Positions 1 to 64,000 of a stretch of 64,000 bases of DNA are shown here, piece by piece. This stretch comes from Pseudomonas sp. MF4836 (GTDB taxonomy: Bacteria > Pseudomonadota > Gammaproteobacteria > Pseudomonadales > Pseudomonadaceae): positions 372,001-436,000 of the forward strand of contig NZ_MVOL01000004.1 of the NCBI RefSeq assembly GCF_002018875.1, given 5' to 3'. A model generated the notes under the pieces. It was not told the DNA's origin. It searched no databases and saw only the letters and a list, made by a program, of their open reading frames with translations. Each line of letters starts with the position of its first letter. Within the stretch, counting starts at the first letter, position 1. Both the position numbers and the translations under genes were made by a program.

Positions 1-104
1 AAAAGTGTGAATTTTTATCAACCCGTGGATGAAATCCTCACACTTTTGCTTCGCAAAAGACGCTTCGCTTGAGAGTATTTCACGGGTTCCTGCCAGAAGG
101 GCAG
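1..104. other. Nested inverted repeats upstream of the relaxase gene; candidate oriT
   Basis: Three exact inverted repeats interlock here: 1-10 with 38-47 (10 bp), 20-27 with 81-88 (8 bp), and a hairpin 43-49/53-59 with a TTC loop; a fourth small stem is 90-94/100-104. They end about 40 bp before the start of the relaxase-like gene. In MobV plasmids such as pMV158 the transfer origin is a set of alternative hairpins just upstream of mob, so this layout fits an oriT. No nick site can be named from sequence alone, and repeats may continue left of the window. Confidence 0.35.
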
Positions 105-141
105 AAGCAACAAATCAAAATAAAAATCCTATGAGGGCTAA

Positions 142-1791
142 ATGAATGGACTAAAAAGTACTACAATGCTATGGAAAAGAATGAACTACTCCGCCCAGCA
201 GGGCAGAGTAAAAAATACACCGGGAATATCTCAATTGAAAAGTTCACTTGATCACAGTCTACGCACTGTGATGAAAAAGGAACTTGAATTCAACCAAGAT
301 CTGGCTCATCGTAATTTTATTATTCGCAATAATAAGATGATTAGGCTGGACAGCCTAACACTTGAGGACAGGCAGAGCCTTGTCAATGAAATATTATCAT
401 CTGTGCAGAGTGACGTAGGCACTCATGAGGGTCTATCAAAGCTCAAAGATGACCGCTCAAAATACGCTTATAAGCTCAAGAAATTGCTATCCAAGGCTGA
501 TGAGCCGGAATCGCTAAAAACGCTCATAAACGGCCTTTTAGACGCTCAGAGCAGCACCCTTTCCACTTCCCTTGTCGATCAAGTCGATTCGATGAACGTT
601 AAGCGTGTAAATGACAAAAAGAAGGCCATAGGCACATATATAAAATTGCACAACGAGATTGTTGCGGCGGGCAATAACTCGTTACACAAAAGTAAAACCG
701 TACTTCAGGAGTGTTTTTTTAAATTTCCAGCAAGAAACAAAGTTAACGAAGTTAAGCCAGTAGATTATCTCCGCATTATTTATGATTTTCACAAGAAATA
801 TCTACCGGACTACGAAATCAAAACCTGCGTATTTCACGGGGACGAGGTGTTAAGTCAAGAGCAAATAAACAATGCTGTGCATCCTCATATATTTATCTCC
901 GGGAAAAACACAAAGTCTGGTCAATATGATTTGGTGCAAGCCCAACTTGATTTGATTAATAGGTATCTCAAAAGTAAGGGTGAGCCAGTTATACAGAATA
1001 ACTCATTCACTGCATCGCAAAAAATAGGCGAAACTTACCAGTGTCTTGTTTATGAGTATGTAAATAAACGATTGAAGGAGTTTGGATATAGTATAGAGGC
1101 GTCCATACATGAAAAAACAAAAGAGCACAAAGAAAAGCTTAAGGCAATAGCAAAAGACGCCCATAAAGCTAAAGTCATGAGGGGCTTTAATCTTTTGAGT
1201 ATGTCGGAGAACGAGCTGAAAAAAGCAGAGCAAGAAAAAAATGATCTAGCAGATCAACAGCGTTCAATTAAATACAAGATACTCTCTATTGATAAGCTCA
1301 GGCTGAGGCTTGTGAAAAAGAACAATCAGCTTGCACAGCAAGCCAACCAGATTAAGGCGGTGTTTAGCGATGCTAAAGCAGCCGTGGATATCTTAAAAGA
1401 TCAGAAGCGCCAGCTAGAAGAACAAAATAACTCTTTGCTAGATAATATTAAATCAAACGAAAAAGTTCTAGGGGCGCGCGTACATTCTGTAGAAAAAGCT
1501 ATTGCACTGTTGGCTCATACAGCTCGGGAACAACAAGATATGAAGCGTGTTTTTGCAGAATTTAAAGAGTCTAACTTTAATATGCTTAAGTCTCTATCAC
1601 CAAGCGAGCGAGTTTATTATATGTATAACATACGTGAGCGCTTAGCTCGTGAGGGTGTTGATGTTTCTGCCGGGAAAATACTCAACCGAACTGATAGTCT
1701 TAAACTTAGTGCTTCTGACGCTTACAATAGCTTGAAGAGGTTTGTCTCAAAAAGAAAGCCAGCAGTCAAAGAGTCAAAGCCAAAAAATTGA
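142..1791 (+). CDS. Divergent MobV-like (Mob/Pre) relaxase, plasmid mobilization protein
   Basis: A 549-residue soluble protein. Residues 232-235 read HGDE and residues 247-251 read HPHIF, which resembles the HxDE...HxHxx metal-binding signature of MobV/Pre relaxases, with about ten extra residues between the two halves. The C-terminal half (about 330-460) is rich in K, E, Q and heptad-like leucines, as in the coiled-coil tail of Mob/Pre proteins. Such enzymes nick oriT and lead a plasmid strand into a recipient. The start is the ATG at 142, preceded by GAGGG; an ATG at 131 opens only a four-codon ORF that overlaps it. The gene is AT-rich and faces the replication gene. Family assignment is by motif only and remains uncertain. 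Confidence 0.55.
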   Translation: MNGLKSTTMLWKRMNYSAQQGRVKNTPGISQLKSSLDHSLRTVMKKELEFNQDLAHRNFIIRNNKMIRLDSLTLEDRQSLVNEILSSVQSDVGTHEGLSKLKDDRSKYAYKLKKLLSKADEPESLKTLINGLLDAQSSTLSTSLVDQVDSMNVKRVNDKKKAIGTYIKLHNEIVAAGNNSLHKSKTVLQECFFKFPARNKVNEVKPVDYLRIIYDFHKKYLPDYEIKTCVFHGDEVLSQEQINNAVHPHIFISGKNTKSGQYDLVQAQLDLINRYLKSKGEPVIQNNSFTASQKIGETYQCLVYEYVNKRLKEFGYSIEASIHEKTKEHKEKLKAIAKDAHKAKVMRGFNLLSMSENELKKAEQEKNDLADQQRSIKYKILSIDKLRLRLVKKNNQLAQQANQIKAVFSDAKAAVDILKDQKRQLEEQNNSLLDNIKSNEKVLGARVHSVEKAIALLAHTAREQQDMKRVFAEFKESNFNMLKSLSPSERVYYMYNIRERLAREGVDVSAGKILNRTDSLKLSASDAYNSLKRFVSKRKPAVKESKPKN

Positions 1792-1838
1792 TATTCGTTA
1801 TGCAGACGGCATTCTATAAATGCCAAGTATATGAAAAG

Positions 1839-1855
1839 ACCGCCTTGTAGGCGGT
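1839..1855. terminator. Hairpin between convergent mob-like and rep genes
   Basis: A perfect 7-bp stem (1839-1845/1849-1855) with a TGT loop is flanked by A-rich sequence on the left and TTAATTT on the right. It sits in the 81-bp gap between two convergent genes, so it could terminate both. A second weaker stem is GGCAT/ATGCC at 1808-1812/1820-1824. Confidence 0.6.
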
Positions 1856-1872
1856 TAATTTGAATTCGAGGC

Positions 1873-2787
1873 TTATCCGAAAATGATAGCGAATGCTTTT
1901 GAATTTTCCGCTTCTTCTGACTTTTTTTCTGTGGTTGATTTTCTTTCTTTTATTAACTCATATTCTATGTACTCAGGGCGATTTCCTTTCTTGTGTACTT
2001 GCCAGCCTTTTTTTATTAGCGCCGCCTCCTCAAGCTTTTTAAATGCTATGTAAATCTGCTCATTTTGGTGCTTTCTTTCACTATATGATTCTAAGCCAAA
2101 GCGTTCAATCATTGCGTTGAAATACATTTTTGTATAGCCGCTGTTAGCTAGCATTTGTATATAAGCGTTTGCAGAAACAGGGCCAAGCAAATTGAGCTTT
2201 GCCATTGCAATCATGCCAATAAAATTTAATTCTTTACTTTCTTTTCTCACGGAGTATACAAATTCAAATCCAACTTTGAGTGTGAAGTTTTTGAATTCAA
2301 AGTTGTAATTTTCTTCATGGTCTTGGTTGTGTATTGTTAACTCGTAAAAAGGTCTTGTTTTTATTACGGCCCCGTCTTTTGTTTTTACGAACGTCATTTC
2401 AGATATGGTATTTAGTGTAGATACAAGCGTTCTTCTCTTTTCGGTTTTTCTATGGAGTCCGGGCTTTAGCCCTATAAGTTTATATACTTCGTCCACAGAG
2501 AAAGTTTGAATGTAGTCTCCAAACTGGTCTGTGTTTATATCTTGGTTGTTGTCTATAAGTTTGAGAATTGCTAGGAAAACCTTGTAGTCAAAATATGAAA
2601 GCCTAACCATTTCTATATGAAAGTCTTTCATGTCGCCTAGCTGTATTTTTCTCGTTTTAGTTCTTGTTTCACCTCTAGTTTTGCTGAAAAGAGCTAAGTT
2701 CATAAAGGTCTTTACGATTGGAATTACACCGCCAGCGGTGTAGATATGAGTTAATCCATAATCCTTTTCTTTTGAGTATTCTTGCAT
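1873..2787 (-). CDS. Probable plasmid replication initiator protein
   Basis: A 304-residue protein with no signal peptide or membrane segment. Its pattern of alternating short helices and beta hairpins, with basic stretches, looks like two winged-helix domains as in plasmid Rep proteins; the stretch LSYFDYKVFLAIL near residue 63 resembles the first domain of such initiators. The strongest support is context: three iterons and an AT-rich tract lie 126-230 bp upstream of its start, the usual layout of an iteron-regulated theta replicon, where Rep binds iterons to open the origin and represses itself. The ATG at 2787 has no strong ribosome binding site. I cannot place it in a named Rep family with certainty; another DNA-binding plasmid protein is the alternative. 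Confidence 0.65.
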   Translation of the reverse strand: MQEYSKEKDYGLTHIYTAGGVIPIVKTFMNLALFSKTRGETRTKTRKIQLGDMKDFHIEMVRLSYFDYKVFLAILKLIDNNQDINTDQFGDYIQTFSVDEVYKLIGLKPGLHRKTEKRRTLVSTLNTISEMTFVKTKDGAVIKTRPFYELTIHNQDHEENYNFEFKNFTLKVGFEFVYSVRKESKELNFIGMIAMAKLNLLGPVSANAYIQMLANSGYTKMYFNAMIERFGLESYSERKHQNEQIYIAFKKLEEAALIKKGWQVHKKGNRPEYIEYELIKERKSTTEKKSEEAENSKAFAIIFG

Positions 2788-2912
2788 GGCATGTTTTTTT
2801 ATTGTGTATATTCATTGTTGCATTTTAAAATGCCTTGTCAAGTTTTCCGACCTTAAATATCTGAGAGTGTCATTGTTTGATAAAGAAGGTTCCTCAAAGG
2901 TGCGGAGTTTTT

Positions 2913-2973
2913 AGGACTAAACCACGACCATCGATAGGACTAAGACACGACCTTGATAGGACTAAACCACGAC
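2913..2973. repeat. Three iterons (AGGACTAAACCACGAC core)
   Basis: Three direct repeats of about 16-17 bp start at 2913, 2936 and 2958, so the period is 23 and 22 bp, about two helical turns. Copy 2 has one change (AAGACAC for AAACCAC) and copy 3 differs at the last base. Regular spacing upstream of a Rep gene is the hallmark of initiator binding sites. Confidence 0.85.
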
Positions 2974-3020
2974 TTTCCTATATATAAATAAGTATTATAA
3001 ATAAATAAAATCTTAAGTAA
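2974..3020. other. AT-rich tract beside the iterons; candidate replication origin
   Basis: Directly after the third iteron the sequence becomes almost pure A/T (TATATATAAATAAG and following repeats of AAATAA). In iteron plasmids an AT-rich stretch next to the iterons is the DNA unwinding element. No clear DnaA box (TTATCCACA-like) was found here, so origin function is inferred from layout. Confidence 0.55.
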
Positions 3021-3427
3021 GGTGAAATTGAAATTTCACTTTACTTCCAATGACTTAGAGATGTTAAGGCAAATGGCAAAAGCACACACCATTCTGGTGC
3101 GCTTCGCGCTTGAAAGGCAGAAGGGTAGGGCAGAACGTCAGGTTTGACGTTCTAAAGGTCCTTTAGGACGATTAAATCTGCTCTGACGTTAAATTGCATG
3201 AACGACAAAAATAACAGCCTAAAAACCCTATTTCTGTTTTTAAAAACTGAACCATACAAACGGCATTTATGCCGCCCAGAACGATCTGCTATGCTTAAAG
3301 ATTTTGCTCGGCCCATAAAGACACGGGTACAAGTCCCCGCGCCTTTCAGCGCCTTTATCAAAAGCTGAAAGCGATTATCAGCAGATGAATGGAGTGCTCA
3401 GCTATATCTCAAGGATTGTTCGAGCGC
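3021..3427. other. Non-coding, hairpin-rich stretch between origin and HEPN gene
   Basis: No convincing gene. It contains a 9-bp perfect hairpin at 3132-3140/3145-3153, a GTCCT/AGGAC stem at 3158-3162/3165-3169, and a perfect CGGCAT-TT-ATGCCG palindrome at 3261-3274. A minus-strand reading frame of 69 codons (3152-3361) has no recognisable features. The stems could be plasmid copy-control RNA, an accessory origin or terminators. Confidence 0.4.
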
Positions 3428-4729
3428 TTAGCCAGTTGCTGAAGCTGGTAATATTGAGGGCGCTTTTAATATTGCCTTTTGGGCAATATTTTTCAAGTCA
3501 TTCAGTGGCTTGCTCTTAAAGTGCTTTACATATTGTTGGTATTTAGGCCACTCGGAAATATAACGGCTTCCACCGTGAACAAGCTCATTTCTTAGTTCGA
3601 AAAGCCATCGTGTTTTTTCCGCTGATTTTTCGTCCAGTCCGAGACTGCTTACACCTGCGACAATAGAGCTTTCAACAGAACCACGTTTACCAAATAGAGC
3701 ATCAAGTGAAATAAAATAGTTAACATATGATTCTATATCGTCGGAATTCATAGCACGGTTTAAAAAGTTAGCTGCTTTTTTTATACGTTGTTTGTACTCA
3801 TTTGGGCAACTATTGAGCGATTCATACCACTTTGCTATTTTCTTGGTTGTATCGTCGCTAACTATAATATCAGATATGTAAAATGGAGAAAGTGCCCCGC
3901 AGTCACTAAGTGTAATTGATCTGTCAGGTGCGGTTTTATGGGGGAACTGAATACAATTAGTATAGGGTTGCGCCATCGACTTTTGAAAGCTGTACTCGGA
4001 TTCCTCCGAGGCATATGCGAAGAGCACAGTAATGAACATTCTGAATTTTAAGCTGCTTGCAAATTTTGCACCCTTCTGAGTACCGTATTCCTCTGCTAAT
4101 AAAATATAATGAAACTCAAACCCACCATTGAAGGAAAATCTAGTATCTACTGTGAACGGAGAGCTTGGGGTCCAGCTGTCAAAAATATACCCTTCCGCGC
4201 TAAACTTGTTCCAAGTTGACTCATCACTGCATGAAATTAAATGCAACCCTTCTTCAGGCAAGGAAAGTGATGGGCCTCTGAATCTGGTTAAAGGGTAAGT
4301 TGTACACCTTTTTCCTATAATACTTCTAAGTTCTTCTTTTATTTCTTCCGAAATTAACTTGGTGAACTCAATAACTGATATATTGCCTTTGCATTCAAAG
4401 AGGTTGGGTTTGCCTCTAAAAACCACGTCGTCGCCATTGAAAAGCGGTTTGTCCAAGCAAATTTTCTGTAGTGTTGAGATAACGATGTTGTTAACAGACT
4501 CTGTATCGCAATCCTTGAACTCTTGTTCTGTTTCGATGATAAGAGAAGTTACCGTATCAATGGCGTTGAAGGTATCTGGGCTATACCACCAGTCGAGTCC
4601 AAAACCTGAGAAAGAATACGGGTCTCGTCGGCCTGCTAAAAACCGGGCAGATGGCATTTTGTCCTCGGCTACCGGACTCAAGAGAATTGAACGCGTCAGC
4701 CTTGCTACCTGAGTCTGTAGTCGATCCAT
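3428..4729 (-). CDS. ApeA-like HEPN domain protein, putative anti-phage RNase
   Basis: A 433-residue soluble protein. Near the C-terminus (residues 380-385) it carries RNELVH, the Rx4H catalytic motif of HEPN ribonucleases, within an all-helical region; the long N-terminal beta-rich part resembles the ApeA N-terminal domain type found in single-gene abortive-infection systems. HEPN effectors of this kind cut RNA after phage infection. I chose the ATG at 4729 because GGAGG lies six bases upstream; a TTG at 4747 is the other option. The gene is AT-rich like the island, reads in the same direction as comM, and could be transcribed from the comM promoter or from a promoter in the 170-bp island end. 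Function is inferred from the motif, not shown. Confidence 0.65.
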   Translation of the reverse strand: MDRLQTQVARLTRSILLSPVAEDKMPSARFLAGRRDPYSFSGFGLDWWYSPDTFNAIDTVTSLIIETEQEFKDCDTESVNNIVISTLQKICLDKPLFNGDDVVFRGKPNLFECKGNISVIEFTKLISEEIKEELRSIIGKRCTTYPLTRFRGPSLSLPEEGLHLISCSDESTWNKFSAEGYIFDSWTPSSPFTVDTRFSFNGGFEFHYILLAEEYGTQKGAKFASSLKFRMFITVLFAYASEESEYSFQKSMAQPYTNCIQFPHKTAPDRSITLSDCGALSPFYISDIIVSDDTTKKIAKWYESLNSCPNEYKQRIKKAANFLNRAMNSDDIESYVNYFISLDALFGKRGSVESSIVAGVSSLGLDEKSAEKTRWLFELRNELVHGGSRYISEWPKYQQYVKHFKSKPLNDLKNIAQKAILKAPSILPASATG

Positions 4730-4902
4730 CGGGAGCCTCCAATCCAATTTGGTCCCTTAGCTTGCCATAGTCATTCGTTGGATTGTCGGGGCTAGCGGAG
4801 AAAGCCACGCTTCCGGTTCCCTAAATCCGTGTTGCTGGTCTGCTCCAGTGGAGCATGAAGCTGCTCCAGCGCATCCAATAGTTTCCCAAAAGTGTACAGC
4901 TT
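4730..4902. mobile_element. Terminal segment of the genomic island at comM
   Basis: Between the HEPN gene and the comM break lies about 170 bp without a gene. A heptamer occurs three times: TGCTCCA at 4841-4847, its inverse at 4849-4855 (a perfect palindrome with one central base), and again at 4862-4868. Such clustered inverted copies near an element end are typical of transposase or recombinase binding sites. Read from comM outwards, island sequence begins near 4902 as AGC followed by TGTACACTTTTGG; a TGT start would suit Tn7-like ends, but the exact base is unproven because the other end is outside the window. Confidence 0.6.
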
Positions 4903-5102
4903 AGCGTGATGCGCCGTGCCGGAAAGTTGAAACCCGAGTTGATGATCGCGCTGCGCACCCGGTCTTTGCTTTCCTTGACCGCTGCTTCCGGTAGCCCCAC
5001 CAGGGTCAGCGCGGGCAGGCCGTTGGCCAGGTGCACTTCGACGCTGACCGCCGGTGCCTGTACGCCGACTTGAGCGCGGCTGTGGATGATCGCCAGAGAC
5101 AT
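4821..5102 (-). pseudogene. comM: comM (YifB, Mg-chelatase-like ATPase) 5' fragment, interrupted
   Basis: The first 67 residues (5102 down to about 4903) match the N-terminus of ComM/YifB, including SLAIIHSRAQVG and the VKESKDRVRSAIINSG block. After RRITL the sequence turns into unrelated residues and stops at 4821, giving a 93-residue chimera. ComM is a hexameric helicase that promotes branch migration during natural transformation and is normally about 500 residues, so this copy cannot be functional. The ATG at 5102 is preceded by AAGGAAGGG. comM is a known integration hotspot (AbaR/Tn6022 islands in Acinetobacter). The missing 3' part should lie on the far side of the island, left of the window. 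Confidence 0.9.
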
Positions 5103-5261
5103 GAGCCCTTCCTTGGTGAGGCCCATGCCGCGTCCTGCGGCGGGCGTTACAAGGATAGTTGGCGTGGCGCCGGCGGCAGCCGGGCAATGCTCACAGGATG
5201 TGTCATCCCGGTGAGTGGTCGCCCCTGACCTGGGCCTGGCCCTAGATTCCCGCGCAGCCGG

Positions 5262-5522
5262 TCATTCGGTTGGCGGGTTGAGCCGGGCTTCGAGTTCGCT
5301 GACCTTGGCTTCAAGGCTTTCCAGGCGGGCGCGGGTGCGGGCCAGCACCACCATTTGGCTGTCGAATTCTTCGCGGCTGACCAGGTCCAGTTTGCTGAAG
5401 CCGCTTTGCAGCAGGGCCTTGAACTGGCTTTCGATTTCATTGCGAGGCAGCGGGGTGTCGCCGCTGAACAGGCGGGAGGCGTGGCCGCTCAGGGCGTCGA
5501 GAAGGTCTTTGGGCGCGAGCAT
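5262..5522 (-). CDS. ubiK: UbiK-family accessory factor (BMFP/YqiC)
   Basis: An 86-residue protein beginning MLAPKDLLDALSG and ending in a coiled coil (residues 47-81) rich in R, E and L, the layout of UbiK/YqiC. UbiK binds UbiJ and supports the aerobic ubiquinone biosynthesis complex; it also has membrane-fusogenic behaviour in vitro. The start at 5522 is chosen over longer in-frame starts because AGGACC lies just upstream and homologs begin there. It follows the usual comM-neighbour order of Pseudomonas and would share upstream space with glnK. Confidence 0.85.
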   Translation of the reverse strand: MLAPKDLLDALSGHASRLFSGDTPLPRNEIESQFKALLQSGFSKLDLVSREEFDSQMVVLARTRARLESLEAKVSELEARLNPPTE

Positions 5523-6278
<756 letters not shown>

Positions 6279-6312
6279 GCCGCCAAACCCCAACGCCCCA
6301 GGAGAAAACAAT

Positions 6313-7650
6313 ATGACTCTGCGTAAATTCGCAGGGCTAGGAGCCCTGTTGTCCCTCGTAATGCCCAGCCTGGCCATGGCGGCAGACGAAGTGGCGGCTC
6401 CAGTCCTCAACTCCGGCGACACCGCCTGGATGCTCACCTCGACGGCCCTGGTGCTGTTCATGACCATTCCCGGCCTCGCGCTGTTCTACGGCGGCATGGT
6501 GCGTTCGAAAAACATTCTGTCGGTGCTGATGCAGTGCTTTGCCATTACCGGCTTGATCAGCATTCTGTGGGTCATCTACGGCTACAGCATTGCCTTCGAT
6601 ACCACGGGCATGGAACAAGGCGTCGTCAACTTCAACTCGTTCTTCGGCGGCATGGGCAAGGCGTTCCTCGCCGGTGTCACTCCGTCCAGCATCACCGGGC
6701 CTGCGGCGCTGTTCCCCGAAGCGGTGTTCATCACCTTTCAGATGACCTTTGCGATTATCACTCCGGCGCTGATCGTCGGTGCTTTCGCCGAGCGCATGAA
6801 GTTCTCCGCGATGCTGATCTTCATGGGCGTCTGGTTCACCCTGGTTTATGCACCGATCGCGCACATGGTCTGGTCCGGTAACGGCGGCCTGATGTGGGAC
6901 TGGGGCGTACTCGACTTCGCTGGCGGCACCGTGGTGCACATCAACGCCGGTGTGGCCGGCCTGATCGCCTGCCTGGTACTGGGCAAGCGCAAAGGCTTCC
7001 CGACCACGCCGATGGCTCCGCACAACCTGGGTTACACCCTGATGGGCGCGGCCATGCTGTGGGTCGGCTGGTTCGGCTTCAACGCCGGCTCCGCTGCCGC
7101 CGCCAACGGCACCGCCGGCATGGCGATGCTCGTGACTCAGATCGCAACCGCTGCCGCGGCCCTGGGCTGGATGTTCGCCGAGTGGCTGACCCACGGTAAG
7201 CCAAGCGCCCTGGGTATCGCTTCGGGTGTGGTTGCAGGCCTGGTGGCCATCACTCCGGCCGCTGGCACCGTGGGCCCGATGGGCGCCCTGGTGATCGGCC
7301 TGGCCGCTGGCGTCGTGTGCTTCTTCTGCGCCACCAGCCTGAAACGCAAACTGGGCTACGACGACTCCCTGGACGCCTTCGGCGTGCATGGTATCGGCGG
7401 TATCCTCGGCGCGATCCTCACCGGCGTGTTCGCTGCTCCGTCGCTGGGTGGCTTCGGCACCGTGACCGACATCGCCGCACAGGTCTGGATCCAGTGCAAA
7501 GGCGTGGGCTTCACGGTGATCTACACCGCGATCGTCACCTTCATCATTCTCAAGGTGCTGGATGCCGTCATGGGCCTGCGCGTGACCGAGGAAGAAGAAG
7601 CGGTCGGCCTCGACCTGGCGCAACACAACGAGCGCGGCTACAACTTGTAG
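6313..7650 (+). CDS. amtB: Ammonium transporter AmtB
   Basis: A 445-residue inner-membrane protein with a signal peptide cleaved after AMA (about residue 23) and eleven hydrophobic spans, as in trimeric Amt channels. GLALFYGGMVR opens the conserved family signature, and the two pore histidines lie in GGTVVHIN and AFGVHGIGG. It conducts NH3/NH4+ and is blocked by GlnK. The ATG at 6313 has AGGAG nine bases upstream; an upstream in-frame ATG inside glnK is ignored. A strong terminator follows the stop codon. Confidence 0.97.
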   Translation: MTLRKFAGLGALLSLVMPSLAMAADEVAAPVLNSGDTAWMLTSTALVLFMTIPGLALFYGGMVRSKNILSVLMQCFAITGLISILWVIYGYSIAFDTTGMEQGVVNFNSFFGGMGKAFLAGVTPSSITGPAALFPEAVFITFQMTFAIITPALIVGAFAERMKFSAMLIFMGVWFTLVYAPIAHMVWSGNGGLMWDWGVLDFAGGTVVHINAGVAGLIACLVLGKRKGFPTTPMAPHNLGYTLMGAAMLWVGWFGFNAGSAAAANGTAGMAMLVTQIATAAAALGWMFAEWLTHGKPSALGIASGVVAGLVAITPAAGTVGPMGALVIGLAAGVVCFFCATSLKRKLGYDDSLDAFGVHGIGGILGAILTGVFAAPSLGGFGTVTDIAAQVWIQCKGVGFTVIYTAIVTFIILKVLDAVMGLRVTEEEEAVGLDLAQHNERGYNL

Positions 7651-7657
7651 GTTCGCG

Positions 7658-7690
7658 AAAAAAAATGCCCGGCTTGCCGGGCATTTTTTT
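7658..7690 (+). terminator. Rho-independent terminator of glnK-amtB
   Basis: A perfect 9-bp stem, ATGCCCGGC at 7665-7673 and its complement at 7676-7684, with a 2-base loop, preceded by an A run and followed by a T run to 7690. Confidence 0.93.
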
Positions 7691-7860
7691 GCCCGGCGTT
7701 TGTCACTAACGCAAGGCTGAAAGGTTTTTTCCCCGGCGAGTCCAGGGGTTTGCCGTCGCTATTTTTCCCTGGCCAATTGCTTACAGCGCAGGGCGAGTAT
7801 TAGGCGCTTTGTTTTTTCCCAGAGCGCGCTAGAATGCGCGCCGAATGTGCGGAGAACTGT

Positions 7861-8286
7861 ATGTGGCAACAGACTCTGATTACCCTGCGGGCAAGGCCCC
7901 GAGGCTTTCACCTGGTAACGGACGAATTGCTCGCCGGCTTGCCTGAGTTGAAGGCCTGTCGGGTCGGTCTGTTGCATCTGTGGCTGCAGCATACCTCGGC
8001 CTCGTTGACCATCAACGAGAACGCCGATCCGGCGGTTCGACGTGACTTCGAGCGTTTTTTCAACGGGCTGGTGCCGCAAGGTATGGCCGGGTATGAACAT
8101 AACGACGAAGGCGCGGACGACCTCCCGGCGCACTTCAAGGCCAGCCTGCTGGGCTGCCAACTGAGCTTGCCGGTATCGGCAGGGCGCTTGGCGCTAGGCA
8201 GCTGGCAAGGTGTTTATCTGGGCGAGCATCGAGATCATGGCGGTGCCCGTAAAGTCCTTGCCACCTTGCACGGTGATAAGGCATAA
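7861..8286 (+). CDS. yjbQ: YjbQ family protein (UPF0047)
   Basis: A 141-residue cytosolic protein of the YjbQ/UPF0047 family, recognised by [18 protein letters not shown] and the acidic D-P-x-V-R-R-D stretch, followed by [12 protein letters not shown]. Family members show thiamine-phosphate synthase activity in E. coli and form trimers with a metal-binding histidine cluster. The ATG at 7861 is used because homologs start MWxQ; an in-frame ATG 27 bases upstream is the alternative. A TAGAAT box at 7830-7835 could be its -10 element. Likely co-transcribed with sutA, about 100 bp downstream. Confidence 0.85.
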
Positions 8287-8388
8287 GCCGCTGGTTACCA
8301 GCGGATGTTGATTTTTTTCCAGCGACCTTCGACAGTCGGCTCAGCTGGGCTATAACTAATCTGCTTTTCGCAAGTCATGAGGTAGAAC

Positions 8389-8712
8389 ATGAGCGACGAT
8401 GATCTGGAAAACGACGACCTCGAAGTAGGCGACGAAGACGAAACCGAAGAAGGTCTTGAAGCGGCCGCCGATGACGTGGTCGAAGACGATGGTGGCGATG
8501 CTCCCGCGCCGACCGCCAAAGGCAAGACCAAGGCTGCCGTATCGGTAGACGAGCTGCCGAGCGTCGAGGCCAAGAACAAAGAGCGTGATGCACTGGCGCG
8601 TGCCATGGAAGAGTTCCTGGCCCGTGGCGGTAAAGTGCAGGAAGTCGAGGCCAATGTGGTCGCTGACCCGCCCAAGAAGCCTGACAACAAGTACGGCAGC
8701 CGCCCTATCTAA
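8389..8712 (+). CDS. sutA: SutA, RNA polymerase-binding regulator of slow growth
   Basis: A 107-residue protein with a very acidic, low-complexity N-terminal half (about residues 1-45) and a conserved C-terminal part with PSVEAKNKERDALARAMEEF, GGKVQEVE and the end KYGSRPI. This matches SutA of P. aeruginosa, a small largely disordered protein that binds the beta subunit of RNA polymerase and supports rRNA and housekeeping transcription during slow growth. The start is ATG 8389 with AGGT upstream. A terminator follows. Confidence 0.85.
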   Translation: MSDDDLENDDLEVGDEDETEEGLEAAADDVVEDDGGDAPAPTAKGKTKAAVSVDELPSVEAKNKERDALARAMEEFLARGGKVQEVEANVVADPPKKPDNKYGSRPI

Positions 8713-8731
8713 GGCGCCTGCCCCGAAAAAG

Positions 8732-8756
8732 CCCGCCGTCGCTGCGGGTTTTTTTT
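8732..8756 (+). terminator. Rho-independent terminator after sutA
   Basis: CCCGC at 8732-8736 pairs with GCGGG at 8744-8748, followed directly by eight T residues. Confidence 0.85.
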
Positions 8757-8792
8757 GGCGCGCAAAAAAGTGGAGAGAAGCAGCGAGAGGCC

Positions 8793-8850
8793 GCCGCAAG
8801 CTGTAAGCCGTCAGCTTGGAGCTTGGAGCTTGGAGCTTGGAGCTTGCGGC
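8793..8850. repeat. Tandem TTGGAGC heptamers framed by an inverted repeat
   Basis: About four head-to-tail copies of the heptamer TTGGAGC occupy about 8816-8846. The array is bounded by GCCGCAAGCT (8793-8802) and its exact complement (8841-8850), so the whole unit can fold. AGCTTG-type intergenic repeats of this kind occur in several pseudomonads; copy number is likely variable. Confidence 0.8.
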
Positions 8851-8856
8851 TTAGCC

Positions 8857-9552
8857 CTATCTCCAGCGGCCGAGGAGGGCGGGGAGCTCGATCAGGCTGC
8901 GGATCTCGGCGTCGGGTGCGCGCTCGGCCTCCCAGGTTTTGCCGCCGGGATTGAACCAGATGGCCCGCAAGCCTGCCTGTTGGGCGCCGGCGATGTCGTC
9001 GCCGGGGTGGTCGCCGATATGCACGGCGCTGTCCGCTGTCGCCCCGCCCCGCTGCAGGGCCTCGTGGAACAGGCGCGCATCGGGCTTGGCGATGCCGATG
9101 TCTTCAGCGCACAAGGCGAACGTGAAGTAGTCCGCCAGGCCCAGGCGGCGCACGTCGGCATTGCCGTTGGTGACCACGCCCAGGGCGAAATGGTTGGCCA
9201 GGGCTTCCAGGGTCGGCACGACTTCGGGAAATATCTGTAATTGGTGCCGGGCGTGCAGGAACACCTCAAAGCTCTGATCGGCCAGTTGATTGGCCTGGAC
9301 CTGGTCGTACCCGGCTTCTTCCAGGGCATGAAACAGCACGCGGCGGCGCAGGGCGCTGATGCGGTGCTTGAGGCTCGGATCCTGGCCCAGCACCCGTTCG
9401 CGAATGGCCCACAGATGCTCCACCGGCACACCGCCCAGGTTGGGCGCGTGTTCGGTCAGCCACTGGCGCAGGGTGGCTTCGGCGCTGACGATCACCGGCG
9501 CGGTATCCCACAGGGTGTCGTCGAGGTCGAAGGTGATCAGCTTGATGGTCAT
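8857..9552 (-). CDS. yigB: HAD-superfamily phosphatase, YigB-like
   Basis: A 231-residue HAD hydrolase. Motif I is DLDDT (residues 9-13, nucleophile Asp9), motif II is VVTNGN, motif III Lys lies in IAKPDARLF and motif IV is GDHPGDD. In E. coli the gene after xerC is yigB, which dephosphorylates FMN and the riboflavin intermediate ARPP; the same neighbour here supports that name. Its start overlaps the xerC stop by four bases (ATGA), so translation is coupled. Substrate is inferred from gene order. Confidence 0.82.
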
Positions 9553-10448
9553 TGCTCACCGCCTTTGGTGCGTTTGGCCCGAGGATGGGCGCTGTCGTAG
9601 ACCGACGCCAGGTGCTGGAAATCCAGGTGGGTGTAGATCTGCGTGGTCTTGATGTCCGAGTGGCCCAGCAGCTCCTGCACCGCGCGCAGGTCCTGGGAAG
9701 ACTCCAGCATATGGCTGGCGAACGAGTGACGCAGCATGTGCGGGTGCAGGTTTTGCCCCAGTTCGCGCTCGCCCGCAGCCTTTACCCGTAGCTGGATCGC
9801 CCGCGGGCCAAGACGCCGGCCCTTCTGGCTGACGAACATGGCATCGTCCGCCGGATTGCTAAGGGCCCGCAGGGGCAACCACAACTGCAGCGCCTCGCGG
9901 GCCTTCTTGCCCACCGGCAGGACCCGGGTCTTGCTGCCCTTGCCATGCACCTGGACCAGGCCGTCCGCCAGGTCCAGTTGGTCCAGGTTGAGCCCGGTCA
10001 GCTCCGACAGGCGCAGGCCCGAGGAGTAGAACAGCTCCAGGATCGCCTGGTCGCGATGGGCCAGGAAATCGTCCTCCACGGCGCCGTCCAGCAGTTGCAG
10101 GGCGCGGTCGGTGTCCAGGGTCTTGGGCAGGCGGCGTTCACCCTTGGGCGGCGCCAGGCCGTTGGCCGGGTCGTGGTTGCACAGGCCTTCACGGTTCAGA
10201 TAGTGGTAGAGGCCGCGCACCGCCGACAGCAGACGCGCCAGGCTGCGGGATGATTGTCCCTGCTGATGCAGGCGGGCGACCATGCTGCGCAGGGCCTGGA
10301 TGTCGAGAGTCGCCCAACTGGCGACCTGCTGCTTGGCACACAGGGCCAGCACTTTGTTCAGGTCACGGCGGTAGGCTTCCAGGGTATGGGGCGACACCTG
10401 GCGCTCACTGCGCAGGTGCTCGCAGTAGGCGTCCAACTGCCGTTCCAT
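9549..10448 (-). CDS. xerC: Site-specific tyrosine recombinase XerC
   Basis: A 299-residue tyrosine recombinase. The N-terminal SAM-like DNA-binding domain covers about residues 1-90; the catalytic domain shows SSGLRLSEL (Arg), [10 protein letters not shown] (Lys), [12 protein letters not shown] (His, Arg), [10 protein letters not shown] (His) and QIYTH (Tyr nucleophile). XerC with XerD resolves chromosome dimers at dif. It is part of the lptM-lysA-dapF-yigA-xerC-yigB run, and this gene is known as sss in P. fluorescens, where it affects root colonisation. Confidence 0.95.
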
Positions 10449-10450
10449 GC

Positions 10451-11176
10451 TCAGCGTACCGAGCGCAGCGAGTGGGTGAAGCGCGGCAGGAGTCGACCCA
10501 GGACTTCGGCGATATAACTCAGAAACAGCGTGCCCACCGAGCTCTTGTAGTGCTGCGGGTCACGGCTGGCGATGGCCAGTACGCCGTGCACGCCCTGATG
10601 GGCAATGGCGACCACGGCGGTGGAGCCGATCTGCTTGCGCTGTTCTTCGCCGAACAGGAAGTCCAGCTCATGCTCGCGCAGGCTGCCGCTGACGCTCTTG
10701 CCCTCGGTGAGCAGGCCGCCAATGGCGGTCTGGGCCTCGCCGGCACTGACCCAGCGACCCACCGGCATGGCGTTGTCGCCAAACAGGATCAGGCTGACAA
10801 AGGGCACCTGAAAATCCTGGCGCAGGCTGTCTTCGACACTCATCACCAGGTCTTCGAGGCTGGTAGCATCCATCAGCGCCAGAATCAGGCGGCGGGTCTT
10901 TTCGAACAGCCGGTCGTTGTCGCGCGCCACATCCATCAATTGCGAGAGGCGGTGGCGCATCTCGATGTTGCGTTCGCGCAGGATCTTCATCTGCCGCTCC
11001 ACCAGCGAGATGGTGTCGCCACGCTGGTGGGGAATACGCAGGGCCGGGAGCAGTTCTTCGTGTTCGACGAAGAAATCCGGATGAGCCTCAAGGTAGGCGG
11101 CAATGGCCGCTGCCTCCAGGCTTTCGGAAGGGGATTCGTCGGGCTTTTCGGCTGGAACCTGAGGCTGGTCGGTCAT
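10451..11176 (-). CDS. DUF484 family protein (YigA-like)
   Basis: A 241-residue cytosolic protein of the DUF484 family. After an acidic, proline-rich start (1-20) comes the family pattern [18 protein letters not shown], then [10 protein letters not shown], followed by a GAF-like domain from about residue 95. It lies between dapF and xerC, the same place as yigA in E. coli. Its role is not known; the GAF-like fold suggests ligand or protein binding. Two bases separate it from xerC. Confidence 0.88.
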
Positions 11177-11189
11177 GGGGTTCGCTCAC

Positions 11190-12020
11190 TCATAGACGCA
11201 CTTGTCCTTCGTATACGCGTACTGCCGGGCCGGTCATCATCACCGGTTGGCCTGGGCCTGCCCATTCGATGGACAGGCGCCCGCCTGGCAGGTCGATCAA
11301 TAGCGGCGAATCCATCCACCCCTGGCTGATCGCGGCCACTGCGGCTGCGCAAGCTCCGGTACCGCAAGCCTGGGTTTCCCCGGCCCCACGTTCCCAGACC
11401 CGCAGCTGCGCGCGCTGGCGGTCGATGACCTGGAGAAAACCGACATTGACCCGGGCCGGAAAGCGCGGGTGATGTTCGATTTTCGGGCCCAGCTCGTGCA
11501 CCGGCGCGTTGTTGATATCGTCGACTCGCAGCACCGCGTGGGGGTTGCCCATGGACACGGCGGCCAGCTCGATCTGTTGGCCGTCGACATCAAGCGGGTA
11601 GCTCAAGGCCTGGGCCGGCGCGTCAAACGGGATCTCGGCCGGAACCAGGCGCGGGGCGCCCATGTTGACGCTGATCTGCCCGTCGTTGCGTATATCCAGC
11701 TCGATGATGCCGCTCTTGGTCTCGACCCGGATCTGGCGCTTGGTGGTCAGGCGCTTGTCCAGGACAAAGCGCGCAAAGCAGCGGGCACCGTTGCCGCACT
11801 GCTCCACTTCGGAGCCGTCGGAGTTGAAGATCCGGTAGCGGAAGTCCACATCCGGGTTGCTTGGTGCTTCGACAATCAGCAACTGGTCAAAACCGACACC
11901 GGTGTGGCGGTCGCCCCATTGCTTGGCGTGTTTGGGCAGAATGTGCGCGTGCTGGCTGACCAGGTCGAGAACCATGAAGTCATTGCCCAGGCCGTGCATC
12001 TTGGTAAAACGCAGCAGCAT
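11190..12020 (-). CDS. dapF: Diaminopimelate epimerase
   Basis: A 276-residue PLP-independent epimerase. The two catalytic cysteines lie in [11 protein letters not shown] (Cys75) and [11 protein letters not shown] (about Cys219). It turns LL-diaminopimelate into the meso form for lysine and peptidoglycan synthesis. The start follows the lysA stop by three bases. Its pairing with lysA means that successive enzymes of the lysine pathway are made together. Confidence 0.97.
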
Positions 12021-12023
12021 GGC

Positions 12024-13271
12024 TTACTCCGGCAGCAGGCTTTCGCCAGCAAACAACTCGGCTACCGTCTCGCGGCGACGCACTTCAACAGCCTGGTCAC
12101 CATCGACCAACACTTCGGCGGCGCGGCCGCGGGTGTTGTAGTTGGAGCTCATGACGAAACCGTAGGCACCGGCGGAATGCACGGCCAGCAGGTCGCCTTC
12201 CTCCAGCGCCAACTGGCGTTCCTTGGCCAGGAAGTCCCCGGTCTCGCAGATCGGGCCGACGATGTCGTAGGTCCGTGGCTCGGCATCCCGAGGGCGCACG
12301 GCCGTGACGTCCATCCAGGCCTGGTACAGCGCCGGGCGGATCAGGTCGTTCATGGCGGCATCGACGATGGCGAAGTCTTTGTGTTCGGTGTGCTTGAGGT
12401 ACTCGACCTGGGTCAGCAGGACCCCGGCGTTGGCGACAATGAAGCGTCCGGGTTCGAACACCAGGGCCAGGTCGCGGCCGTCGAGGCGCTCGCGCACGGC
12501 CTTGACGTAGTCGGCAGCCAGCGGAGGCTCTTCATCGCGATAACGCACGCCCAGGCCGCCACCGAGATCGATGTGGCGCAGGTAGATCCCGCAATCGCCG
12601 AGGCGATCCACCAGGTCCAGCAGGCGGTCGAGGGCATCGATGAAGGGCGCGAGGGTCGTCAGTTGCGAACCGATATGGCAGTCGACCCCCACCACTTCCA
12701 GGTTCGGCAGTTGTGCGGCGCGGACATACACGTCTTCGGCGTCGGCGATGGCGATGCCGAACTTGTTTTCCTTGAGACCGGTGGAGATGTACGGGTGGGT
12801 GCCGGCATCCACATCCGGGTTGACCCGCAACGATACCGGGGCCCGCACACCCAGCTCGGCGGCCACGACCTGCAGGCGCTCCAGCTCGTCGGTGGATTCG
12901 ACGTTGAAGCAGTGCACCCCGACTTCCAGGGCGCGGCGCATGTCTTCGCGGCTTTTGCCGACACCGGAGAAGACGATTTTGTCGGCGCTGCCACCGGCGG
13001 CCAGAACCCGTTCCAGCTCGCCACGGGAAACAATGTCGAAACCGGCGCCCAGGCGAGCCAGGACGTTCAGAACACCAAGGTTGGAGTTGGCTTTTACCGC
13101 AAAGCACACCAGGTGCGGCGTGCCGGCAAGGGCATCGGCGTACGCGAGGTATTGGGCTTCGATATGCGCTCGGGAATAGACATAGGTTGGCGTGCCAAAG
13201 CGTTGGGCAATGGCGGACAACGCTACACCTTCCGCGAACAGCTCACCGTCGCGGTAGTTAAAAGCGTCCAT
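12024..13271 (-). CDS. lysA: Diaminopimelate decarboxylase
   Basis: A 415-residue fold-type III PLP enzyme. Lys60 in CFAVKANSN is the PLP lysine; HIGSQ, the glycine loop LGGGLGV and EPGR complete the cofactor site, and Cys in GPICETGD is the partner-subunit residue. It makes L-lysine from meso-diaminopimelate, the last pathway step. Its start is nine bases after the lptM stop. Confidence 0.97.
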   Translation of the reverse strand: MDAFNYRDGELFAEGVALSAIAQRFGTPTYVYSRAHIEAQYLAYADALAGTPHLVCFAVKANSNLGVLNVLARLGAGFDIVSRGELERVLAAGGSADKIVFSGVGKSREDMRRALEVGVHCFNVESTDELERLQVVAAELGVRAPVSLRVNPDVDAGTHPYISTGLKENKFGIAIADAEDVYVRAAQLPNLEVVGVDCHIGSQLTTLAPFIDALDRLLDLVDRLGDCGIYLRHIDLGGGLGVRYRDEEPPLAADYVKAVRERLDGRDLALVFEPGRFIVANAGVLLTQVEYLKHTEHKDFAIVDAAMNDLIRPALYQAWMDVTAVRPRDAEPRTYDIVGPICETGDFLAKERQLALEEGDLLAVHSAGAYGFVMSSNYNTRGRAAEVLVDGDQAVEVRRRETVAELFAGESLLPE

Positions 13272-13280
13272 GTTTTGCCC

Positions 13281-13439
13281 TTAGTAGGAGTCGTGCTTGT
13301 GCGACTGCGATTGCGACTTCGCTTGTTCTTCAGGGGACTTGCTGTCATCGGGGAGATACAGCGGACCTTTTTGACCACAGGCAGTAACGAGGCAGGCAAC
13401 CGCGACGAGCGCAGCAAGGGAAGAGATCAGGCGCTTCAT
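13281..13439 (-). CDS. lptM: LptM (YifL/LppL) small lipoprotein
   Basis: A 52-residue lipoprotein, read by hand because it is very short: MKRLISSLAALVAVACLV then TACGQKGPLYLP. The lipobox is VTAC with the lipidated Cys21, followed by the invariant GQKGPLY block of LptM. The tail is a short K, Q, S and H-rich stretch. LptM binds the LptDE translocon and helps its disulfide maturation. This gene opens the lysA-dapF operon in many gammaproteobacteria, as here. Confidence 0.93.
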   Translation of the reverse strand: MKRLISSLAALVAVACLVTACGQKGPLYLPDDSKSPEEQAKSQSQSHKHDSY

Positions 13440-13678
13440 GGCGAAATCCTTGAGAATGCGTTAATTGCGCCCGAGTATACCGGCCACCTTGCAGCTTGCC
13501 TATGCGGCGCGGCTCCCGTCCGGCGGGCCTTTGCCCGCGGCGCCCGGGTGTCGGCGGGCGGGCACGGAAATAATTTGCATGGCCTTTGTGCCCTTGATCG
13601 GTATCCTTTGCATTCGCCTGGATGCCTCCGTATCTTGCGGCGCTTGAGCGTGAGTAGACACTTTTTGAGGTTGCCACA

Positions 13679-14011
13679 ATGAGTTTGACTGAAGCCCGTT
13701 TCCACGATCTGGTCGATACGACCCAGCAGATGCTGGAGGATATTTTCGACGAGAGTGACCTGGACATCGATCTGGAGAGCTCGGCCGGTGTCCTCACCGT
13801 CAAGTTCGAAAACGGCAGCCAGGTGATCTTCAGTCGCCAGGAGCCTTTGCGTCAGCTGTGGCTGGCGGCGCGCTCCGGTGGGTTCCACTTCGACTACGAC
13901 GAAGAAAGCGAGCGCTGGATGTGCGACAAGAGCGAAGAGCAACTGGGCGAAATGCTCGAGCGGATCGTCGAAGAGCAGGCAGATATCAAGCTTGAGTTCG
14001 AAGGGCTCTGA
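13679..14011 (+). CDS. cyaY: Frataxin homolog CyaY
   Basis: A 110-residue frataxin. The acidic first helix (DIFDESDLDIDLES) is the iron-binding ridge; later beta strands carry GSQVIFSRQEPLRQLWLA and GGFHF, both family signatures. CyaY regulates Fe-S assembly by IscS. It is divergent from lptM across a 239-bp gap and is followed after four bases by a DUF1289 gene. Confidence 0.96.
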   Translation: MSLTEARFHDLVDTTQQMLEDIFDESDLDIDLESSAGVLTVKFENGSQVIFSRQEPLRQLWLAARSGGFHFDYDEESERWMCDKSEEQLGEMLERIVEEQADIKLEFEGL

Positions 14012-14015
14012 GACC

Positions 14016-14246
14016 GTGACCCAGACCGCGCCGGTGCGTGCCCCCAAGCCGCTGTACAGCAATATCAGCCCGGCGGTGGCCTCGCCGTGCATCAGCCTGT
14101 GCCGCCTGGACGAAGAGAAAGTATGCCGCGGCTGCTTTCGCCATGTCGAAGACATCCGCGAATGGCGCTCGGCCGATGACCAGCGGCGGCGCGATATCTG
14201 CGCCCAGGCGCTGACACGCCGAAATGCGGCAGCCGACCTCGGCTAG
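14016..14246 (+). CDS. DUF1289 small cysteine-rich protein
   Basis: A 76-residue protein, started at the GTG at 14016 just after cyaY. The core reads SPCISLCRLDEEK then VCRGCFRHVEDIREW; the four cysteines (CxxxC and CxxC) are typical of DUF1289 and could bind zinc or an Fe-S cluster. Function is unknown. A longer in-frame reading starts inside cyaY and is not believed. Its position behind frataxin is suggestive of a metal role, but this is only context. Confidence 0.8.
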   Translation: MTQTAPVRAPKPLYSNISPAVASPCISLCRLDEEKVCRGCFRHVEDIREWRSADDQRRRDICAQALTRRNAAADLG

Positions 14247-14324
14247 GGTCTGTGGCCGGCGGCTTGTTTATTTATTGTGCTGTGGTAGTGTCCGGTTACG
14301 CCTCGCCACATCGAGGTCTGTGAG

Positions 14325-14354
14325 AACCCCGTCTTATTTGGCGGGGTTTTGCTT
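14325..14354 (+). terminator. Terminator between DUF1289 gene and rnk
   Basis: AACCCCG at 14325-14331 pairs with CGGGGTT at 14342-14348 and is followed by TTGCTTTTTT. It lies only about 35 bases before rnk, so it either ends the upstream operon or acts as an attenuator in a rnk leader. Confidence 0.75.
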
Positions 14355-14386
14355 TTTTGTGCAGAAAAAAGGAGTCTGCCTGGATC

Positions 14387-14800
14387 ATGAGCACCGCACC
14401 TACCATCATCCTCACCCGCCTTGACGTGCAACGTCTGGAGCGCCTGATCGACAGCCTGGACGACTCGCTGCCTGGCGTTATCGCGCTGCAAACCGAGCTG
14501 GATCGCGCCGAAACACTGGTTGGTCACGATGAAGTCCCAGCGGGTGTCGTGACTATGAACTCGCGTGTGCATTGCCGTGAAGAAGGCAGTGGCAAGGATT
14601 ACCACCTGACCCTGGTGTACCCGCAGGACGCCAATGCCGACGAAGGCAAGATTTCAATCCTGGCCCCGGTCGGCAGTGCGCTGCTGGGTTTGCAGGTGGG
14701 TCAGCACATCGACTGGCCGGCGCCGGGCGGCAAGACTCTGAAGCTGGCACTGCTGGAAGTGGAATACCAGCCTGAAGCGGCCGGCGACTTCCATCTCTGA
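14387..14800 (+). CDS. rnk: Rnk, regulator of nucleoside diphosphate kinase
   Basis: A 137-residue protein with a short helical N-terminus and a GreA/GreB-like C-terminal domain (about 50-130) containing VTMNSRVHC, YHLTLVYPQDAN and ISILAPVGSALLGL. Rnk binds RNA polymerase and in P. aeruginosa restored Ndk and alginate levels in algQ mutants, which makes its presence near rsd/algQ notable. The ATG at 14387 is preceded by GGAG. Confidence 0.93.
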   Translation: MSTAPTIILTRLDVQRLERLIDSLDDSLPGVIALQTELDRAETLVGHDEVPAGVVTMNSRVHCREEGSGKDYHLTLVYPQDANADEGKISILAPVGSALLGLQVGQHIDWPAPGGKTLKLALLEVEYQPEAAGDFHL

Positions 14801-14806
14801 AGCCCC

Positions 14807-17653
14807 CTAGACCTGCTCGAGCGCGTCGTTCAGTGCGCGCTCCAGGTCAGACTTGTAGCGCAGGTACAGATTGCTCGGGCTTTGTGCATCGCCCAGCAGG
14901 CCCGACAGATCCAGATCGGTGATGTAGCAGCGATAACGCTGCGTCTCGTGCCGCTGCTCGACGATTTCCCGGGCGACCACGCTGAACAGCTGGTCGCCAT
15001 GCTCCAGTTCGGAGAACTCCCGCTGATTGCAATACAGGGTGACCTGCACCTGGCCCGGTGCAGCCTTGCCGATGATTGCCTGCACGTCATAAAACGGCTT
15101 GTCCACCGGGGTCAGCGGCGCCGGGCGCGGTTCCACGCGGCGCGCCCGGCCGCTGCCCGACGGCAGGATCTGGCAGTACAAGGCTTCCAGTGGCGCTACC
15201 GGCTGGCTGGCATCCATCGGCAACAGCGCGTCCCGGCGATACAGAATCGACTGCAGGAAGCGTTGCAACGGCACCAGCAGGCTTTGCTCGTCGTGGTAAG
15301 GCAGGCGCTGCTGCCAGAGGGCATTGAATTCATCGAGCACGTAGAGTTCGGCTTCGCTGTCGATGATCCGATAGAACACCTGGATGCACTCGGGCTGGCC
15401 CATGGGCAGGACCAGCGCCAGGTCCTGATCCTCCAGGGCCATCGGGTCCAGGTGCAGCGGGCTGTAGCTCAGCTGTTCTTCGCCGAGGTAGGCCAACAGC
15501 GCCGGCAGGCTTGCCAGGGCCACATGGTTGACCTGCCCCGGCACCAGCTCCAGCACGTGGTAGTGCTGCTGCACCTGGATCAGGTAGCGATGGTTGAGCT
15601 GGCTGAGCAACAGGTTCTGCGCCATGTCGAAGATTTCTTCGACGCGCTGGGCGATGAACTGGGCGCGGTTATGACAGAAGCAACGCACCCGCAGCCGTGG
15701 CTGGGTGCCGCGCGGCAGGTTGTTGAGGTAGTCGCGCAGGCAGTCGAGCAGGGCGTGGGCGCCGTCGTAGCGGCTGACCATCACCTCGTTCCAGCTATTG
15801 AGCGTGACCTGGTCGAGGGTCAGCACCAGGTTTTCCCGGACCCCGGCATAACTCAGGGAGTCGGTACGTTCGGTGGTCATCAGGATATTCAAGTCGCGGT
15901 GATGCTTGAGCGGGTCGACGCCGATATTCACCAGCACCAGCACCTCGCTGGGCACGCTGGCATGCAGCAACTGCTCTTCGCTGACCGTGGTCAGGGGCAG
16001 GGCGATGGTCTGTTGCAGGCTGCCCAGCAGGTTGAACAGCTCGAATTCGCTGAGGTCGCTGGTGCCGGGGTGCAGGGCCAAGCGTGTAGTGCTGTCGATC
16101 ACGCCGTTGCGATGGCACCAGGTCAGCAGCTCCAGCAGCTCGCGGCTGCGCTTGATCGGCGCGAAATTTTCCCATTCCAGGGCGCTCAGGCTGCCGTTGT
16201 ACAAACCCCAATGGGATTGCCCGGGTTCCTTGCGGTTCGGCGACTGGACCAGGGTCAGGGTGTCTTCGGCCAGGTCCGGGGCGATCCCCGGGTTGATGAA
16301 TTCGATCTTCCCGGCCTTGCGCTCGAAGGCCGCGTACAGCCTGCGCCCGAGCACATTGAGGTCGCGCTTGTTGATCAGGCTGACGGTCTGCTCGGTGCGG
16401 GCGAACTGGGTCAGGAAGCGGTAGCTGTAGTTCAGCTCGTTGACCAGCGCCCAGCGCTCGGCGCTGACCTGGCGCACCTTCCACTGGCTGCGGCTGTCGA
16501 GCATGGCCAGCTGGCGCTGGTCCCAGCCCCATTCATTGGCCAGGCGTTCGAGCAGCAAGCGTTGCCAGCTTGGGTTGCGTGCGCCGCTGCCGCTGCTGAG
16601 CTTGCGATTGACCTTTAGGTACAGGCTGCGTCGCACCAGCTCCAGGCGTTCGGGTTCGGCGCGGGCCTTGAGGTATTCCTCGATACGCCGGTAGACCACG
16701 ATGTAGGGGTCCAGCTCGTCCAGGTCCAGGCGGTTGGCGAACACCGCCTGCTTGAAACGCAGGCTCAGGCACTCGACCTTGGGGTGCTCGCTGGCATAGA
16801 CCTCGGTCAACAGCAGCTTGAGGACCGACTTGTACGGTGACTCGATGCCCTTGAACAACTGCCACAGCCCGGCGCCAATGAATTCCCCTGGGGGGATACG
16901 CGCCAGGTGGCCGAGGTCGAGGTTCTCCTCAGCCGGCACAAAGCGCTTGGACAGCAAGGTTTGGGTGTACTGGGCGTAGCGGGTTTCCTCATACACCGGC
17001 ACCAGCCACCACAACGGGGTGCGCCCGGCCAGCCAGATCGCGGTGCGATAGAACTCGTCGAGCAGCAGGTAGTGCTGGGTGGTGCCGCAGTCGTCGGAAC
17101 TCAGCTGGGTATCGCGCTCGCCGCGCACGAAGCGGCTCGGATCGATCAGGAAGAAGTGCGCCTCGGCGCCCTGGCTGTCGGCCCAGGCTTCCAGCAGCTG
17201 GCATTTCTTGCGTAGCTCGGCGAGCTCGCTGTCGCTCAGGTCCGGTGCGTGGCAGACCCAGACATCCATGTCGCTCTGGTCGGCCTGGGCCAGGGTGCCC
17301 AGGCTGCCCATCAGGAACAGACCATGGATCGGTCGCGGCGGATTGCCGTGGCGTGCCTTGTAGGAAAACGAGCGGGTCAGGCGCTGGGCTTCGGCCAGGG
17401 CCTGGGCGTCGGGTTCGTAATTGGACAGCCCGGCCGGGGTGCTGCCGGAAACATAACCTGGCAGCAGCGGATGATTGACGTGGAAGAACAGCGGCAGCAG
17501 GTTGAGCACGCCCTGCTGGCGTGGCGACAACCCCTCCATGGCCCGGGCCATGCGGCCTTCATTGAGCTTGAGAAAACGCGCACGCAGTTGGCTGAGAACC
17601 TTGCGGTCGATTCCCTCGTCCAGATCGGGGCGGATTTCATGGGTGCGGGTCAT
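14807..17653 (-). CDS. cyaA: Class I adenylate cyclase
   Basis: A 948-residue protein of the enterobacterial-type class I cyclases. The catalytic N-terminal domain has the nucleotidyltransferase signature GSLG (116-119) with SDMDVWVCH (Asp128 and Asp130 as metal ligands). The long C-terminal half is the regulatory region. It makes cAMP for Vfr/CRP. Its 3' end nearly meets rnk (6 bp). The 174-bp gap upstream should hold its promoter; TTCGAC and TGTAAAC elements are visible but not decisive. Confidence 0.95.
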   Translation of the reverse strand: MTRTHEIRPDLDEGIDRKVLSQLRARFLKLNEGRMARAMEGLSPRQQGVLNLLPLFFHVNHPLLPGYVSGSTPAGLSNYEPDAQALAEAQRLTRSFSYKARHGNPPRPIHGLFLMGSLGTLAQADQSDMDVWVCHAPDLSDSELAELRKKCQLLEAWADSQGAEAHFFLIDPSRFVRGERDTQLSSDDCGTTQHYLLLDEFYRTAIWLAGRTPLWWLVPVYEETRYAQYTQTLLSKRFVPAEENLDLGHLARIPPGEFIGAGLWQLFKGIESPYKSVLKLLLTEVYASEHPKVECLSLRFKQAVFANRLDLDELDPYIVVYRRIEEYLKARAEPERLELVRRSLYLKVNRKLSSGSGARNPSWQRLLLERLANEWGWDQRQLAMLDSRSQWKVRQVSAERWALVNELNYSYRFLTQFARTEQTVSLINKRDLNVLGRRLYAAFERKAGKIEFINPGIAPDLAEDTLTLVQSPNRKEPGQSHWGLYNGSLSALEWENFAPIKRSRELLELLTWCHRNGVIDSTTRLALHPGTSDLSEFELFNLLGSLQQTIALPLTTVSEEQLLHASVPSEVLVLVNIGVDPLKHHRDLNILMTTERTDSLSYAGVRENLVLTLDQVTLNSWNEVMVSRYDGAHALLDCLRDYLNNLPRGTQPRLRVRCFCHNRAQFIAQRVEEIFDMAQNLLLSQLNHRYLIQVQQHYHVLELVPGQVNHVALASLPALLAYLGEEQLSYSPLHLDPMALEDQDLALVLPMGQPECIQVFYRIIDSEAELYVLDEFNALWQQRLPYHDEQSLLVPLQRFLQSILYRRDALLPMDASQPVAPLEALYCQILPSGSGRARRVEPRPAPLTPVDKPFYDVQAIIGKAAPGQVQVTLYCNQREFSELEHGDQLFSVVAREIVEQRHETQRYRCYITDLDLSGLLGDAQSPSNLYLRYKSDLERALNDALEQV

Positions 17654-17827
17654 TGCTAACGGCTCGCGCAGCTCGAACGTGGGAGGTATCGGTCGCTCGG
17701 CAGTTTACAGCCAGACGGGGCAGGCCTTAAGTCGAATTTTGATTTTTGACGTCAGATTTCCATCACCCGGAAGGGGTGCGCCCGCGGAATCCGACAGACG
17801 GGGATCCCGGGGGCCGGACGCGAGCGT

Positions 17828-18073
17828 TTAAGCGGTTTCGTTGACCGCCAGAATGGTCAGCAGGCCTTGGGCGTGCTCGGCAGCATCCCGACCCAGGCTG
17901 GTCAGGTAGCCGCCATCGGGCTGGGTAATCAGGTCTTTGTCGAATAGGCGTTGTGCGGCAGCGATAGCTTTCGGGGCAGCGGTCTGATGAATTTTCAGGC
18001 CTTCCTGGGAACTGTCCAGGTTGAAGAGTGCAAGGATTTCCAGTTCGGCAACCAGCTCAGGGGTATACGACAT
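17828..18073 (-). CDS. TIGR02647 family small protein
   Basis: An 81-residue protein beginning MSYTPELVAELEILALFNLDSSQEGLK style, with HQTAAPKAIAAAQRLFDKDL and a C-terminal helix; this is the TIGR02647 family of pseudomonads and relatives, annotated as possibly DNA-binding. The helical pattern with a small beta wing (LITQPDGGYLTSLG) resembles a winged helix. It stands alone upstream of cyaA. Function unknown. Confidence 0.75.
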   Translation of the reverse strand: MSYTPELVAELEILALFNLDSSQEGLKIHQTAAPKAIAAAQRLFDKDLITQPDGGYLTSLGRDAAEHAQGLLTILAVNETA

Positions 18074-18327
18074 AAGGACTCCAGACTTTCTAGGAATTAG
18101 ACGACAGCGTTCCTAAGGTGAACGCAGTTGTGCGGCCTGTCCAGTATTCGCGGTGGGCTTTTTCAGTGCGGGGCAGCGGTGTATGGCCGCAGGCGGCTTG
18201 TCGGTGCAGTGGTGGCGTCGGTCGCGCCGGGCAAATGCCGGCACGCCACCGGCGACAGGGGGGCGAGCAGGGGTAGCGCCGGTTGCTTGGATGCAGGCAG
18301 GTCCGGCTTTCTGGGTTCAGTCCGGGT

Positions 18328-18612
18328 TTACTTCTTCTCTGGCGGCAGCTCGGGCAGGGCGCGCAGGGCTGTTTCATACCATTGGGTGTCGAACGCCCGG
18401 TCTTCTTCGAGGATGGCGTCGATCTCCACGGCCAGCACGTGGGCCATCAGGCTGAGGATTTCCTCGCGTTCGTAGCCGACCAGGGTCAGCTTGTTGAACG
18501 TGGCCTTGGCCGCTGGCGGGTTGTCGCTTTCGATCTGGTTTTCGATCGCTTCGATCAAGGTATTTTCGGTGAATTCTTCTTCGTCGTGGTCGATGTCGGT
18601 CGGCTCGCTCAT
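18328..18612 (-). CDS. Conserved hypothetical acidic protein
   Basis: A 94-residue protein, started at MSEPTDID (18612) where GGAG lies upstream. It is acidic at the N-terminus (DHDEEEFTE) and mostly helical, with YEREEILSLMAHVLAVEID and a tail PELPPEKK. No signal peptide, membrane span or known motif. It is likely real because of codon use and because such genes occur at this spot in other pseudomonads. I do not recognise a function. Confidence 0.7.
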   Translation of the reverse strand: MSEPTDIDHDEEEFTENTLIEAIENQIESDNPPAAKATFNKLTLVGYEREEILSLMAHVLAVEIDAILEEDRAFDTQWYETALRALPELPPEKK

Positions 18613-18738
18613 GGCAGGCTCCTCAAGGAAAGGTCGCCAGTTTACCTGCATTCAGAGCGCTGATGCTGCTGGCGAGAGTGGACCCCAGGATCTATAAAGA
18701 GGCGCTGCCAACCCCCTGCACGGCCCGGAGGCTATGTG

Positions 18739-19398
18739 ATGCTCAAGCTCTATGGATTCAGTGTCAGCAACTACTACAACATGGTGAAACTGGCGTTGCT
18801 GGAGAAGGGGCTGCCCTTCGAGGAAGTCCCGTTCTACGCCGGCCAAAGCCCGGAAGCGCTGGCCATCAGCCCACGGGGCAAGGTGCCGGTGCTGCACGTG
18901 GAGCAGGGCTTTATCAACGAAACCAGCGTGATCCTCGAATACATCGAGCAGACCCAGGCTGGCCCGAAACTGCTGCCCACGGATCCTTACCTGCGAGCGC
19001 AGGTGCTGGCCCTGGCCAAGGAGATCGAGCTGTACATCGAGTTGCCGGCCCGCGCCTGCTACCCCGAGGCGTTCTTCGGCATGCCGTTGCCAGCTGTGAT
19101 CAAGGAAAAATCCCATGCCGACCTGCTGCAGGGGTTCGCCGCCCTGGACCGACACGCCAAGTTCGCGCCCTATGTGGCGGGCGACAGTCTGAGCGTGGCG
19201 GATCTGTATTTCATGTACAGCGTGAGCCTGGCCTGCGCGGTGGGCCAGAAGCTGTTCGGCGTGGATTATCTGGCGCAGATGCCGGCAGCCAAGGCGCTGC
19301 TCGAACAACTCGAGCAACGTCCCCATGCCAGGCGCGTGGCGGCTGACAAGGATGCGGCGATGCCGCAGTTCCTGGCGATGGTCGCCAGCAAGAAATAG
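18739..19398 (+). CDS. Glutathione S-transferase family protein
   Basis: A 219-residue GST. The N-terminal thioredoxin-like domain (1-80) has the cis-proline loop GKVPVLHV and NETSVILEYIE for glutathione binding; the helical C-terminal domain holds DSLSVADLY, the N-capping signature. The ATG at 18739 is preferred to the GTG at 18736 because GGAGG lies seven bases before it. Substrate unknown; roles in detoxification are common. Confidence 0.88.
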   Translation: MLKLYGFSVSNYYNMVKLALLEKGLPFEEVPFYAGQSPEALAISPRGKVPVLHVEQGFINETSVILEYIEQTQAGPKLLPTDPYLRAQVLALAKEIELYIELPARACYPEAFFGMPLPAVIKEKSHADLLQGFAALDRHAKFAPYVAGDSLSVADLYFMYSVSLACAVGQKLFGVDYLAQMPAAKALLEQLEQRPHARRVAADKDAAMPQFLAMVASKK

Positions 19399-19421
19399 AA
19401 CATCAGGGGGGGCGCCAGCCG

Positions 19422-19452
19422 GCCCGCTCCAGCGCCAATGGCTGGAGCGGGC
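19422..19452. terminator. Perfect 12-bp hairpin between convergent GST and argH genes
   Basis: GCCCGCTCCAGC (19422-19433) and its exact complement (19441-19452) form a stem with a 7-base loop in the 69-bp gap between two convergent genes. No T run follows, so it may stop transcription poorly but would protect both 3' ends. Confidence 0.6.
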
Positions 19453-19467
19453 TGGTCGGCGAGCGGT

Positions 19468-20862
19468 TTAGCGGCTGGCCAGGAGCGCCTGGCCGCGAAC
19501 CACGGCAGCCTTGACCTGGGCCGGCGCGGTGCCGCCGATGTGGTCACGGGCATTCACCGAGCCTTCCAGGGTCAGCACGGCGAACACGTCCTGCTCGATC
19601 TGATCGCTGAATTTGCGCAGCTCTTCCAGGCTCATTTCCGCCAGGTCCTTGCCGCTTTCCACACCGTACTTCACGGCGTGGCCGACGATTTCGTGGCAAT
19701 CACGGAATGGCAGGCCGCGACGCACCAGGTAGTCGGCGAGGTCGGTGGCGGTGGAGAAGCCGCGCAGCGCTGCTTCGCGCATGATGGCGTGCTTGGGCTT
19801 GATGGCCGGGATCATGTCGGCGAAGGCCCGCAGCGAATCGCGCAGGGTATCGGCAGCGTCGAACAGCGGCTCCTTGTCTTCCTGGTTGTCCTTGTTGTAG
19901 GCCAGGGGCTGGCCTTTCATCAGGGTCAGCAGGCCCATCAGGGCGCCGAATACCCGGCCGCTCTTGCCGCGAACCAGCTCCGGCACGTCGGGGTTTTTCT
20001 TTTGCGGCATGATCGAGCTGCCGGTGCAGAAGCGGTCCGGAAGGTCGATGAACTGGAACTGCGCGCTGGTCCACAGCACCAACTCTTCGGAGAACCGCGA
20101 CAAGTGCATCATCGCGATGCTCGCTGCGGCGCAGAATTCGATGGCGAAGTCGCGATCGGAAACGTTGTCCAGGGAGTTGCCGCCGACGGCGTCGAAACCC
20201 AGCAGCTGTGCGGTGTATTCACGGTCGATGGGGTAGGTGGTGCCGGCCAGTGCGGCGCTGCCCAGGGGCATGCGGTTGGTGCGCTTGCGGCAGTCGACCA
20301 GGCGCTCGTAGTCGCGGCTCAGCATTTCGAACCAGGCCAGCATGTGGTGCCCGAAGGTCACCGGCTGCGCGGTTTGCAGGTGAGTGAAGCCGGGCATGAT
20401 GCTGCCGGCTTCGCGCTCGGCCTGTTCCAGCAGACCTTTTTGCAGACGGGTGATCTCAGCCAGGATCAGGTCGATTTCGTCGCGCAGCCACAGGCGGATA
20501 TCGGTGGCGACCTGGTCGTTACGGCTACGCCCGGTGTGCAGCTTCTTGCCGGTGATGCCGATGCGGTCGGTCAGGCGCGCCTCGATGTTCATGTGCACGT
20601 CTTCCAGGTCGATGCGCCAGTCGAAACTGCCCGCCTCGATTTCGCCCTGGATGGTGTTCAAGCCTTCGATGATGGTGTCGCGCTCGGCATCGGTCAGCAC
20701 GCCGACCTTGGCCAGCATCGTAGCGTGGGCGATCGAGCCCATGATGTCGTGGCGATACAGGCGCTGGTCGAAAGTGACAGAGGCGGTGAAGCGGGCGACG
20801 AAGGCGTCGACGGGTTCACTGAAGCGGCCGCCCCAGGACTGATTGGTCTTGTCAGTGCTCAT
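19468..20862 (-). CDS. argH: Argininosuccinate lyase
   Basis: A 464-residue member of the fumarase/aspartase superfamily. The signature [10 protein letters not shown] spans residues 281-290 with catalytic Ser283, and the TH pair is at 160-161 (GFTHLQ). It splits argininosuccinate to arginine and fumarate. The start is ATG 20862. It is divergent from algR across a long gap. Confidence 0.97.
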
Positions 20863-21489
20863 GAAATCGCTCGTGATCTGCTGAATGGAAATGGCGTGAA
20901 AAGTTGTCGCGGATAATAACAGGGTTGCCCGGACTGTCGTTGGCGCTGGTCGGCAGGATTTTTATTTGTCATGGGGCCGGGTTGACGGCTTGTCGCCGGC
21001 CTCGGGCGCGCAGAGACTAGGGTCGTGCCCTGCATCGCGCAGGGGACAGCAAGCGGCAATGGCTGGGCGTGGTAGCGATTATGTTGAAACGATATTTTTC
21101 GATTGAGCAATATCGTCTTAGCAACCGTCTACAGTTGGACTGTAGTACCAGCGCACTGGCGCAGACCCTTGTGGTCTCGGGCCGGGCCTGGCAATCGAAT
21201 GTGGCGATCGCTCCCGGCCATGGAGCCCCCGGTACAGCGAGGGTGCACGGGCATAACCTGGGGCGACGGTAGAAGAGGGGGCAGGTATGTCGGGTATCAG
21301 CAGACCCTGCGACGGCGTCGTGCTTCCAAGGTTGTGGAGCGGTATCGGGCAGGTCCGGGCAAATATTGGTAACCGGCTTGCGGCACTTTTTGGCCTTCGC
21401 ACTAGTCTTAGCGTGGATCGCCGTGACGGACGTCACTTCACCTGTCTACGCTATCCTTGTGCGAGACTCACGCAGGAATCCAGCGCTAT
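20863..21489. promoter_or_regulatory. argH-algR intergenic region, 627 bp with inverted repeats
   Basis: No convincing gene. Two strong dyads are present: ACGATATT (21089-21096) with AATATCGT (21109-21116), and CTACAGT (21129-21135) with ACTGTAG (21139-21145). In P. aeruginosa the kinase gene algZ/fimS occupies this place; no remnant of it was recognised in any frame. The region must hold the argH and algR promoters. Confidence 0.5.
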
Positions 21490-22236
21490 ATGAATGTCCT
21501 GATCGTTGATGACGAACCCCAAGCCCGCGAGCGTCTGAGCCGTATGGTCAGTGAACTCGAGGGATACAGTGTCCTGGAGCCCAGCGCCACCAATGGCGAT
21601 GAGGCGTTGACCCTGATCGACAGCCTGAAGCCGGATATCGTCTTGCTTGATATCCGCATGCCCGGCCTGGACGGTTTGCAGGTCGCCGCCAGGTTATGCG
21701 AGCGGGAAACTCCACCCGCCGTGGTGTTTTGCGCGGCCCAGGATGAATTCGCGCTCGAAGCATTCGACGCCAGCGCCGTGGGCCATCTGGTCAAGCCGGT
21801 GCGCCCCGAATCCTTGCTCGAAGCCCTCAAGCATGCCGAACGACCCAATCGCGTGCAACTGGCAGCCTTGACCCGTCCTGCCGCCGAAAGCGGCAATGGG
21901 CCGCGCAGTCATATCAGCGCCCGTACCCGCAAGGGGATTGAGCTGATCCCCCTGGCCCAGGTGATCTATTTTATCGCCGATCACAAATACGTGACCTTGC
22001 GCCACGAGGGCGGAGAAGTGCTGCTGGACGAGCCGCTCAAAGCGCTTGAAGACGAATTCGGCGATCGTTTTGTGCGCATCCACCGCAATGCCCTGGTGGC
22101 CCGCGAGCGCATCGAGCGTTTGCAGCGAACACCCCTGGGGCACTTCCAGTTGTTTCTCAAAGGCCTCAATGGCGACGCCCTGATCGTCAGCCGACGGCAT
22201 GTCGCGGGCGTGCGCAAAATGATGCAGCAGCTTTAG
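21490..22236 (+). CDS. algR: Response regulator AlgR (LytTR family)
   Basis: A 248-residue regulator. The receiver domain (1-120) has the acidic pair DD at 7-8, phospho-acceptor Asp54 in VLLDIRMPG and Lys in LVKPV. The C-terminal LytTR DNA-binding domain (about 145-247) contains IYFIADHKYVTL and FVRIHRNALV. AlgR controls alginate, twitching motility and virulence genes in Pseudomonas. The ATG at 21490 follows AGGAA. It heads the hemCDXY block; the cognate kinase gene is not adjacent. Confidence 0.95.
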   Translation: MNVLIVDDEPQARERLSRMVSELEGYSVLEPSATNGDEALTLIDSLKPDIVLLDIRMPGLDGLQVAARLCERETPPAVVFCAAQDEFALEAFDASAVGHLVKPVRPESLLEALKHAERPNRVQLAALTRPAAESGNGPRSHISARTRKGIELIPLAQVIYFIADHKYVTLRHEGGEVLLDEPLKALEDEFGDRFVRIHRNALVARERIERLQRTPLGHFQLFLKGLNGDALIVSRRHVAGVRKMMQQL

Positions 22237-22362
22237 GACGCCCATGGGACGTCGCCGAGCTGGGCCCCGAGGCCGGGCAGGCGGCGCTGTTTCTGATACA
22301 AGTCAAAGCGGATTTGGCTGAGCTGTTATTATCTGCCGTATCTATTCAGTACGGATTGATCC

Positions 22363-23304
22363 ATGTCCTCTCGCGAGATCCGCATCGCTACCCGCAAAAG
22401 TGCCCTGGCCTTGTGGCAGGCCGAATACGTCAAAGCCCGTCTCGAAGAGGCCCATCCGGGTCTCGTGGTGACGCTGGTGCCCATGGTCAGTCGCGGCGAC
22501 AAGCTGCTTGATTCGCCACTGTCGAAAATCGGTGGCAAGGGCCTGTTCGTCAAGGAACTGGAAACCGCGCTGCTGGAGAACCAGGCCGACATCGCCGTGC
22601 ACTCGATGAAAGACGTGCCCATGGACTTCCCCGAAGGCCTGGGCCTGTTCTGCATCTGCGAACGCGAAGACCCGCGCGACGCCTTTGTTTCCAATACCTA
22701 CGCCAGCCTTGAGCAATTGCCCGAGGGCAGTATCGTCGGCACCTCCAGCCTGCGTCGTCAGGCGCAGTTGCTGACCCGCCGCCCTGACCTGCAGATCCGC
22801 TTTCTGCGTGGCAACGTCAACACCCGGCTGGCCAAGCTGGATGCCGGCGAGTACGACGCGATCATCCTGGCTGCTGCCGGCCTGATCCGCCTGGGTTTTG
22901 AAGATCGCATCAGCTCCTCGCTCAGTGTCGATGACAGCCTGCCGGCCGGCGGCCAGGGCGCGGTCGGCATCGAATGCCGCACCGCCGACAGCGAGATCCA
23001 CAAGCTGCTCGCACCGCTGCACCACGCCGACACCGCCACCCGCGTGACCGCCGAGCGTGCCCTCAACAAACACTTGAATGGCGGCTGCCAGGTGCCGATC
23101 GCATGCTACGCCGTGCTTGAAGGCGAACAGATCTGGCTGCGTGGCCTGGTCGGCGAGCCGAGTGGGGGCCTGCTGCTCAGCGCGCAAGCCCGTGGCCCGC
23201 GTGCTGCGGCATCCGAGTTGGGTGTGCAGGTGGCGGAAGACCTGCTGGCCCAGGGCGCCGACGATATTCTGCGCGCAGTCTATGGCGAGGCTGGCGAAGA
23301 GTGA
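22363..23304 (+). CDS. hemC: Hydroxymethylbilane synthase (porphobilinogen deaminase)
   Basis: A 313-residue enzyme that joins four porphobilinogens. Cys242 in NGGCQVPI carries the dipyrromethane cofactor; VHSMKDVP with catalytic Asp and the [11 protein letters not shown] arginines bind the chain. It overlaps hemD by four bases (GTGA), so the pathway steps are translationally coupled. Confidence 0.97.
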
Positions 23305-24068
23305 CCGGCTGGCGTCTGCTGCTGACCCGGCCGACAGAGGAGTCGGCGGCGTTGGCCGCGACTCTGGCAGATGCGGGTTGTTTCAGCAGCAGCCTGCCGC
23401 TGTTGGAGATCGAGCCCCTGGTGCTGGGCGAGGCGCAGCGGGCGACGTTGCTGCAACTGGAGCGCTACTGCGCCGTGATCGTGGTCAGCAAGCCGGCCGC
23501 ACGCCTGGCAATTGAATTGCTCCAGCAGTTCTGGCCACATCCGCCTCGCCAGCGCTGGTTCAGCGTGGGTGCGGCCACCGCACAGATTCTCGCTGACCAC
23601 GGCCTTGATGTGTTCTACCCGGAACAGGGCGATGACAGCGAAGCCTTGCTTGAGCTTCCCCAGTTGCGCGAGGCTATTGCCCGCCCCGAGCCGCGCGTCC
23701 TGATCGTGCGTGGCGAAGGCGGGCGCGAGCTGCTGGCTGAGCGCTTGGGCAATCAAGGTGCTAGTGTCGATTACTTGGAACTGTATCGTCGTTGCCTGCC
23801 CGCTTATGCCGATGGCAGCCTGGTACGACGTATTCGAGCGGAACGCTTGAACGGGCTGGTGGTCAGCAGTGGACAGGGTTTTACGCACCTGCATCAAATG
23901 GCGGGCGCGGCCTGGGACGAATTGGCGCAGTTACCGTTGTTTGTTCCAAGCCCACGGGTCGCCGAGATGGCGCGTGCTGCCGGGGCCCAAACAGTTGTGG
24001 ATTGTCGTGGCGCCAGTGCCGCGGCCTTGCTAACGGCGTTACGGGAGCAACCCGTGCCCGTTCTCTAA
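23301..24068 (+). CDS. hemD: Uroporphyrinogen-III synthase
   Basis: A 255-residue protein with the two-lobed HemD fold. It starts with GTG at 23301 ([11 protein letters not shown]), overlapping the hemC stop. LLTRP near the start, [13 protein letters not shown] and [11 protein letters not shown] are family patterns. It closes and isomerises hydroxymethylbilane. The sequence family is weakly conserved, but position between hemC and hemX makes the call safe. Confidence 0.95.
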
Positions 24069-24084
24069 TGCAAAGGATGGATAC

Positions 24085-25221
24085 GTGAGCGAAACGACCT
24101 TGCCTGAAGATCAAGTCCAGCCGGCGCTCAACGCCCCGACTGAACCCGCAACCCCAGTCGCCCAGCGTCGCGGTAACGGGTTGGCGATTCTGGCCCTGTT
24201 GCTGGGCGCGGCGGGTGTCGCTGCCGGTGGTTGGGGCGTGTGGCAGGTGCGCAACCTGCAAGCCCTCAACCAGCAGCAATTGGCACAACTGCAAACCCTG
24301 GGTGACCAGGCGCAGGGCCTGAAGCTCAGCGAGCAGCGCATGGGCACGCGCCTGGATCAAATGCCGCCGGCCAATGAGCTGGAAGCCAGCCGCAACCTGG
24401 TGGCGCAATTGCAGCGCGATCAACAACACCTTAGTCAACGCCTGGAGACCGTGCTCAGTGCCAGCCGTAAAGACTGGCGCCTGGCCGAGGCCGAGCATCT
24501 GCTGCGCCTGGCCAGCTTGCGCCTTTCGGCATTGCAGGACGTCAACAGCGCGCGGGCCCTGGTCCAGGGCGCCGATCAGATCCTCGGCGAGCAGGACGAC
24601 TCGGGCGCCTTCGCCGCCCGCGACGCATTGGCCAAGAGCCTGGTCGACTTGCGCAGCGTCAAGCAGCCGGACCGTACCGGGTTGTTCCTGCAATTGGGCG
24701 CCTTGCGCGGCCAGGTCCTGCAGCTCACCGCTCTGGCGCCGGAGTTTCACCCAAGTACCGAATCGTCGAACCTGCCGGCTGATGGCGATGGCGCCAGCCG
24801 CTGGGCACGCTGGTGGGATCAGATCTCGCGCTACATTCGCATCGACTTCGACGCCGACAAGAACATCCAGCCGCTGCTGGCCGGGCAAAGCCTGACCCAG
24901 GTGCGCCTGGCACTCAGCCTGGCATTGGAGCAGGCGCAGTGGGCGGCGCTCAATGGCGAGGCAGAGGTTTATGCCCAGGCCCTGGCCGAGGCCCGCGACG
25001 TGCTCACCAGCAATTTCAGCCTGGACAATCCGCAAAGCAAACTGATGCTGGAGCAGATAATCGAGGTCGGCAAACAACCGGTGAAGGTGGTGACGCCCGA
25101 CCTGACCGAGACTCTGAACACCGTCCAGGCGTATCTGGAACGACGTAACCTGCGGGTCGACGAGTCGCTGAAGCCAGCGGCCAAACCTGCCGCCAACCCG
25201 GCGCAGGAGACCAGCCCATGA
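24085..25221 (+). CDS. hemX: HemX, membrane-anchored tetrapyrrole-operon protein
   Basis: A 378-residue inner-membrane protein started at GTG 24085. A short proline-rich cytosolic start is followed by one membrane span (about 30-50, LAILALLLGAAGVAAGGWGV), a coiled-coil region, and a periplasmic domain with RLAEAEHLLRLASLRL and a WWDQISRYIRI stretch typical of HemX. The C-terminus is KPAAKP-rich. It is often annotated as a uroporphyrinogen methyltransferase, but lacks that domain; its true role is unclear. Confidence 0.92.
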   Translation: MSETTLPEDQVQPALNAPTEPATPVAQRRGNGLAILALLLGAAGVAAGGWGVWQVRNLQALNQQQLAQLQTLGDQAQGLKLSEQRMGTRLDQMPPANELEASRNLVAQLQRDQQHLSQRLETVLSASRKDWRLAEAEHLLRLASLRLSALQDVNSARALVQGADQILGEQDDSGAFAARDALAKSLVDLRSVKQPDRTGLFLQLGALRGQVLQLTALAPEFHPSTESSNLPADGDGASRWARWWDQISRYIRIDFDADKNIQPLLAGQSLTQVRLALSLALEQAQWAALNGEAEVYAQALAEARDVLTSNFSLDNPQSKLMLEQIIEVGKQPVKVVTPDLTETLNTVQAYLERRNLRVDESLKPAAKPAANPAQETSP

Positions 25222-26456
25222 AGCGCGTGTATGTGATTGTACTGCTGGTGGTCGCGGCCATCGGCTTGCTGGGGTTGGCGATTGCCGAGCATCCGGGTTA
25301 CGTACTGATCGCCTACAGCAGCTTCCGTTATCAATCGAGCTTTTGGGCTGCCCTGGCAGTGGTGGCGCTGATCTGGCTGGCTGTGTGGGGCATCAAAGTG
25401 CTGATCGAGCTGGTGACCGCCTCCAGTGGTGTGGTCAACCCCTGGTCGCGCCGCAATCGCAGCCGTCGGGTGCAGATCGCCATCGAGCAGGGCCAGATGG
25501 ATCTGGCCGAAGGACGCTGGGCCAGTGCCCAGCGGCACCTGCACCGGGCGGCCGAAGCCGAGCGCCAACCGCTGCTGTACTACCTTGGCGCGGCGCGGGC
25601 GGCCAATGAACTGGGGCACTATGAGGAGTGCGACAGCCTGCTGGAGCGTGCCCTGGAGCGTCAGCCCCAGGCCGAGCTGGCAGTGGCCCTGAGTCACGCG
25701 CAGTTGCAGACCGACCGTGGCGACACCGACGGTGCGCTGACCACCCTGCAGGCCATGCACGAGCGGCATCCCCACAGCGTGCAAGTGCTGCGTCAATTGC
25801 AGCGTTTGCATCAGCAGCGCGGGGACTGGTCGGCGCTTATCCGCCTGCTGCCCGAGTTGCGCAAGGACAAGGTCCTGCCGCCCGCCGAACTGGTCGAACT
25901 GGAGCGTCGGGCCTGGGGTGAGAACCTGACCCTGGCCGGGCGCCGTGAAGAAGACGGCGCGGTGGGCCTGCAGTCCCTGGACCGAGCCTGGCAGCAACTC
26001 ACCTCCGCTCAGCGCCAGGAGCCGCAACTGGTGCTGGCCTATGCCGACCAACTGCGCCAGCTGGGCGCCGAGGTTCAGGCCGAGGAAGTCTTGCGCGGCG
26101 CGCTCAAACGCAAGTACGACAGCCATCTGGCACGCCTCTATGGTCTGTTGCGCGGGGCTGACCCTGCGCGTCAGCTGCAAGCGGCCGAGCACTGGCTCAA
26201 GGATCATCCGGATGACCCGAGCCTGCTGCTGACCCTGGGGCGTTTGTGCCTGCAGAACAGCCTGTGGGGCAAGGCACGGGATTATCTGGAAAGCAGCCTG
26301 CGAGTGCAGCGCAATCCTGAAGCCTGTGCCGAGTTGGCGCGGTTGCTGGCCCAACTGGGTGATACCGAGCGCAGTAATCAGCTGTTCCAGGAAGGTCTGG
26401 GCATGCTCGACGAGCGCTTGCTCGCCGCACCCTTGCCCGTTCCTGCTCGGGTTTGA
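25218..26456 (+). CDS. hemY: HemY, TPR-containing inner-membrane protein
   Basis: A 412-residue protein with two N-terminal membrane spans (about 3-23 and 42-64) and a HemY_N domain (VQIAIEQGQMDLAEGRWASAQRHL), followed by TPR-like helical repeats to the end. It is encoded with hemX, overlapping by ATGA. It is not the protoporphyrinogen oxidase that bears this name in Bacillus. It probably forms a membrane scaffold with HemX. Confidence 0.92.
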   Translation: MKRVYVIVLLVVAAIGLLGLAIAEHPGYVLIAYSSFRYQSSFWAALAVVALIWLAVWGIKVLIELVTASSGVVNPWSRRNRSRRVQIAIEQGQMDLAEGRWASAQRHLHRAAEAERQPLLYYLGAARAANELGHYEECDSLLERALERQPQAELAVALSHAQLQTDRGDTDGALTTLQAMHERHPHSVQVLRQLQRLHQQRGDWSALIRLLPELRKDKVLPPAELVELERRAWGENLTLAGRREEDGAVGLQSLDRAWQQLTSAQRQEPQLVLAYADQLRQLGAEVQAEEVLRGALKRKYDSHLARLYGLLRGADPARQLQAAEHWLKDHPDDPSLLLTLGRLCLQNSLWGKARDYLESSLRVQRNPEACAELARLLAQLGDTERSNQLFQEGLGMLDERLLAAPLPVPARV

Positions 26457-26615
26457 CGGCCTGCCGGCCGACTCTGCGAGGAGCCGGCCGGACGCTTTCA
26501 ATCAACGGTTCAATCACTTTGGGCCGATTCGCTTGGAGCTGACGCATGGCGCTTCTTGAAAGGTGCGTGCGCTTTCTCTACCGTGACTGCCTGTTTCTTG
26601 CGTAACGGATACGTC

Positions 26616-27128
26616 ATGTCGCTGGCCGGCTCACGCTCGCTTTTTTTCCTGGTATTTGCGGTAGGCGCCTTGGCCTCCTGGGCCGGGTGGCACCTGCAAT
26701 ACGGGGTGGGCCTCGAGCCGTGCTCGCTGTGGAGCGTGCAACGCTTTTTCATCCTGCTGTTCACCGTCGTCAGTCTGGTTGCCGCCGTGCACGGTCCCGG
26801 GCGCCAGGGCAGTCGTGGCTACTGGTTGTTGAATCTACTGAGCAGCCTGGGCGGGGTGCTGACCGCCGGGCGGCATGTCTTGCTGCAGAATGTCGCCTCG
26901 GATCAGTTGCTGGCGTGCTTGCCGGACATTCCTTTCATGCTCAGGAACATGAGCGCGGTGCGCACGCTGCAATTGGTCTTCCAGGGCACCTCGGACTGCG
27001 CTGATGTGACCTGGACCCTGGTCGACATGAGCGCGCCGGAGTGGAGCCTGCTGGTATTCGCTGCAATGCTGGTTTTGAGCGTCTACCGCTTGCTGCGCCT
27101 GGCTCGGCGGCGGCCAGTCTTGCCCTAA
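26616..27128 (+). CDS. DsbB-family (DsbH-like) membrane protein with incomplete CxxC
   Basis: A 170-residue protein with four membrane spans, the DsbB fold. The second periplasmic loop keeps both cysteines (Cys101 in LLACLPD and Cys128 in SDCADVTW), and LEPC is kept in the first loop. However, the usual CxxC is C-S-L-W (Cys36 and Trp39), so the second cysteine that passes electrons to quinone is absent. The start is taken at ATG 26616; the longer reading adds a basic, unlikely leader. Position after hemY matches dsbH of P. aeruginosa. Whether it still oxidises DsbA is doubtful. Confidence 0.85.
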   Translation: MSLAGSRSLFFLVFAVGALASWAGWHLQYGVGLEPCSLWSVQRFFILLFTVVSLVAAVHGPGRQGSRGYWLLNLLSSLGGVLTAGRHVLLQNVASDQLLACLPDIPFMLRNMSAVRTLQLVFQGTSDCADVTWTLVDMSAPEWSLLVFAAMLVLSVYRLLRLARRRPVLP

Positions 27129-27336
27129 GTCAGGTTTTGGGTAACTGCGGCGGATTAAACACTTGTATGAACTTTATCTCCTGCGTACCTTGAAGCAGTT
27201 GTCGCGCGGGCATAATCTGGCCCGCACGTGTCAAAGCTATCTGTTGTTCGATGCCGTTCCGCCTGCTGGGGCTTGAGCTTTCAAGTCATGGGTCAGGAGC
27301 AGGGGCGGCATGACCCATAAGGGAAGAGAGATCACC

Positions 27337-27795
27337 ATGCTCGAAAGTTGTCAGAATGCTCAGGAACGCTGGGGTGGAGTGCATCTGCTGATCGATCGCT
27401 GGTTGCAGGCACGTCACGAACTGGTTCGGGCCTATGATGCTCTCGGCGCAGAGCCCGAAGCGCTGGCTGAGAATCGCACGCTGCTGCAGGAGTTTTGCGG
27501 AATCCTGGTTGATTACGTCTCGGCCGGACACTTCGAAATCTACGAGCAACTGACCAGCGAAGCCAAGGCCTTTGGTGACAAGCGCGGGCTGGAGTTGGCC
27601 GAGACCATTTACCCACGGATTGACGTGATCACTGAAAAGCTCCTGACGTTCAATGATCTGTGTGACCAGGGCAAGTGTGTTGCCGAGAAATTCAAGGAGC
27701 TCGGCGGCCTGTTGCATGAGCGCTTCGAATTGGAAGACTGCCTGATTGAAGTGCTGCACAACGCGCACAAGGAAGAGGTTGTCGCCCAGGCTTGA
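27337..27795 (+). CDS. rsd: Rsd/AlgQ, anti-sigma-70 regulator
   Basis: A 152-residue helical protein of the Rsd/AlgQ family: [16 protein letters not shown] at the start and LDRWLQxRHELV-like helix next, then [16 protein letters not shown]. It binds region 4 of sigma-70 and shifts polymerase to other sigma factors; in P. aeruginosa AlgQ (AlgR2) affects alginate and siderophores. The ATG at 27337 is chosen for GGAAGAGAG upstream and homologous starts. Confidence 0.95.
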
Positions 27796-27817
27796 TTCCC
27801 GGCCAGGGTTTTAAAGA

Positions 27818-27845
27818 AACGGTGCGCATGGCGCGCCGTTTTTCG
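27818..27845. terminator. Terminator shared by rsd/algQ and the FKBP gene
   Basis: A 10-bp stem (27818-27827/27831-27840) with an ATG loop and one T-G wobble, followed by TTT on the plus strand and flanked by A residues. It lies between convergent genes. Confidence 0.8.
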
Positions 27846-27855
27846 TTTCTGTGCC

Positions 27856-28521
27856 TCAGCCGCTGACGCCGAGCAATTCGATCTCGAACACCAGCGGTGT
27901 GTAAGGCTCGATCAGATCCCCGGCACCGTCGGCGCCGTAGGCCTGGGCCGAGGGGATGACCAAGCGCCATTTGGCGCCCGTCGGCATCTGCTGCAAGGCG
28001 CTGCGCCAGCCGGCAATCACGCTGTCGAGACGAAACCATTGAGGCTGGTTGCTCTGGTCGAACACCGTCCCATCGGGCAAGCGCCCGACATACTTGACCT
28101 GCACCGATCCGTTGGGCCCGGCCTTGACGCCGCTGCCGGGGACGAGTTCGGTGAGCAGGATGCCATCTGCCAATGGGCGAACGCCTGGCTTGGCTTTTTC
28201 TTCGCTGAGAAAGCGCTGTTCTTTCTCCAGGGCGATTTCGCTCTGGGGCTTGGCCGATTGCGCGCTGACCTGGGCCTCGTGCTGCGCGAGCACCTGCTCG
28301 ATACGCTCATCGGTAAGGGCCAGCGGCTTGCCTTGGTAGGCTTGTTTCAAGCCGTCCACCAGGGCTTGCAGTTCAAGGTCGGGCACTTCCTGACGCAGCC
28401 GTTCGCCCAGGCTGGCGCCGAGGCTGTAGGCGAGATCGCGGGTGTCGTTTTGCGGTGCTTTTTCGCCAGCCTGGGCCAGGGGCAAGAGCAGACTCAACGA
28501 TAAAAAAAGGTAACGCGACAT
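27856..28521 (-). CDS. FKBP-type peptidyl-prolyl isomerase, exported
   Basis: A 221-residue periplasmic isomerase. A signal peptide (about 1-18, ending AQAGEK) precedes an FKBP_N dimerisation domain (about 25-110, DLAYSLGASLGERL) and a C-terminal FKBP domain (from about 125) with VQVKYVGRLPDGTVFDQS, GWRSALQQMPTGAKW and IPSAQAYG. The start at 28521 has GGAG upstream. It resembles FkpA/MIP proteins that assist folding in the envelope. It is divergent from algP. Confidence 0.92.
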   Translation of the reverse strand: MSRYLFLSLSLLLPLAQAGEKAPQNDTRDLAYSLGASLGERLRQEVPDLELQALVDGLKQAYQGKPLALTDERIEQVLAQHEAQVSAQSAKPQSEIALEKEQRFLSEEKAKPGVRPLADGILLTELVPGSGVKAGPNGSVQVKYVGRLPDGTVFDQSNQPQWFRLDSVIAGWRSALQQMPTGAKWRLVIPSAQAYGADGAGDLIEPYTPLVFEIELLGVSG

Positions 28522-28714
28522 GGGCGTTCTCCGGCCTGAGAGGGTGTGGATTATGCCAGTGTGAGGGAGGCGGCTGCAGGGCAACTTTGCAGAGGCGGAA
28601 CAACATTTTCAATCGGCTGCAACGCCGGGCTTTCGATACTGTCAACATGACCTAGCGGCGGTAGCAGCAGAGGTCTAGTATGAGCCGCAACTCACGTCAG
28701 CCAGGAGGTAACCC

Positions 28715-29887
28715 ATGTCGGCGAATAAGAAGCCTGTAAACACTCCGTTGCATTTGCTCCAACAGCTTTCGGGCAGCTTGCTCGAACATTTGGAAAACGC
28801 TTGTTCGCAAGCCTTGGCTGATGCTGAAAAACTGCTCGCCAAGCTGGAAAAGCAACGGGGCAAGGCGCAAGAAAAACTGCACAAATCGCGCACCAAATTG
28901 CAGGACGCCGCGGCGGCCGGCAAGGCCAAGGCACAAGCCAAAGCCAAGGACGCAGTGAAAGAACTTGAAGACCTGCTGGATGCGCTGAAGGCGCGTCAAT
29001 CCGAAACCCGCACCTACATTCTGCAACTTAAACGCGATGCCCAGGAAAGCCTGAAACTGGCTCAGGGTGTTGGTCGTGTGAAAGAGGCCGTGGCCAAGGC
29101 GCTGACCTCGCGTGCAGCCAAACCTGCTGCTCCTGCGCAGAAACCTGCTGCCAAAGCTGCAGCCAAGGCGCCGGCCAAGGCAGCCGCCAAGCCTGCAGCA
29201 AAACCCGCGGCCAAAGCTGCGAGCAAGCCAGCAGCCAAGCCCGCCGCAAAAAAACCAGTCGCCGCCAGCGCCGCGAAACCGGCTGTTAAAACCGCGGCTG
29301 CCAAACCGGCTGCCAAGCCTGCTGCCGCTAAACCGGTTGCCGCAAAACCTGCCGCCAAGCCGGCTGCCAAAACCGCTGCTGCAAAACCTGCCGCTAAACC
29401 CGCTGCCAAGCCTGCCGCTAAACCAGTCGCCAAGACTGCCGCAGCCAAACCCGCAGCGACCAAGCCTGCAGCCAAACCAGTAGCAGCCAAGACCGCGGCC
29501 AAGCCAGCGGCTAAACCTGCTGCGGCAAAGGCACCGGCTAAAGCAGCGGCCAAACCCGCTGCAGCAAAGGCACCGGCTAAACCAGCGGCCAAACCTGCTG
29601 CTTCCGCTGCTGCAAAACCCGCTGCAAAACCTGTTGCTGCCAAACCGGCCGCAGCCAAACCAGCGGCCAAGCCTGCTGCAAAACCTGCCGCGAAAAAACC
29701 TGTTGCTGCCAAGCCCGCAGCCAAGCCAGCCGCTGCAAAGCCGGCCACCGCTCCAGCGGCCGCCAAGCCTGCGACTCCGGCAACTCCAGCAGCCAAACCG
29801 GCGGCACCTGCTCCAGTAGCTGCGCCAACATCGGCAACTCCTGCCAGCGCCCCTACCGGCAGCACCACGCCAACCAGCGCCTCTTAA
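28715..29887 (+). CDS. algP: AlgP (AlgR3), histone H1-like protein with KPAA repeats
   Basis: A 390-residue, very basic protein. Residues 1-120 are helical and coiled-coil-like (LLAKLEKQRGKAQEKLHKS). From about 135 to 370 it is almost only A, K and P in repeats of the type AAKPAA. This matches AlgP of P. aeruginosa, a histone H1-like DNA-binding protein linked to alginate gene regulation. AGGAGG lies before the ATG at 28715. The DNA repeats are prone to rearrangement, so length may differ between strains. Confidence 0.95.
   Translation: MSANKKPVNTPLHLLQQLSGSLLEHLENACSQALADAEKLLAKLEKQRGKAQEKLHKSRTKLQDAAAAGKAKAQAKAKDAVKELEDLLDALKARQSETRTYILQLKRDAQESLKLAQGVGRVKEAVAKALTSRAAKPAAPAQKPAAKAAAKAPAKAAAKPAAKPAAKAASKPAAKPAAKKPVAASAAKPAVKTAAAKPAAKPAAAKPVAAKPAAKPAAKTAAAKPAAKPAAKPAAKPVAKTAAAKPAATKPAAKPVAAKTAAKPAAKPAAAKAPAKAAAKPAAAKAPAKPAAKPAASAAAKPAAKPVAAKPAAAKPAAKPAAKPAAKKPVAAKPAAKPAAAKPATAPAAAKPATPATPAAKPAAPAPVAAPTSATPASAPTGSTTPTSAS
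29116..29775 (+). repeat. Degenerate 12-bp coding repeats inside algP
   Basis: Over 650 bp the sequence is built from degenerate 9-12 bp units encoding AAKP or KPAA, with mixed codons (GCC, GCT, GCA and GCG for Ala). In P. aeruginosa the equivalent 12-bp repeats are a rearrangement hotspot. Confidence 0.85.
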
Positions 29888-30348
29888 GCGCCGGTCACCG
29901 CGACGCGCAGCGCCTGCAGCGCATCGCGGTCAAGGTTGGCGGCTTCGGCCGCCAGACCTTGCACCCAGGGCCATAAATCTTCGGCCTCAGCCTGCGGCCA
30001 ATCCCTCGCCAGTGCTTCCAGGCGCAGTAGCAACTGCCGTTCTGCTTGCAGCTCCAGGGCCTTCACTTGCTCACGCAACGCTTTCAACTCGTGGTCGTCA
30101 TTGGCCGCCTGGCGCCACCCTGTGCGCAACTGGCGCAGCGGCTGCACCACCTCTTCATGCCAGGGCGCAGCCAGCGCGTGCAGCTGTGACAGGCGCGAGC
30201 TGTTGCAGGCAACCCCACGCCCACCCAGCCAGGCAGCACACAGCAGCAGGCACACGTTGGCCCCTGCCGCCTGCAATTGCAGGCAGGCCGGTTCCACGCC
30301 CGGGCGGGCGTAGGTCTTGAGGGTGTAGCTCCACAGGTCAGGGGACAT
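29884..30348 (-). CDS. TIGR02444 (DUF2390) family protein
   Basis: A 154-residue protein with DLWSYTLKTYARPGVEPACL at the start, then CLLLCAAWLGGRGV and a helical rest; this is the TIGR02444 family found beside the ABC-F gene in pseudomonads. No motif for catalysis is seen. Its stop codon overlaps that of algP by four bases through a shared TTAA, a very tight convergent pair. Function unknown. Confidence 0.85.
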   Translation of the reverse strand: MSPDLWSYTLKTYARPGVEPACLQLQAAGANVCLLLCAAWLGGRGVACNSSRLSQLHALAAPWHEEVVQPLRQLRTGWRQAANDDHELKALREQVKALELQAERQLLLRLEALARDWPQAEAEDLWPWVQGLAAEAANLDRDALQALRVAVTGA

Positions 30349-30398
30349 ATTGCTACTCGCGCCAGTTGCGAGCGAAGCTGGTAGACTCCGCCGCCATT

Positions 30399-32309
30399 AT
30401 GATTCGACTTCAGAACCTGACTTTACAGCGTGGTCCGCAACGTCTGCTAGAAGACGCCGAGCTGACCCTGCACGCCGGCCACAAAGCCGGCCTGATCGGT
30501 GCCAACGGCGCCGGCAAATCCAGCCTGTTCGCCCTGCTGCGCGGGGAGCTGCACCCGGATTCCGGTGACTGCTTCCTGCCTGCCGACTGGCGCATCGCCC
30601 ATATGCGGCAGGAGATCGACACGCTGGAGCGCCTGGCGGTCGACTACGTGCTCGATGGCGACCTGCGCCTGCGCCAGGTACAGCGTGAGCTGGCCGACGC
30701 CGAGGCGGCCCATGACGGTGCCGCCCAGGCCCGCCTGCACTCCGAACTGGACAGCGCCGACGGCTACACCGCCGATGCCCGGGCGCGCAAGCTGCTGGCC
30801 GGCCTGGGGTTCACCAACGAGCAGATGGACCGCCCGGTCGGCGACTTCTCCGGGGGCTGGCGGATGCGCCTGAACCTGGCGCAGGCGCTGATGTGCCCGT
30901 CGGACCTGTTGTTGCTCGATGAGCCGACCAACCACTTGGACCTCGACGCCATTATCTGGCTCGAAGAGTGGCTCAAGAGCTACCCGGGAACCTTGCTGCT
31001 GATTTCCCACGACCGCGACTTCCTGGATGCCGTGGTCGATCACGTGGCCCACGTCGATCAGCGCAAGATCACCCTGTACCGTGGTGGTTACACCGCGTTC
31101 GAACGCGCCCGTGCCGAGCGTCTGGCCCAGCAACAGCAGGCCTACGAGAAGCAGCAGGCGCAGCGCGCGCACATGGAAAGCTACATCGCCCGGTTCAAGG
31201 CCCAGGCCACCAAGGCGCGCCAGGCCCAGAGCCGGATCAAGGCCCTGGAGCGGATGGAAGAGTTGTCTGCCGCCCACGTCGATTCGCCGTTCGACTTCGT
31301 GTTCCGCGAGTCGACGAAGATCTCCAGCCCCTTGATCGACCTGTCTGATGCTCGCCTGGGTTATGGCGACAAGACCGTGCTGGAGAAGGTCAAGCTGCAA
31401 CTGACCCCGGGTGCGCGTATCGGCCTGCTGGGCCCCAACGGTGCCGGCAAGTCGACCCTGATCAAAAACCTCGCCGGTGAACTCGAGCCGCTGGCCGGGC
31501 GCCTGACCCGGGGTGAAAACACCGTGGTTGGCTATTTCGCCCAGCACCAACTGGACTCCCTCGACGCCAAGGCCAGCCCGCTGCTGCACCTGCAGCGCCT
31601 GGCGCCCACCGAGCGCGAGCAGACCCTGCGCGACTTCCTTGGCGGTTTCGATTTCCGTGGCGCGCGGATCGACGAGCCTGTGCTGAATTTCTCCGGCGGC
31701 GAAAAAGCCCGCCTGGCCCTGGCCCTGATCGCCTGGGAGCGGCCGAACCTGCTGCTGCTCGACGAACCGACCAACCACCTGGACCTGGAAATGCGCCTGG
31801 CACTAACCATGGCGTTGCAGGAGTTCAGCGGTGCGGTACTGGTGGTCTCCCACGATCGCCACCTGCTCAAGAGCACCACCGACAACTTCTACCTGGTGGC
31901 CGACGGCAAGGTCGAAGAGTTCGATGGCGACCTCGACGACTACACCCGCTGGCTGGTGGATTACCGACAGCGCAACGCCCCGGTCAGCACGACGCCGGTC
32001 AACCCGGACAAGACCGACAAGAAGGCCCAGCGCCAGGCCGCTGCTGCGTTGCGCCAGCAACTGGCGCCGCACAAGCGTGAGGCCGACAAGCTCGAAGCCG
32101 AGTTGGGCAAGCTGCACGAGAAACTGGCGAAGATCGATGCCAGCCTCGGCGACAGCGATATCTACGAACCTGCGCGCAAGAACGACCTGCGGGACCTGCT
32201 GGCCGAACAGGCCAAACTCAAGGTGCGCGAAGCCGAGCTTGAAGAAGCCTGGATGGAAGCCCTGGAGCTGCTGGAAAGCATGCAGGCGGAGCTGGAGGCG
32301 CTGTCCTGA
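30399..32309 (+). CDS. ABC-F family ATPase (YheS-like)
   Basis: A 636-residue soluble protein with two ATPase domains and no membrane spans. Walker A motifs are GANGAGKSS (about residue 36) and GPNGAGKSTL; signatures are DFSGGW and NFSGGEKAR; Walker B plus LLLDEPTNHLDL occurs twice. The linker (about 235-310) is the P-site tRNA interaction motif, and a C-terminal coiled coil ends the protein. ABC-F proteins act on ribosomes. The ATG at 30399 gives the family start MIRLQNL. Confidence 0.93.
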   Translation: MIRLQNLTLQRGPQRLLEDAELTLHAGHKAGLIGANGAGKSSLFALLRGELHPDSGDCFLPADWRIAHMRQEIDTLERLAVDYVLDGDLRLRQVQRELADAEAAHDGAAQARLHSELDSADGYTADARARKLLAGLGFTNEQMDRPVGDFSGGWRMRLNLAQALMCPSDLLLLDEPTNHLDLDAIIWLEEWLKSYPGTLLLISHDRDFLDAVVDHVAHVDQRKITLYRGGYTAFERARAERLAQQQQAYEKQQAQRAHMESYIARFKAQATKARQAQSRIKALERMEELSAAHVDSPFDFVFRESTKISSPLIDLSDARLGYGDKTVLEKVKLQLTPGARIGLLGPNGAGKSTLIKNLAGELEPLAGRLTRGENTVVGYFAQHQLDSLDAKASPLLHLQRLAPTEREQTLRDFLGGFDFRGARIDEPVLNFSGGEKARLALALIAWERPNLLLLDEPTNHLDLEMRLALTMALQEFSGAVLVVSHDRHLLKSTTDNFYLVADGKVEEFDGDLDDYTRWLVDYRQRNAPVSTTPVNPDKTDKKAQRQAAAALRQQLAPHKREADKLEAELGKLHEKLAKIDASLGDSDIYEPARKNDLRDLLAEQAKLKVREAELEEAWMEALELLESMQAELEALS

Positions 32310-32890
32310 TGGAGACCCTTCAATTGCCACTGCCGGCGCAGTGGGTCGGCCCCTTGTGGATTGCCCTGCAAATTGTCCTGATCCTGCTGGCCGGGTACCT
32401 GGCGCAGCGCTTCGTGGCGCGTTGCCTGACCCGATTGGGAGAGCGCTATCCGTTTCCGCCGCAGTTGCTGATGCCGCTGCGCGGAGGCCTGCGCTGGCTG
32501 ATCATGGGCAGCGCGCTGATCTTTGTCCTGGAGCGCCTGGGGGTTTCGGCGACGGTGCTGTGGACAGCCCTGTCGGGGTTTGTCGCGGTGGCGGCGGTGG
32601 CGTTCTTTGCCATGTGGAGCGTGCTCTCCAACCTGCTCTGCGCGATTCTGATTTTCACCGTCGGGCCGTTTCGCCTGGGGGATATCGTCGAGTTGGTCGA
32701 TACCGTCGACAAGCCCGGGGTCAAGGGCCGGGTAGTGGCGATCAACCTCCTGTACACCACCCTGGTCGAGGCGGAAGAAGCCGGTACCGGCAGCGCCATG
32801 GTGCAGGTGCCCAACAGCCTGTTCTTCCAGCGCTCGGTGCGGCGTTGGCGCGGGAATGATGTGCTGCCTATCGGGACGGGTGGGAAGTAG
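32309..32890 (+). CDS. Small MscS-family mechanosensitive channel
   Basis: A 193-residue inner-membrane protein. Spans lie near 14-35, 60-78 and 83-112; the last forms the pore helix, and MWSVLSNLLCAILIFTV then PFRLGDIVEL is the MscS pore-to-beta-domain signature. It stops soon after the beta domain, so it lacks most of the cytosolic vestibule of E. coli MscS. The ATG overlaps the ABC-F stop (TGATG). It may act in osmotic relief or signalling. Confidence 0.85.
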   Translation: METLQLPLPAQWVGPLWIALQIVLILLAGYLAQRFVARCLTRLGERYPFPPQLLMPLRGGLRWLIMGSALIFVLERLGVSATVLWTALSGFVAVAAVAFFAMWSVLSNLLCAILIFTVGPFRLGDIVELVDTVDKPGVKGRVVAINLLYTTLVEAEEAGTGSAMVQVPNSLFFQRSVRRWRGNDVLPIGTGGK

Positions 32891-32917
32891 GGCTCTGCAA
32901 TCTGCCGAGGGTTCTTC

Positions 32918-32971
32918 GGTAGCGGCTGGGGCAGCGTCCAAACGCGGCCCGAGCCTGCGGCAGCGGCTACC
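32918..32971. repeat. REP-like imperfect palindrome
   Basis: Positions 32918-32934 and 32955-32971 form an imperfect 17-bp inverted repeat. The right arm, read on the minus strand, gives GGTAGCCGCTGCCGCAG, a common REP-type element in fluorescent pseudomonads. It lies between the MscS-like and LysE genes. Confidence 0.65.
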
Positions 32972-33085
32972 GGACGCACACCTCATCTTCTCCTGACACC
33001 TTGCGCGCCCTAGAAAAAAACATGGTCAGCCGCGAGTCGGAGGATTAGCTTAGGCAGCCACGATTGATTCGATCCGAGGTGCGCG

Positions 33086-33718
33086 ATGGTTCTTGAGACA
33101 TGGCTGGCGTTTTTTGCCGCCTGCTGGGTGATCAGTCTTTCCCCGGGTGCCGGCGCCATTGCGTCGATGTCCTGCGGTCTGCAATACGGTTTCTGGCGTG
33201 GCTACTGGAATGCCCTGGGCCTGCAACTGGGCCTGGCGTTGCAGATTGCGATCGTCGCCGCGGGCGTGGGGGCGATCCTCGCGGCGTCCGCCACCGCCTT
33301 CTACGCCATCAAGTGGTTTGGCGTGGCGTACCTGGTGTACCTCGCGGTCAAGCAATGGCGCGCACTGCCCAGCGACATGAGCGATGACGCGGCGATCCGC
33401 CCCATCGGCAAGCCCCTGGCCCTGGTGTTTCGCGGCTTCCTGGTCAATGTCAGCAACCCCAAGGCCCTGGTGTTCATGCTGGCGGTGCTGCCGCAGTTCA
33501 TCGATCCCCATGCGCCGCTGATCAAGCAATACCTGATCCTGGGCGGCACCATGATTGTGGTCGACCTGATCGTCATGGCCGGCTACACCGGCCTGGCCTC
33601 CAAAGTGCTGCGCCTGTTGCGCACGCCGACCCAGCAGCGGCGGATGAACCGCACCTTTGCCGGGCTGTTCATCGGGGCCGCAGGGCTATTGGCGACCATT
33701 CGCAAAGCCGCGATCTAA
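33086..33718 (+). CDS. LysE/RhtB family amino-acid exporter
   Basis: A 210-residue inner-membrane protein with about six spans. The family mark SLSPGAGAIASMSCGLQYG is near residue 18, and GFLVNVSNPKALVFMLAVLPQF is in the middle, both typical of RhtB-type exporters. Substrate is not defined by sequence; homoserine or its lactones are reported for relatives. A strong terminator follows. Confidence 0.9.
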   Translation: MVLETWLAFFAACWVISLSPGAGAIASMSCGLQYGFWRGYWNALGLQLGLALQIAIVAAGVGAILAASATAFYAIKWFGVAYLVYLAVKQWRALPSDMSDDAAIRPIGKPLALVFRGFLVNVSNPKALVFMLAVLPQFIDPHAPLIKQYLILGGTMIVVDLIVMAGYTGLASKVLRLLRTPTQQRRMNRTFAGLFIGAAGLLATIRKAAI

Positions 33719-33732
33719 ACCTGGCGGGCATA

Positions 33733-33761
33733 AAAAAGGCGACCTCGAAGGTCGCCTTTTT
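33733..33761. terminator. Bidirectional terminator
   Basis: A perfect stem: five A residues plus GGCGACCT (33738-33745), a CGA loop, and the complement at 33749-33756 followed by five T residues. It separates the LysE gene from the convergent lipoprotein operon. Confidence 0.95.
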
Positions 33762-33775
33762 CATTGCCCGAGGGT

Positions 33776-34519
33776 TTAGCGCAGGATTACCGGCTGGGTG
33801 TCAGGCGGCAGGTTGTTGCGCGTCGGCGCTTGTCCGGGCTGCTGATAACCGCCGCGGCCCAGTTGCTCGGCCATCTGCCGGGCAACGTCTTCGCCCAGGG
33901 ACTTGGACACTTCGCGCACCACCCGTGGGCGGTTCAGCGAGATCCGCACATCACGGTTGTTCACCAGCTTGGTGTCCTGACCTTCACCCATGGCGGTAAA
34001 GGCCGAGGTGATTTCGAAGGTCTTGGTGTTGATCAGGCTGAAGTCGGCTACCAGGGTCAGTGCCAGCACCGCCGAGTAGCTGTCGGTGTTGGCCAGCTCG
34101 TTGATATCGCGGTTGAAGTCGATATCCGACAGGGTGCCGAACAGCACGTAGTCGGCGCCCTTGAAGTTGCCGGCCTTGATGCGCTTGATCACGTCGTACA
34201 CGTTGGCGGTGGACGCGCTGGTGTGGGGCGTGCCCTGCATCAGTTGGAACATCCCGGACTTGAGGATCTCGCCCTTGATGTCACCGGTGAACTTGCGCAG
34301 CTCACCTTCCTCGATGTAGCTGGTGCTCGACTCCATCTCGTTGTAGCTCGACGAACCGCTGGCGCTGGCATAGCCCTCGCGGTAGCTGTTCTGCGACGAC
34401 ACGATGTGGATGTATTCCTGCACACGTTCCTGGTACGCCAGGTCCATGACTGCAACTTTAGGGGCCGCCTGCGCGCCAAACGCGCAAGCCAGGGCCATGA
34501 TGCCAATCCATGCACGCAT
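33776..34519 (-). CDS. Exported CsgG/LpoB-like protein
   Basis: A 247-residue protein with a Sec signal peptide (cleavage likely AQA-AP at 19-20). KVAVMDLAYQ, a serine-rich segment (50-68), GDIKGEILKSGMF and GADYVLFGTLSDID resemble the anticodon-binding-like fold of CsgG and LpoB. The C-terminus is proline- and glutamine-rich. It is the last gene of the four-gene operon, three bases after its neighbour. Likely periplasmic or outer-membrane-associated; exact role unknown. Confidence 0.7.
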   Translation of the reverse strand: MRAWIGIMALACAFGAQAAPKVAVMDLAYQERVQEYIHIVSSQNSYREGYASASGSSSYNEMESSTSYIEEGELRKFTGDIKGEILKSGMFQLMQGTPHTSASTANVYDVIKRIKAGNFKGADYVLFGTLSDIDFNRDINELANTDSYSAVLALTLVADFSLINTKTFEITSAFTAMGEGQDTKLVNNRDVRISLNRPRVVREVSKSLGEDVARQMAEQLGRGGYQQPGQAPTRNNLPPDTQPVILR

Positions 34520-34522
34520 TGC

Positions 34523-35110
34523 TTAGCGCTCCGTGGTTTTGCGGATCTCTTTCTCGTCCATCCACTCGGCCAGACCGCTCTCGACGTCGATCAATTGCAG
34601 GCTGAATTTGTAGAAGACGTCCTTGTAGTCGCTGCTGCGCTTGACGATCGAGCTGATCGAACCTTCAAGACGGTATTTGGCGGCGATCATGTTGCCGGTC
34701 TTGGCCACGGTGCCTTTCTTGTACAGGCCGCTCTGGTTCTGCAGCTTGAGCTGGTCGACCTGGCTCTGCATCGCGGTGTTGTCGCTGGCGAAGCGGGCGG
34801 TGCCGGACTTCATCAGCTGGGTCTTGATCGAGGTGGTGATCTCGCGGGTATCGATGTACTCGCTGGTCTTGTTCTTCACGTCGTAGACCTGGACCACAGG
34901 GCGACCCTGCAGGATCCCGGACTGGGCCAGGGAGCGGGTCATGGACTCGGCGATCATCTGCAGGTCGGTGGAACCGAACTCGTTGGTCACCAGTTCCACG
35001 GCCTTGCTGTCGCCGTAGCCGATGTTCTTGCCGCCCAGGACGGGGGAGTTATTGGCGCAGCCACTGGCCAGCAGGGCGGCAATGGCGAGGAAAGAAAAGC
35101 GTGCAAACAT
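34523..35110 (-). CDS. LpoB-family lipoprotein (penicillin-binding protein activator)
   Basis: A 195-residue lipoprotein. The lipobox LLASGC puts the lipidated Cys at 18. ALVTNEFGSTDLQ-like start of the mature domain, RPVVQVYDVKNKTSEYID and YRLEGSISSIV match LpoB proteins, which in E. coli cross the periplasm to activate PBP1b. P. aeruginosa uses LpoP for that job, so the partner here is uncertain. Confidence 0.8.
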   Translation of the reverse strand: MFARFSFLAIAALLASGCANNSPVLGGKNIGYGDSKAVELVTNEFGSTDLQMIAESMTRSLAQSGILQGRPVVQVYDVKNKTSEYIDTREITTSIKTQLMKSGTARFASDNTAMQSQVDQLKLQNQSGLYKKGTVAKTGNMIAAKYRLEGSISSIVKRSSDYKDVFYKFSLQLIDVESGLAEWMDEKEIRKTTER

Positions 35111-35143
35111 GGGTGTGCTCTCTAAATCTGATGGGGTGGCGAT

Positions 35144-35515
35144 TTATTGGGTTTTGACTTCCATGCGAAAGTCAGTGGCCTGGGGGACCGGAGCAATGGC
35201 CGGCAGGAAGGTGGCTTGTGCCGCGTACAGGTTGAACACCTTCCAGCTTTCTTCATCAGCCACCGGGAAACCGTCGTTGCCCAGCCAGACGAAGCGGTAG
35301 TACATGGTCATGTTGGTGTGGCTGGTGTTGTTCAGCGCCACCTTGACCGTCAGGAAGCCGTTTTCACGGGCGACCCGCATTGCGCCGATGGCAATGTTGT
35401 TGAACTTGTTCATCACCACCACCTTGCTCGCGGCGCTGCCGGGAGCCGGTGGTGGAGGGGTTGCGCAGCCGCCCAGAAGGGCCAGCGCGGCGACAGCAAT
35501 GATTTTGAAGCGCAT
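35144..35515 (-). CDS. ycfL: YcfL family lipoprotein
   Basis: A 123-residue lipoprotein with lipobox LLGGC (Cys17), a proline linker, and a beta-rich domain (KVALNNTSHTNMTMYYRFVWLG). In E. coli ycfL is next to lpoB (ycfM), and the same pair is kept here. Function unknown; probably acts with the LpoB-like protein. Confidence 0.85.
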   Translation of the reverse strand: MRFKIIAVAALALLGGCATPPPPAPGSAASKVVVMNKFNNIAIGAMRVARENGFLTVKVALNNTSHTNMTMYYRFVWLGNDGFPVADEESWKVFNLYAAQATFLPAIAPVPQATDFRMEVKTQ

Positions 35516-35527
35516 GAGAGTCTCCGC

Positions 35528-37006
35528 TTAAGGTTGTTTGAGGCTGATCACAGCCTGGCTATTGGCGCTGGGCATTACCTGAGCAGCCAAGCCGCTGCTG
35601 AATACCTGGTTGCCGACCACGCGCAGGGTTACGACCTGATAGCGCCGGTCGATCTTGACCTGCACCTGGGAGCCACCCTGGGCGCTAGGCAGGGTGATCT
35701 GGTGCTCGCCCTGCTTGACCCGCAGGCGCGTCACCAGGGTGTTGTCTGGCAGGGTGCGCCAGGTGCGGGTGTCCGCACCTTCGGTCACGGCCGAAGCAAT
35801 GCCCACGGCCAGGCCGGCCAGCGGGTTGACGTCGTTCAGTTGTTTTTGCGCCACGCCACGGGTCACGGCACGCACGGTGGTGCGCAGGATGATCCCCGGC
35901 ATGTCGTCACGCAGGGCGCGGCGGGACATGGCGGTGGTGCTGTTGAGCTGGGTCAGGGACTGTTGCTGGCCATCCACGGCGATCTGGGTGAAGGCTGGGG
36001 TCGTGGTGTCCGGCTTGATCACCGGGAACGACAGCGGGGTGATCACCAGGTTGCCGCTGATGGGCAGCGGCAGTGGAATGCGGATCGAGTCGCGGGCCGG
36101 CGCCAGGCCGCTTTGCACCACGATCAGGATGTCGCTTTCGTCAGCGGCGAGCTCGGGCTTGGCAACGGGCTTGGCCGCAGCCTTGGCCGAAGACTTCTTG
36201 GATTTGCCCGATACCTTGACGGTCGGCACGGCGGCTGGCTCGTCCAGGTTCAGCAGCGCCTGTTCCAGCAGCGGGGTGTTGGGGCGCAGTTCGGCGGCCT
36301 TGCGGTAGCCCGGCGCCGCCATGTCTTTTTCACCCAGGGCTTCGTAGACGAAGCCGGCCAGGTAGTGGCTGAACGCGCTCTGGTAGCTGTTTTTCAGGCT
36401 GACCACATCGGGCGCATCAAGGGACTCGATCGGGTAACCCTTGAGGTCCTTGTACTCGGTCTTGACGCCCTGTTTTTCGGCTTCGTCCTCGCGCTTGAGG
36501 TATTCCTTGTCGCGCAGCTCGGCGATCACCGCTTCACGTTCGTGGGTTTTCTTGATTTCGGTACGGGCGCCGTCGAAGTCGTTCTGAGCCAGCAGGTTCA
36601 GGGCCATCTGAGTGGTCAGCATGACTTTTTCGTAGTCGTAGCCTTCGTAGCGCCGCACCTTGTCGTTGATCAGGAAACTGCCGAATTGGGCCAGGTACTT
36701 GTCGGTGTCGAGCTTGACCGAGTCTTCCCAGTTGCCCACCACCTGGTCGGCATGGCGCCAGGCCGTCTGGCTACCGTTGAGGTCGCCCTTGGCCCGCAGC
36801 AACTCGCCTTTTTCGAAGTAATAGAGCAGGTCTTTGTCTTCGCTCTGGTTGTTCTTTTCCAGCAGGGCCAGGGCAGCATCGACGTGGCCGGCGCCCAGTT
36901 GCTGGTTGGTTTCCTGAAGCTCGTTATCGTAGCTGCGAAAGGCCGAACAGCCAGCCAGCAGGGTGGCCGCACTGAGGGCGAACAAGGTGAGGGCGCGGGA
37001 GGCCAT
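35528..37006 (-). CDS. COG3014 family lipoprotein with TPR-like repeats
   Basis: A 492-residue lipoprotein. The start is taken at 37006 (MASRALTL) because a lipobox LLAGC follows (Cys about 19). The first 270 residues are helical and TPR-like; residues about 280-310 form an A, K and S-rich linker; the rest is beta-rich. It is the first gene of the operon, divergent from the iron permease gene. COG3014 proteins have no known function. Confidence 0.82.
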   Translation of the reverse strand: MASRALTLFALSAATLLAGCSAFRSYDNELQETNQQLGAGHVDAALALLEKNNQSEDKDLLYYFEKGELLRAKGDLNGSQTAWRHADQVVGNWEDSVKLDTDKYLAQFGSFLINDKVRRYEGYDYEKVMLTTQMALNLLAQNDFDGARTEIKKTHEREAVIAELRDKEYLKREDEAEKQGVKTEYKDLKGYPIESLDAPDVVSLKNSYQSAFSHYLAGFVYEALGEKDMAAPGYRKAAELRPNTPLLEQALLNLDEPAAVPTVKVSGKSKKSSAKAAAKPVAKPELAADESDILIVVQSGLAPARDSIRIPLPLPISGNLVITPLSFPVIKPDTTTPAFTQIAVDGQQQSLTQLNSTTAMSRRALRDDMPGIILRTTVRAVTRGVAQKQLNDVNPLAGLAVGIASAVTEGADTRTWRTLPDNTLVTRLRVKQGEHQITLPSAQGGSQVQVKIDRRYQVVTLRVVGNQVFSSGLAAQVMPSANSQAVISLKQP

Positions 37007-37473
37007 GGGTACTTCTTCCCTGAATTGGGCAGCCTGGCGCGCGGGTAGGGCTGGACGGACCCACTGGCAGGACAACTGGCTATCCTGCCAATTCCTCATA
37101 AAAAGAGGAGCTTAAATGCCCTATCGCGATAACGAGGGCGCGGCATTATAGCGACGGATGATGGCCTTGTACTGGCTTTTTAATTTCATTTATTAAGTGG
37201 GTGCCAGTACGCGGAATCAGGGGGGAGCTGGGGGCGGATGTCTGCTTCGGGCATTTACGCTGGTGTTCAACAGCGGCTGCGGTCAGCGGGCGTGGCTTTT
37301 TGGCGTCGAGGGCAAATTTGCGCAAGTCGGGCCAATGGCCCGTAACACCCTGCCGGCAAGGCTTGCGCCCGGTTTTGCGGGGCTGATGGCGCAGGCGCGG
37401 CGTCATGGCGCTTGAGTGAAGCTCATTGGAAGTGAACAATATGTAACTTCGTATTACCAATTGAGATTGATTG
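37007..37473. promoter_or_regulatory. Divergent intergenic region, COG3014 operon / Ftr1 gene
   Basis: The 467-bp gap holds the promoters of both transcription units. Just before the Ftr1 gene is a run of AT-rich sequence (about 37430-37475) with ATTGAGATTGATTGATGAT, which vaguely resembles a Fur box. A minus-strand frame of 86-141 codons (37146-37571) overlaps the permease start and is not believed. Confidence 0.35.
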
Positions 37474-39372
37474 ATGATTGCCCCTTCCCGTTTCCTGGCG
37501 TGGCTTGTGCTGCCGCTATTGGCCCTGTGCAGCTCCAATCTGCTGGCCGATACCGTTGAAGGCGCGCCCAAGGCCCTGCATTTGCTCGATTACATCGGCG
37601 CGGATTACCCGTCCACGGTCGAGGCGGGCAAGATCATCGACGACGCCGAGTACAGCGAACAGCTGGAATTTCTGGGGGTGCTGCAGGGGTTGATCGCCGA
37701 TCTGCCGTCCAAACCGGAGAAGGCCGAGCTGGAAACCGGTGTCAGCAGCCTGCGCAGTGCCATCGGCGCCCGTGAAGACGGGGCGGCGGTCGCCCGCCAG
37801 GCCCGGCAACTGGGGGCGAAGCTGGCGGTGGCCTATGAGGTCAGCCAGGCGCCGATCATTACCCCGGACCCGACTCGCGGCGCGCCCCTGTATGCCCAGC
37901 ATTGCTCGGTGTGCCATGGCGACACGGGGGCGGGCGATGGCCCGGCGGGTGTTGGCCTGACGCCACCACCGGCCAACCTGCGCGATGCCGCGCGCCTGGA
38001 TCGCCTGAGCCTGTACGCGATCTACAACACCCTGGGGCTGGGAGTCGAAGGCACCGACATGCCGTCGTTCGCCGACCAGTTGGACGACCGCCAGCGCTGG
38101 GACCTGGCGACTTACATCGCCAGCTTCAGTGCGGACCCGGCAGCGGCCAAGGGGGCCGAGGTGTTCAACCTTGCTGACCTGGCCCGGCAAACCCCCGGCG
38201 AAGTCCTTTCCGCCCAGGGCCCGGCGGCCGCCGCGACCTTCCGTGCCCAGCGCGCGCAACCGCCGCAGGTCAAGCGCGGTCCGGCGCAATTGCTGGACTA
38301 CACCGCCTCGACCCTCGACAAGAGCCTGGCCGCCTACCGCGCCGGGGATCGCGAGCAGGCGTATGACCTGTCGGTGGCGGCTTACCTCGAGGGCTTCGAG
38401 CTGGTGGAAAGCTCCCTCGACAACGTCGATGCCACTGTGCGCAAAGACACCGAGAAATCCCTGATGGCTTACCGTCAGTCGCTGCAGGACGGCTTGCCGG
38501 CGGAGCAGGCCGAGCAGCGCCTGGCGGCGGCCAAGGCCAAGCTCAAGGAGTCCGCGGACCTGTTGGGTTCCGATGGCTTGAGCTGGTCCCTGAGCTACAT
38601 CTCCGGGTTGCTGATCCTGCTGCGCGAGGGCCTGGAAGCGATCCTGGTGCTGGCGGCGATCCTCGCCTTCCTGCGCAACACCGGCCAGCAGTCGGCGGTG
38701 CGCAGCGTCAACGTCGGCTGGGGCCTGGCCTTGCTGGCGGGCTTGGCGACCTGGGCCCTGGCGGCCTATGTGATCGATGTCAGCGGCTCGCAGCGTGAAC
38801 TGCTGGAAGGCGCCACGGCGCTGTTTGCCAGTGTGATGGTGCTGTGGCTGGGGGTGTGGATGCACGACCGGCGGCACGCGGCGGCCTGGCAGGACTACAT
38901 CAAGAGCAGTCTGGTGGGCGGCGGTGGGCGGTTTGGTTTTGCGATGCTGGCGTTTTTCTCGGTCTACCGCGAACTGTTCGAAGTCATCCTGTTTTATGAA
39001 ACCCTCTGGCTGCAGGCCGGCCCGGCCGGGCATAACGCGGTGCTGGCCGGTGGCGCTACCGCGCTGGTACTGCTGGTGGGCCTGGCCTGGGTGATTCTGC
39101 GGGGCTCGGCGAAACTGCCCCTGGCGCTGTTCTTCGGCATCAACGCCGCGCTGCTGTGCGCGTTGTCGGTGGTGTTCGCCGGGCACGGGGTCAAGGCATT
39201 GCAGGAGGCCGGGATTTTTGGCACCCGTCCGGTGCCGTTCTTCGACTTCGACTGGCTGGGGATCCACGCCGATGCCTACTCGCTGGCGGCCCAGGCCGTG
39301 GCGATCGTGGCGATCGTGGTGCTTTACAGCCGCAGCCGCAACGCCGAGAAGCGTCGGGTACAGGCTTCCTAG
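37474..39372 (+). CDS. Cytochrome c-Ftr1 fusion, iron permease
   Basis: A 632-residue protein. A signal peptide (to about 26) is followed by a helical region, then a class I cytochrome c domain with heme motif CSVCH (Cys144, Cys147, His148) and a likely axial Met196 in TDMPSF. After a helical linker, seven membrane spans form an Ftr1/EfeU permease with REGLE (384-388) and YRELFE, the acidic RExxE motifs that carry Fe3+. Fe2+ oxidation by the heme domain may be coupled to uptake. The ATG at 37474 is preferred to TTG 37471. REP sequences follow. Confidence 0.9.
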   Translation: MIAPSRFLAWLVLPLLALCSSNLLADTVEGAPKALHLLDYIGADYPSTVEAGKIIDDAEYSEQLEFLGVLQGLIADLPSKPEKAELETGVSSLRSAIGAREDGAAVARQARQLGAKLAVAYEVSQAPIITPDPTRGAPLYAQHCSVCHGDTGAGDGPAGVGLTPPPANLRDAARLDRLSLYAIYNTLGLGVEGTDMPSFADQLDDRQRWDLATYIASFSADPAAAKGAEVFNLADLARQTPGEVLSAQGPAAAATFRAQRAQPPQVKRGPAQLLDYTASTLDKSLAAYRAGDREQAYDLSVAAYLEGFELVESSLDNVDATVRKDTEKSLMAYRQSLQDGLPAEQAEQRLAAAKAKLKESADLLGSDGLSWSLSYISGLLILLREGLEAILVLAAILAFLRNTGQQSAVRSVNVGWGLALLAGLATWALAAYVIDVSGSQRELLEGATALFASVMVLWLGVWMHDRRHAAAWQDYIKSSLVGGGGRFGFAMLAFFSVYRELFEVILFYETLWLQAGPAGHNAVLAGGATALVLLVGLAWVILRGSAKLPLALFFGINAALLCALSVVFAGHGVKALQEAGIFGTRPVPFFDFDWLGIHADAYSLAAQAVAIVAIVVLYSRSRNAEKRRVQAS

Positions 39373-39392
39373 GCCTCGATAGCGGGTTTATA

Positions 39393-39442
39393 GCGGGCAA
39401 GCCCGCCCCTGCGGCTAAAGTGCAGGGGGCGGGTTTGCCCGC
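39393..39442. repeat. Pair of REP palindromes (BIME-like)
   Basis: GCGGGC-AA-GCCCGC at 39393-39406 and GCGGG-TTTG-CCCGC at 39429-39442 face each other, with CCCCTGC/GCAGGGG between them able to pair. This is the REP doublet type common in fluorescent pseudomonads. Confidence 0.85.
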
Positions 39443-39464
39443 AGTGCATTCAGGAGGAAGGATT

Positions 39465-39920
39465 ATGCGTGTCTGGGTCGATGCCGACGCTTGCCCCAAG
39501 GCGGCCAAGGATCAGTTGGTGCGCTTCGCCTTGAAGCGTCAATTCGAGGTGGTGCTGGTGGCCGGGCAAAGCCAGATCAAGCCGGCGTTTACCTGCGTCA
39601 AGCTGATCGTGGTGCCCAGCGGGCCGGATGCCGCCGACGATTATCTGGTGGAACACGCCGTACCGGGCGAGCTGGTGATCTGCAGTGATGTGCCACTGGC
39701 GGACCGGTTGGTGAAGAAAGGCGTGGCGGCCCTTGATCCTCGCGGCAAGGAGTTCGACGCGCAGAACATGGGAGAGCGCCTGGCAGTGCGCAACCTGTTC
39801 ACCGACCTGCGCGAACAGGGGCAGGTCGGCGGCGGGCAGGGGCCTTACGGTGATCGCGAGAAGCAGGCGTTCGCCAACTCACTGGACCGTATCCTGACGC
39901 GGCTGGCGCGTCAGGCCTGA
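39465..39920 (+). CDS. yaiI: YaiI/UPF0178 (DUF188) family protein
   Basis: A 151-residue protein beginning MRVWVDADACPKAAKDQL, with the PIN-like DADACP motif, SGPDAADDYLVEHA and SDVPLADRLVKKG, then GPYGDREKQAFANSLDR. This is the UPF0178/YaiI family, which has a PIN-like fold with conserved aspartates; activity unknown. AGGAGGAAGG is a very strong ribosome binding site before 39465. Confidence 0.9.
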   Translation: MRVWVDADACPKAAKDQLVRFALKRQFEVVLVAGQSQIKPAFTCVKLIVVPSGPDAADDYLVEHAVPGELVICSDVPLADRLVKKGVAALDPRGKEFDAQNMGERLAVRNLFTDLREQGQVGGGQGPYGDREKQAFANSLDRILTRLARQA

Positions 39921-39966
39921 GCGTCGCTCCCCAGATCGCGAACAGGTGCTGAGGCAGCGAGGGCGG

Positions 39967-40632
39967 TCAGTCGTTTTCGTGGGTCAGTTCCAGCACTCGG
40001 TCCACCAGCTTGTTGATGCCGGATGCGGCTTCGCTGATGGACTGGGCGAGCATGTAGGCTGGGGTGCTCACCAGTTTGCGGGCTTTGTCCTCGATGATTT
40101 CACTGACTTCGCAGTCGGTGTGGGTGGCACCCATCTTGCCCATGGCGGCGGCGGTGTCGGCATCGTTGCCGATGGTGCAGATCACTCCCGGGCCGTAGAT
40201 CTTCGCCGCCAGTGCCGGCGAAATGCAGATCAGGCCCACCGGCTTGCCAGCCTCGGCAAAGGCTTCGGCCAGCGCCAGTACATCTTCCTGGACCTTGCAG
40301 CCCGCGCCTTCGACGGCAAAGTTGGAGAGGTTCTTGGCCGCGCCAAAACCGCCGGGCACGATCAGCGCGTCGAAGTCTTCGGCGTTGGCTTCGCGCAGGT
40401 TCTTGACCTCGCCACGGGCAATGCGCGCCGATTCCACCAGCACGTTGCGCGACTCGTCCATGGTTTCACCGGTCAGGTGGTTGATCACGTGCATCTGCGC
40501 GATGTCAGGGGCGAAGCACTGGACCTTGGCGCCGCGTTGGTCGAGGCGCAGCAAGGTGATCACACTTTCATGGATCTCGGCGCCGTCGTATACGCCACAA
40601 CCGGAAAGGATCACTGCAACTTTTTTGCTCAT
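39967..40632 (-). CDS. elbB: ElbB, DJ-1/PfpI-like glyoxalase
   Basis: A 221-residue member of the class I amidotransferase-like superfamily: VAVILSGCGVYDGAEIHE at the start, LIVPGGFGAAKNLSNFA, and PVGLICISPALAAKI with the likely nucleophile Cys. ElbB of E. coli has glyoxalase activity and is linked to isoprenoid synthesis. A methionine start at 40632 is preceded by GGAG. Confidence 0.93.
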   Translation of the reverse strand: MSKKVAVILSGCGVYDGAEIHESVITLLRLDQRGAKVQCFAPDIAQMHVINHLTGETMDESRNVLVESARIARGEVKNLREANAEDFDALIVPGGFGAAKNLSNFAVEGAGCKVQEDVLALAEAFAEAGKPVGLICISPALAAKIYGPGVICTIGNDADTAAAMGKMGATHTDCEVSEIIEDKARKLVSTPAYMLAQSISEAASGINKLVDRVLELTHEND

Positions 40633-40745
40633 GGGTTTTTCTCCAGATTCATGGCGCTAAATGTCCACTAAATTGTCATGGGTTGCCATAGGGTTATTTC
40701 ACCGCGGGCCCTAATCTCGCGTATCGATTCCGGTCAGGTCGCGTC

Positions 40746-41981
40746 ATGAACTTCATCCTCTATGCGGTGCCGTTTTTCTTCGTATTGATTGTTGTCGAAC
40801 TGTTGGTCGATCGCTGGCGCGGGGTGAACAACTACCGCGTCGCCGATGCCGTCAACAGCATCAGCACCGGTATGCTGTCGACCACCACGGGGCTTCTGAC
40901 CAAGGGTGTGGGCCTGGTGACCTATGCCTTTGCCCTGAAGCACCTGGCGCTGTTCGAGTTGCCGGCCGACAGCGTCTGGGTCTGGGTATTCGCCTTTGTG
41001 CTCTATGACTTCTGCTACTACTGGCTGCATCGCTTCGGCCATGAACGCAACATCCTCTGGGCCGCCCATTCGGTGCACCACCAGAGCGAGGATTACAACC
41101 TCTCCACAGCCCTGCGCCAGACCAGCACCGGCTTCCTGCTGAGCTGGATCTTCTACCTGCCGCTGGCCGTGGCCGGCGTGCCACTGCTGGTGTTTGTCAG
41201 CGTTGCGGCGCTGAACCTGCTCTACCAGTTCTGGGTGCATACCCGGCATATCCCCAAGCTCGGCTGGTTCGAATGGTTCTTCGTGTCGCCGTCCAATCAT
41301 CGGGCCCACCATGCACAGAACGCTCTCTACATGGATCGCAACTACGGCGGCGTGTTCATTATTTGGGACCGTCTATTTGGCTCGTTCCAGGAAGAAGACG
41401 ATAACGAGCCCGTGATATTTGGGGTGACCACGCCCTTGGCCAGCTGGAACCCGATCTGGGCCAACCTGCAGTTTTATGCACAGCTGTGGGAGGACGCGCG
41501 GCGTACCGAAAGCTACTGGGACAAGCTGCGGATCTGGTTCATGCGCACCGGCTGGCGCCCGGCGGATGTGCGGGCCAAGTACCCGCTGGCCAAGCCGGAC
41601 CTGAGCCAGTTCCGCAAGTTCGAGGTGGAGCTGGATGTGCGCCAGCAGGTGTACGTGGTGCTGCAGTTCTCGGTGTATGTGGCGCTGGGCAGCTACCTGA
41701 TGAACCTGGAGAACAGCTTGCCGACCGGTGCCCTGGTACTGGGCTGGGGCGCCATAGCGTTCGGGTTGTTCGTGCTGGGCGCGGCGCTGGAGAATCGGCC
41801 GTGGGCGTTGAAGCTGGAGGCTGTGCGGCTGCTGTCGAACCTGCCGCTGGTGTGGCTGGCGCCGCTGGTCGGGCTGTGGCCGGCCAGCCCGTTGGGCTGG
41901 ATCGGCCTGCTGAGCTACAGCCTGCTCAGTGTGATCGGTCTGTATTACGTCAGAGGCCGGGTTACTCGACTGGCGTCTTGA
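40746..41981 (+). CDS. Sterol desaturase / fatty acid hydroxylase family protein
   Basis: A 411-residue inner-membrane di-iron oxygenase. Spans are near 3-22, 77-95, 130-160 and, C-terminal, 305-400. The histidine boxes HRFGH, HSVHH and HRAHH hold two iron atoms in this superfamily. Substrate is unknown (a lipid is likely). The C-terminal spans after the catalytic part make it longer than small family members. Its 3' end overlaps the convergent dedA gene by 20 bp. Confidence 0.88.
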   Translation: MNFILYAVPFFFVLIVVELLVDRWRGVNNYRVADAVNSISTGMLSTTTGLLTKGVGLVTYAFALKHLALFELPADSVWVWVFAFVLYDFCYYWLHRFGHERNILWAAHSVHHQSEDYNLSTALRQTSTGFLLSWIFYLPLAVAGVPLLVFVSVAALNLLYQFWVHTRHIPKLGWFEWFFVSPSNHRAHHAQNALYMDRNYGGVFIIWDRLFGSFQEEDDNEPVIFGVTTPLASWNPIWANLQFYAQLWEDARRTESYWDKLRIWFMRTGWRPADVRAKYPLAKPDLSQFRKFEVELDVRQQVYVVLQFSVYVALGSYLMNLENSLPTGALVLGWGAIAFGLFVLGAALENRPWALKLEAVRLLSNLPLVWLAPLVGLWPASPLGWIGLLSYSLLSVIGLYYVRGRVTRLAS

Positions 41982-42576
41982 TTTCGGCCTTCTTGTCCTG
42001 CTCGGCCTGGTAGATCTCCTTGGCCAGCCGCGCGTTCTTCAGGCGCCGGCGCAACCACAGGCCCAGGCCCAGGATCAGCAGGGCGCCCAGCACCCACAGC
42101 TCGTACTTCTTGATGCTGCCGAGCATGCCCTCGAGCACTGCACCGAAGTGGTAGGCGGCAGCGGCCAGGGCGGTGGCCCAGATGGCCGCGCCGATACCGT
42201 TGAGCAGCAGGTAGCGTCCCGGCGGATAGCCGGACAGGCCAATGGCCACGGGCATGACCGTGCGCAGGCCGTAGACGAAGCGGAAAGTCAGTACCCAGAT
42301 ATCCGGATGCTTGCGGATATGCTCCAGCGCCCGGTCACCCATCAATTGCCAGCGGGGTTTGCGCGCAAGCAATTTGCGCCCGTGCTTGCGCCCCAGGAAA
42401 TACCAAAGCTGGTCGCCGGCGTAGCTGCCGAAGAAGGCTACTACCACCACCAGATTGATATCCATGTATCCGCGAAACGCGAGGAAGCCCGCGAGCACCA
42501 GAATGGTTTCGCCTTCGAAGAACGTGCCGAGAAAAAGGGCGAAGTAGCCGAAGTCATGCAGAAATTGTTGGAGCAT
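41962..42576 (-). CDS. DedA family membrane protein
   Basis: A 204-residue protein, started at ATG 42576 (MLQQFLHDFGYFALFLG). The DedA marks FLGTFFEGETILVLAGFLA, GDQLWYFLGRKHGR and FRFVYGLRTVMPVAIG are all present, with four to six spans. DedA proteins act in membrane homeostasis and lipid-carrier flipping. The C-terminus is charged (KKAEIKTP). In-frame codons upstream of 42576 read as a non-homologous leader. Confidence 0.9.
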   Translation of the reverse strand: MLQQFLHDFGYFALFLGTFFEGETILVLAGFLAFRGYMDINLVVVVAFFGSYAGDQLWYFLGRKHGRKLLARKPRWQLMGDRALEHIRKHPDIWVLTFRFVYGLRTVMPVAIGLSGYPPGRYLLLNGIGAAIWATALAAAAYHFGAVLEGMLGSIKKYELWVLGALLILGLGLWLRRRLKNARLAKEIYQAEQDKKAEIKTPVE

Positions 42577-42657
42577 TGTCTGGGTGCTGGCGAAATGAAC
42601 GCGCAGCCTACCCCTTCGAGGACATAGAGGAAAGTATCGAAATGTGTCTCGACGTGA

Positions 42658-43797
<1,140 letters not shown>

Positions 43798-43815
43798 CCC
43801 TCCCAGGAACACGCG

Positions 43816-46044
43816 ATGAATACCGAAGGACTTACTGAAGTTGCCGTAAAAGACGCTCAGCCTGTGATTGAGCAAGTTGCCGAAACCCCGCCCGAGCTGG
43901 AGACCCCGCCTGCGGTGGTCGCGGCCGCGGTCGAGTCGCCGCAGGCGGCCCCGGCGATCGCGATTCCCAGCCTGGATGACAGCAGCCTGTACATCCACCG
44001 CGAATTGTCGCAACTGCAGTTCAACATCCGGGTCCTGGAGCAGGCGCTGGATGAGTCCTACCCCCTGCTGGAACGGCTCAAGTTCCTGCTGATCTTCTCC
44101 AGCAACCTCGACGAATTCTTCGAGATCCGCGTTGCCGGCCTGAAAAAGCAGATCACCTTCGCCCGTGAACAAGCCGGGGCCGACGGCCTGCAGCCGCACC
44201 AGGCGCTGGCGCGCATCAGCGAACTGGTGCACGGCCACGTCGACCGCCAGTACGCGATCCTCAACGACATCCTGTTGCCGGAGCTGGAGAAACATCAGGT
44301 CCGCTTTATCCGTCGCCGCAACTGGACCACCAAGCTCAAGACCTGGGTCCGCCGCTATTTCCGCGACGAAATCGCGCCGATCATCACCCCGATCGGCCTC
44401 GACCCGACGCACCCGTTCCCGTTGCTGGTGAACAAGAGCCTGAACTTTATCGTCGAGCTGGAAGGGATCGATGCCTTTGGCCGTGATTCCGGCCTGGCGA
44501 TCATCCCGGCGCCGCGCCTGCTGCCGCGCATCATCAAGGTCCCGGAAGAAGTCGGCGGCCCGGGCGACAACTATGTGTTCCTGTCGTCGATGATCCACGC
44601 CCATGCCGATGACCTGTTCCAGGGCATGAAGGTAAAAGGCTGCTATCAGTTCCGCCTGACCCGTAACGCCGACCTGGCCGTGGACACCGAGGACGTCGAA
44701 GACCTGGCCCGCGCCCTGCGCGGCGAGCTGTTCTCCCGTCGCTACGGCGACGCGGTGCGTCTGGAAGTGGCCGACACCTGCCCGAAACACCTGTCGGACT
44801 ACCTGCTCAAGCAGTTCAACCTGCACGAGACCGAGCTGTATCAGGTCAATGGCCCGGTGAACCTGACGCGCCTGTTCAGCATCACCGGCCTGGACAGCCA
44901 TCCGGAGCTGCAATACACGCCGTTCACCCCGCAGATCCCCAAGCTGCTGCAGAACAGCGAGAACATCTTCAGCGTGATCAGCAAGCAGGACATCCTGTTG
45001 CTGCACCCCTTCGAGTCCTTTACCCCGGTGGTCGACCTGCTGCGCCAGGCCGCCAAGGACCCCCACGTGCTGGCCGTCCGGCAGACCCTGTACCGCAGCG
45101 GCGCCAACTCGGAAATCGTCGATGCGCTGGTGGATGCGGCGCGTAACGGCAAGGAAGTCACGGCGGTGATCGAATTGCGCGCGCGGTTCGACGAAGAGTC
45201 CAACCTGCAACTGGCCAGCCGCCTGCAAGCGGCCGGTGCGGTGGTGATCTACGGTGTGGTCGGCTTCAAGACCCACGCCAAGATGATGCTGATCCTGCGC
45301 CGTGAAGCCGGCGAGATCGTGCGTTACGCGCACTTGGGCACCGGCAACTATCACGCGGCCAACGCCCGTCTCTACACCGACTACAGCCTGCTGACCTCCG
45401 ACGACGCCCTGTGCGAAGACGTGGGCAAGCTGTTCAGCCAGTTGATCGGCATGGGCAAGACCCTGCGCATGAAGAAGCTGCTGCACGCGCCGTTCACCCT
45501 GAAGAAGGGCATGCTCGACATGATTGCCCGGGAGACTCAGTTCGCCCTCGACGGCAAGCCGGCGCACATCATCGCCAAGTTCAACTCGCTGACCGATCCG
45601 AAGATCATCCGCGCGCTGTACAAGGCCAGCCAGTCCGGCGTGCGCATCGACCTGGTGGTGCGCGGCATGTGCTGTCTGCGTCCGGGCATCGCCGGGGTCT
45701 CGCACAACATTCATGTGCGCTCGATCATTGGCCGCTTCCTGGAGCACACCCGGGTGTTCTACTTCCTCAACGGCGGCGAGGAGCAGATGTTCCTCTCCAG
45801 TGCCGACTGGATGGAGCGCAACCTCGACAAGCGGGTCGAGACCTGCTTCCCGGTCGAGGGCAAGAAGCTGATCCTGCGGGTCAAGAAAGAGTTGGAGAGT
45901 TACCTCACCGACAACACCCACAGCTGGAGCCTGCAGTCGGACGGGCGCTACATCCGCAACACGCCGACCGGCAACCAGAACCCGCGCAGCGCCCAGGCGA
46001 TTCTGCTGGAGCGCCTGAGCAATCCAGTGTTGAGCGTTCGCTAG
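43816..46044 (+). CDS. ppk1: Polyphosphate kinase 1
   Basis: A 742-residue protein. After an alanine/proline/glutamate-rich extension (1-55) come the N domain ([19 protein letters not shown]), the head domain, and two phospholipase D-like domains. The phospho-accepting histidine lies in VGFKTHAKM, and [22 protein letters not shown] is diagnostic. It makes polyphosphate from ATP. It lies convergent with ppx, the degrading enzyme. Confidence 0.97.
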
Positions 46045-46060
46045 GAGAAGTGACAGCGAA

Positions 46061-46084
46061 GCGGCGGCCCGCAAGGGCCGCCGC
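46061..46084. terminator. GC-rich hairpin between convergent ppk1 and ppx
   Basis: GCGGCGGCCC (46061-46070) and its exact complement (46075-46084) with a GCAA tetraloop fill half of the 45-bp gap. There is no T run. Confidence 0.65.
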
Positions 46085-46089
46085 GGGCC

Positions 46090-47592
46090 TCAATGCACGT
46101 TGAGGCTGATGCCGACCCGGGTCAGCCACTCCGCTTCCAGGGCGAAGTCGGCTTGAGTCAGCTGGTTTTCATCCAGCCAGTTTTCCGGGAACACTACATC
46201 CAGGCTGTCGCCCGCGGCGTGCAGTTTGACCTGGGGCATTTCCTGGGTGCCGCGGATGTGATGGAACAGAATCGCAAAGCGCAGCAACACGCACAGGCGA
46301 ATCAGCTTGGTGCCTTCATCGCCGAACTCGGCGAACTTGTCCTTGGGAATATTGCGCCGGTGGCCACGCACCAGTAGTGCGAGCATTTGCTGGTCTTCGC
46401 GGGAGAAGCCGGCAAGGTCCGAGTGCTCGATCAGGTAGGCGCCGTGCTTGTGGTAGTGATAGTGGGCGATGTCCAGCCCCACTTCATGCACCTTGGCCGC
46501 CCAGCCCAGCAGCTCGCGCCACACGCCGTCTTCCAGGTCCCAGTCCTCGGCCACCTGGTCGAAGGCATGCAGCGCCTTGCGCTCGACCCGGGCAGCTTGT
46601 TCCAGGTCGACGTGGTAGCGCTCCATCAGCGAGCTGAGGGTGCGTTCGCGCACGTCTTCGTGATGATGACGGCCCAGCAGGTCGTAGAGCACGCCTTCAC
46701 GCAGCGCGCCTTCACAGTGGTCCATGCGTTGCAGTTCGAGGGCATCGAAGATGGCTTCGAGAATCGCCAGGCCTGCCGGGAAGATGGTCCGGCGATCGGG
46801 CTTGATTCCTTCGAAGTCGATTTTTTCCGCATCGCCCAGCTTGAACAGCTTGCGCTTGAGCCACGCCAGGCCTTCGGCGTTGACCTCGCCGGTGCCATGC
46901 CCGCCGGCCTTCAGCGCCAGGCCGATGGCGCGGATGGTGCCCGAGGAGCCGATGGCTTCATCCCAGGTCAGGCGGTGCAGGGCGTGTTCGATGCTCATGA
47001 TTTCCAGGCGTGCCGCGGTGTAGGCCTGGGCATAGCGCGCCGGGGTGATCTTGCCGTCCTTGAAATAACGCTGGGTAAAGCTGACGCAGCCCATCTGCAG
47101 GCTTTCGCGCAGCAGTGGCTCGAAACGCTGGCCGATGATGAATTCGGTACTGCCGCCGCCGATGTCGGCCACCAGGCGCTTGCCCGGGGTGTCGGCGAGG
47201 GTGTGGGACACGCCGAGGTAAATCAGGCGGGCTTCTTCACGGCCGGAAATGACTTCAACCGGGTGGCCGAGGATCTCTTCGGCGCGGCGGATGAATTCGC
47301 CACGGTTGCGCGCTTCGCGCAGGGCGTTGGTGCCGACGATACGCACGGCACCCAGGGGCATGCCATTGATCAGTTGGGCAAAGCGCTTCAGGCAATCGAG
47401 CCCGCGCTGCATGGACTCTTCGTTGAGCTGGCGCTCGTCGTTGATCCCGGCGGCCAGTTGAACCTTTTCACCTAGCCGCTCGAGAATGCGAATTTCACCG
47501 TTCTGGGCCTTGGCCACGACCATGTGAAAGCTGTTGGAGCCCAGGTCGATGGCGGCGATCAGGGACAGATTCTTGGCTTGGGATTGCGGCAT
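46090..47592 (-). CDS. ppx: Exopolyphosphatase
   Basis: A 500-residue Ppx/GppA phosphatase started at ATG 47592. [16 protein letters not shown] and [12 protein letters not shown] are the two phosphate-binding loops of the ASKHA fold; YRGVSHTL-like and the C-terminal HD-like helical domain (from about 310, with [19 protein letters not shown]) complete the protein. It removes end phosphates from polyphosphate. The opposite orientation to ppk1 is usual in Pseudomonas. Confidence 0.96.
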
Positions 47593-47710
47593 GGTTGGGG
47601 GGATCTCGGTCGATAACCTGAACATCCTGCCACGATCAACCGCTGCCGCCAACGCGCAGTGTTTAATGCGTTGATTCAGCGCATAAAAGCGGGCGCTGGC
47701 GGCCAGAGGC

Positions 47711-48448
47711 TCAGCCTACGGCCTCCTGGTTGCCGATGAAGTTGGCCAGCTCCTGGGTTTGCGGGTTGGCGAACAGCACTTTGGGGTCGCCCACTTCATG
47801 CACTTTGCCCTGATGCATGAACACCAGTTTGTCCCCCACCTCGCGGGCGAAGCGCATTTCATGGGTGACCATGATCAGGGTCATGCCATCCCTCGCCAGC
47901 TGGCGCACCACGCTGAGCACTTCGTTGACCAGTTCCGGGTCCAGCGCCGAGGTGATCTCGTCGCACAGCAGTACCTTGGGCGACATCGCCAGGGCCCGGG
48001 CGATCGCCACCCGCTGCTGCTGGCCGCCGGACAGGCGGTCGGGAAAGGCGTCGAACTTCTCCGCCAGGCCGACCCGTTCCAGCATCTGCCGTGCCAGCTC
48101 GGCGGCCTTGGCCTTGGGCACTTTCTGCACCACCTGGGGCGCGAGCATCACGTTCTCGCCGACGCTCAGGTGCGGGAACAGGTTGAACTGCTGGAACACC
48201 ATGCCGACCTTCTGTCGCAGGCTGCGCAGGTCGGCTCGCGCCGCATCGAGGTATTCGCCATCGACCTCGATGACCCCATCGTTGATCGATTCCAGGCCGT
48301 TGAGGGTGCGCAGCAGGGTGCTTTTGCCCGAGCCGCTGCGGCCGATGATCGCCACCACCTGGCCCTCTTCGATGCTCAGGTCGATGCCTTTGAGCACATG
48401 GTGGTCGCCGTAATATTTATGCAGGGCGGAAATTCTAAGCAGAGGCAT
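47711..48448 (-). CDS. Polar amino-acid ABC importer, ATPase
   Basis: A 245-residue ABC ATPase with Walker [10 protein letters not shown], signature [15 protein letters not shown] and Walker [13 protein letters not shown], of the GlnQ/HisP type. It is the last gene of a four-gene importer operon and overlaps its upstream permease by 14 bases. Substrate cannot be read from the ATPase. Confidence 0.93.
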
Positions 48449-49085
48449 GCAGTCTCCTTTCCAGGTAGCGCGCGCTGAGGGACAGGGGGTAGCAGAGCAG
48501 GAAATATCCGAGCGCTACCAGGCCGTAGACCATGAAGGGTTCGAAGGTGGCGTTGGCGAGCATGCCGCCGGTCTTGGTCAGTTCGGTGAAGCCGATGATC
48601 GAGGTCACCGCCGTGCCTTTGACCACCTGCACCGAGAAGCCCACGGTGGGCGCCACGGCAATGCGCAGGGCTTGCGGCAGGATCACATGGCGCAATTGCT
48701 CCAGCGGGCTCAGGGCCAGGCTCGACGACGCCTCCCACTGGCCATGGGGGATCGACTCGACGCAGCCGCGCCAGATCTCCGCCAGGTAGGCGCTGGTGAA
48801 CAGGGTCAGGGCGATCGCCGCCGCCAGCCAGGCGGAGATGTCGATCCCGAGCAGGGCAATGCCGAAGAACACCAGGAACAGTTGCATCAACAGCGGCGTG
48901 CCCTGGAACAGCTCGATATAGAGGCGGGCGAAGCCCCGTGGGAAGGCCTTGGCGGAAATGCGCAGGGTCATGATCAGCAAGCCGATCAGGCCGCCACCGA
49001 TAAAAGCCACCAGGGACAGGGCCAGGGTCCATTGCAGGCCGCCCAGCAGGTTGCGCAGGATGTCCCAGAAGGTGAAGTCGCTCAT
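48435..49085 (-). CDS. Polar amino-acid ABC importer, permease
   Basis: A 216-residue HisM-type permease started at ATG 49085 (MSDFTFWDIL). Five spans, with the EAA loop EASSSLALSPLEQLRHVILPQALR near residue 135. FQGTPLLMQLFLVFFG is also typical. It forms a heterodimer with the next permease. Start overlaps that gene's stop by four bases. Confidence 0.93.
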   Translation of the reverse strand: MSDFTFWDILRNLLGGLQWTLALSLVAFIGGGLIGLLIMTLRISAKAFPRGFARLYIELFQGTPLLMQLFLVFFGIALLGIDISAWLAAAIALTLFTSAYLAEIWRGCVESIPHGQWEASSSLALSPLEQLRHVILPQALRIAVAPTVGFSVQVVKGTAVTSIIGFTELTKTGGMLANATFEPFMVYGLVALGYFLLCYPLSLSARYLERRLHASA

Positions 49086-49750
49086 TGGCTGCTCCTCGCG
49101 ATATAGCGCCGGCCGACCCAGTTCAGCAATTGGCGGATCAGCAAGGCCATGCACAGGTAGACCAGGGTGGTCAGGGCGTAGGTCTCGAAGGCGCGGAAGT
49201 TGCGCGACTGGATAAAGTTGGCGGCAAAGCTCAGCTCCTCCGTTGCGATCTGCGAGCACACCGCCGAGCCGAGCATGACGATGATGATCTGGCTGCTCAG
49301 GGCCGGCCACACCTTGCCCAGGGCCGGTAGCAGCACCACGTGGCGGAAGGCTTCCATGCGGCTCATGGCCAGGGCCGCGGCCGCCTCCAGCTGCCCCTTG
49401 GGGATGGCCTGGATGCCGGCGCGGATGATCTCGGTGGAATAGGCGCCCAGGTTGATCACCATCGCCAGCACGGCGGCCTGCCATTCGGAAATCTGCAGCC
49501 CCAGGGACGGCAGCCCGAAGAAGATAAAGAACAACTGCACCAGGAACGGCGTGTTGCGGATCAGCTCGACGTAGACGCCGAAGATCGCCGAGAAGGGCTG
49601 GATCTTCCAGGCCCGCACCAACGCGCCGACGATCCCCAGGCTGACCCCGAGCAGGGTGCCGATGGCGGTCAGCTCAAGGGTGAACAGGGCGCCACGCAAC
49701 AGCAGGCCGGTGTTTTCCAGCACCGGTAGAAAGTCGAACTGATAGGCCAT
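49082..49750 (-). CDS. Polar amino-acid ABC importer, permease
   Basis: A 222-residue HisQ-type permease with five spans and RNTPFLVQLFFIFFGLPSLG, then the EAA loop EAAAALAMSRMEAFRHVVLL. It pairs with the downstream permease and the ATPase. It lies 21 bp after the binding-protein gene. Confidence 0.93.
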   Translation of the reverse strand: MAYQFDFLPVLENTGLLLRGALFTLELTAIGTLLGVSLGIVGALVRAWKIQPFSAIFGVYVELIRNTPFLVQLFFIFFGLPSLGLQISEWQAAVLAMVINLGAYSTEIIRAGIQAIPKGQLEAAAALAMSRMEAFRHVVLLPALGKVWPALSSQIIIVMLGSAVCSQIATEELSFAANFIQSRNFRAFETYALTTLVYLCMALLIRQLLNWVGRRYIARSSQ

Positions 49751-49771
49751 GGCTAACCTCCGTCGGTGCGA

Positions 49772-50557
49772 TCAGAGATCAGCCGGCAGTGGCTGTTTGA
49801 GCCACAGCTGTGCGTTCTTTTCCAGGCTGCCGTCGCTCTTGGCGGTGGCCAGGATCTGGTTGACCTTGTCCAGCAGCTCCGGCTGGTTCTTGTTCACGCC
49901 GACATAGACCGGAGAGTCCTTGAGCTTGACCTTCATGGCCGGGATGCGTTTCGGGTTGCGTTCGCTGATGGCCACCATTACCACGTTGCCGCTGGCGATC
50001 AGGTCGACTTGCCCGGCGAGGTAGGCGGCGATGGTCGAGTTGTTGTCCTCGAAGCGCTTGATGGTCACGCCCTGGGGTGCCACGGCGGTCAGTTCGATGT
50101 CTTCGATGGCGCCACGGGTGACGCTGATGGTCTTGCCCTTGAGGTCGTCGAGGCTGCTGATGGCGGCATCCGGCGGGCCGAACACGGCGAGGTAGAAGGG
50201 AGCGTAGGCGCGGGAGAAGTCGATGACCTTCTCGCGCTCGGGGTTCTTGCCCAGGCTGGAGATCACCAGGTCGACCTTGCCGGTGGTGAGGAACGGGATG
50301 CGGTTGGTGCTGTTGACCGGGGTCAGTTCGAGTTTGACCTTGAGTTGCTCGGCCAGCAGCTTGGCGGTGTCGATATCCAGGCCGCGGGGTTTCATGTCCG
50401 GGCCCACCGAGCCGAAGGGCGGGAAGTCCTGGGGCACGGCGACCTTGAGCGTGCCGCGGGCGACGACATCGTCCAGGCCATTGGCGTGGGCGGGGGCCTG
50501 GCTCAGCATCAGGCTGGCAAACAGGGCGCAGAGCAGGGCGCTGAAACGCTGGGTCAT
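49772..50557 (-). CDS. Amino-acid ABC importer, periplasmic binding protein
   Basis: A 261-residue family 3 solute-binding protein. A signal peptide ends near AHAN (about 26). Mature part: GTLKVAVPQDFPPFGSVG, GLDIDTAKLLAEQLKVKLELT and TTGKVDLVISSLGKNPERE, the usual PBPb signatures. It would deliver a polar amino acid to the permeases. It opens the operon and is divergent from a FadR-type regulator. Confidence 0.93.
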   Translation of the reverse strand: MTQRFSALLCALFASLMLSQAPAHANGLDDVVARGTLKVAVPQDFPPFGSVGPDMKPRGLDIDTAKLLAEQLKVKLELTPVNSTNRIPFLTTGKVDLVISSLGKNPEREKVIDFSRAYAPFYLAVFGPPDAAISSLDDLKGKTISVTRGAIEDIELTAVAPQGVTIKRFEDNNSTIAAYLAGQVDLIASGNVVMVAISERNPKRIPAMKVKLKDSPVYVGVNKNQPELLDKVNQILATAKSDGSLEKNAQLWLKQPLPADL

Positions 50558-50670
50558 GGCAATTCTCCGGAACGGCGGCGAGTGATTTCAGGGTTGCGAC
50601 ACAGCACAGCCCATGCCAGATCACGGCAAAAGCCTTGCAGGGCAGGGTTTTACTGGGCTTGATCGGTCTT

Positions 50671-50685
50671 ACTGGTCTGAACAGT
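50671..50685. promoter_or_regulatory. Near-perfect palindrome, candidate operator of the FadR-type regulator
   Basis: ACTGGTC-T-GAACAGT is a 7-1-7 dyad with one mismatch pair, in the 254-bp space between the importer operon and the divergent regulator. It contains the GT...AC core that FCD-type GntR regulators bind (compare TGGT-N-ACCA sites). Inference from pattern and position. Confidence 0.4.
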
Positions 50686-50811
50686 TGTGCCGGTTTTCGC
50701 ACCCTTATCGAGCGTCGGCCCAAACGCCCGAACCCGCTTGGGGCACGACTTGCCGGGCTCGGCGAATAGCTTTACAACTACCGCTTTCGTGGCCCGACCC
50801 AGCTGAAATCT

Positions 50812-51516
50812 ATGAACTCGATCTCCCGCGCCGTGCCCGAAGTGGCGTTGCAAGCCATTCGTCAATTGATTACCGAACAGGGCTTCGGCCCGGGCGATGC
50901 CTTGCCCTCGCAAAGGGACCTGGCACTGCAATTGGGCGTCAGCCGGGCCTCATTGCGTGAGGCGCTGTCGTCCCTGAGTGCACTGGGGGTGATCAGCGTG
51001 CAGCCGGGCAAGGGGGTGTTCGTCCAGGCGCCGGAGCCGTTGGCGAATGCCGCAGGCCTGAGCTGGCCGTTCGCGGCCCAGGCCTCGCCGGTGGATATCT
51101 TCCAACTGCGTTATGCGCTGGAGGGGTTTGCCGCCGGCCTTGCGGCCGTGACCCTGACCGCCGACGAGCTGGATGCCCTGGAAGATAACGTCGAGGCCAT
51201 GCGCCGCGAGCTGCGGGCCGGGGACTTCGAAGCGGCGGCGCGGCTGGACTTCGAGTTTCACCAGAAGATCCTCCTGGCCAGCGGCAACCAGGCGATGCTG
51301 AGCATCCTCAGTGCCAGTGCCGAGGTGTTTCTGGAGAGCCAGAAACTACCGTTCATCCGACCCGAGCGAGCCATGGAAACCTGGCAGGAGCACCGCAAGA
51401 TCCTGCGCGGCCTGGCCCGGCACGCGTCCGGCGCGGCGCAGAAGGCCATGCAGGAACATGTTCGGGGTGCCGCGCTGCGCACCGGAATCGCCTTTGTGAC
51501 CCCTGGCTCGTCCTGA
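50812..51516 (+). CDS. GntR/FadR-subfamily transcription regulator
   Basis: A 234-residue regulator. The N-terminal winged helix (about 8-72) reads QLITEQGFGPGDALPSQRDL then QLGVSRASLREALSSL, and a helical FCD effector domain follows (about 90-225) with FEFHQKILLASGN carrying a metal-binding histidine. It is divergent from the amino-acid importer and likely controls it and itself in response to the transported compound. Confidence 0.9.
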   Translation: MNSISRAVPEVALQAIRQLITEQGFGPGDALPSQRDLALQLGVSRASLREALSSLSALGVISVQPGKGVFVQAPEPLANAAGLSWPFAAQASPVDIFQLRYALEGFAAGLAAVTLTADELDALEDNVEAMRRELRAGDFEAAARLDFEFHQKILLASGNQAMLSILSASAEVFLESQKLPFIRPERAMETWQEHRKILRGLARHASGAAQKAMQEHVRGAALRTGIAFVTPGSS

Positions 51517-51571
51517 GTTGAGCTATACCCAAACTCATGCCTCACCATAGCGAGAGTCAATCATCTCCGGC

Positions 51572-51600
51572 TTCCTGAACGCGGGAAGGGCGGCTATGAT
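51572..51600 (+). promoter_or_regulatory. Likely sigma-70 promoter of trxA
   Basis: TTCCTG (51572-51577), a 17-bp spacer and TATGAT (51595-51600) fit a housekeeping promoter 36 bp before the trxA start. Confidence 0.6.
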
Positions 51601-51636
51601 GGGCCACGTTTTTTTGCTTACAACCTGGAGACTTCC

Positions 51637-51966
51637 ATGAGCAGCGATCTTATCAAACACGTTAGCGACGCTAGCTTCGAGGCCGACGTACTCAAGGCCG
51701 AAGGCGCTGTACTGGTCGACTACTGGGCTGAATGGTGCGGCCCTTGCAAAATGATCGCTCCGGTTCTGGACGAAATCGCCGAGACCTACAAAGGCAAGCT
51801 GACCGTTGCCAAGCTGAACATCGACGAGAACCAGGAAACCCCTGCCAAGCACGGCGTACGTGGTATCCCGACACTGATGCTGTTCAAGAACGGTAACGTT
51901 GAAGCCACCAAAGTAGGTGCTCTGTCGAAGTCGCAACTGGCTGCTTTCCTCGACGCCAACATCTAA
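51637..51966 (+). CDS. trxA: Thioredoxin 1
   Basis: A 109-residue thioredoxin with active site WCGPC (Cys34 and Cys37), buried Asp in VLVDYWAEW and the cis-Pro loop RGIPTLMLF. It reduces disulfides in ribonucleotide reductase and other proteins. Alone in its unit, with a promoter and terminator, just before rho, as in other gammaproteobacteria. Confidence 0.98.
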
Positions 51967-51989
51967 GCGGCGTTGTCAGATCCGGTCAA

Positions 51990-52019
51990 AAAAAGCCCCG
52001 CAAATTGCGGGGCTTTTTC
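51990..52019 (+). terminator. Rho-independent terminator of trxA
   Basis: An A run, AGCCCCGC at 51994-52001, loop AAATT, complement at 52007-52014, then a T run. Perfect 8-bp stem. Confidence 0.95.
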
Positions 52020-52215
52020 ATGATTGAGGGCTAGACGCTCAGAAACTCAGGTGTTACATTCGGCCCCGCACTGGTTTCTCCACTGCCCCCTGCAAGCCGT
52101 CGCCGACGCTCTCCTTTCGAACAAGTACGCGATCCTGTCGCCTTCTCCGCGGCGCGGCCTCATTAAGCCAAAAGCTTAATTTCCCCCCCTCCATAAATGA
52201 TTACGTCATTCCTAT
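52020..52215 (+). promoter_or_regulatory. rho leader region
   Basis: About 195 bp before rho, including a perfect ATTAAGC/GCTTAAT hairpin (52162-52168/52174-52180) followed by a C run. Rho genes often have long leaders through which Rho terminates its own transcription; this C-rich, low-G stretch would suit a Rho-loading site. Inference from position and composition. Confidence 0.4.
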
Positions 52216-53475
<1,260 letters not shown>

Positions 53476-53490
53476 GTCGAGCGGGACCGC

Positions 53491-53515
53491 AAAAGCCGGG
53501 GAAACCCGGCTTTTT
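53491..53515 (+). terminator. Rho-independent terminator of rho
   Basis: AAAAGCCGGG, a GAAA tetraloop and CCCGGC (53505-53510) followed by five T residues. The 6-bp GC stem with GAAA loop is very stable. Confidence 0.93.
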
Positions 53516-53616
53516 GCTATCTGATTATTGATCAACGGGCAGTTCGCTGTTCTGAACAGCTGGGTTCGGCGCTAAACTGCCTGCCCCGAACGCCACGGCC
53601 AAAACGAGGCTCACGC

Positions 53617-55083
53617 ATGCAGTATCGCGACTTGCGCGATTTTATCAGCGGCCTGGAACAGCGCGGTGAACTCAAGCGCATTCAGGTTCCGGTGTCCCCA
53701 GTGCTGGAAATGACCGAGGTCTGCGATCGCACCCTGCGTGCCAAAGGTCCGGCCCTGTTGTTTGAAAACCCCACGGGTTATGACATTCCGGTGCTCGGCA
53801 ACCTGTTCGGCACGCCCGAGCGTGTCGCCCTGGGCATGGGCGCGGAAGCCGTCAGCGAGCTGCGGGAAATCGGCAAGCTGCTGGCTTTCCTCAAGGAGCC
53901 CGAGCCGCCCAAAGGCCTGAAAGACGCCTGGTCCAAGCTGCCGATCTTCCGCAAGATCATCGCCATGGCGCCCAAGGTGGTGAAGGACGCGGTGTGCCAG
54001 GAGGTGGTCATCGAAGGCGACGACGTCGACCTGGCGATGCTGCCGGTGCAGACCTGCTGGCCGGGCGATGTCGGCCCCCTGATCACCTGGGGCCTGACGG
54101 TCACCAAAGGCCCGAACAAGGACCGGCAGAACCTGGGCATCTATCGCCAGCAGGTGATCGGCCGCAACAAAGTGATCATGCGCTGGTTGAGCCATCGTGG
54201 CGGCGCGCTGGATTACCGCGAGTGGTGCGAGAAGAACCCGGGGCAGCCATTCCCGGTGGCCGTGGCCCTGGGCGCGGACCCTGCGACCATCCTTGGCGCC
54301 GTGACCCCGGTGCCGGACAGCCTTTCCGAGTACGCCTTCGCCGGCCTGCTGCGGGGCAACCGCACCGAGTTGGTGAAGTGCCGGGGCAATGACCTGCAAG
54401 TGCCGGCCACCGCCGAAATCATCCTTGAGGGGGTGATTCACCCGGGCGAGATGGCCGATGAAGGCCCTTACGGCGATCACACCGGTTATTACAACGAGGT
54501 CGACAGCTTCCCGGTGTTCACCGTGGAGCGCATCACCCATCGCATCAAGCCGATCTACCACAGCACTTACACCGGCCGCCCGCCGGATGAGCCGGCCATT
54601 CTCGGCGTGGCGCTCAATGAAGTGTTTGTGCCGATCCTGCAGAAGCAGTTCCCGGAAATCACCGACTTCTACCTGCCGCCCGAAGGCTGCTCGTACCGCA
54701 TGGCGGTGGTGACCATGAAGAAGCAGTACCCCGGCCATGCCAAGCGCGTGATGCTGGGTGTGTGGTCGTTTTTACGACAATTCATGTACACCAAGTTCGT
54801 TATTGTCACTGATGACGATATCAACGCACGCGACTGGAACGACGTGATCTGGGCCATTACCACGCGCATGGACCCCAAGCGCGACACGGTGATGATCGAT
54901 AACACGCCGATCGACTACCTGGATTTTGCCTCGCCGGTTTCCGGCCTGGGGTCGAAGATGGGGCTCGATGCCACGCATAAATGGCCCGGTGAAACCACGC
55001 GCGAGTGGGGCCGGGTGATCGTCAAGGATGAGGCGGTGACCCGCCGGATCGATGCCATCTGGAATCAGTTAGGAATAGATTGA
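53617..55083 (+). CDS. ubiD: 3-octaprenyl-4-hydroxybenzoate decarboxylase UbiD
   Basis: A 488-residue decarboxylase that uses prenylated FMN (made by UbiX) in ubiquinone synthesis. [61 protein letters not shown] and [12 protein letters not shown] are family signatures. Its stop shares one base with the start of the next gene. Confidence 0.96.
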
Positions 55084-56051
55084 TGCGTGTAACCTTGCAG
55101 CCCTCCGGAGCCGTGCTTGAGACACTGCCCGGCGAGCGGATTCTCGATGCGGCGCGACGCCTGGGCTATGAGTGCCCGCAAAGCTGCCGCAATGGCAATT
55201 GCCACGTGTGTGGCGCCTTGCTGGTCGAAGGCAGCGTCCGCCAAGCCGGCGATGTGCGTGACCATGGCGAGTTCTACACTTGCATTGCAGAGCCGCTGGA
55301 AGACTGCATTGTGTTGTGGGATGGCGTGCTTGCCCTGGGAGAGCTGCCGGTGCGCAGTCTGTCGTGTCAGGTCAGTGAGTGCGTGGAAGTCGGCGGTGAT
55401 GTCTGGCGGGTGAGCTTGCGTGCGCCCGCCGGCAAGCCGCCGCGTTACCACGCTGGCCAATATCTGATGCTGGAGCGGGAAAACGGCGAGAAATCGGCTT
55501 TTTCCCTGGCTTCGGCGCCCCATTCCGGGCGTGATATCGAACTGCATGTGCTGGTCCGCGAAAGCAGCGCCCAGAGCCTGATCGAACAGCTGCAACGCAA
55601 CCGCGTCGTGCGGGTCGAGCTGCCGTTTGGCGATACCCACCTGGCCGAGTTGCCCGATGGGCCGCTGGTGCTGATCGCGGCCGGTACCGGCATGGCGCAG
55701 ATGCACAGTCTGATCGAGCATTGTCGGGCCAGCGGCTTCAAGCACCCGGTACACCTGTATTGGGGCGTACGCCGGCCTGAAGATTTCTACCGCATCGACG
55801 AATGGGAACAGTGGCAGCAACTGCCCAATCTCTACCTGCATCAGGTCGTCAGTGATCTGTGCGGTTGGGAGGGGCGCTGCGGCATGCTGCACGAAGCGGT
55901 CTGCGAAGACATTGCTGACCTGTCCGCGGTGTACGTCTACGCCAGCGGCTCGCCGGCGATGATTTATGCGACGCTCGATGCGCTGGTCAATGCGGGGATG
56001 GATGCGCACCAGATGCGCGCCGATGTCTTCGCCTATGCCCCGCGGCCCTGA
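55083..56051 (+). CDS. 2Fe-2S ferredoxin/flavin reductase (AscD-like)
   Basis: A 322-residue protein. Residues 1-90 form a plant-type 2Fe-2S ferredoxin domain with CPQSCRNGNCHVCGALL and a later Cys in YTCIAEP; then an FAD domain (YHAGQYLMLE, FSLASAP) and an NAD domain (LIAAGTGMAQMHSLIEHC). It is annotated as CDP-6-deoxy-delta-3,4-glucoseen reductase in many genomes. The ATG at 55083 is used rather than TTG 55080. Position after ubiD suggests an electron-transfer role, possibly in flavin or quinone metabolism; this is not proven. Confidence 0.88.
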   Translation: MRVTLQPSGAVLETLPGERILDAARRLGYECPQSCRNGNCHVCGALLVEGSVRQAGDVRDHGEFYTCIAEPLEDCIVLWDGVLALGELPVRSLSCQVSECVEVGGDVWRVSLRAPAGKPPRYHAGQYLMLERENGEKSAFSLASAPHSGRDIELHVLVRESSAQSLIEQLQRNRVVRVELPFGDTHLAELPDGPLVLIAAGTGMAQMHSLIEHCRASGFKHPVHLYWGVRRPEDFYRIDEWEQWQQLPNLYLHQVVSDLCGWEGRCGMLHEAVCEDIADLSAVYVYASGSPAMIYATLDALVNAGMDAHQMRADVFAYAPRP

Positions 56052-56081
56052 GTCGGGCCCAGGCTGCGCAGGGCGTCGGCT

Positions 56082-56561
56082 CTAGAAACGCACGCCGGTG
56101 GTGATCATTGCGGCGTTGGCGCCCAACAGCACCAGCTCCGCCGCCACCGGGCCGTAGTAAGTGCCCAGCGACGGGATAATCACCGGCGCTACACCGAAGC
56201 GGTTGAGCGGGATCTTGTTCTGGTATTTGCCGCGGTAGCCTTCCAGTAATCCCCCCGTGAGTTTCAGGTACAGCGGATAGTTGGCACTTTGATAACGTTT
56301 GCCGGCGTAGGCGTAATAGGAGCGCTGGCTGAACGAGTTGCGAAAAGTTGCCGCGCCATATACCCAGCCCGACGCTTCATTGCGTTCCAGGCCCAATAAG
56401 TCCTGGTTGTTATTGTGATCCGGGTCGGGGGAATAGTGTTTGGTAAAGACACTGGTTTGCAGGTACCAGAAACCCTGGTCTGTTGCCTGAGTGTCGCCGC
56501 TTGCCAGTGCTGCACCGGCGTGGGCCAGTAATAGCAGGCCGCTGAGTCGAAGTTTTTTCAT
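56082..56561 (-). CDS. Small outer-membrane beta-barrel protein, unassigned
   Basis: A 159-residue protein with a signal peptide (about 1-20, ending ALAS). The mature part has alternating hydrophobic and aromatic strands (GFWYLQTSVFTKHYSP, SYYAYAGKRYQS, YPLYLKLTGGLLEGY) and ends in Phe, the pattern of an outer-membrane barrel; the start recalls PagP-like proteins. Such genes are often labelled glycerol-3-phosphate transporter without evidence. Substrate and role unknown. Confidence 0.65.
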   Translation of the reverse strand: MKKLRLSGLLLLAHAGAALASGDTQATDQGFWYLQTSVFTKHYSPDPDHNNNQDLLGLERNEASGWVYGAATFRNSFSQRSYYAYAGKRYQSANYPLYLKLTGGLLEGYRGKYQNKIPLNRFGVAPVIIPSLGTYYGPVAAELVLLGANAAMITTGVRF

Positions 56562-56866
56562 GAGGGGCCTCTTTAGGCGTGCTGTATATGCCTGGGGACG
56601 GCCAAGAGTGGCGGTACTTCAGAGAGATGAGGGCACATCCTAGTCAAACATTAGGCTTATGCATATTTCATTCTGATATTTAAGACATTTCCTAAGTAGT
56701 ATTAAGCTATATGCAAGTGGCCTGCGGCACCGAGTTTGGCCATTGTTGCCAGGTAATTGAGTCATACGTCTTTAAGCACTTTTCGTTTTATTCTTATTGC
56801 GATATGTTTCAGGGCGTTAATCTCGATTGCATCTCGTAATACTTGCGGGGCCGAACATCATCCGTT
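56562..56866. promoter_or_regulatory. AT-rich divergent intergenic region
   Basis: A 305-bp gap, clearly AT-richer than its surroundings, between the barrel gene and chaC. TGCATAT (56660-56666) and ATATGCA (56709-56715) form a spaced inverted repeat. No gene seen; it should hold promoters for both flanking genes. Confidence 0.45.
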
Positions 56867-57514
56867 ATGACCGCCATTGAATCTGCTTGTTTGAATCCTG
56901 CTTATCCTCCGCAGCTCGATCTGGGGCCGCAGCTGACTCACGAACAATTGCTCAGCTCAATGCAATCGACCATGGCTCGCCACAAGGGCGGCCCTGTGTG
57001 GTTGTTTGCCTACGGGTCGCTGATCTGGCGCCCGGAATGCTCTGCTGTCGAGCGCATGCGTGGCCGGGTGCACGGCTACCATCGGGGTTTGTACCTGTGG
57101 TCCCACGAGCATCGCGGCACGCCGGAATTGCCCGGGCTGGTCTTCGGCCTGGATCGCGGCGGCTCCTGCAGCGGCTTTGCTTATCGCCTGCCCCAAGAAC
57201 AGCTCGACGCTTCGCTGTTTGCGCTGTGGCAGCGTGAGATGCCTTATCCGTCCTATCGCCCGCACTGGCTCAATTGTCGACTCGAAGATGGCAGTCAGGT
57301 CCAGGCCCTGGGTTTTGTGTTGGAACGGCACCTGCCCAGCTATGCCGGCAATCTGCCGGACCATGTGCTGAGCCAGGTGTTTGAAAGCGCCAGCGGGCGC
57401 TACGGCACCACGCGTGATTACGTCGAACAGACCGTGCACGCCTTGCGTAGCCACGCGATGCCGGATCGCAACCTGGAAGCGCGGCTCAAGCGCTGCAAGT
57501 CCGCAGCGCATTAA
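56867..57514 (+). CDS. chaC: Gamma-glutamylcyclotransferase ChaC
   Basis: A 215-residue ChaC-type glutathione-specific cyclotransferase. WLFAYGSLIWRPE (with the YGSL substrate loop), RGTPELPGLVFGLD and the catalytic Glu in WQREMPY are visible. It releases 5-oxoproline from glutathione. I chose ATG 56867; the Shine-Dalgarno is weak, and a TTG 24 bases upstream is possible. Confidence 0.9.
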   Translation: MTAIESACLNPAYPPQLDLGPQLTHEQLLSSMQSTMARHKGGPVWLFAYGSLIWRPECSAVERMRGRVHGYHRGLYLWSHEHRGTPELPGLVFGLDRGGSCSGFAYRLPQEQLDASLFALWQREMPYPSYRPHWLNCRLEDGSQVQALGFVLERHLPSYAGNLPDHVLSQVFESASGRYGTTRDYVEQTVHALRSHAMPDRNLEARLKRCKSAAH

Positions 57515-57531
57515 GCCCGGTTTGCTGCGCC

Positions 57532-58509
57532 TCAGCGCACCTGCACCACCACCTTGCCCACGGCCTTGCGCTGGCCCAGATCGTCGATCGCCCGTGCGGC
57601 CTGTGCCAGGGGGTAGACCTGGGATACCAGCGGCTTGAGCTTGCCTTCGGCAAACCAGCCGAACAGCTGCTGGAAGTTGGCCGCGTTGTCCTGAGGCTGG
57701 CGCTGGGCGAATGAGCCCCAGAACACCCCGACCACGGCTGCGCCTTTGAGCAGCGCCAGATTCACCGGCAGCTCGGGGATGCGTCCGCTGGCGAAGCCCA
57801 CCACCAGCAGGCGGCCGTTCCAGGCAATGGAGCGCACGGCCTGGTCGAACAGATCGCCGCCTACCGGGTCGTAGATCACGTCGGCGCCGTTGCCGTCGGT
57901 CAGGCGCTTGATCTCGTCCTTGAGGTTGCTTTCGCTGTAGTTGATCAGCTCATCGGCTCCGGCGGCCTTGGCCACCGCGAGTTTCTCTGCGCTGCTGGCG
58001 GCGGCAATCACCCGGGCGCCCATGGCCTTGCCGATTTCCACTGCCGCCAGTCCCACGCCGCCCGAGGCGCCGAGCACCAGCAGGGTCTCGCCCGGTTGCA
58101 GGTGGCCGCGCTGCTTGAGCGCGTGCATCGACGTGCCGTAGGTCATGCTGAAGGCAGCGGCGGTATTGAAGTCCATGCTCGGCGGGATTGGCAGCACGTT
58201 GTAGCCCGGCACCGCCACCTGCTCGGCAAAGCTACCCCAGCCGGTCAGGGCCATGACCCGGTCGCGGACCTTGAGGTGGCTGACTTTCTCCCCAACCGCG
58301 CTGACCACCCCGGCTGCCTCACCGCCCGGCGAAAACGGGAAGGGCGGCTTGAACTGGTATTTGCCCTCGATGATCAGGGTGTCCGGGAAGTTGACCCCGG
58401 CCGCGTGCACCTCAAGCAGGATTTCGTTCTTCTTCGGCACAGGACTCGCGACGTCTTCCAGCACCAGCGTTTCGGCGGGGCCGAAGGCTTTGCACAGCAC
58501 GGCTTTCAT
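57532..58509 (-). CDS. NADPH:quinone oxidoreductase family protein
   Basis: A 325-residue medium-chain reductase without the zinc cysteines. MKAVLCKAFGPAETLVLEDV starts it; GVNFPDTLIIEGKYQ, the GROES-like part, and the NADPH motif GASGGVGLAAVEIGKAMG follow. The start at 58509 is taken over longer readings. Substrate unknown: acryloyl-CoA or quinones are possible for relatives. Confidence 0.9.
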   Translation of the reverse strand: MKAVLCKAFGPAETLVLEDVASPVPKKNEILLEVHAAGVNFPDTLIIEGKYQFKPPFPFSPGGEAAGVVSAVGEKVSHLKVRDRVMALTGWGSFAEQVAVPGYNVLPIPPSMDFNTAAAFSMTYGTSMHALKQRGHLQPGETLLVLGASGGVGLAAVEIGKAMGARVIAAASSAEKLAVAKAAGADELINYSESNLKDEIKRLTDGNGADVIYDPVGGDLFDQAVRSIAWNGRLLVVGFASGRIPELPVNLALLKGAAVVGVFWGSFAQRQPQDNAANFQQLFGWFAEGKLKPLVSQVYPLAQAARAIDDLGQRKAVGKVVVQVR

Positions 58510-58667
58510 CAGGGCTATTCCTTTGGGAGTGGTGGCCGATAAGTGTAGGTGTGTGAATAACGCGGTCAACGAGCATGCCCCGTCCTGATAGCCGCCCATA
58601 AGCTTTGTGCTTGGGCTCAGGCAGTGGGGCCTTTATGCTAGGCCGCAAACCGGATAAGGAGCGAACT

Positions 58668-59075
58668 GTGAAAGCGTGGATCATGTTGATGCTGGCCCTG
58701 ACTCTGCCCATGGCAGCCATGGCTGAAGAAGCCAAAGAAGGCGAAGCACCGAAAGTCAGCTACATCAGCCTGAGCCCGCCGTTCGTGGGTAACTACGGCC
58801 TCGATGGCACCCAGAAGCTCAAGGTCTACAAGGCCGACGTCGCCCTGCGGGTCACGGGCGATGAAGCGGCCAAGGCGGTCAAGGCCAATGAGCCGTTGAT
58901 CCGCAACCAGTTGGTGGCGCTGTTCGCCCAGCAGACCACCGAGACCATGAACAACGTCGAAGCCAAGGAAAAACTGCGCCAGGAAGCCCTGAAGCAGACC
59001 CAGCAGGTGATGAACGACGAAACCGGCAAGCCGGTGGTGGAAGACCTGCTGTTCAACAACCTGATCATCCAGTAA
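58668..59075 (+). CDS. FliL-like exported protein
   Basis: A 135-residue protein started at GTG 58668, with AAGGAG upstream. A signal peptide (about 1-21, ending AMAEE) leads into a FliL-like domain: YISLSPPFVGNYGLDGTQKLKV, RNQLVALFAQQTTETMN and VEDLLFNNLIIQ. It lacks the N-terminal membrane anchor of flagellar FliL and lies outside a flagellar operon, so its role is likely envelope-related. Stand-alone FliL paralogs occur in Pseudomonas. Confidence 0.82.
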   Translation: MKAWIMLMLALTLPMAAMAEEAKEGEAPKVSYISLSPPFVGNYGLDGTQKLKVYKADVALRVTGDEAAKAVKANEPLIRNQLVALFAQQTTETMNNVEAKEKLRQEALKQTQQVMNDETGKPVVEDLLFNNLIIQ

Positions 59076-59206
59076 GCCGCGGCTCGGCATCTCGAGCGAG
59101 GTGCCGCACCTGCCTCCAGCGCCTGCACGTCGACCCCTGGGCATGACTCTCCAGGAATCGGCGGGCCGGCGCTGTGTCGTTTTCGGCGTCGGCTAAACCC
59201 CGGCGG

Positions 59207-60325
59207 CTATGAGGCCAGGCTTTTGCGAAAGCGCGCCAGGGCAATGGCGAAGAACAACAGGCCGATCCCCGCCAGGGCCAACAGGTCCGGCCACACCACG
59301 CTGACCCCGGCGTCGCGAAACAGGATCGCCGCGCTCAGGCTGACGAAATGCGTCGACGGCGAGCCCTGCATCACCCATTGCAGCCACTGCGGCATGCTGT
59401 CCAGCGGCGTGCTGCCGCCCGATAACAGCAGCATCGGGATGATTACCGGAATCGCCAGCAGGCCAAACTGCGGCGTGGAACGGGCCAGGGTCGCGAGGAA
59501 AATCCCCAGGGCGGTGCTGGCGAACAGGTACAGCGCGGTCACCAGCAAAAACAAAGTCATCGAGCCCGCCAGCGGCACCCCCAGGGCACCTTTGACGATC
59601 ACCTCCAGCGAGATCCAGGTGCAGAGCACCACCACCAGCATGTTGCTCCAGATTTTTGCCAGCATGATTTCCAGTGCCGTCAGCGGCAGCACCAGCAAGT
59701 GGTCCAGGGTGCCGTGCTCGCGTTCGCGCAGCAGGGCGGTGCCGGTGAGGACGATGGCGAGGATGGTGATGTTATTGACGATCTGGATCACCGCCAGGAA
59801 CCAGCCCCCTTCGAGGTTGGTGTTGAACAGCGCGCGCGTGGTCAGCAGGGCGGGCGCCTTGCTGGTCGCTTCGTTCTGGCCGCCGTAGGTCAGCAGTTCG
59901 CGCTGGAAGATCCGTCCTATATAGCCGGCGCCCATGAACGCCTGGCTCATGGCCGTGGCATCGACGTTGACCTGCACCGCGGGCTCGCGCCCGGCCAGCA
60001 GATCGCTCTGGAAGTTGGCCGGTACGTTGATCACGAACGTGTACTGGCCACTGTCCATGACCCTGTCCAACTGGTCGTAGGGCAGCGCCACCGCGCTCTG
60101 GAATTCGGGCGGCTGCAGGGCTTCGGCCAACTGTCGGGAGAGGTGGCTGTGGTCCTCGTCCACCAGGGCTACGCTGGCGTTGTGCACGCCGATGACCGAG
60201 CCGGCCGCAGGCATGTAGATCGCCACCGTGAAGGCGTACAGCAGGAACAGCAGCAGTACGCTGTCGTGGCGCAGGCTGGTGAGTTCCTTGAGGCCCAGGC
60301 GCAGGATGTGGGTGAGCTGGTGCAT
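59207..60325 (-). CDS. yhhJ: ABC-2 type permease (YhhJ-like)
   Basis: A 372-residue permease started at ATG 60325. One N-terminal span, a large periplasmic loop (about 45-165) and five C-terminal spans with REREHGTLDHLLVLPLTALEIMLAK, the ABC-2 signature. Length and gene order match YhhJ of E. coli. Its ATG overlaps the rbbA stop (TGATG), preceded by GGAGG. Confidence 0.88.
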   Translation of the reverse strand: MHQLTHILRLGLKELTSLRHDSVLLLFLLYAFTVAIYMPAAGSVIGVHNASVALVDEDHSHLSRQLAEALQPPEFQSAVALPYDQLDRVMDSGQYTFVINVPANFQSDLLAGREPAVQVNVDATAMSQAFMGAGYIGRIFQRELLTYGGQNEATSKAPALLTTRALFNTNLEGGWFLAVIQIVNNITILAIVLTGTALLREREHGTLDHLLVLPLTALEIMLAKIWSNMLVVVLCTWISLEVIVKGALGVPLAGSMTLFLLVTALYLFASTALGIFLATLARSTPQFGLLAIPVIIPMLLLSGGSTPLDSMPQWLQWVMQGSPSTHFVSLSAAILFRDAGVSVVWPDLLALAGIGLLFFAIALARFRKSLAS

Positions 60326-63054
60326 CAGACCTCCTGCTTTTTCAGCATGGCCAGGCTGAGCCCGGTGAAGCCGAGGAAGAACCCGAACAGCGCCAGGCAC
60401 TGCGGCCACAGCTGGCGCAGGTCCAGGGCTTTGGTGAAGGTGCCGACGGCGATATCGAGGAAATAGCCGGCAGGGAACATCTGCCCCATAAAGGCCGCCG
60501 CGCCTTCAAGGGACGAGCGCGGCACGATCAGCCCGGAGAACTGGATTGTCGGCAGGCTGGTGATGATCATGGTGCCGAGGATCGCCGCGATCTGGGTCCG
60601 GGTGAATGCCGAGATCAGCAAGCCCATGCTGGTGGTGGCCAGCACATAAAGCATGCCGCCGAAGGCCAGGGTCAGGCCGCTACCCTTGAAAGGCACGCCA
60701 AACAGCCAGCGATTCATCGCCACCAGCAGGCCGAGGTTGATCAGGCTGACCGCCAGGTACGGCGCCTGCTTGCCCAGGAGAAACTCCAGGCGCGTCAGGG
60801 GTGTGGCGTAGAAGTTGGTGATCGAGCCCAGTTCCTTCTCGCGGACAATCCCGAGCGCCGTCAGCATCGCCGGGATAAACGCCAGGATCAGCGCCATCAC
60901 CCCGGGGCCGATGGCGTTCACGCTGACCACGTCCTGGTTGTAGCGAAAGCGTGTTTCCAGCCGGGCCGCAGGGCGCGGGTTGTAGGCCGGGCTGCTTTGT
61001 TCGGCCAGTTGCTCCAGGTTGGCCTGGTGCACGGCCTCGACATAGTTGCGACTGGTTTCGGCGCGAAACGGCATACCGCCATCCAGCCAGGCCGCCACCG
61101 CAGGTTGGCGCCCGGCGTACAGATCGCGGCCGAAACCGGGGGGGATTTCCAGTGCCAGCTTGATTTCCGAGCGCTGCAGGCGTCGGTGCAGTTCGGCCGA
61201 ATCGCGGATCGGCGGCTGTTCCTGAAAGTACCGCGAGCTGCGAAACGCCTCCAGGTAGGCGCGGCTTTGCGGCGTCTGGTCTTGGTCGTAGACGGCGAAA
61301 GCCAGCTTCTCCACATCCAGGGAAATGCCGTAGCCGAAGATCACCATCATGAAAATCGCCCCCAGCAGGGCAAAGCCCAGGCGCACCTTGTCGCGCAGCA
61401 ATTCCTTACCCTCGCGGGTGGCCACGGCCAGCAGGCGAGCCAGGCTGAAACCGGGTTTGCTTGGCGGTACGCTGCTCGGGGCCTGGGTGGTTTCTGCCGC
61501 AGGGGCTGGCGTCGGTGCGGCGTCGGCGGCACCTTGGGCCTGCTCCAGGCAGGTCACGAAGGCGGCTTCCAGGGTATCGCCGGCGAACTGCTGTTGCAGC
61601 GCGGCGGGGGTGTCGCAGGCCAGTACCTTGCCGGCGTGCATCAGGGAAATGCGGTCGCAGCGCTGGGCTTCGTTCATGAAATGGGTGGACAGGAAAATCG
61701 TCACCCCCTGCTCGCGCGACAACTCGATCAGCAGGCGCCAGAAGTCATCGCGTGCCGCGGGGTCGACGCCCGAGGTCGGTTCATCGAGGATCAGCACTTC
61801 CGGACGATGCAGCACTGCCACCGCGAGCGACAGGCGTTGGCGCAGGCCCAGGGGCAGGGCGCCGGACTGCTGCTCGGCGATGGCGCCGAGGTCGAAACGC
61901 TGGATCAGTTCTTCGATACGCGGCGCGCTTTCACTGGCCGGCAGGTCGAATAGCCGGGCGTGCAGCACCAGGTTCTGGCGCACGCTGAGTTCGCCGTACA
62001 GCGAGAAGCTCTGGGACATGAAACCCACGCGTTTGCGGGTTGCCAGGTCCTTGGCGTTGACCGGGTTGCCCAGCAGTTTGGCGCTGCCTTCAGTGGCCGG
62101 CATCAGCCCGGTCAGGACTTTCATGGTGGTGGTCTTGCCACAGCCATTGGAGCCCAGGAAGCCAAAAATCTCGCCGCGGCCGATGGCGAAGCTGACTTTG
62201 TTCACCGCCGTGAAATCGCCGAAACGCAGGGTCAGCTCGTGGGCTTCGATGGCGATGTCGTGGTTGTCGCCGGCGCGCGGCGGGATCACCAGCGGCTCAT
62301 TGTTATGGCCGCTGTCACCCTGGAAATGGGTAAAGGCTTCGTCGAGCTTGCCGCTGGGGGTTGCCGCCGCCAGCTCGCAGCTCAGGCCCTGGGCGATCAG
62401 CTTGCCGCGATCGAGCATCAGGCAGTGTTCGAACTGTTCGGCTTCTTCCATATACGCCGTGGCGACCAGCAGGGTCAGCTGCGGGCGCTGGCTGCGCACG
62501 TCTTCCACCAACTCCCAGAAGCGCCGGCGGGACAGGGGGTCGACGCCGGTGGTCGGCTCATCGAGGATCAGCAGGTCCGGCTCGTGGATCAGGGCGCAAC
62601 ACAGTCCGAGCTTCTGCTTCATGCCGCCGGACAACTTGCCCGCCGGCCGCTCGGCGAAGCGCAGCAGGTCGGTGGCCAGCAGCAGGCCATGCATGCGCTG
62701 CTCGCATTCGGCTTTCGACAGGCCGAACAGGGTGGCAAAGAAGCGGATGTTTTCGCTGATCGACAGTTCGGGGTACAGGTTGCCGCCCAGGCCCTGGGGC
62801 ATGAAGGCGATGCGGGGATACAGGCTGTTGCGGTGCCGGCGCTGCTCGATGGGGCCGCCCAGTACTTCGAGCTGGCCCTGTTGCAGCTTTTTGACCCCGG
62901 CGATCAGGCCCAGCAGGCTCGACTTGCCGGCGCCATCCGGGCCGATCAGCCCGCAGCGGGTGCCCGCCGGCAGGTTGAAGGCAATGTCGATCAGGGCCTG
63001 CTGTTGCCCATAGCGATGGTTGATCCCCGTGGCTTGCAGCGCCAGGGCGGTCAT
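60325..63054 (-). CDS. rbbA: RbbA-like fused ABC transporter (two ATPases plus ABC-2 domain)
   Basis: A 909-residue protein, close to the 911 residues of E. coli RbbA. ATPase 1 has GPDGAGKSS (about 38) and LSGGMKQKLGL; ATPase 2 has GSNGCGKTTTMKVL (about 302); a proline/alanine linker (about 505-540) is followed by an ABC-2 domain with six spans. In E. coli RbbA binds ribosomes; the yhiI-rbbA-yhhJ layout suggests an export system. Its start overlaps the yhiI stop by four bases. Confidence 0.9.
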   Translation of the reverse strand: MTALALQATGINHRYGQQQALIDIAFNLPAGTRCGLIGPDGAGKSSLLGLIAGVKKLQQGQLEVLGGPIEQRRHRNSLYPRIAFMPQGLGGNLYPELSISENIRFFATLFGLSKAECEQRMHGLLLATDLLRFAERPAGKLSGGMKQKLGLCCALIHEPDLLILDEPTTGVDPLSRRRFWELVEDVRSQRPQLTLLVATAYMEEAEQFEHCLMLDRGKLIAQGLSCELAAATPSGKLDEAFTHFQGDSGHNNEPLVIPPRAGDNHDIAIEAHELTLRFGDFTAVNKVSFAIGRGEIFGFLGSNGCGKTTTMKVLTGLMPATEGSAKLLGNPVNAKDLATRKRVGFMSQSFSLYGELSVRQNLVLHARLFDLPASESAPRIEELIQRFDLGAIAEQQSGALPLGLRQRLSLAVAVLHRPEVLILDEPTSGVDPAARDDFWRLLIELSREQGVTIFLSTHFMNEAQRCDRISLMHAGKVLACDTPAALQQQFAGDTLEAAFVTCLEQAQGAADAAPTPAPAAETTQAPSSVPPSKPGFSLARLLAVATREGKELLRDKVRLGFALLGAIFMMVIFGYGISLDVEKLAFAVYDQDQTPQSRAYLEAFRSSRYFQEQPPIRDSAELHRRLQRSEIKLALEIPPGFGRDLYAGRQPAVAAWLDGGMPFRAETSRNYVEAVHQANLEQLAEQSSPAYNPRPAARLETRFRYNQDVVSVNAIGPGVMALILAFIPAMLTALGIVREKELGSITNFYATPLTRLEFLLGKQAPYLAVSLINLGLLVAMNRWLFGVPFKGSGLTLAFGGMLYVLATTSMGLLISAFTRTQIAAILGTMIITSLPTIQFSGLIVPRSSLEGAAAFMGQMFPAGYFLDIAVGTFTKALDLRQLWPQCLALFGFFLGFTGLSLAMLKKQEV

Positions 63055-64000
63055 TGCAGGTTAGCCGGCCAGTCCACGGTCGCGGTGCGCACATAGCCGG
63101 CGCCGGGCATGCCCGGTTTGGCCTGAGGCACGGCACTCGGCTCGGTCAGCCGCAGTTTTACCCGGAACACCAGCTTCTGCCGCTCGTCACGGGTCTCGAC
63201 TTCTTTCGGGGTGAACTGGGACTTGGCCGCGACAAAGGTGATTTTTGCCGGCAGCGGCTGATCGGGCAGGGCGTCGAGCAGGATCCGCGCGTCCGAGCCA
63301 ACGGTCAGGCGACCGGTGACCGAGGCGGGCAGGTAGAGGTTCATGTACTGGTCATTGGGGTCAATCAGCAGCAGGACCCGGCCGCCGGCACCCAGGACTT
63401 CGCCCGGCTCGGCCAGGCGCAGCTGGATAATGCCGTCGATGGGCGCACGCAGGCTGCTGTCGTCGATCTCGCTGGTGAGCTGGGCAACCTGGGCCTGGGC
63501 GGCGCCGATGGCGGCCTGGACCGCCGCGACCTGGGACCTGGCGGCCAGCACGGCCGCGTTCCCGGTGTTCAGGCGGGCCTGTTGCTGGTCGATGATCTGC
63601 TGGCTGGCGAAGCCGCGCTTGAACAGCTCCTGGGAGCGCTTGAATTCCTGGTTGGCCAGCAACAACTCGCTCTGGCGCAGCTGCACGTTGGCTTCGGCGG
63701 CCGCGAAGTTTTCCCGCGCCCGCAGCACTTCCGCTTCCGCCTGGGTGCGCTGGGCCTCCAGGGTGCGGGTGTCCATGCGCGCGAGGAGTTGGCCTTGCAG
63801 GACTTTGTCACCTTCGTTGACCCGCACTTCCGCCAGGCGCCCGGGGATCTTGCTGGCGATCTGCACTTCTGTGGCTTCGAGCCGACCGTTGCCCATGCTC
63901 AGGCCTTCGGGCAGGCGATCGCTGAGCGACTTCCAATAACCGAAGCCGCCGGCAGCGAGCAGCAGGACCAATAAAGAAATGGCGAAAAGGCGGGAAGAAC
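63051..64000 (-). CDS. yhiI: HlyD family adaptor (YhiI-like), 5' end outside window
   Basis: At least 316 residues are visible; the reading frame is open to the right edge, where SRLFAISLLVLLLAAGG forms the start of an N-terminal membrane anchor, so the true start lies just beyond 64000. Lipoyl half-motifs (ATEVQIASKIPGRLAEVRVNEGD and SLRAPIDGIIQLRLAEPGE) flank an alpha-hairpin. This membrane fusion protein would couple the rbbA/yhhJ transporter to an outer-membrane channel. Confidence 0.88.
   Translation of the reverse strand, partial: SSRLFAISLLVLLLAAGGFGYWKSLSDRLPEGLSMGNGRLEATEVQIASKIPGRLAEVRVNEGDKVLQGQLLARMDTRTLEAQRTQAEAEVLRARENFAAAEANVQLRQSELLLANQEFKRSQELFKRGFASQQIIDQQQARLNTGNAAVLAARSQVAAVQAAIGAAQAQVAQLTSEIDDSSLRAPIDGIIQLRLAEPGEVLGAGGRVLLLIDPNDQYMNLYLPASVTGRLTVGSDARILLDALPDQPLPAKITFVAAKSQFTPKEVETRDERQKLVFRVKLRLTEPSAVPQAKPGMPGAGYVRTATVDWPANLQ

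Follow-up and report, generated by a model that had tools for sequence, protein, structure and literature searches.

A candidate iteron-type plasmid origin and its intact initiator-like gene, carried by a small serine-recombinase element that splits comM of Pseudomonas sp. MF4836

Initiators of the Rep_3 type and other plasmid initiators occur on integrative mobilizable elements (IMEs), according to parts of PMC5704250. The same parts describe Tn4451-type IMEs, which combine a serine recombinase, short att repeats in a dispensable gene, and a relaxase, and they report serine-recombinase IMEs from Firmicutes and Clostridia. SGI1, as presented in portions of PMC7433901 and PMC7826253, is an integrated and mobilizable element of 43 kb that carries an iteron origin together with an initiator of its own, a Rep of the RepA_C type. 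It lies in trmE and is switched on by IncA/IncC plasmids; after excision its origin was seen to be active in replication, and firing in the integrated state is considered possible. In Acinetobacter, the AbaR islands are Tn7-like mobile DNA that splits comM, ComM aids the recombination of foreign DNA in transformation, and loss of comM is tied to mobile islands (parts of PMC11472951).

The element described here, element A, resembles each of these systems in part. It shares with SGI1 an integrated state, putative mobilizability, and a candidate iteron origin with its own initiator-like gene, and differs in its size of 6.7 kb, its location in comM, its serine recombinase, and a Rep without a RepA_C-type domain in Pfam. 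Kinship with SGI1 was set aside because the integration site is comM rather than trmE. Like Tn4451-type IMEs, element A has a serine recombinase, short att repeats in a dispensable gene, and a relaxase-like protein; unlike them, it resides in Pseudomonas, in comM, and its Rep and relaxase are unrecognised by Pfam. AbaR islands likewise split comM, whereas element A uses a serine recombinase, and AbaR or Tn7-like kinship was rejected because Pfam assigned no transposase family to any of its four large ORFs. The kind of element is already known; Pfam recognises neither its initiator nor its relaxase.

The window is the stretch of 64,000 bp at C4:372001-436000, on a contig of 522 kb (C4) in a genome of 7.55 Mb assembled in 48 contigs. 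Positions without a prefix refer to the window. The features are as follows.

C4:370210-376906 (window part 1-4911), no strand: integrative element A, 6,696 bp, flanked by pieces of comM and bounded by att cores
C4:370254-371945, outside the window on its left: large serine recombinase of 563 aa, three Pfam domains
1-120, plus strand: candidate oriT and relaxase leader, inverted arms 1-10/38-47 and 20-27/81-88
142-1791, plus strand: relaxase-like protein, 549 aa, motif HxDE...HxH (H232 D234 E235 H247 H249)
1873-2787, minus strand: Rep-like protein, putative iteron-binding initiator, 304 aa, frame open from ATG
2788-2909, minus strand: rep leader, 96.7% identical to P. graminis, DnaA-box-like 9-mer at 2803-2811
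2913-2928, plus strand: iteron 1, AGGACTAAACCACGAC
2936-2951, plus strand: iteron 2, AGGACTAAGACACGAC
2958-2973, plus strand: iteron 3, AGGACTAAACCACGAC
2977-3010, no strand: AT-rich tract, 34 bp, 91% AT, candidate unwinding region
3015-3046, no strand: 15-bp inverted repeat, possible terminator or operator, largely kept in P. graminis
3428-4729, minus strand: cargo protein of the HEPN type, 433 aa if started at the ATG at 4729, containing R-x4-H (RNELVH)
4906-4911, minus strand: attR core, CATCAC in comM sense, at the junction of comM and the element
4906-5102, minus strand: 5' piece of comM (yifB) covering codons 1 to ~66, assigned by Pfam ChlI, NCBIfam YifB, and tblastn against an intact relative

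Element A begins at C4:370210, 1,790 bp before the window start, and splits comM at codon ~66, where both attL and attR can be recognised. The att cores (C4:370210-370215 and 376906-376911) lie 6,696 bp apart and read CATCAC at either end, within comM. The gene is in three pieces, the middle one at C4:~369420-370215, and the NCBIfam YifB match to the 5' piece falls below the cut-offs because the gene is cut. When the comM flanks are joined they give RRITLNLAPADLPKDGGR, which is in frame (RRITLNLAP) and matches the intact comM of locus L073; a strict pattern for this site was found in 22 of 30 comM loci, the genome's own fragment being among the 30. The inferred attP is partly symmetric, with halves agreeing at 14 of 22 positions (45 of 5,000 shuffles were as good), and the comM site is asymmetric (2,871 of 5,000 shuffles were as symmetric). 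The AT content of element A is 59.6%, compared with 37% in the flanks. All four large ORFs, encoding the recombinase and the relaxase-like, Rep-like, and HEPN-like proteins, are open, and none matched a conjugation family. The recombinase has Resolvase, Recombinase, and zinc-ribbon domains, each above the Pfam cut-off. The preliminary description of this DNA had suggested that the origin might be excisable, a suggestion to which the open recombinase, the attL and attR sites in comM, and the partly symmetric attP lend support from sequence.

The anatomy proposed in that description, namely three iterons spaced by 22-23 bp, an AT-rich tract beside them, and an intact 304-residue initiator frame, was recovered in full. 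The iterons start at 2913, 2936, and 2958, are 16 bp long, follow the consensus AGGACTAARMCACGAC, and have start-to-start spacings of 23 and 22 bp. Using a consensus drawn up from these same three copies and allowing at most 2 mismatches, the three sites were the only ones in 64 kb, where 0.04 were expected, and three sites were reached in none of 100 shuffles. A strict, sequence-independent triplet scan (13-bp repeats, no more than 1 mismatch) returned nothing in the window, thereby missing the iterons of element A, and picked up those of one other Pseudomonas locus, L121, alone. A relaxed scan (16-bp repeats spaced 18-26 bp apart, up to 2 mismatches allowed), its settings picked with the iterons already known and after the stricter version had missed them, returned one site in the window, that of element A, and none in the 60 kb upstream of the window or in 300 shuffles of the element. 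Among the 34-bp windows of element A, 14 of 6,661 were at least as AT-rich as the tract at 2977-3010. In iteron plasmids, repeats spaced by 22-23 bp beside an AT-rich tract form a typical origin layout. Two points weigh against reading the site as an origin: there are three iterons only, and the single DnaA box, on the minus strand, is imperfect (1 mismatch). A search of 72,556 plasmid records with the origin DNA gave no match.

The Rep-like protein is the sole match to itself in its own assembly (E up to 0.1) and was present in 1 of 398 genomes of the genus and 1 of 390 of the order, each time the genome it came from. It passed no curated cut-off of Pfam or NCBIfam, PHROGs listed nothing for it at E up to 1, and neither the Rep_3 (PF01051) nor the TrfA (PF07042) model was listed for it at E up to 1; these two models also found no match when run against the whole genome. 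PADLOC gave nothing of weight and PDB sequences no match; no relative was found in the 72,556 plasmid records (E up to 10) or in phage records (E up to 0.1), and viral contigs held no relative of either Rep or the relaxase. Weak similarity was detected by profile comparison. A Rep profile compared with 18 diverse Rep_3 proteins scored 25.9 over residues 209-283, which fall where the second winged-helix domain of Rep_3 sits, and 1 of 200 column shuffles equalled this score. The single Rep sequence scored 23.5, equalled by none of 76 other long frames of the region (best 19.4). These controls were picked from 124 kb as its longest frames without mutual overlap, 200-600 codons in length, and some may be no genes. 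The match is weak (pairwise E 0.0074, one domain covered) and was absent with an earlier, smaller, and less diverse sequence set. The TrfA similarity was weaker still: against 14 TrfA-type proteins it involved residues 28-82, with 8 of 200 shuffles and 1 of the 76 frames doing as well; with one member added, 3 of 200 shuffles were as high. Over these comparisons together it spans residues about 26-82. Both profile sets had been reduced by loci with no suitable central frame (2 of 20 for Rep_3, 1 of 15 for TrfA). The C-terminal part of Rep is suggestive of a distant Rep_3-like DNA-binding domain. Rep resembles Rep_3 and TrfA initiators in size, in the iterons 22-23 bp apart by an AT-rich tract, and in this weak profile similarity, and differs from them in having no match at curated cut-offs. 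AlphaFold models of the whole protein and of its C-terminal part were poor (pLDDT 35 and 49), probably because relatives are lacking. In a fold comparison, the poor C-terminal model matched many winged-helix proteins and some unrelated ones at Z<4, with no plasmid initiator among the 50 matches listed, an absence that carries no weight.

Copies of the module were found in two other species. Pseudomonas graminis (locus L004) carries a counterpart of window positions 1234-4819, in which homology stops within the relaxase and which adjoins a tRNA-Leu gene (L004:5589-5673); module and tRNA-Leu together occupy L004:5589-9580. No comM was present among the frames listed near this copy, and its position beside tRNA-Leu implies that the same replicon entered chromosomes at two unrelated sites. 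Between the copies, rep is 95.6% identical in DNA; the leader, the iterons, and the AT-rich tract with the inverted repeat reach 96.7-97.1%, and the stretch 3047-3300 reaches 95.7%. The shared part of the relaxase is less similar (90%) and the HEPN gene least (75%). All three iterons are visible in the alignment, two with one change each; the relaxed triplet scan did not flag this copy. The P. graminis rep has a stop at codon 228, and the dN/dS of 0.31 for rep is computed from a pair in which one member carries that stop. In P. cichorii (L005) a piece of rep with a frame change runs into unread bases, and iterons are not visible because the contig starts just before rep. Both rep copies found beyond the genome itself (n=2) are therefore broken.

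The motif HxDE...HxH of the 549-aa relaxase-like protein, which we take to be the metal-binding motif of MOBV relaxases, is common to it and three relatives, one of them plasmid-encoded in Vibrio (pSTUT-A16-2), at H232, D234, E235, H247, and H249. When the protein is aligned by profile to two Mob_Pre proteins, the highest-scoring alignment lands on this motif, with 3 of 100 shuffles scoring as high. The protein had no Pfam match of weight, no match in PDB, and no Mob_Pre match above the curated cut-off, in which last respect it differs from MOBV proteins. A tblastn search of the 72,556 plasmid records gave two distant relatives. One is encoded by pSTUT-A16-2, a Vibrio plasmid of 4 kb, next to a gene annotated for replication that matches the Replicase family; the other, in Photobacterium, has a weak Mob_Pre match (E 0.22). 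A closer relative (73.8% DNA identity over 1,832 columns) lies beside the serine recombinase of a comM element, L119, where much of the relaxase leader is also conserved. The Rep of element A had no match in the 24 regions compared, L119 included, so that the relaxase and its leader seem to travel as a module of their own. The 433-aa protein contains R-x4-H (RNELVH), presumably a motif of the HEPN type, and is a candidate RNase defence gene. Its C-terminal part matches PHROG 23812, of unknown function (E 2.7e-8), its match to Pfam HEPN_RiboL-PSP has an E of only 0.98, it had no match in phages, and PADLOC returned no convincing match.

Related elements were sought across Pseudomonas. A second one, element B, lies left of the window at L006:8201-17400 (corresponding to C4:~360200-369400). 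It interrupts this comM again, at codon ~317, and encodes a serine recombinase, a Phage_GPA-type Rep (rolling-circle type), a MobA/VirD2-type relaxase, and a NikA-like protein. Element B also contains two very similar adjacent genes of 183 and 192 codons. Relatives of the element A recombinase (E up to 1e-30) occur in at least 23 of 398 Pseudomonas genomes, its own included, this being a lower bound because at most three candidates were scored per genome. At the loci from the other 22 genomes, comM pieces adjoin the recombinase in 11 (L102, L104, L105, L107-L109, L114-L116, L119, and L123, several from single-contig genomes) and are absent in the other 11. Interruption in the 11 comM loci falls at a third site, codons about 212-216 (alignment ends 202-220), just before or at GPPGTGKT (codon 218); L114 has a single comM piece, near a contig end. 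Two of the 11 elements encode a Phage_GPA-type Rep and a Mob_Pre relaxase. Four carry proteins of 468-518 aa with a cysteine-rich N-terminus (L102:15051-16598, L104:13302-14858, L115:12833-14239, and L116:5445-6854) that had no Pfam family of weight and are possibly replication or transfer proteins of their elements.

The element at L121:8994-15070, one of the 11 without comM pieces, lies beside a radical SAM gene, and parallels element A in its serine recombinase, its iterons 22-23 bp apart, a relaxase (MobA-type, with a MobC-like gene), and a TrfA-like protein. Its iteron spacings are 40, 23, and 22 bp; one further copy was seen by eye at ~15050. The Pfam TrfA model did not list the L121 protein at E up to 0.1; the 14-sequence TrfA profile, which takes in members below the Pfam cut-off, matched it (1.3e-19 for one sequence). 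No significant direct alignment was found between this protein and the Rep of element A. A comM query of 240 residues, taken from the fragment of the present genome, whose own row was left out, gave one unbroken match in 29 of 35 other Pseudomonas genomes; three of the remainder were split by an insertion, two ended at residue 201, and one was split with a stop. In two loci (L124:5745 and L125:6285) comM stops at codon ~282-284, and in L124 it runs on into a frame of 1,684 aa; no serine recombinase was prominent among the frames listed for either. In Pseudomonas, serine-recombinase elements appear to target comM at multiple sites. No report of such elements in Pseudomonas comM was recognised among the literature matches listed, as judged by titles and the starts of abstracts, and a whole-word search of PMC12884075 found comM, yifB, and Mg chelatase all absent.

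Element A is quite probably an integrative mobilizable element whose iteron replicon would maintain the excised circle, as in SGI1. The serine recombinase would join attP to the comM site at codon ~66, presumably reversibly. Maintenance of the circle would depend on Rep, which would bind the three iterons, open the AT-rich tract, and bring in DnaA and helicase from the host. The 549-aa relaxase may nick the leader ahead of its own gene so that a helper system could transfer the circle. These activities (DNA binding, replication, excision, transfer, and control) are inferred; what the sequences show directly is the anatomy, the limits of element A, its open frames, the conservation of rep with the origin, and the presence of related recombinases in comM elsewhere. 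The preliminary description regarded active plasmid origins in a chromosome as usually harmful; with SGI1 and the IMEs as precedents, an integrated origin need not be assumed to be so. Control of the integrated origin is plausible, and it is probably either inactive or tolerated through low rep expression or Rep-iteron control.

That a chromosomal iteron-type origin with an intact initiator-like gene is present is supported by the anatomy, the conservation, and the weak Rep_3 profile match, and the earlier claim stands to this extent, less any assignment to a curated Rep family; a match to a non-Rep family, which would have spoken against it, was likewise not seen above the curated cut-offs of Pfam and NCBIfam or, at E up to 1, in PHROGs. 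A plasmid might instead have been captured by a recombinase element and its origin have become defunct, with Rep now a repressor or neutral. The broken state of the other two rep copies, the low number of iterons, and the failure to find a free plasmid relative in the plasmid records fit such a history, yet all four large frames of element A are open, the noncoding origin is conserved as well as rep while the cargo has diverged to 75%, and rep shows a dN/dS of 0.31, though with the stop noted above; we consider it unlikely. Still less probable is that Rep regulates transcription of the element and that the repeats, which sit ahead of its own gene, are its operators with no origin involved. The weak matches to winged-helix regulators (PadR in Pfam, E 0.028, and the low-confidence folds) agree with a regulator, whereas the Rep_3 profile score above all 76 control frames, the origin-like combination of tract and spacing, and the similar repeats ahead of the TrfA-like protein of L121 argue against one. 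Fusion of a free plasmid to the comM region by misassembly is conceivable in an assembly of 48 contigs and is extremely improbable, given that comM is broken at one and the same codon at the two junctions, which share a core and lie inside a 522-kb contig, and that 11 other genomes, several assembled as a single contig, have related recombinases in their comM.

With an integrated plasmid-type origin as the preferred reading, element A, at 6.7 kb and with four large genes, offers a direct test of how a chromosome tolerates an integrated iteron origin. More tentatively, and short of an even chance in our estimation, Pseudomonas may harbour a guild of small elements with serine recombinases, two of them together in this genome, that insert repeatedly into comM at several codons, carry interchangeable plasmid replicons, alternate between chromosomal and plasmid life, and disable ComM when integrated. 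If so, the initiator family and the relaxase family of element A would both be undescribed so far, and the disabled ComM helicase would also block the transformation that is able to remove the elements. Targeting of comM at multiple sites is relevant to the proposal that mobile elements escape removal by disabling transformation: comM is a target of Tn7-like islands in Acinetobacter, and the loci described here suggest that in Pseudomonas it is a target of serine-recombinase elements.
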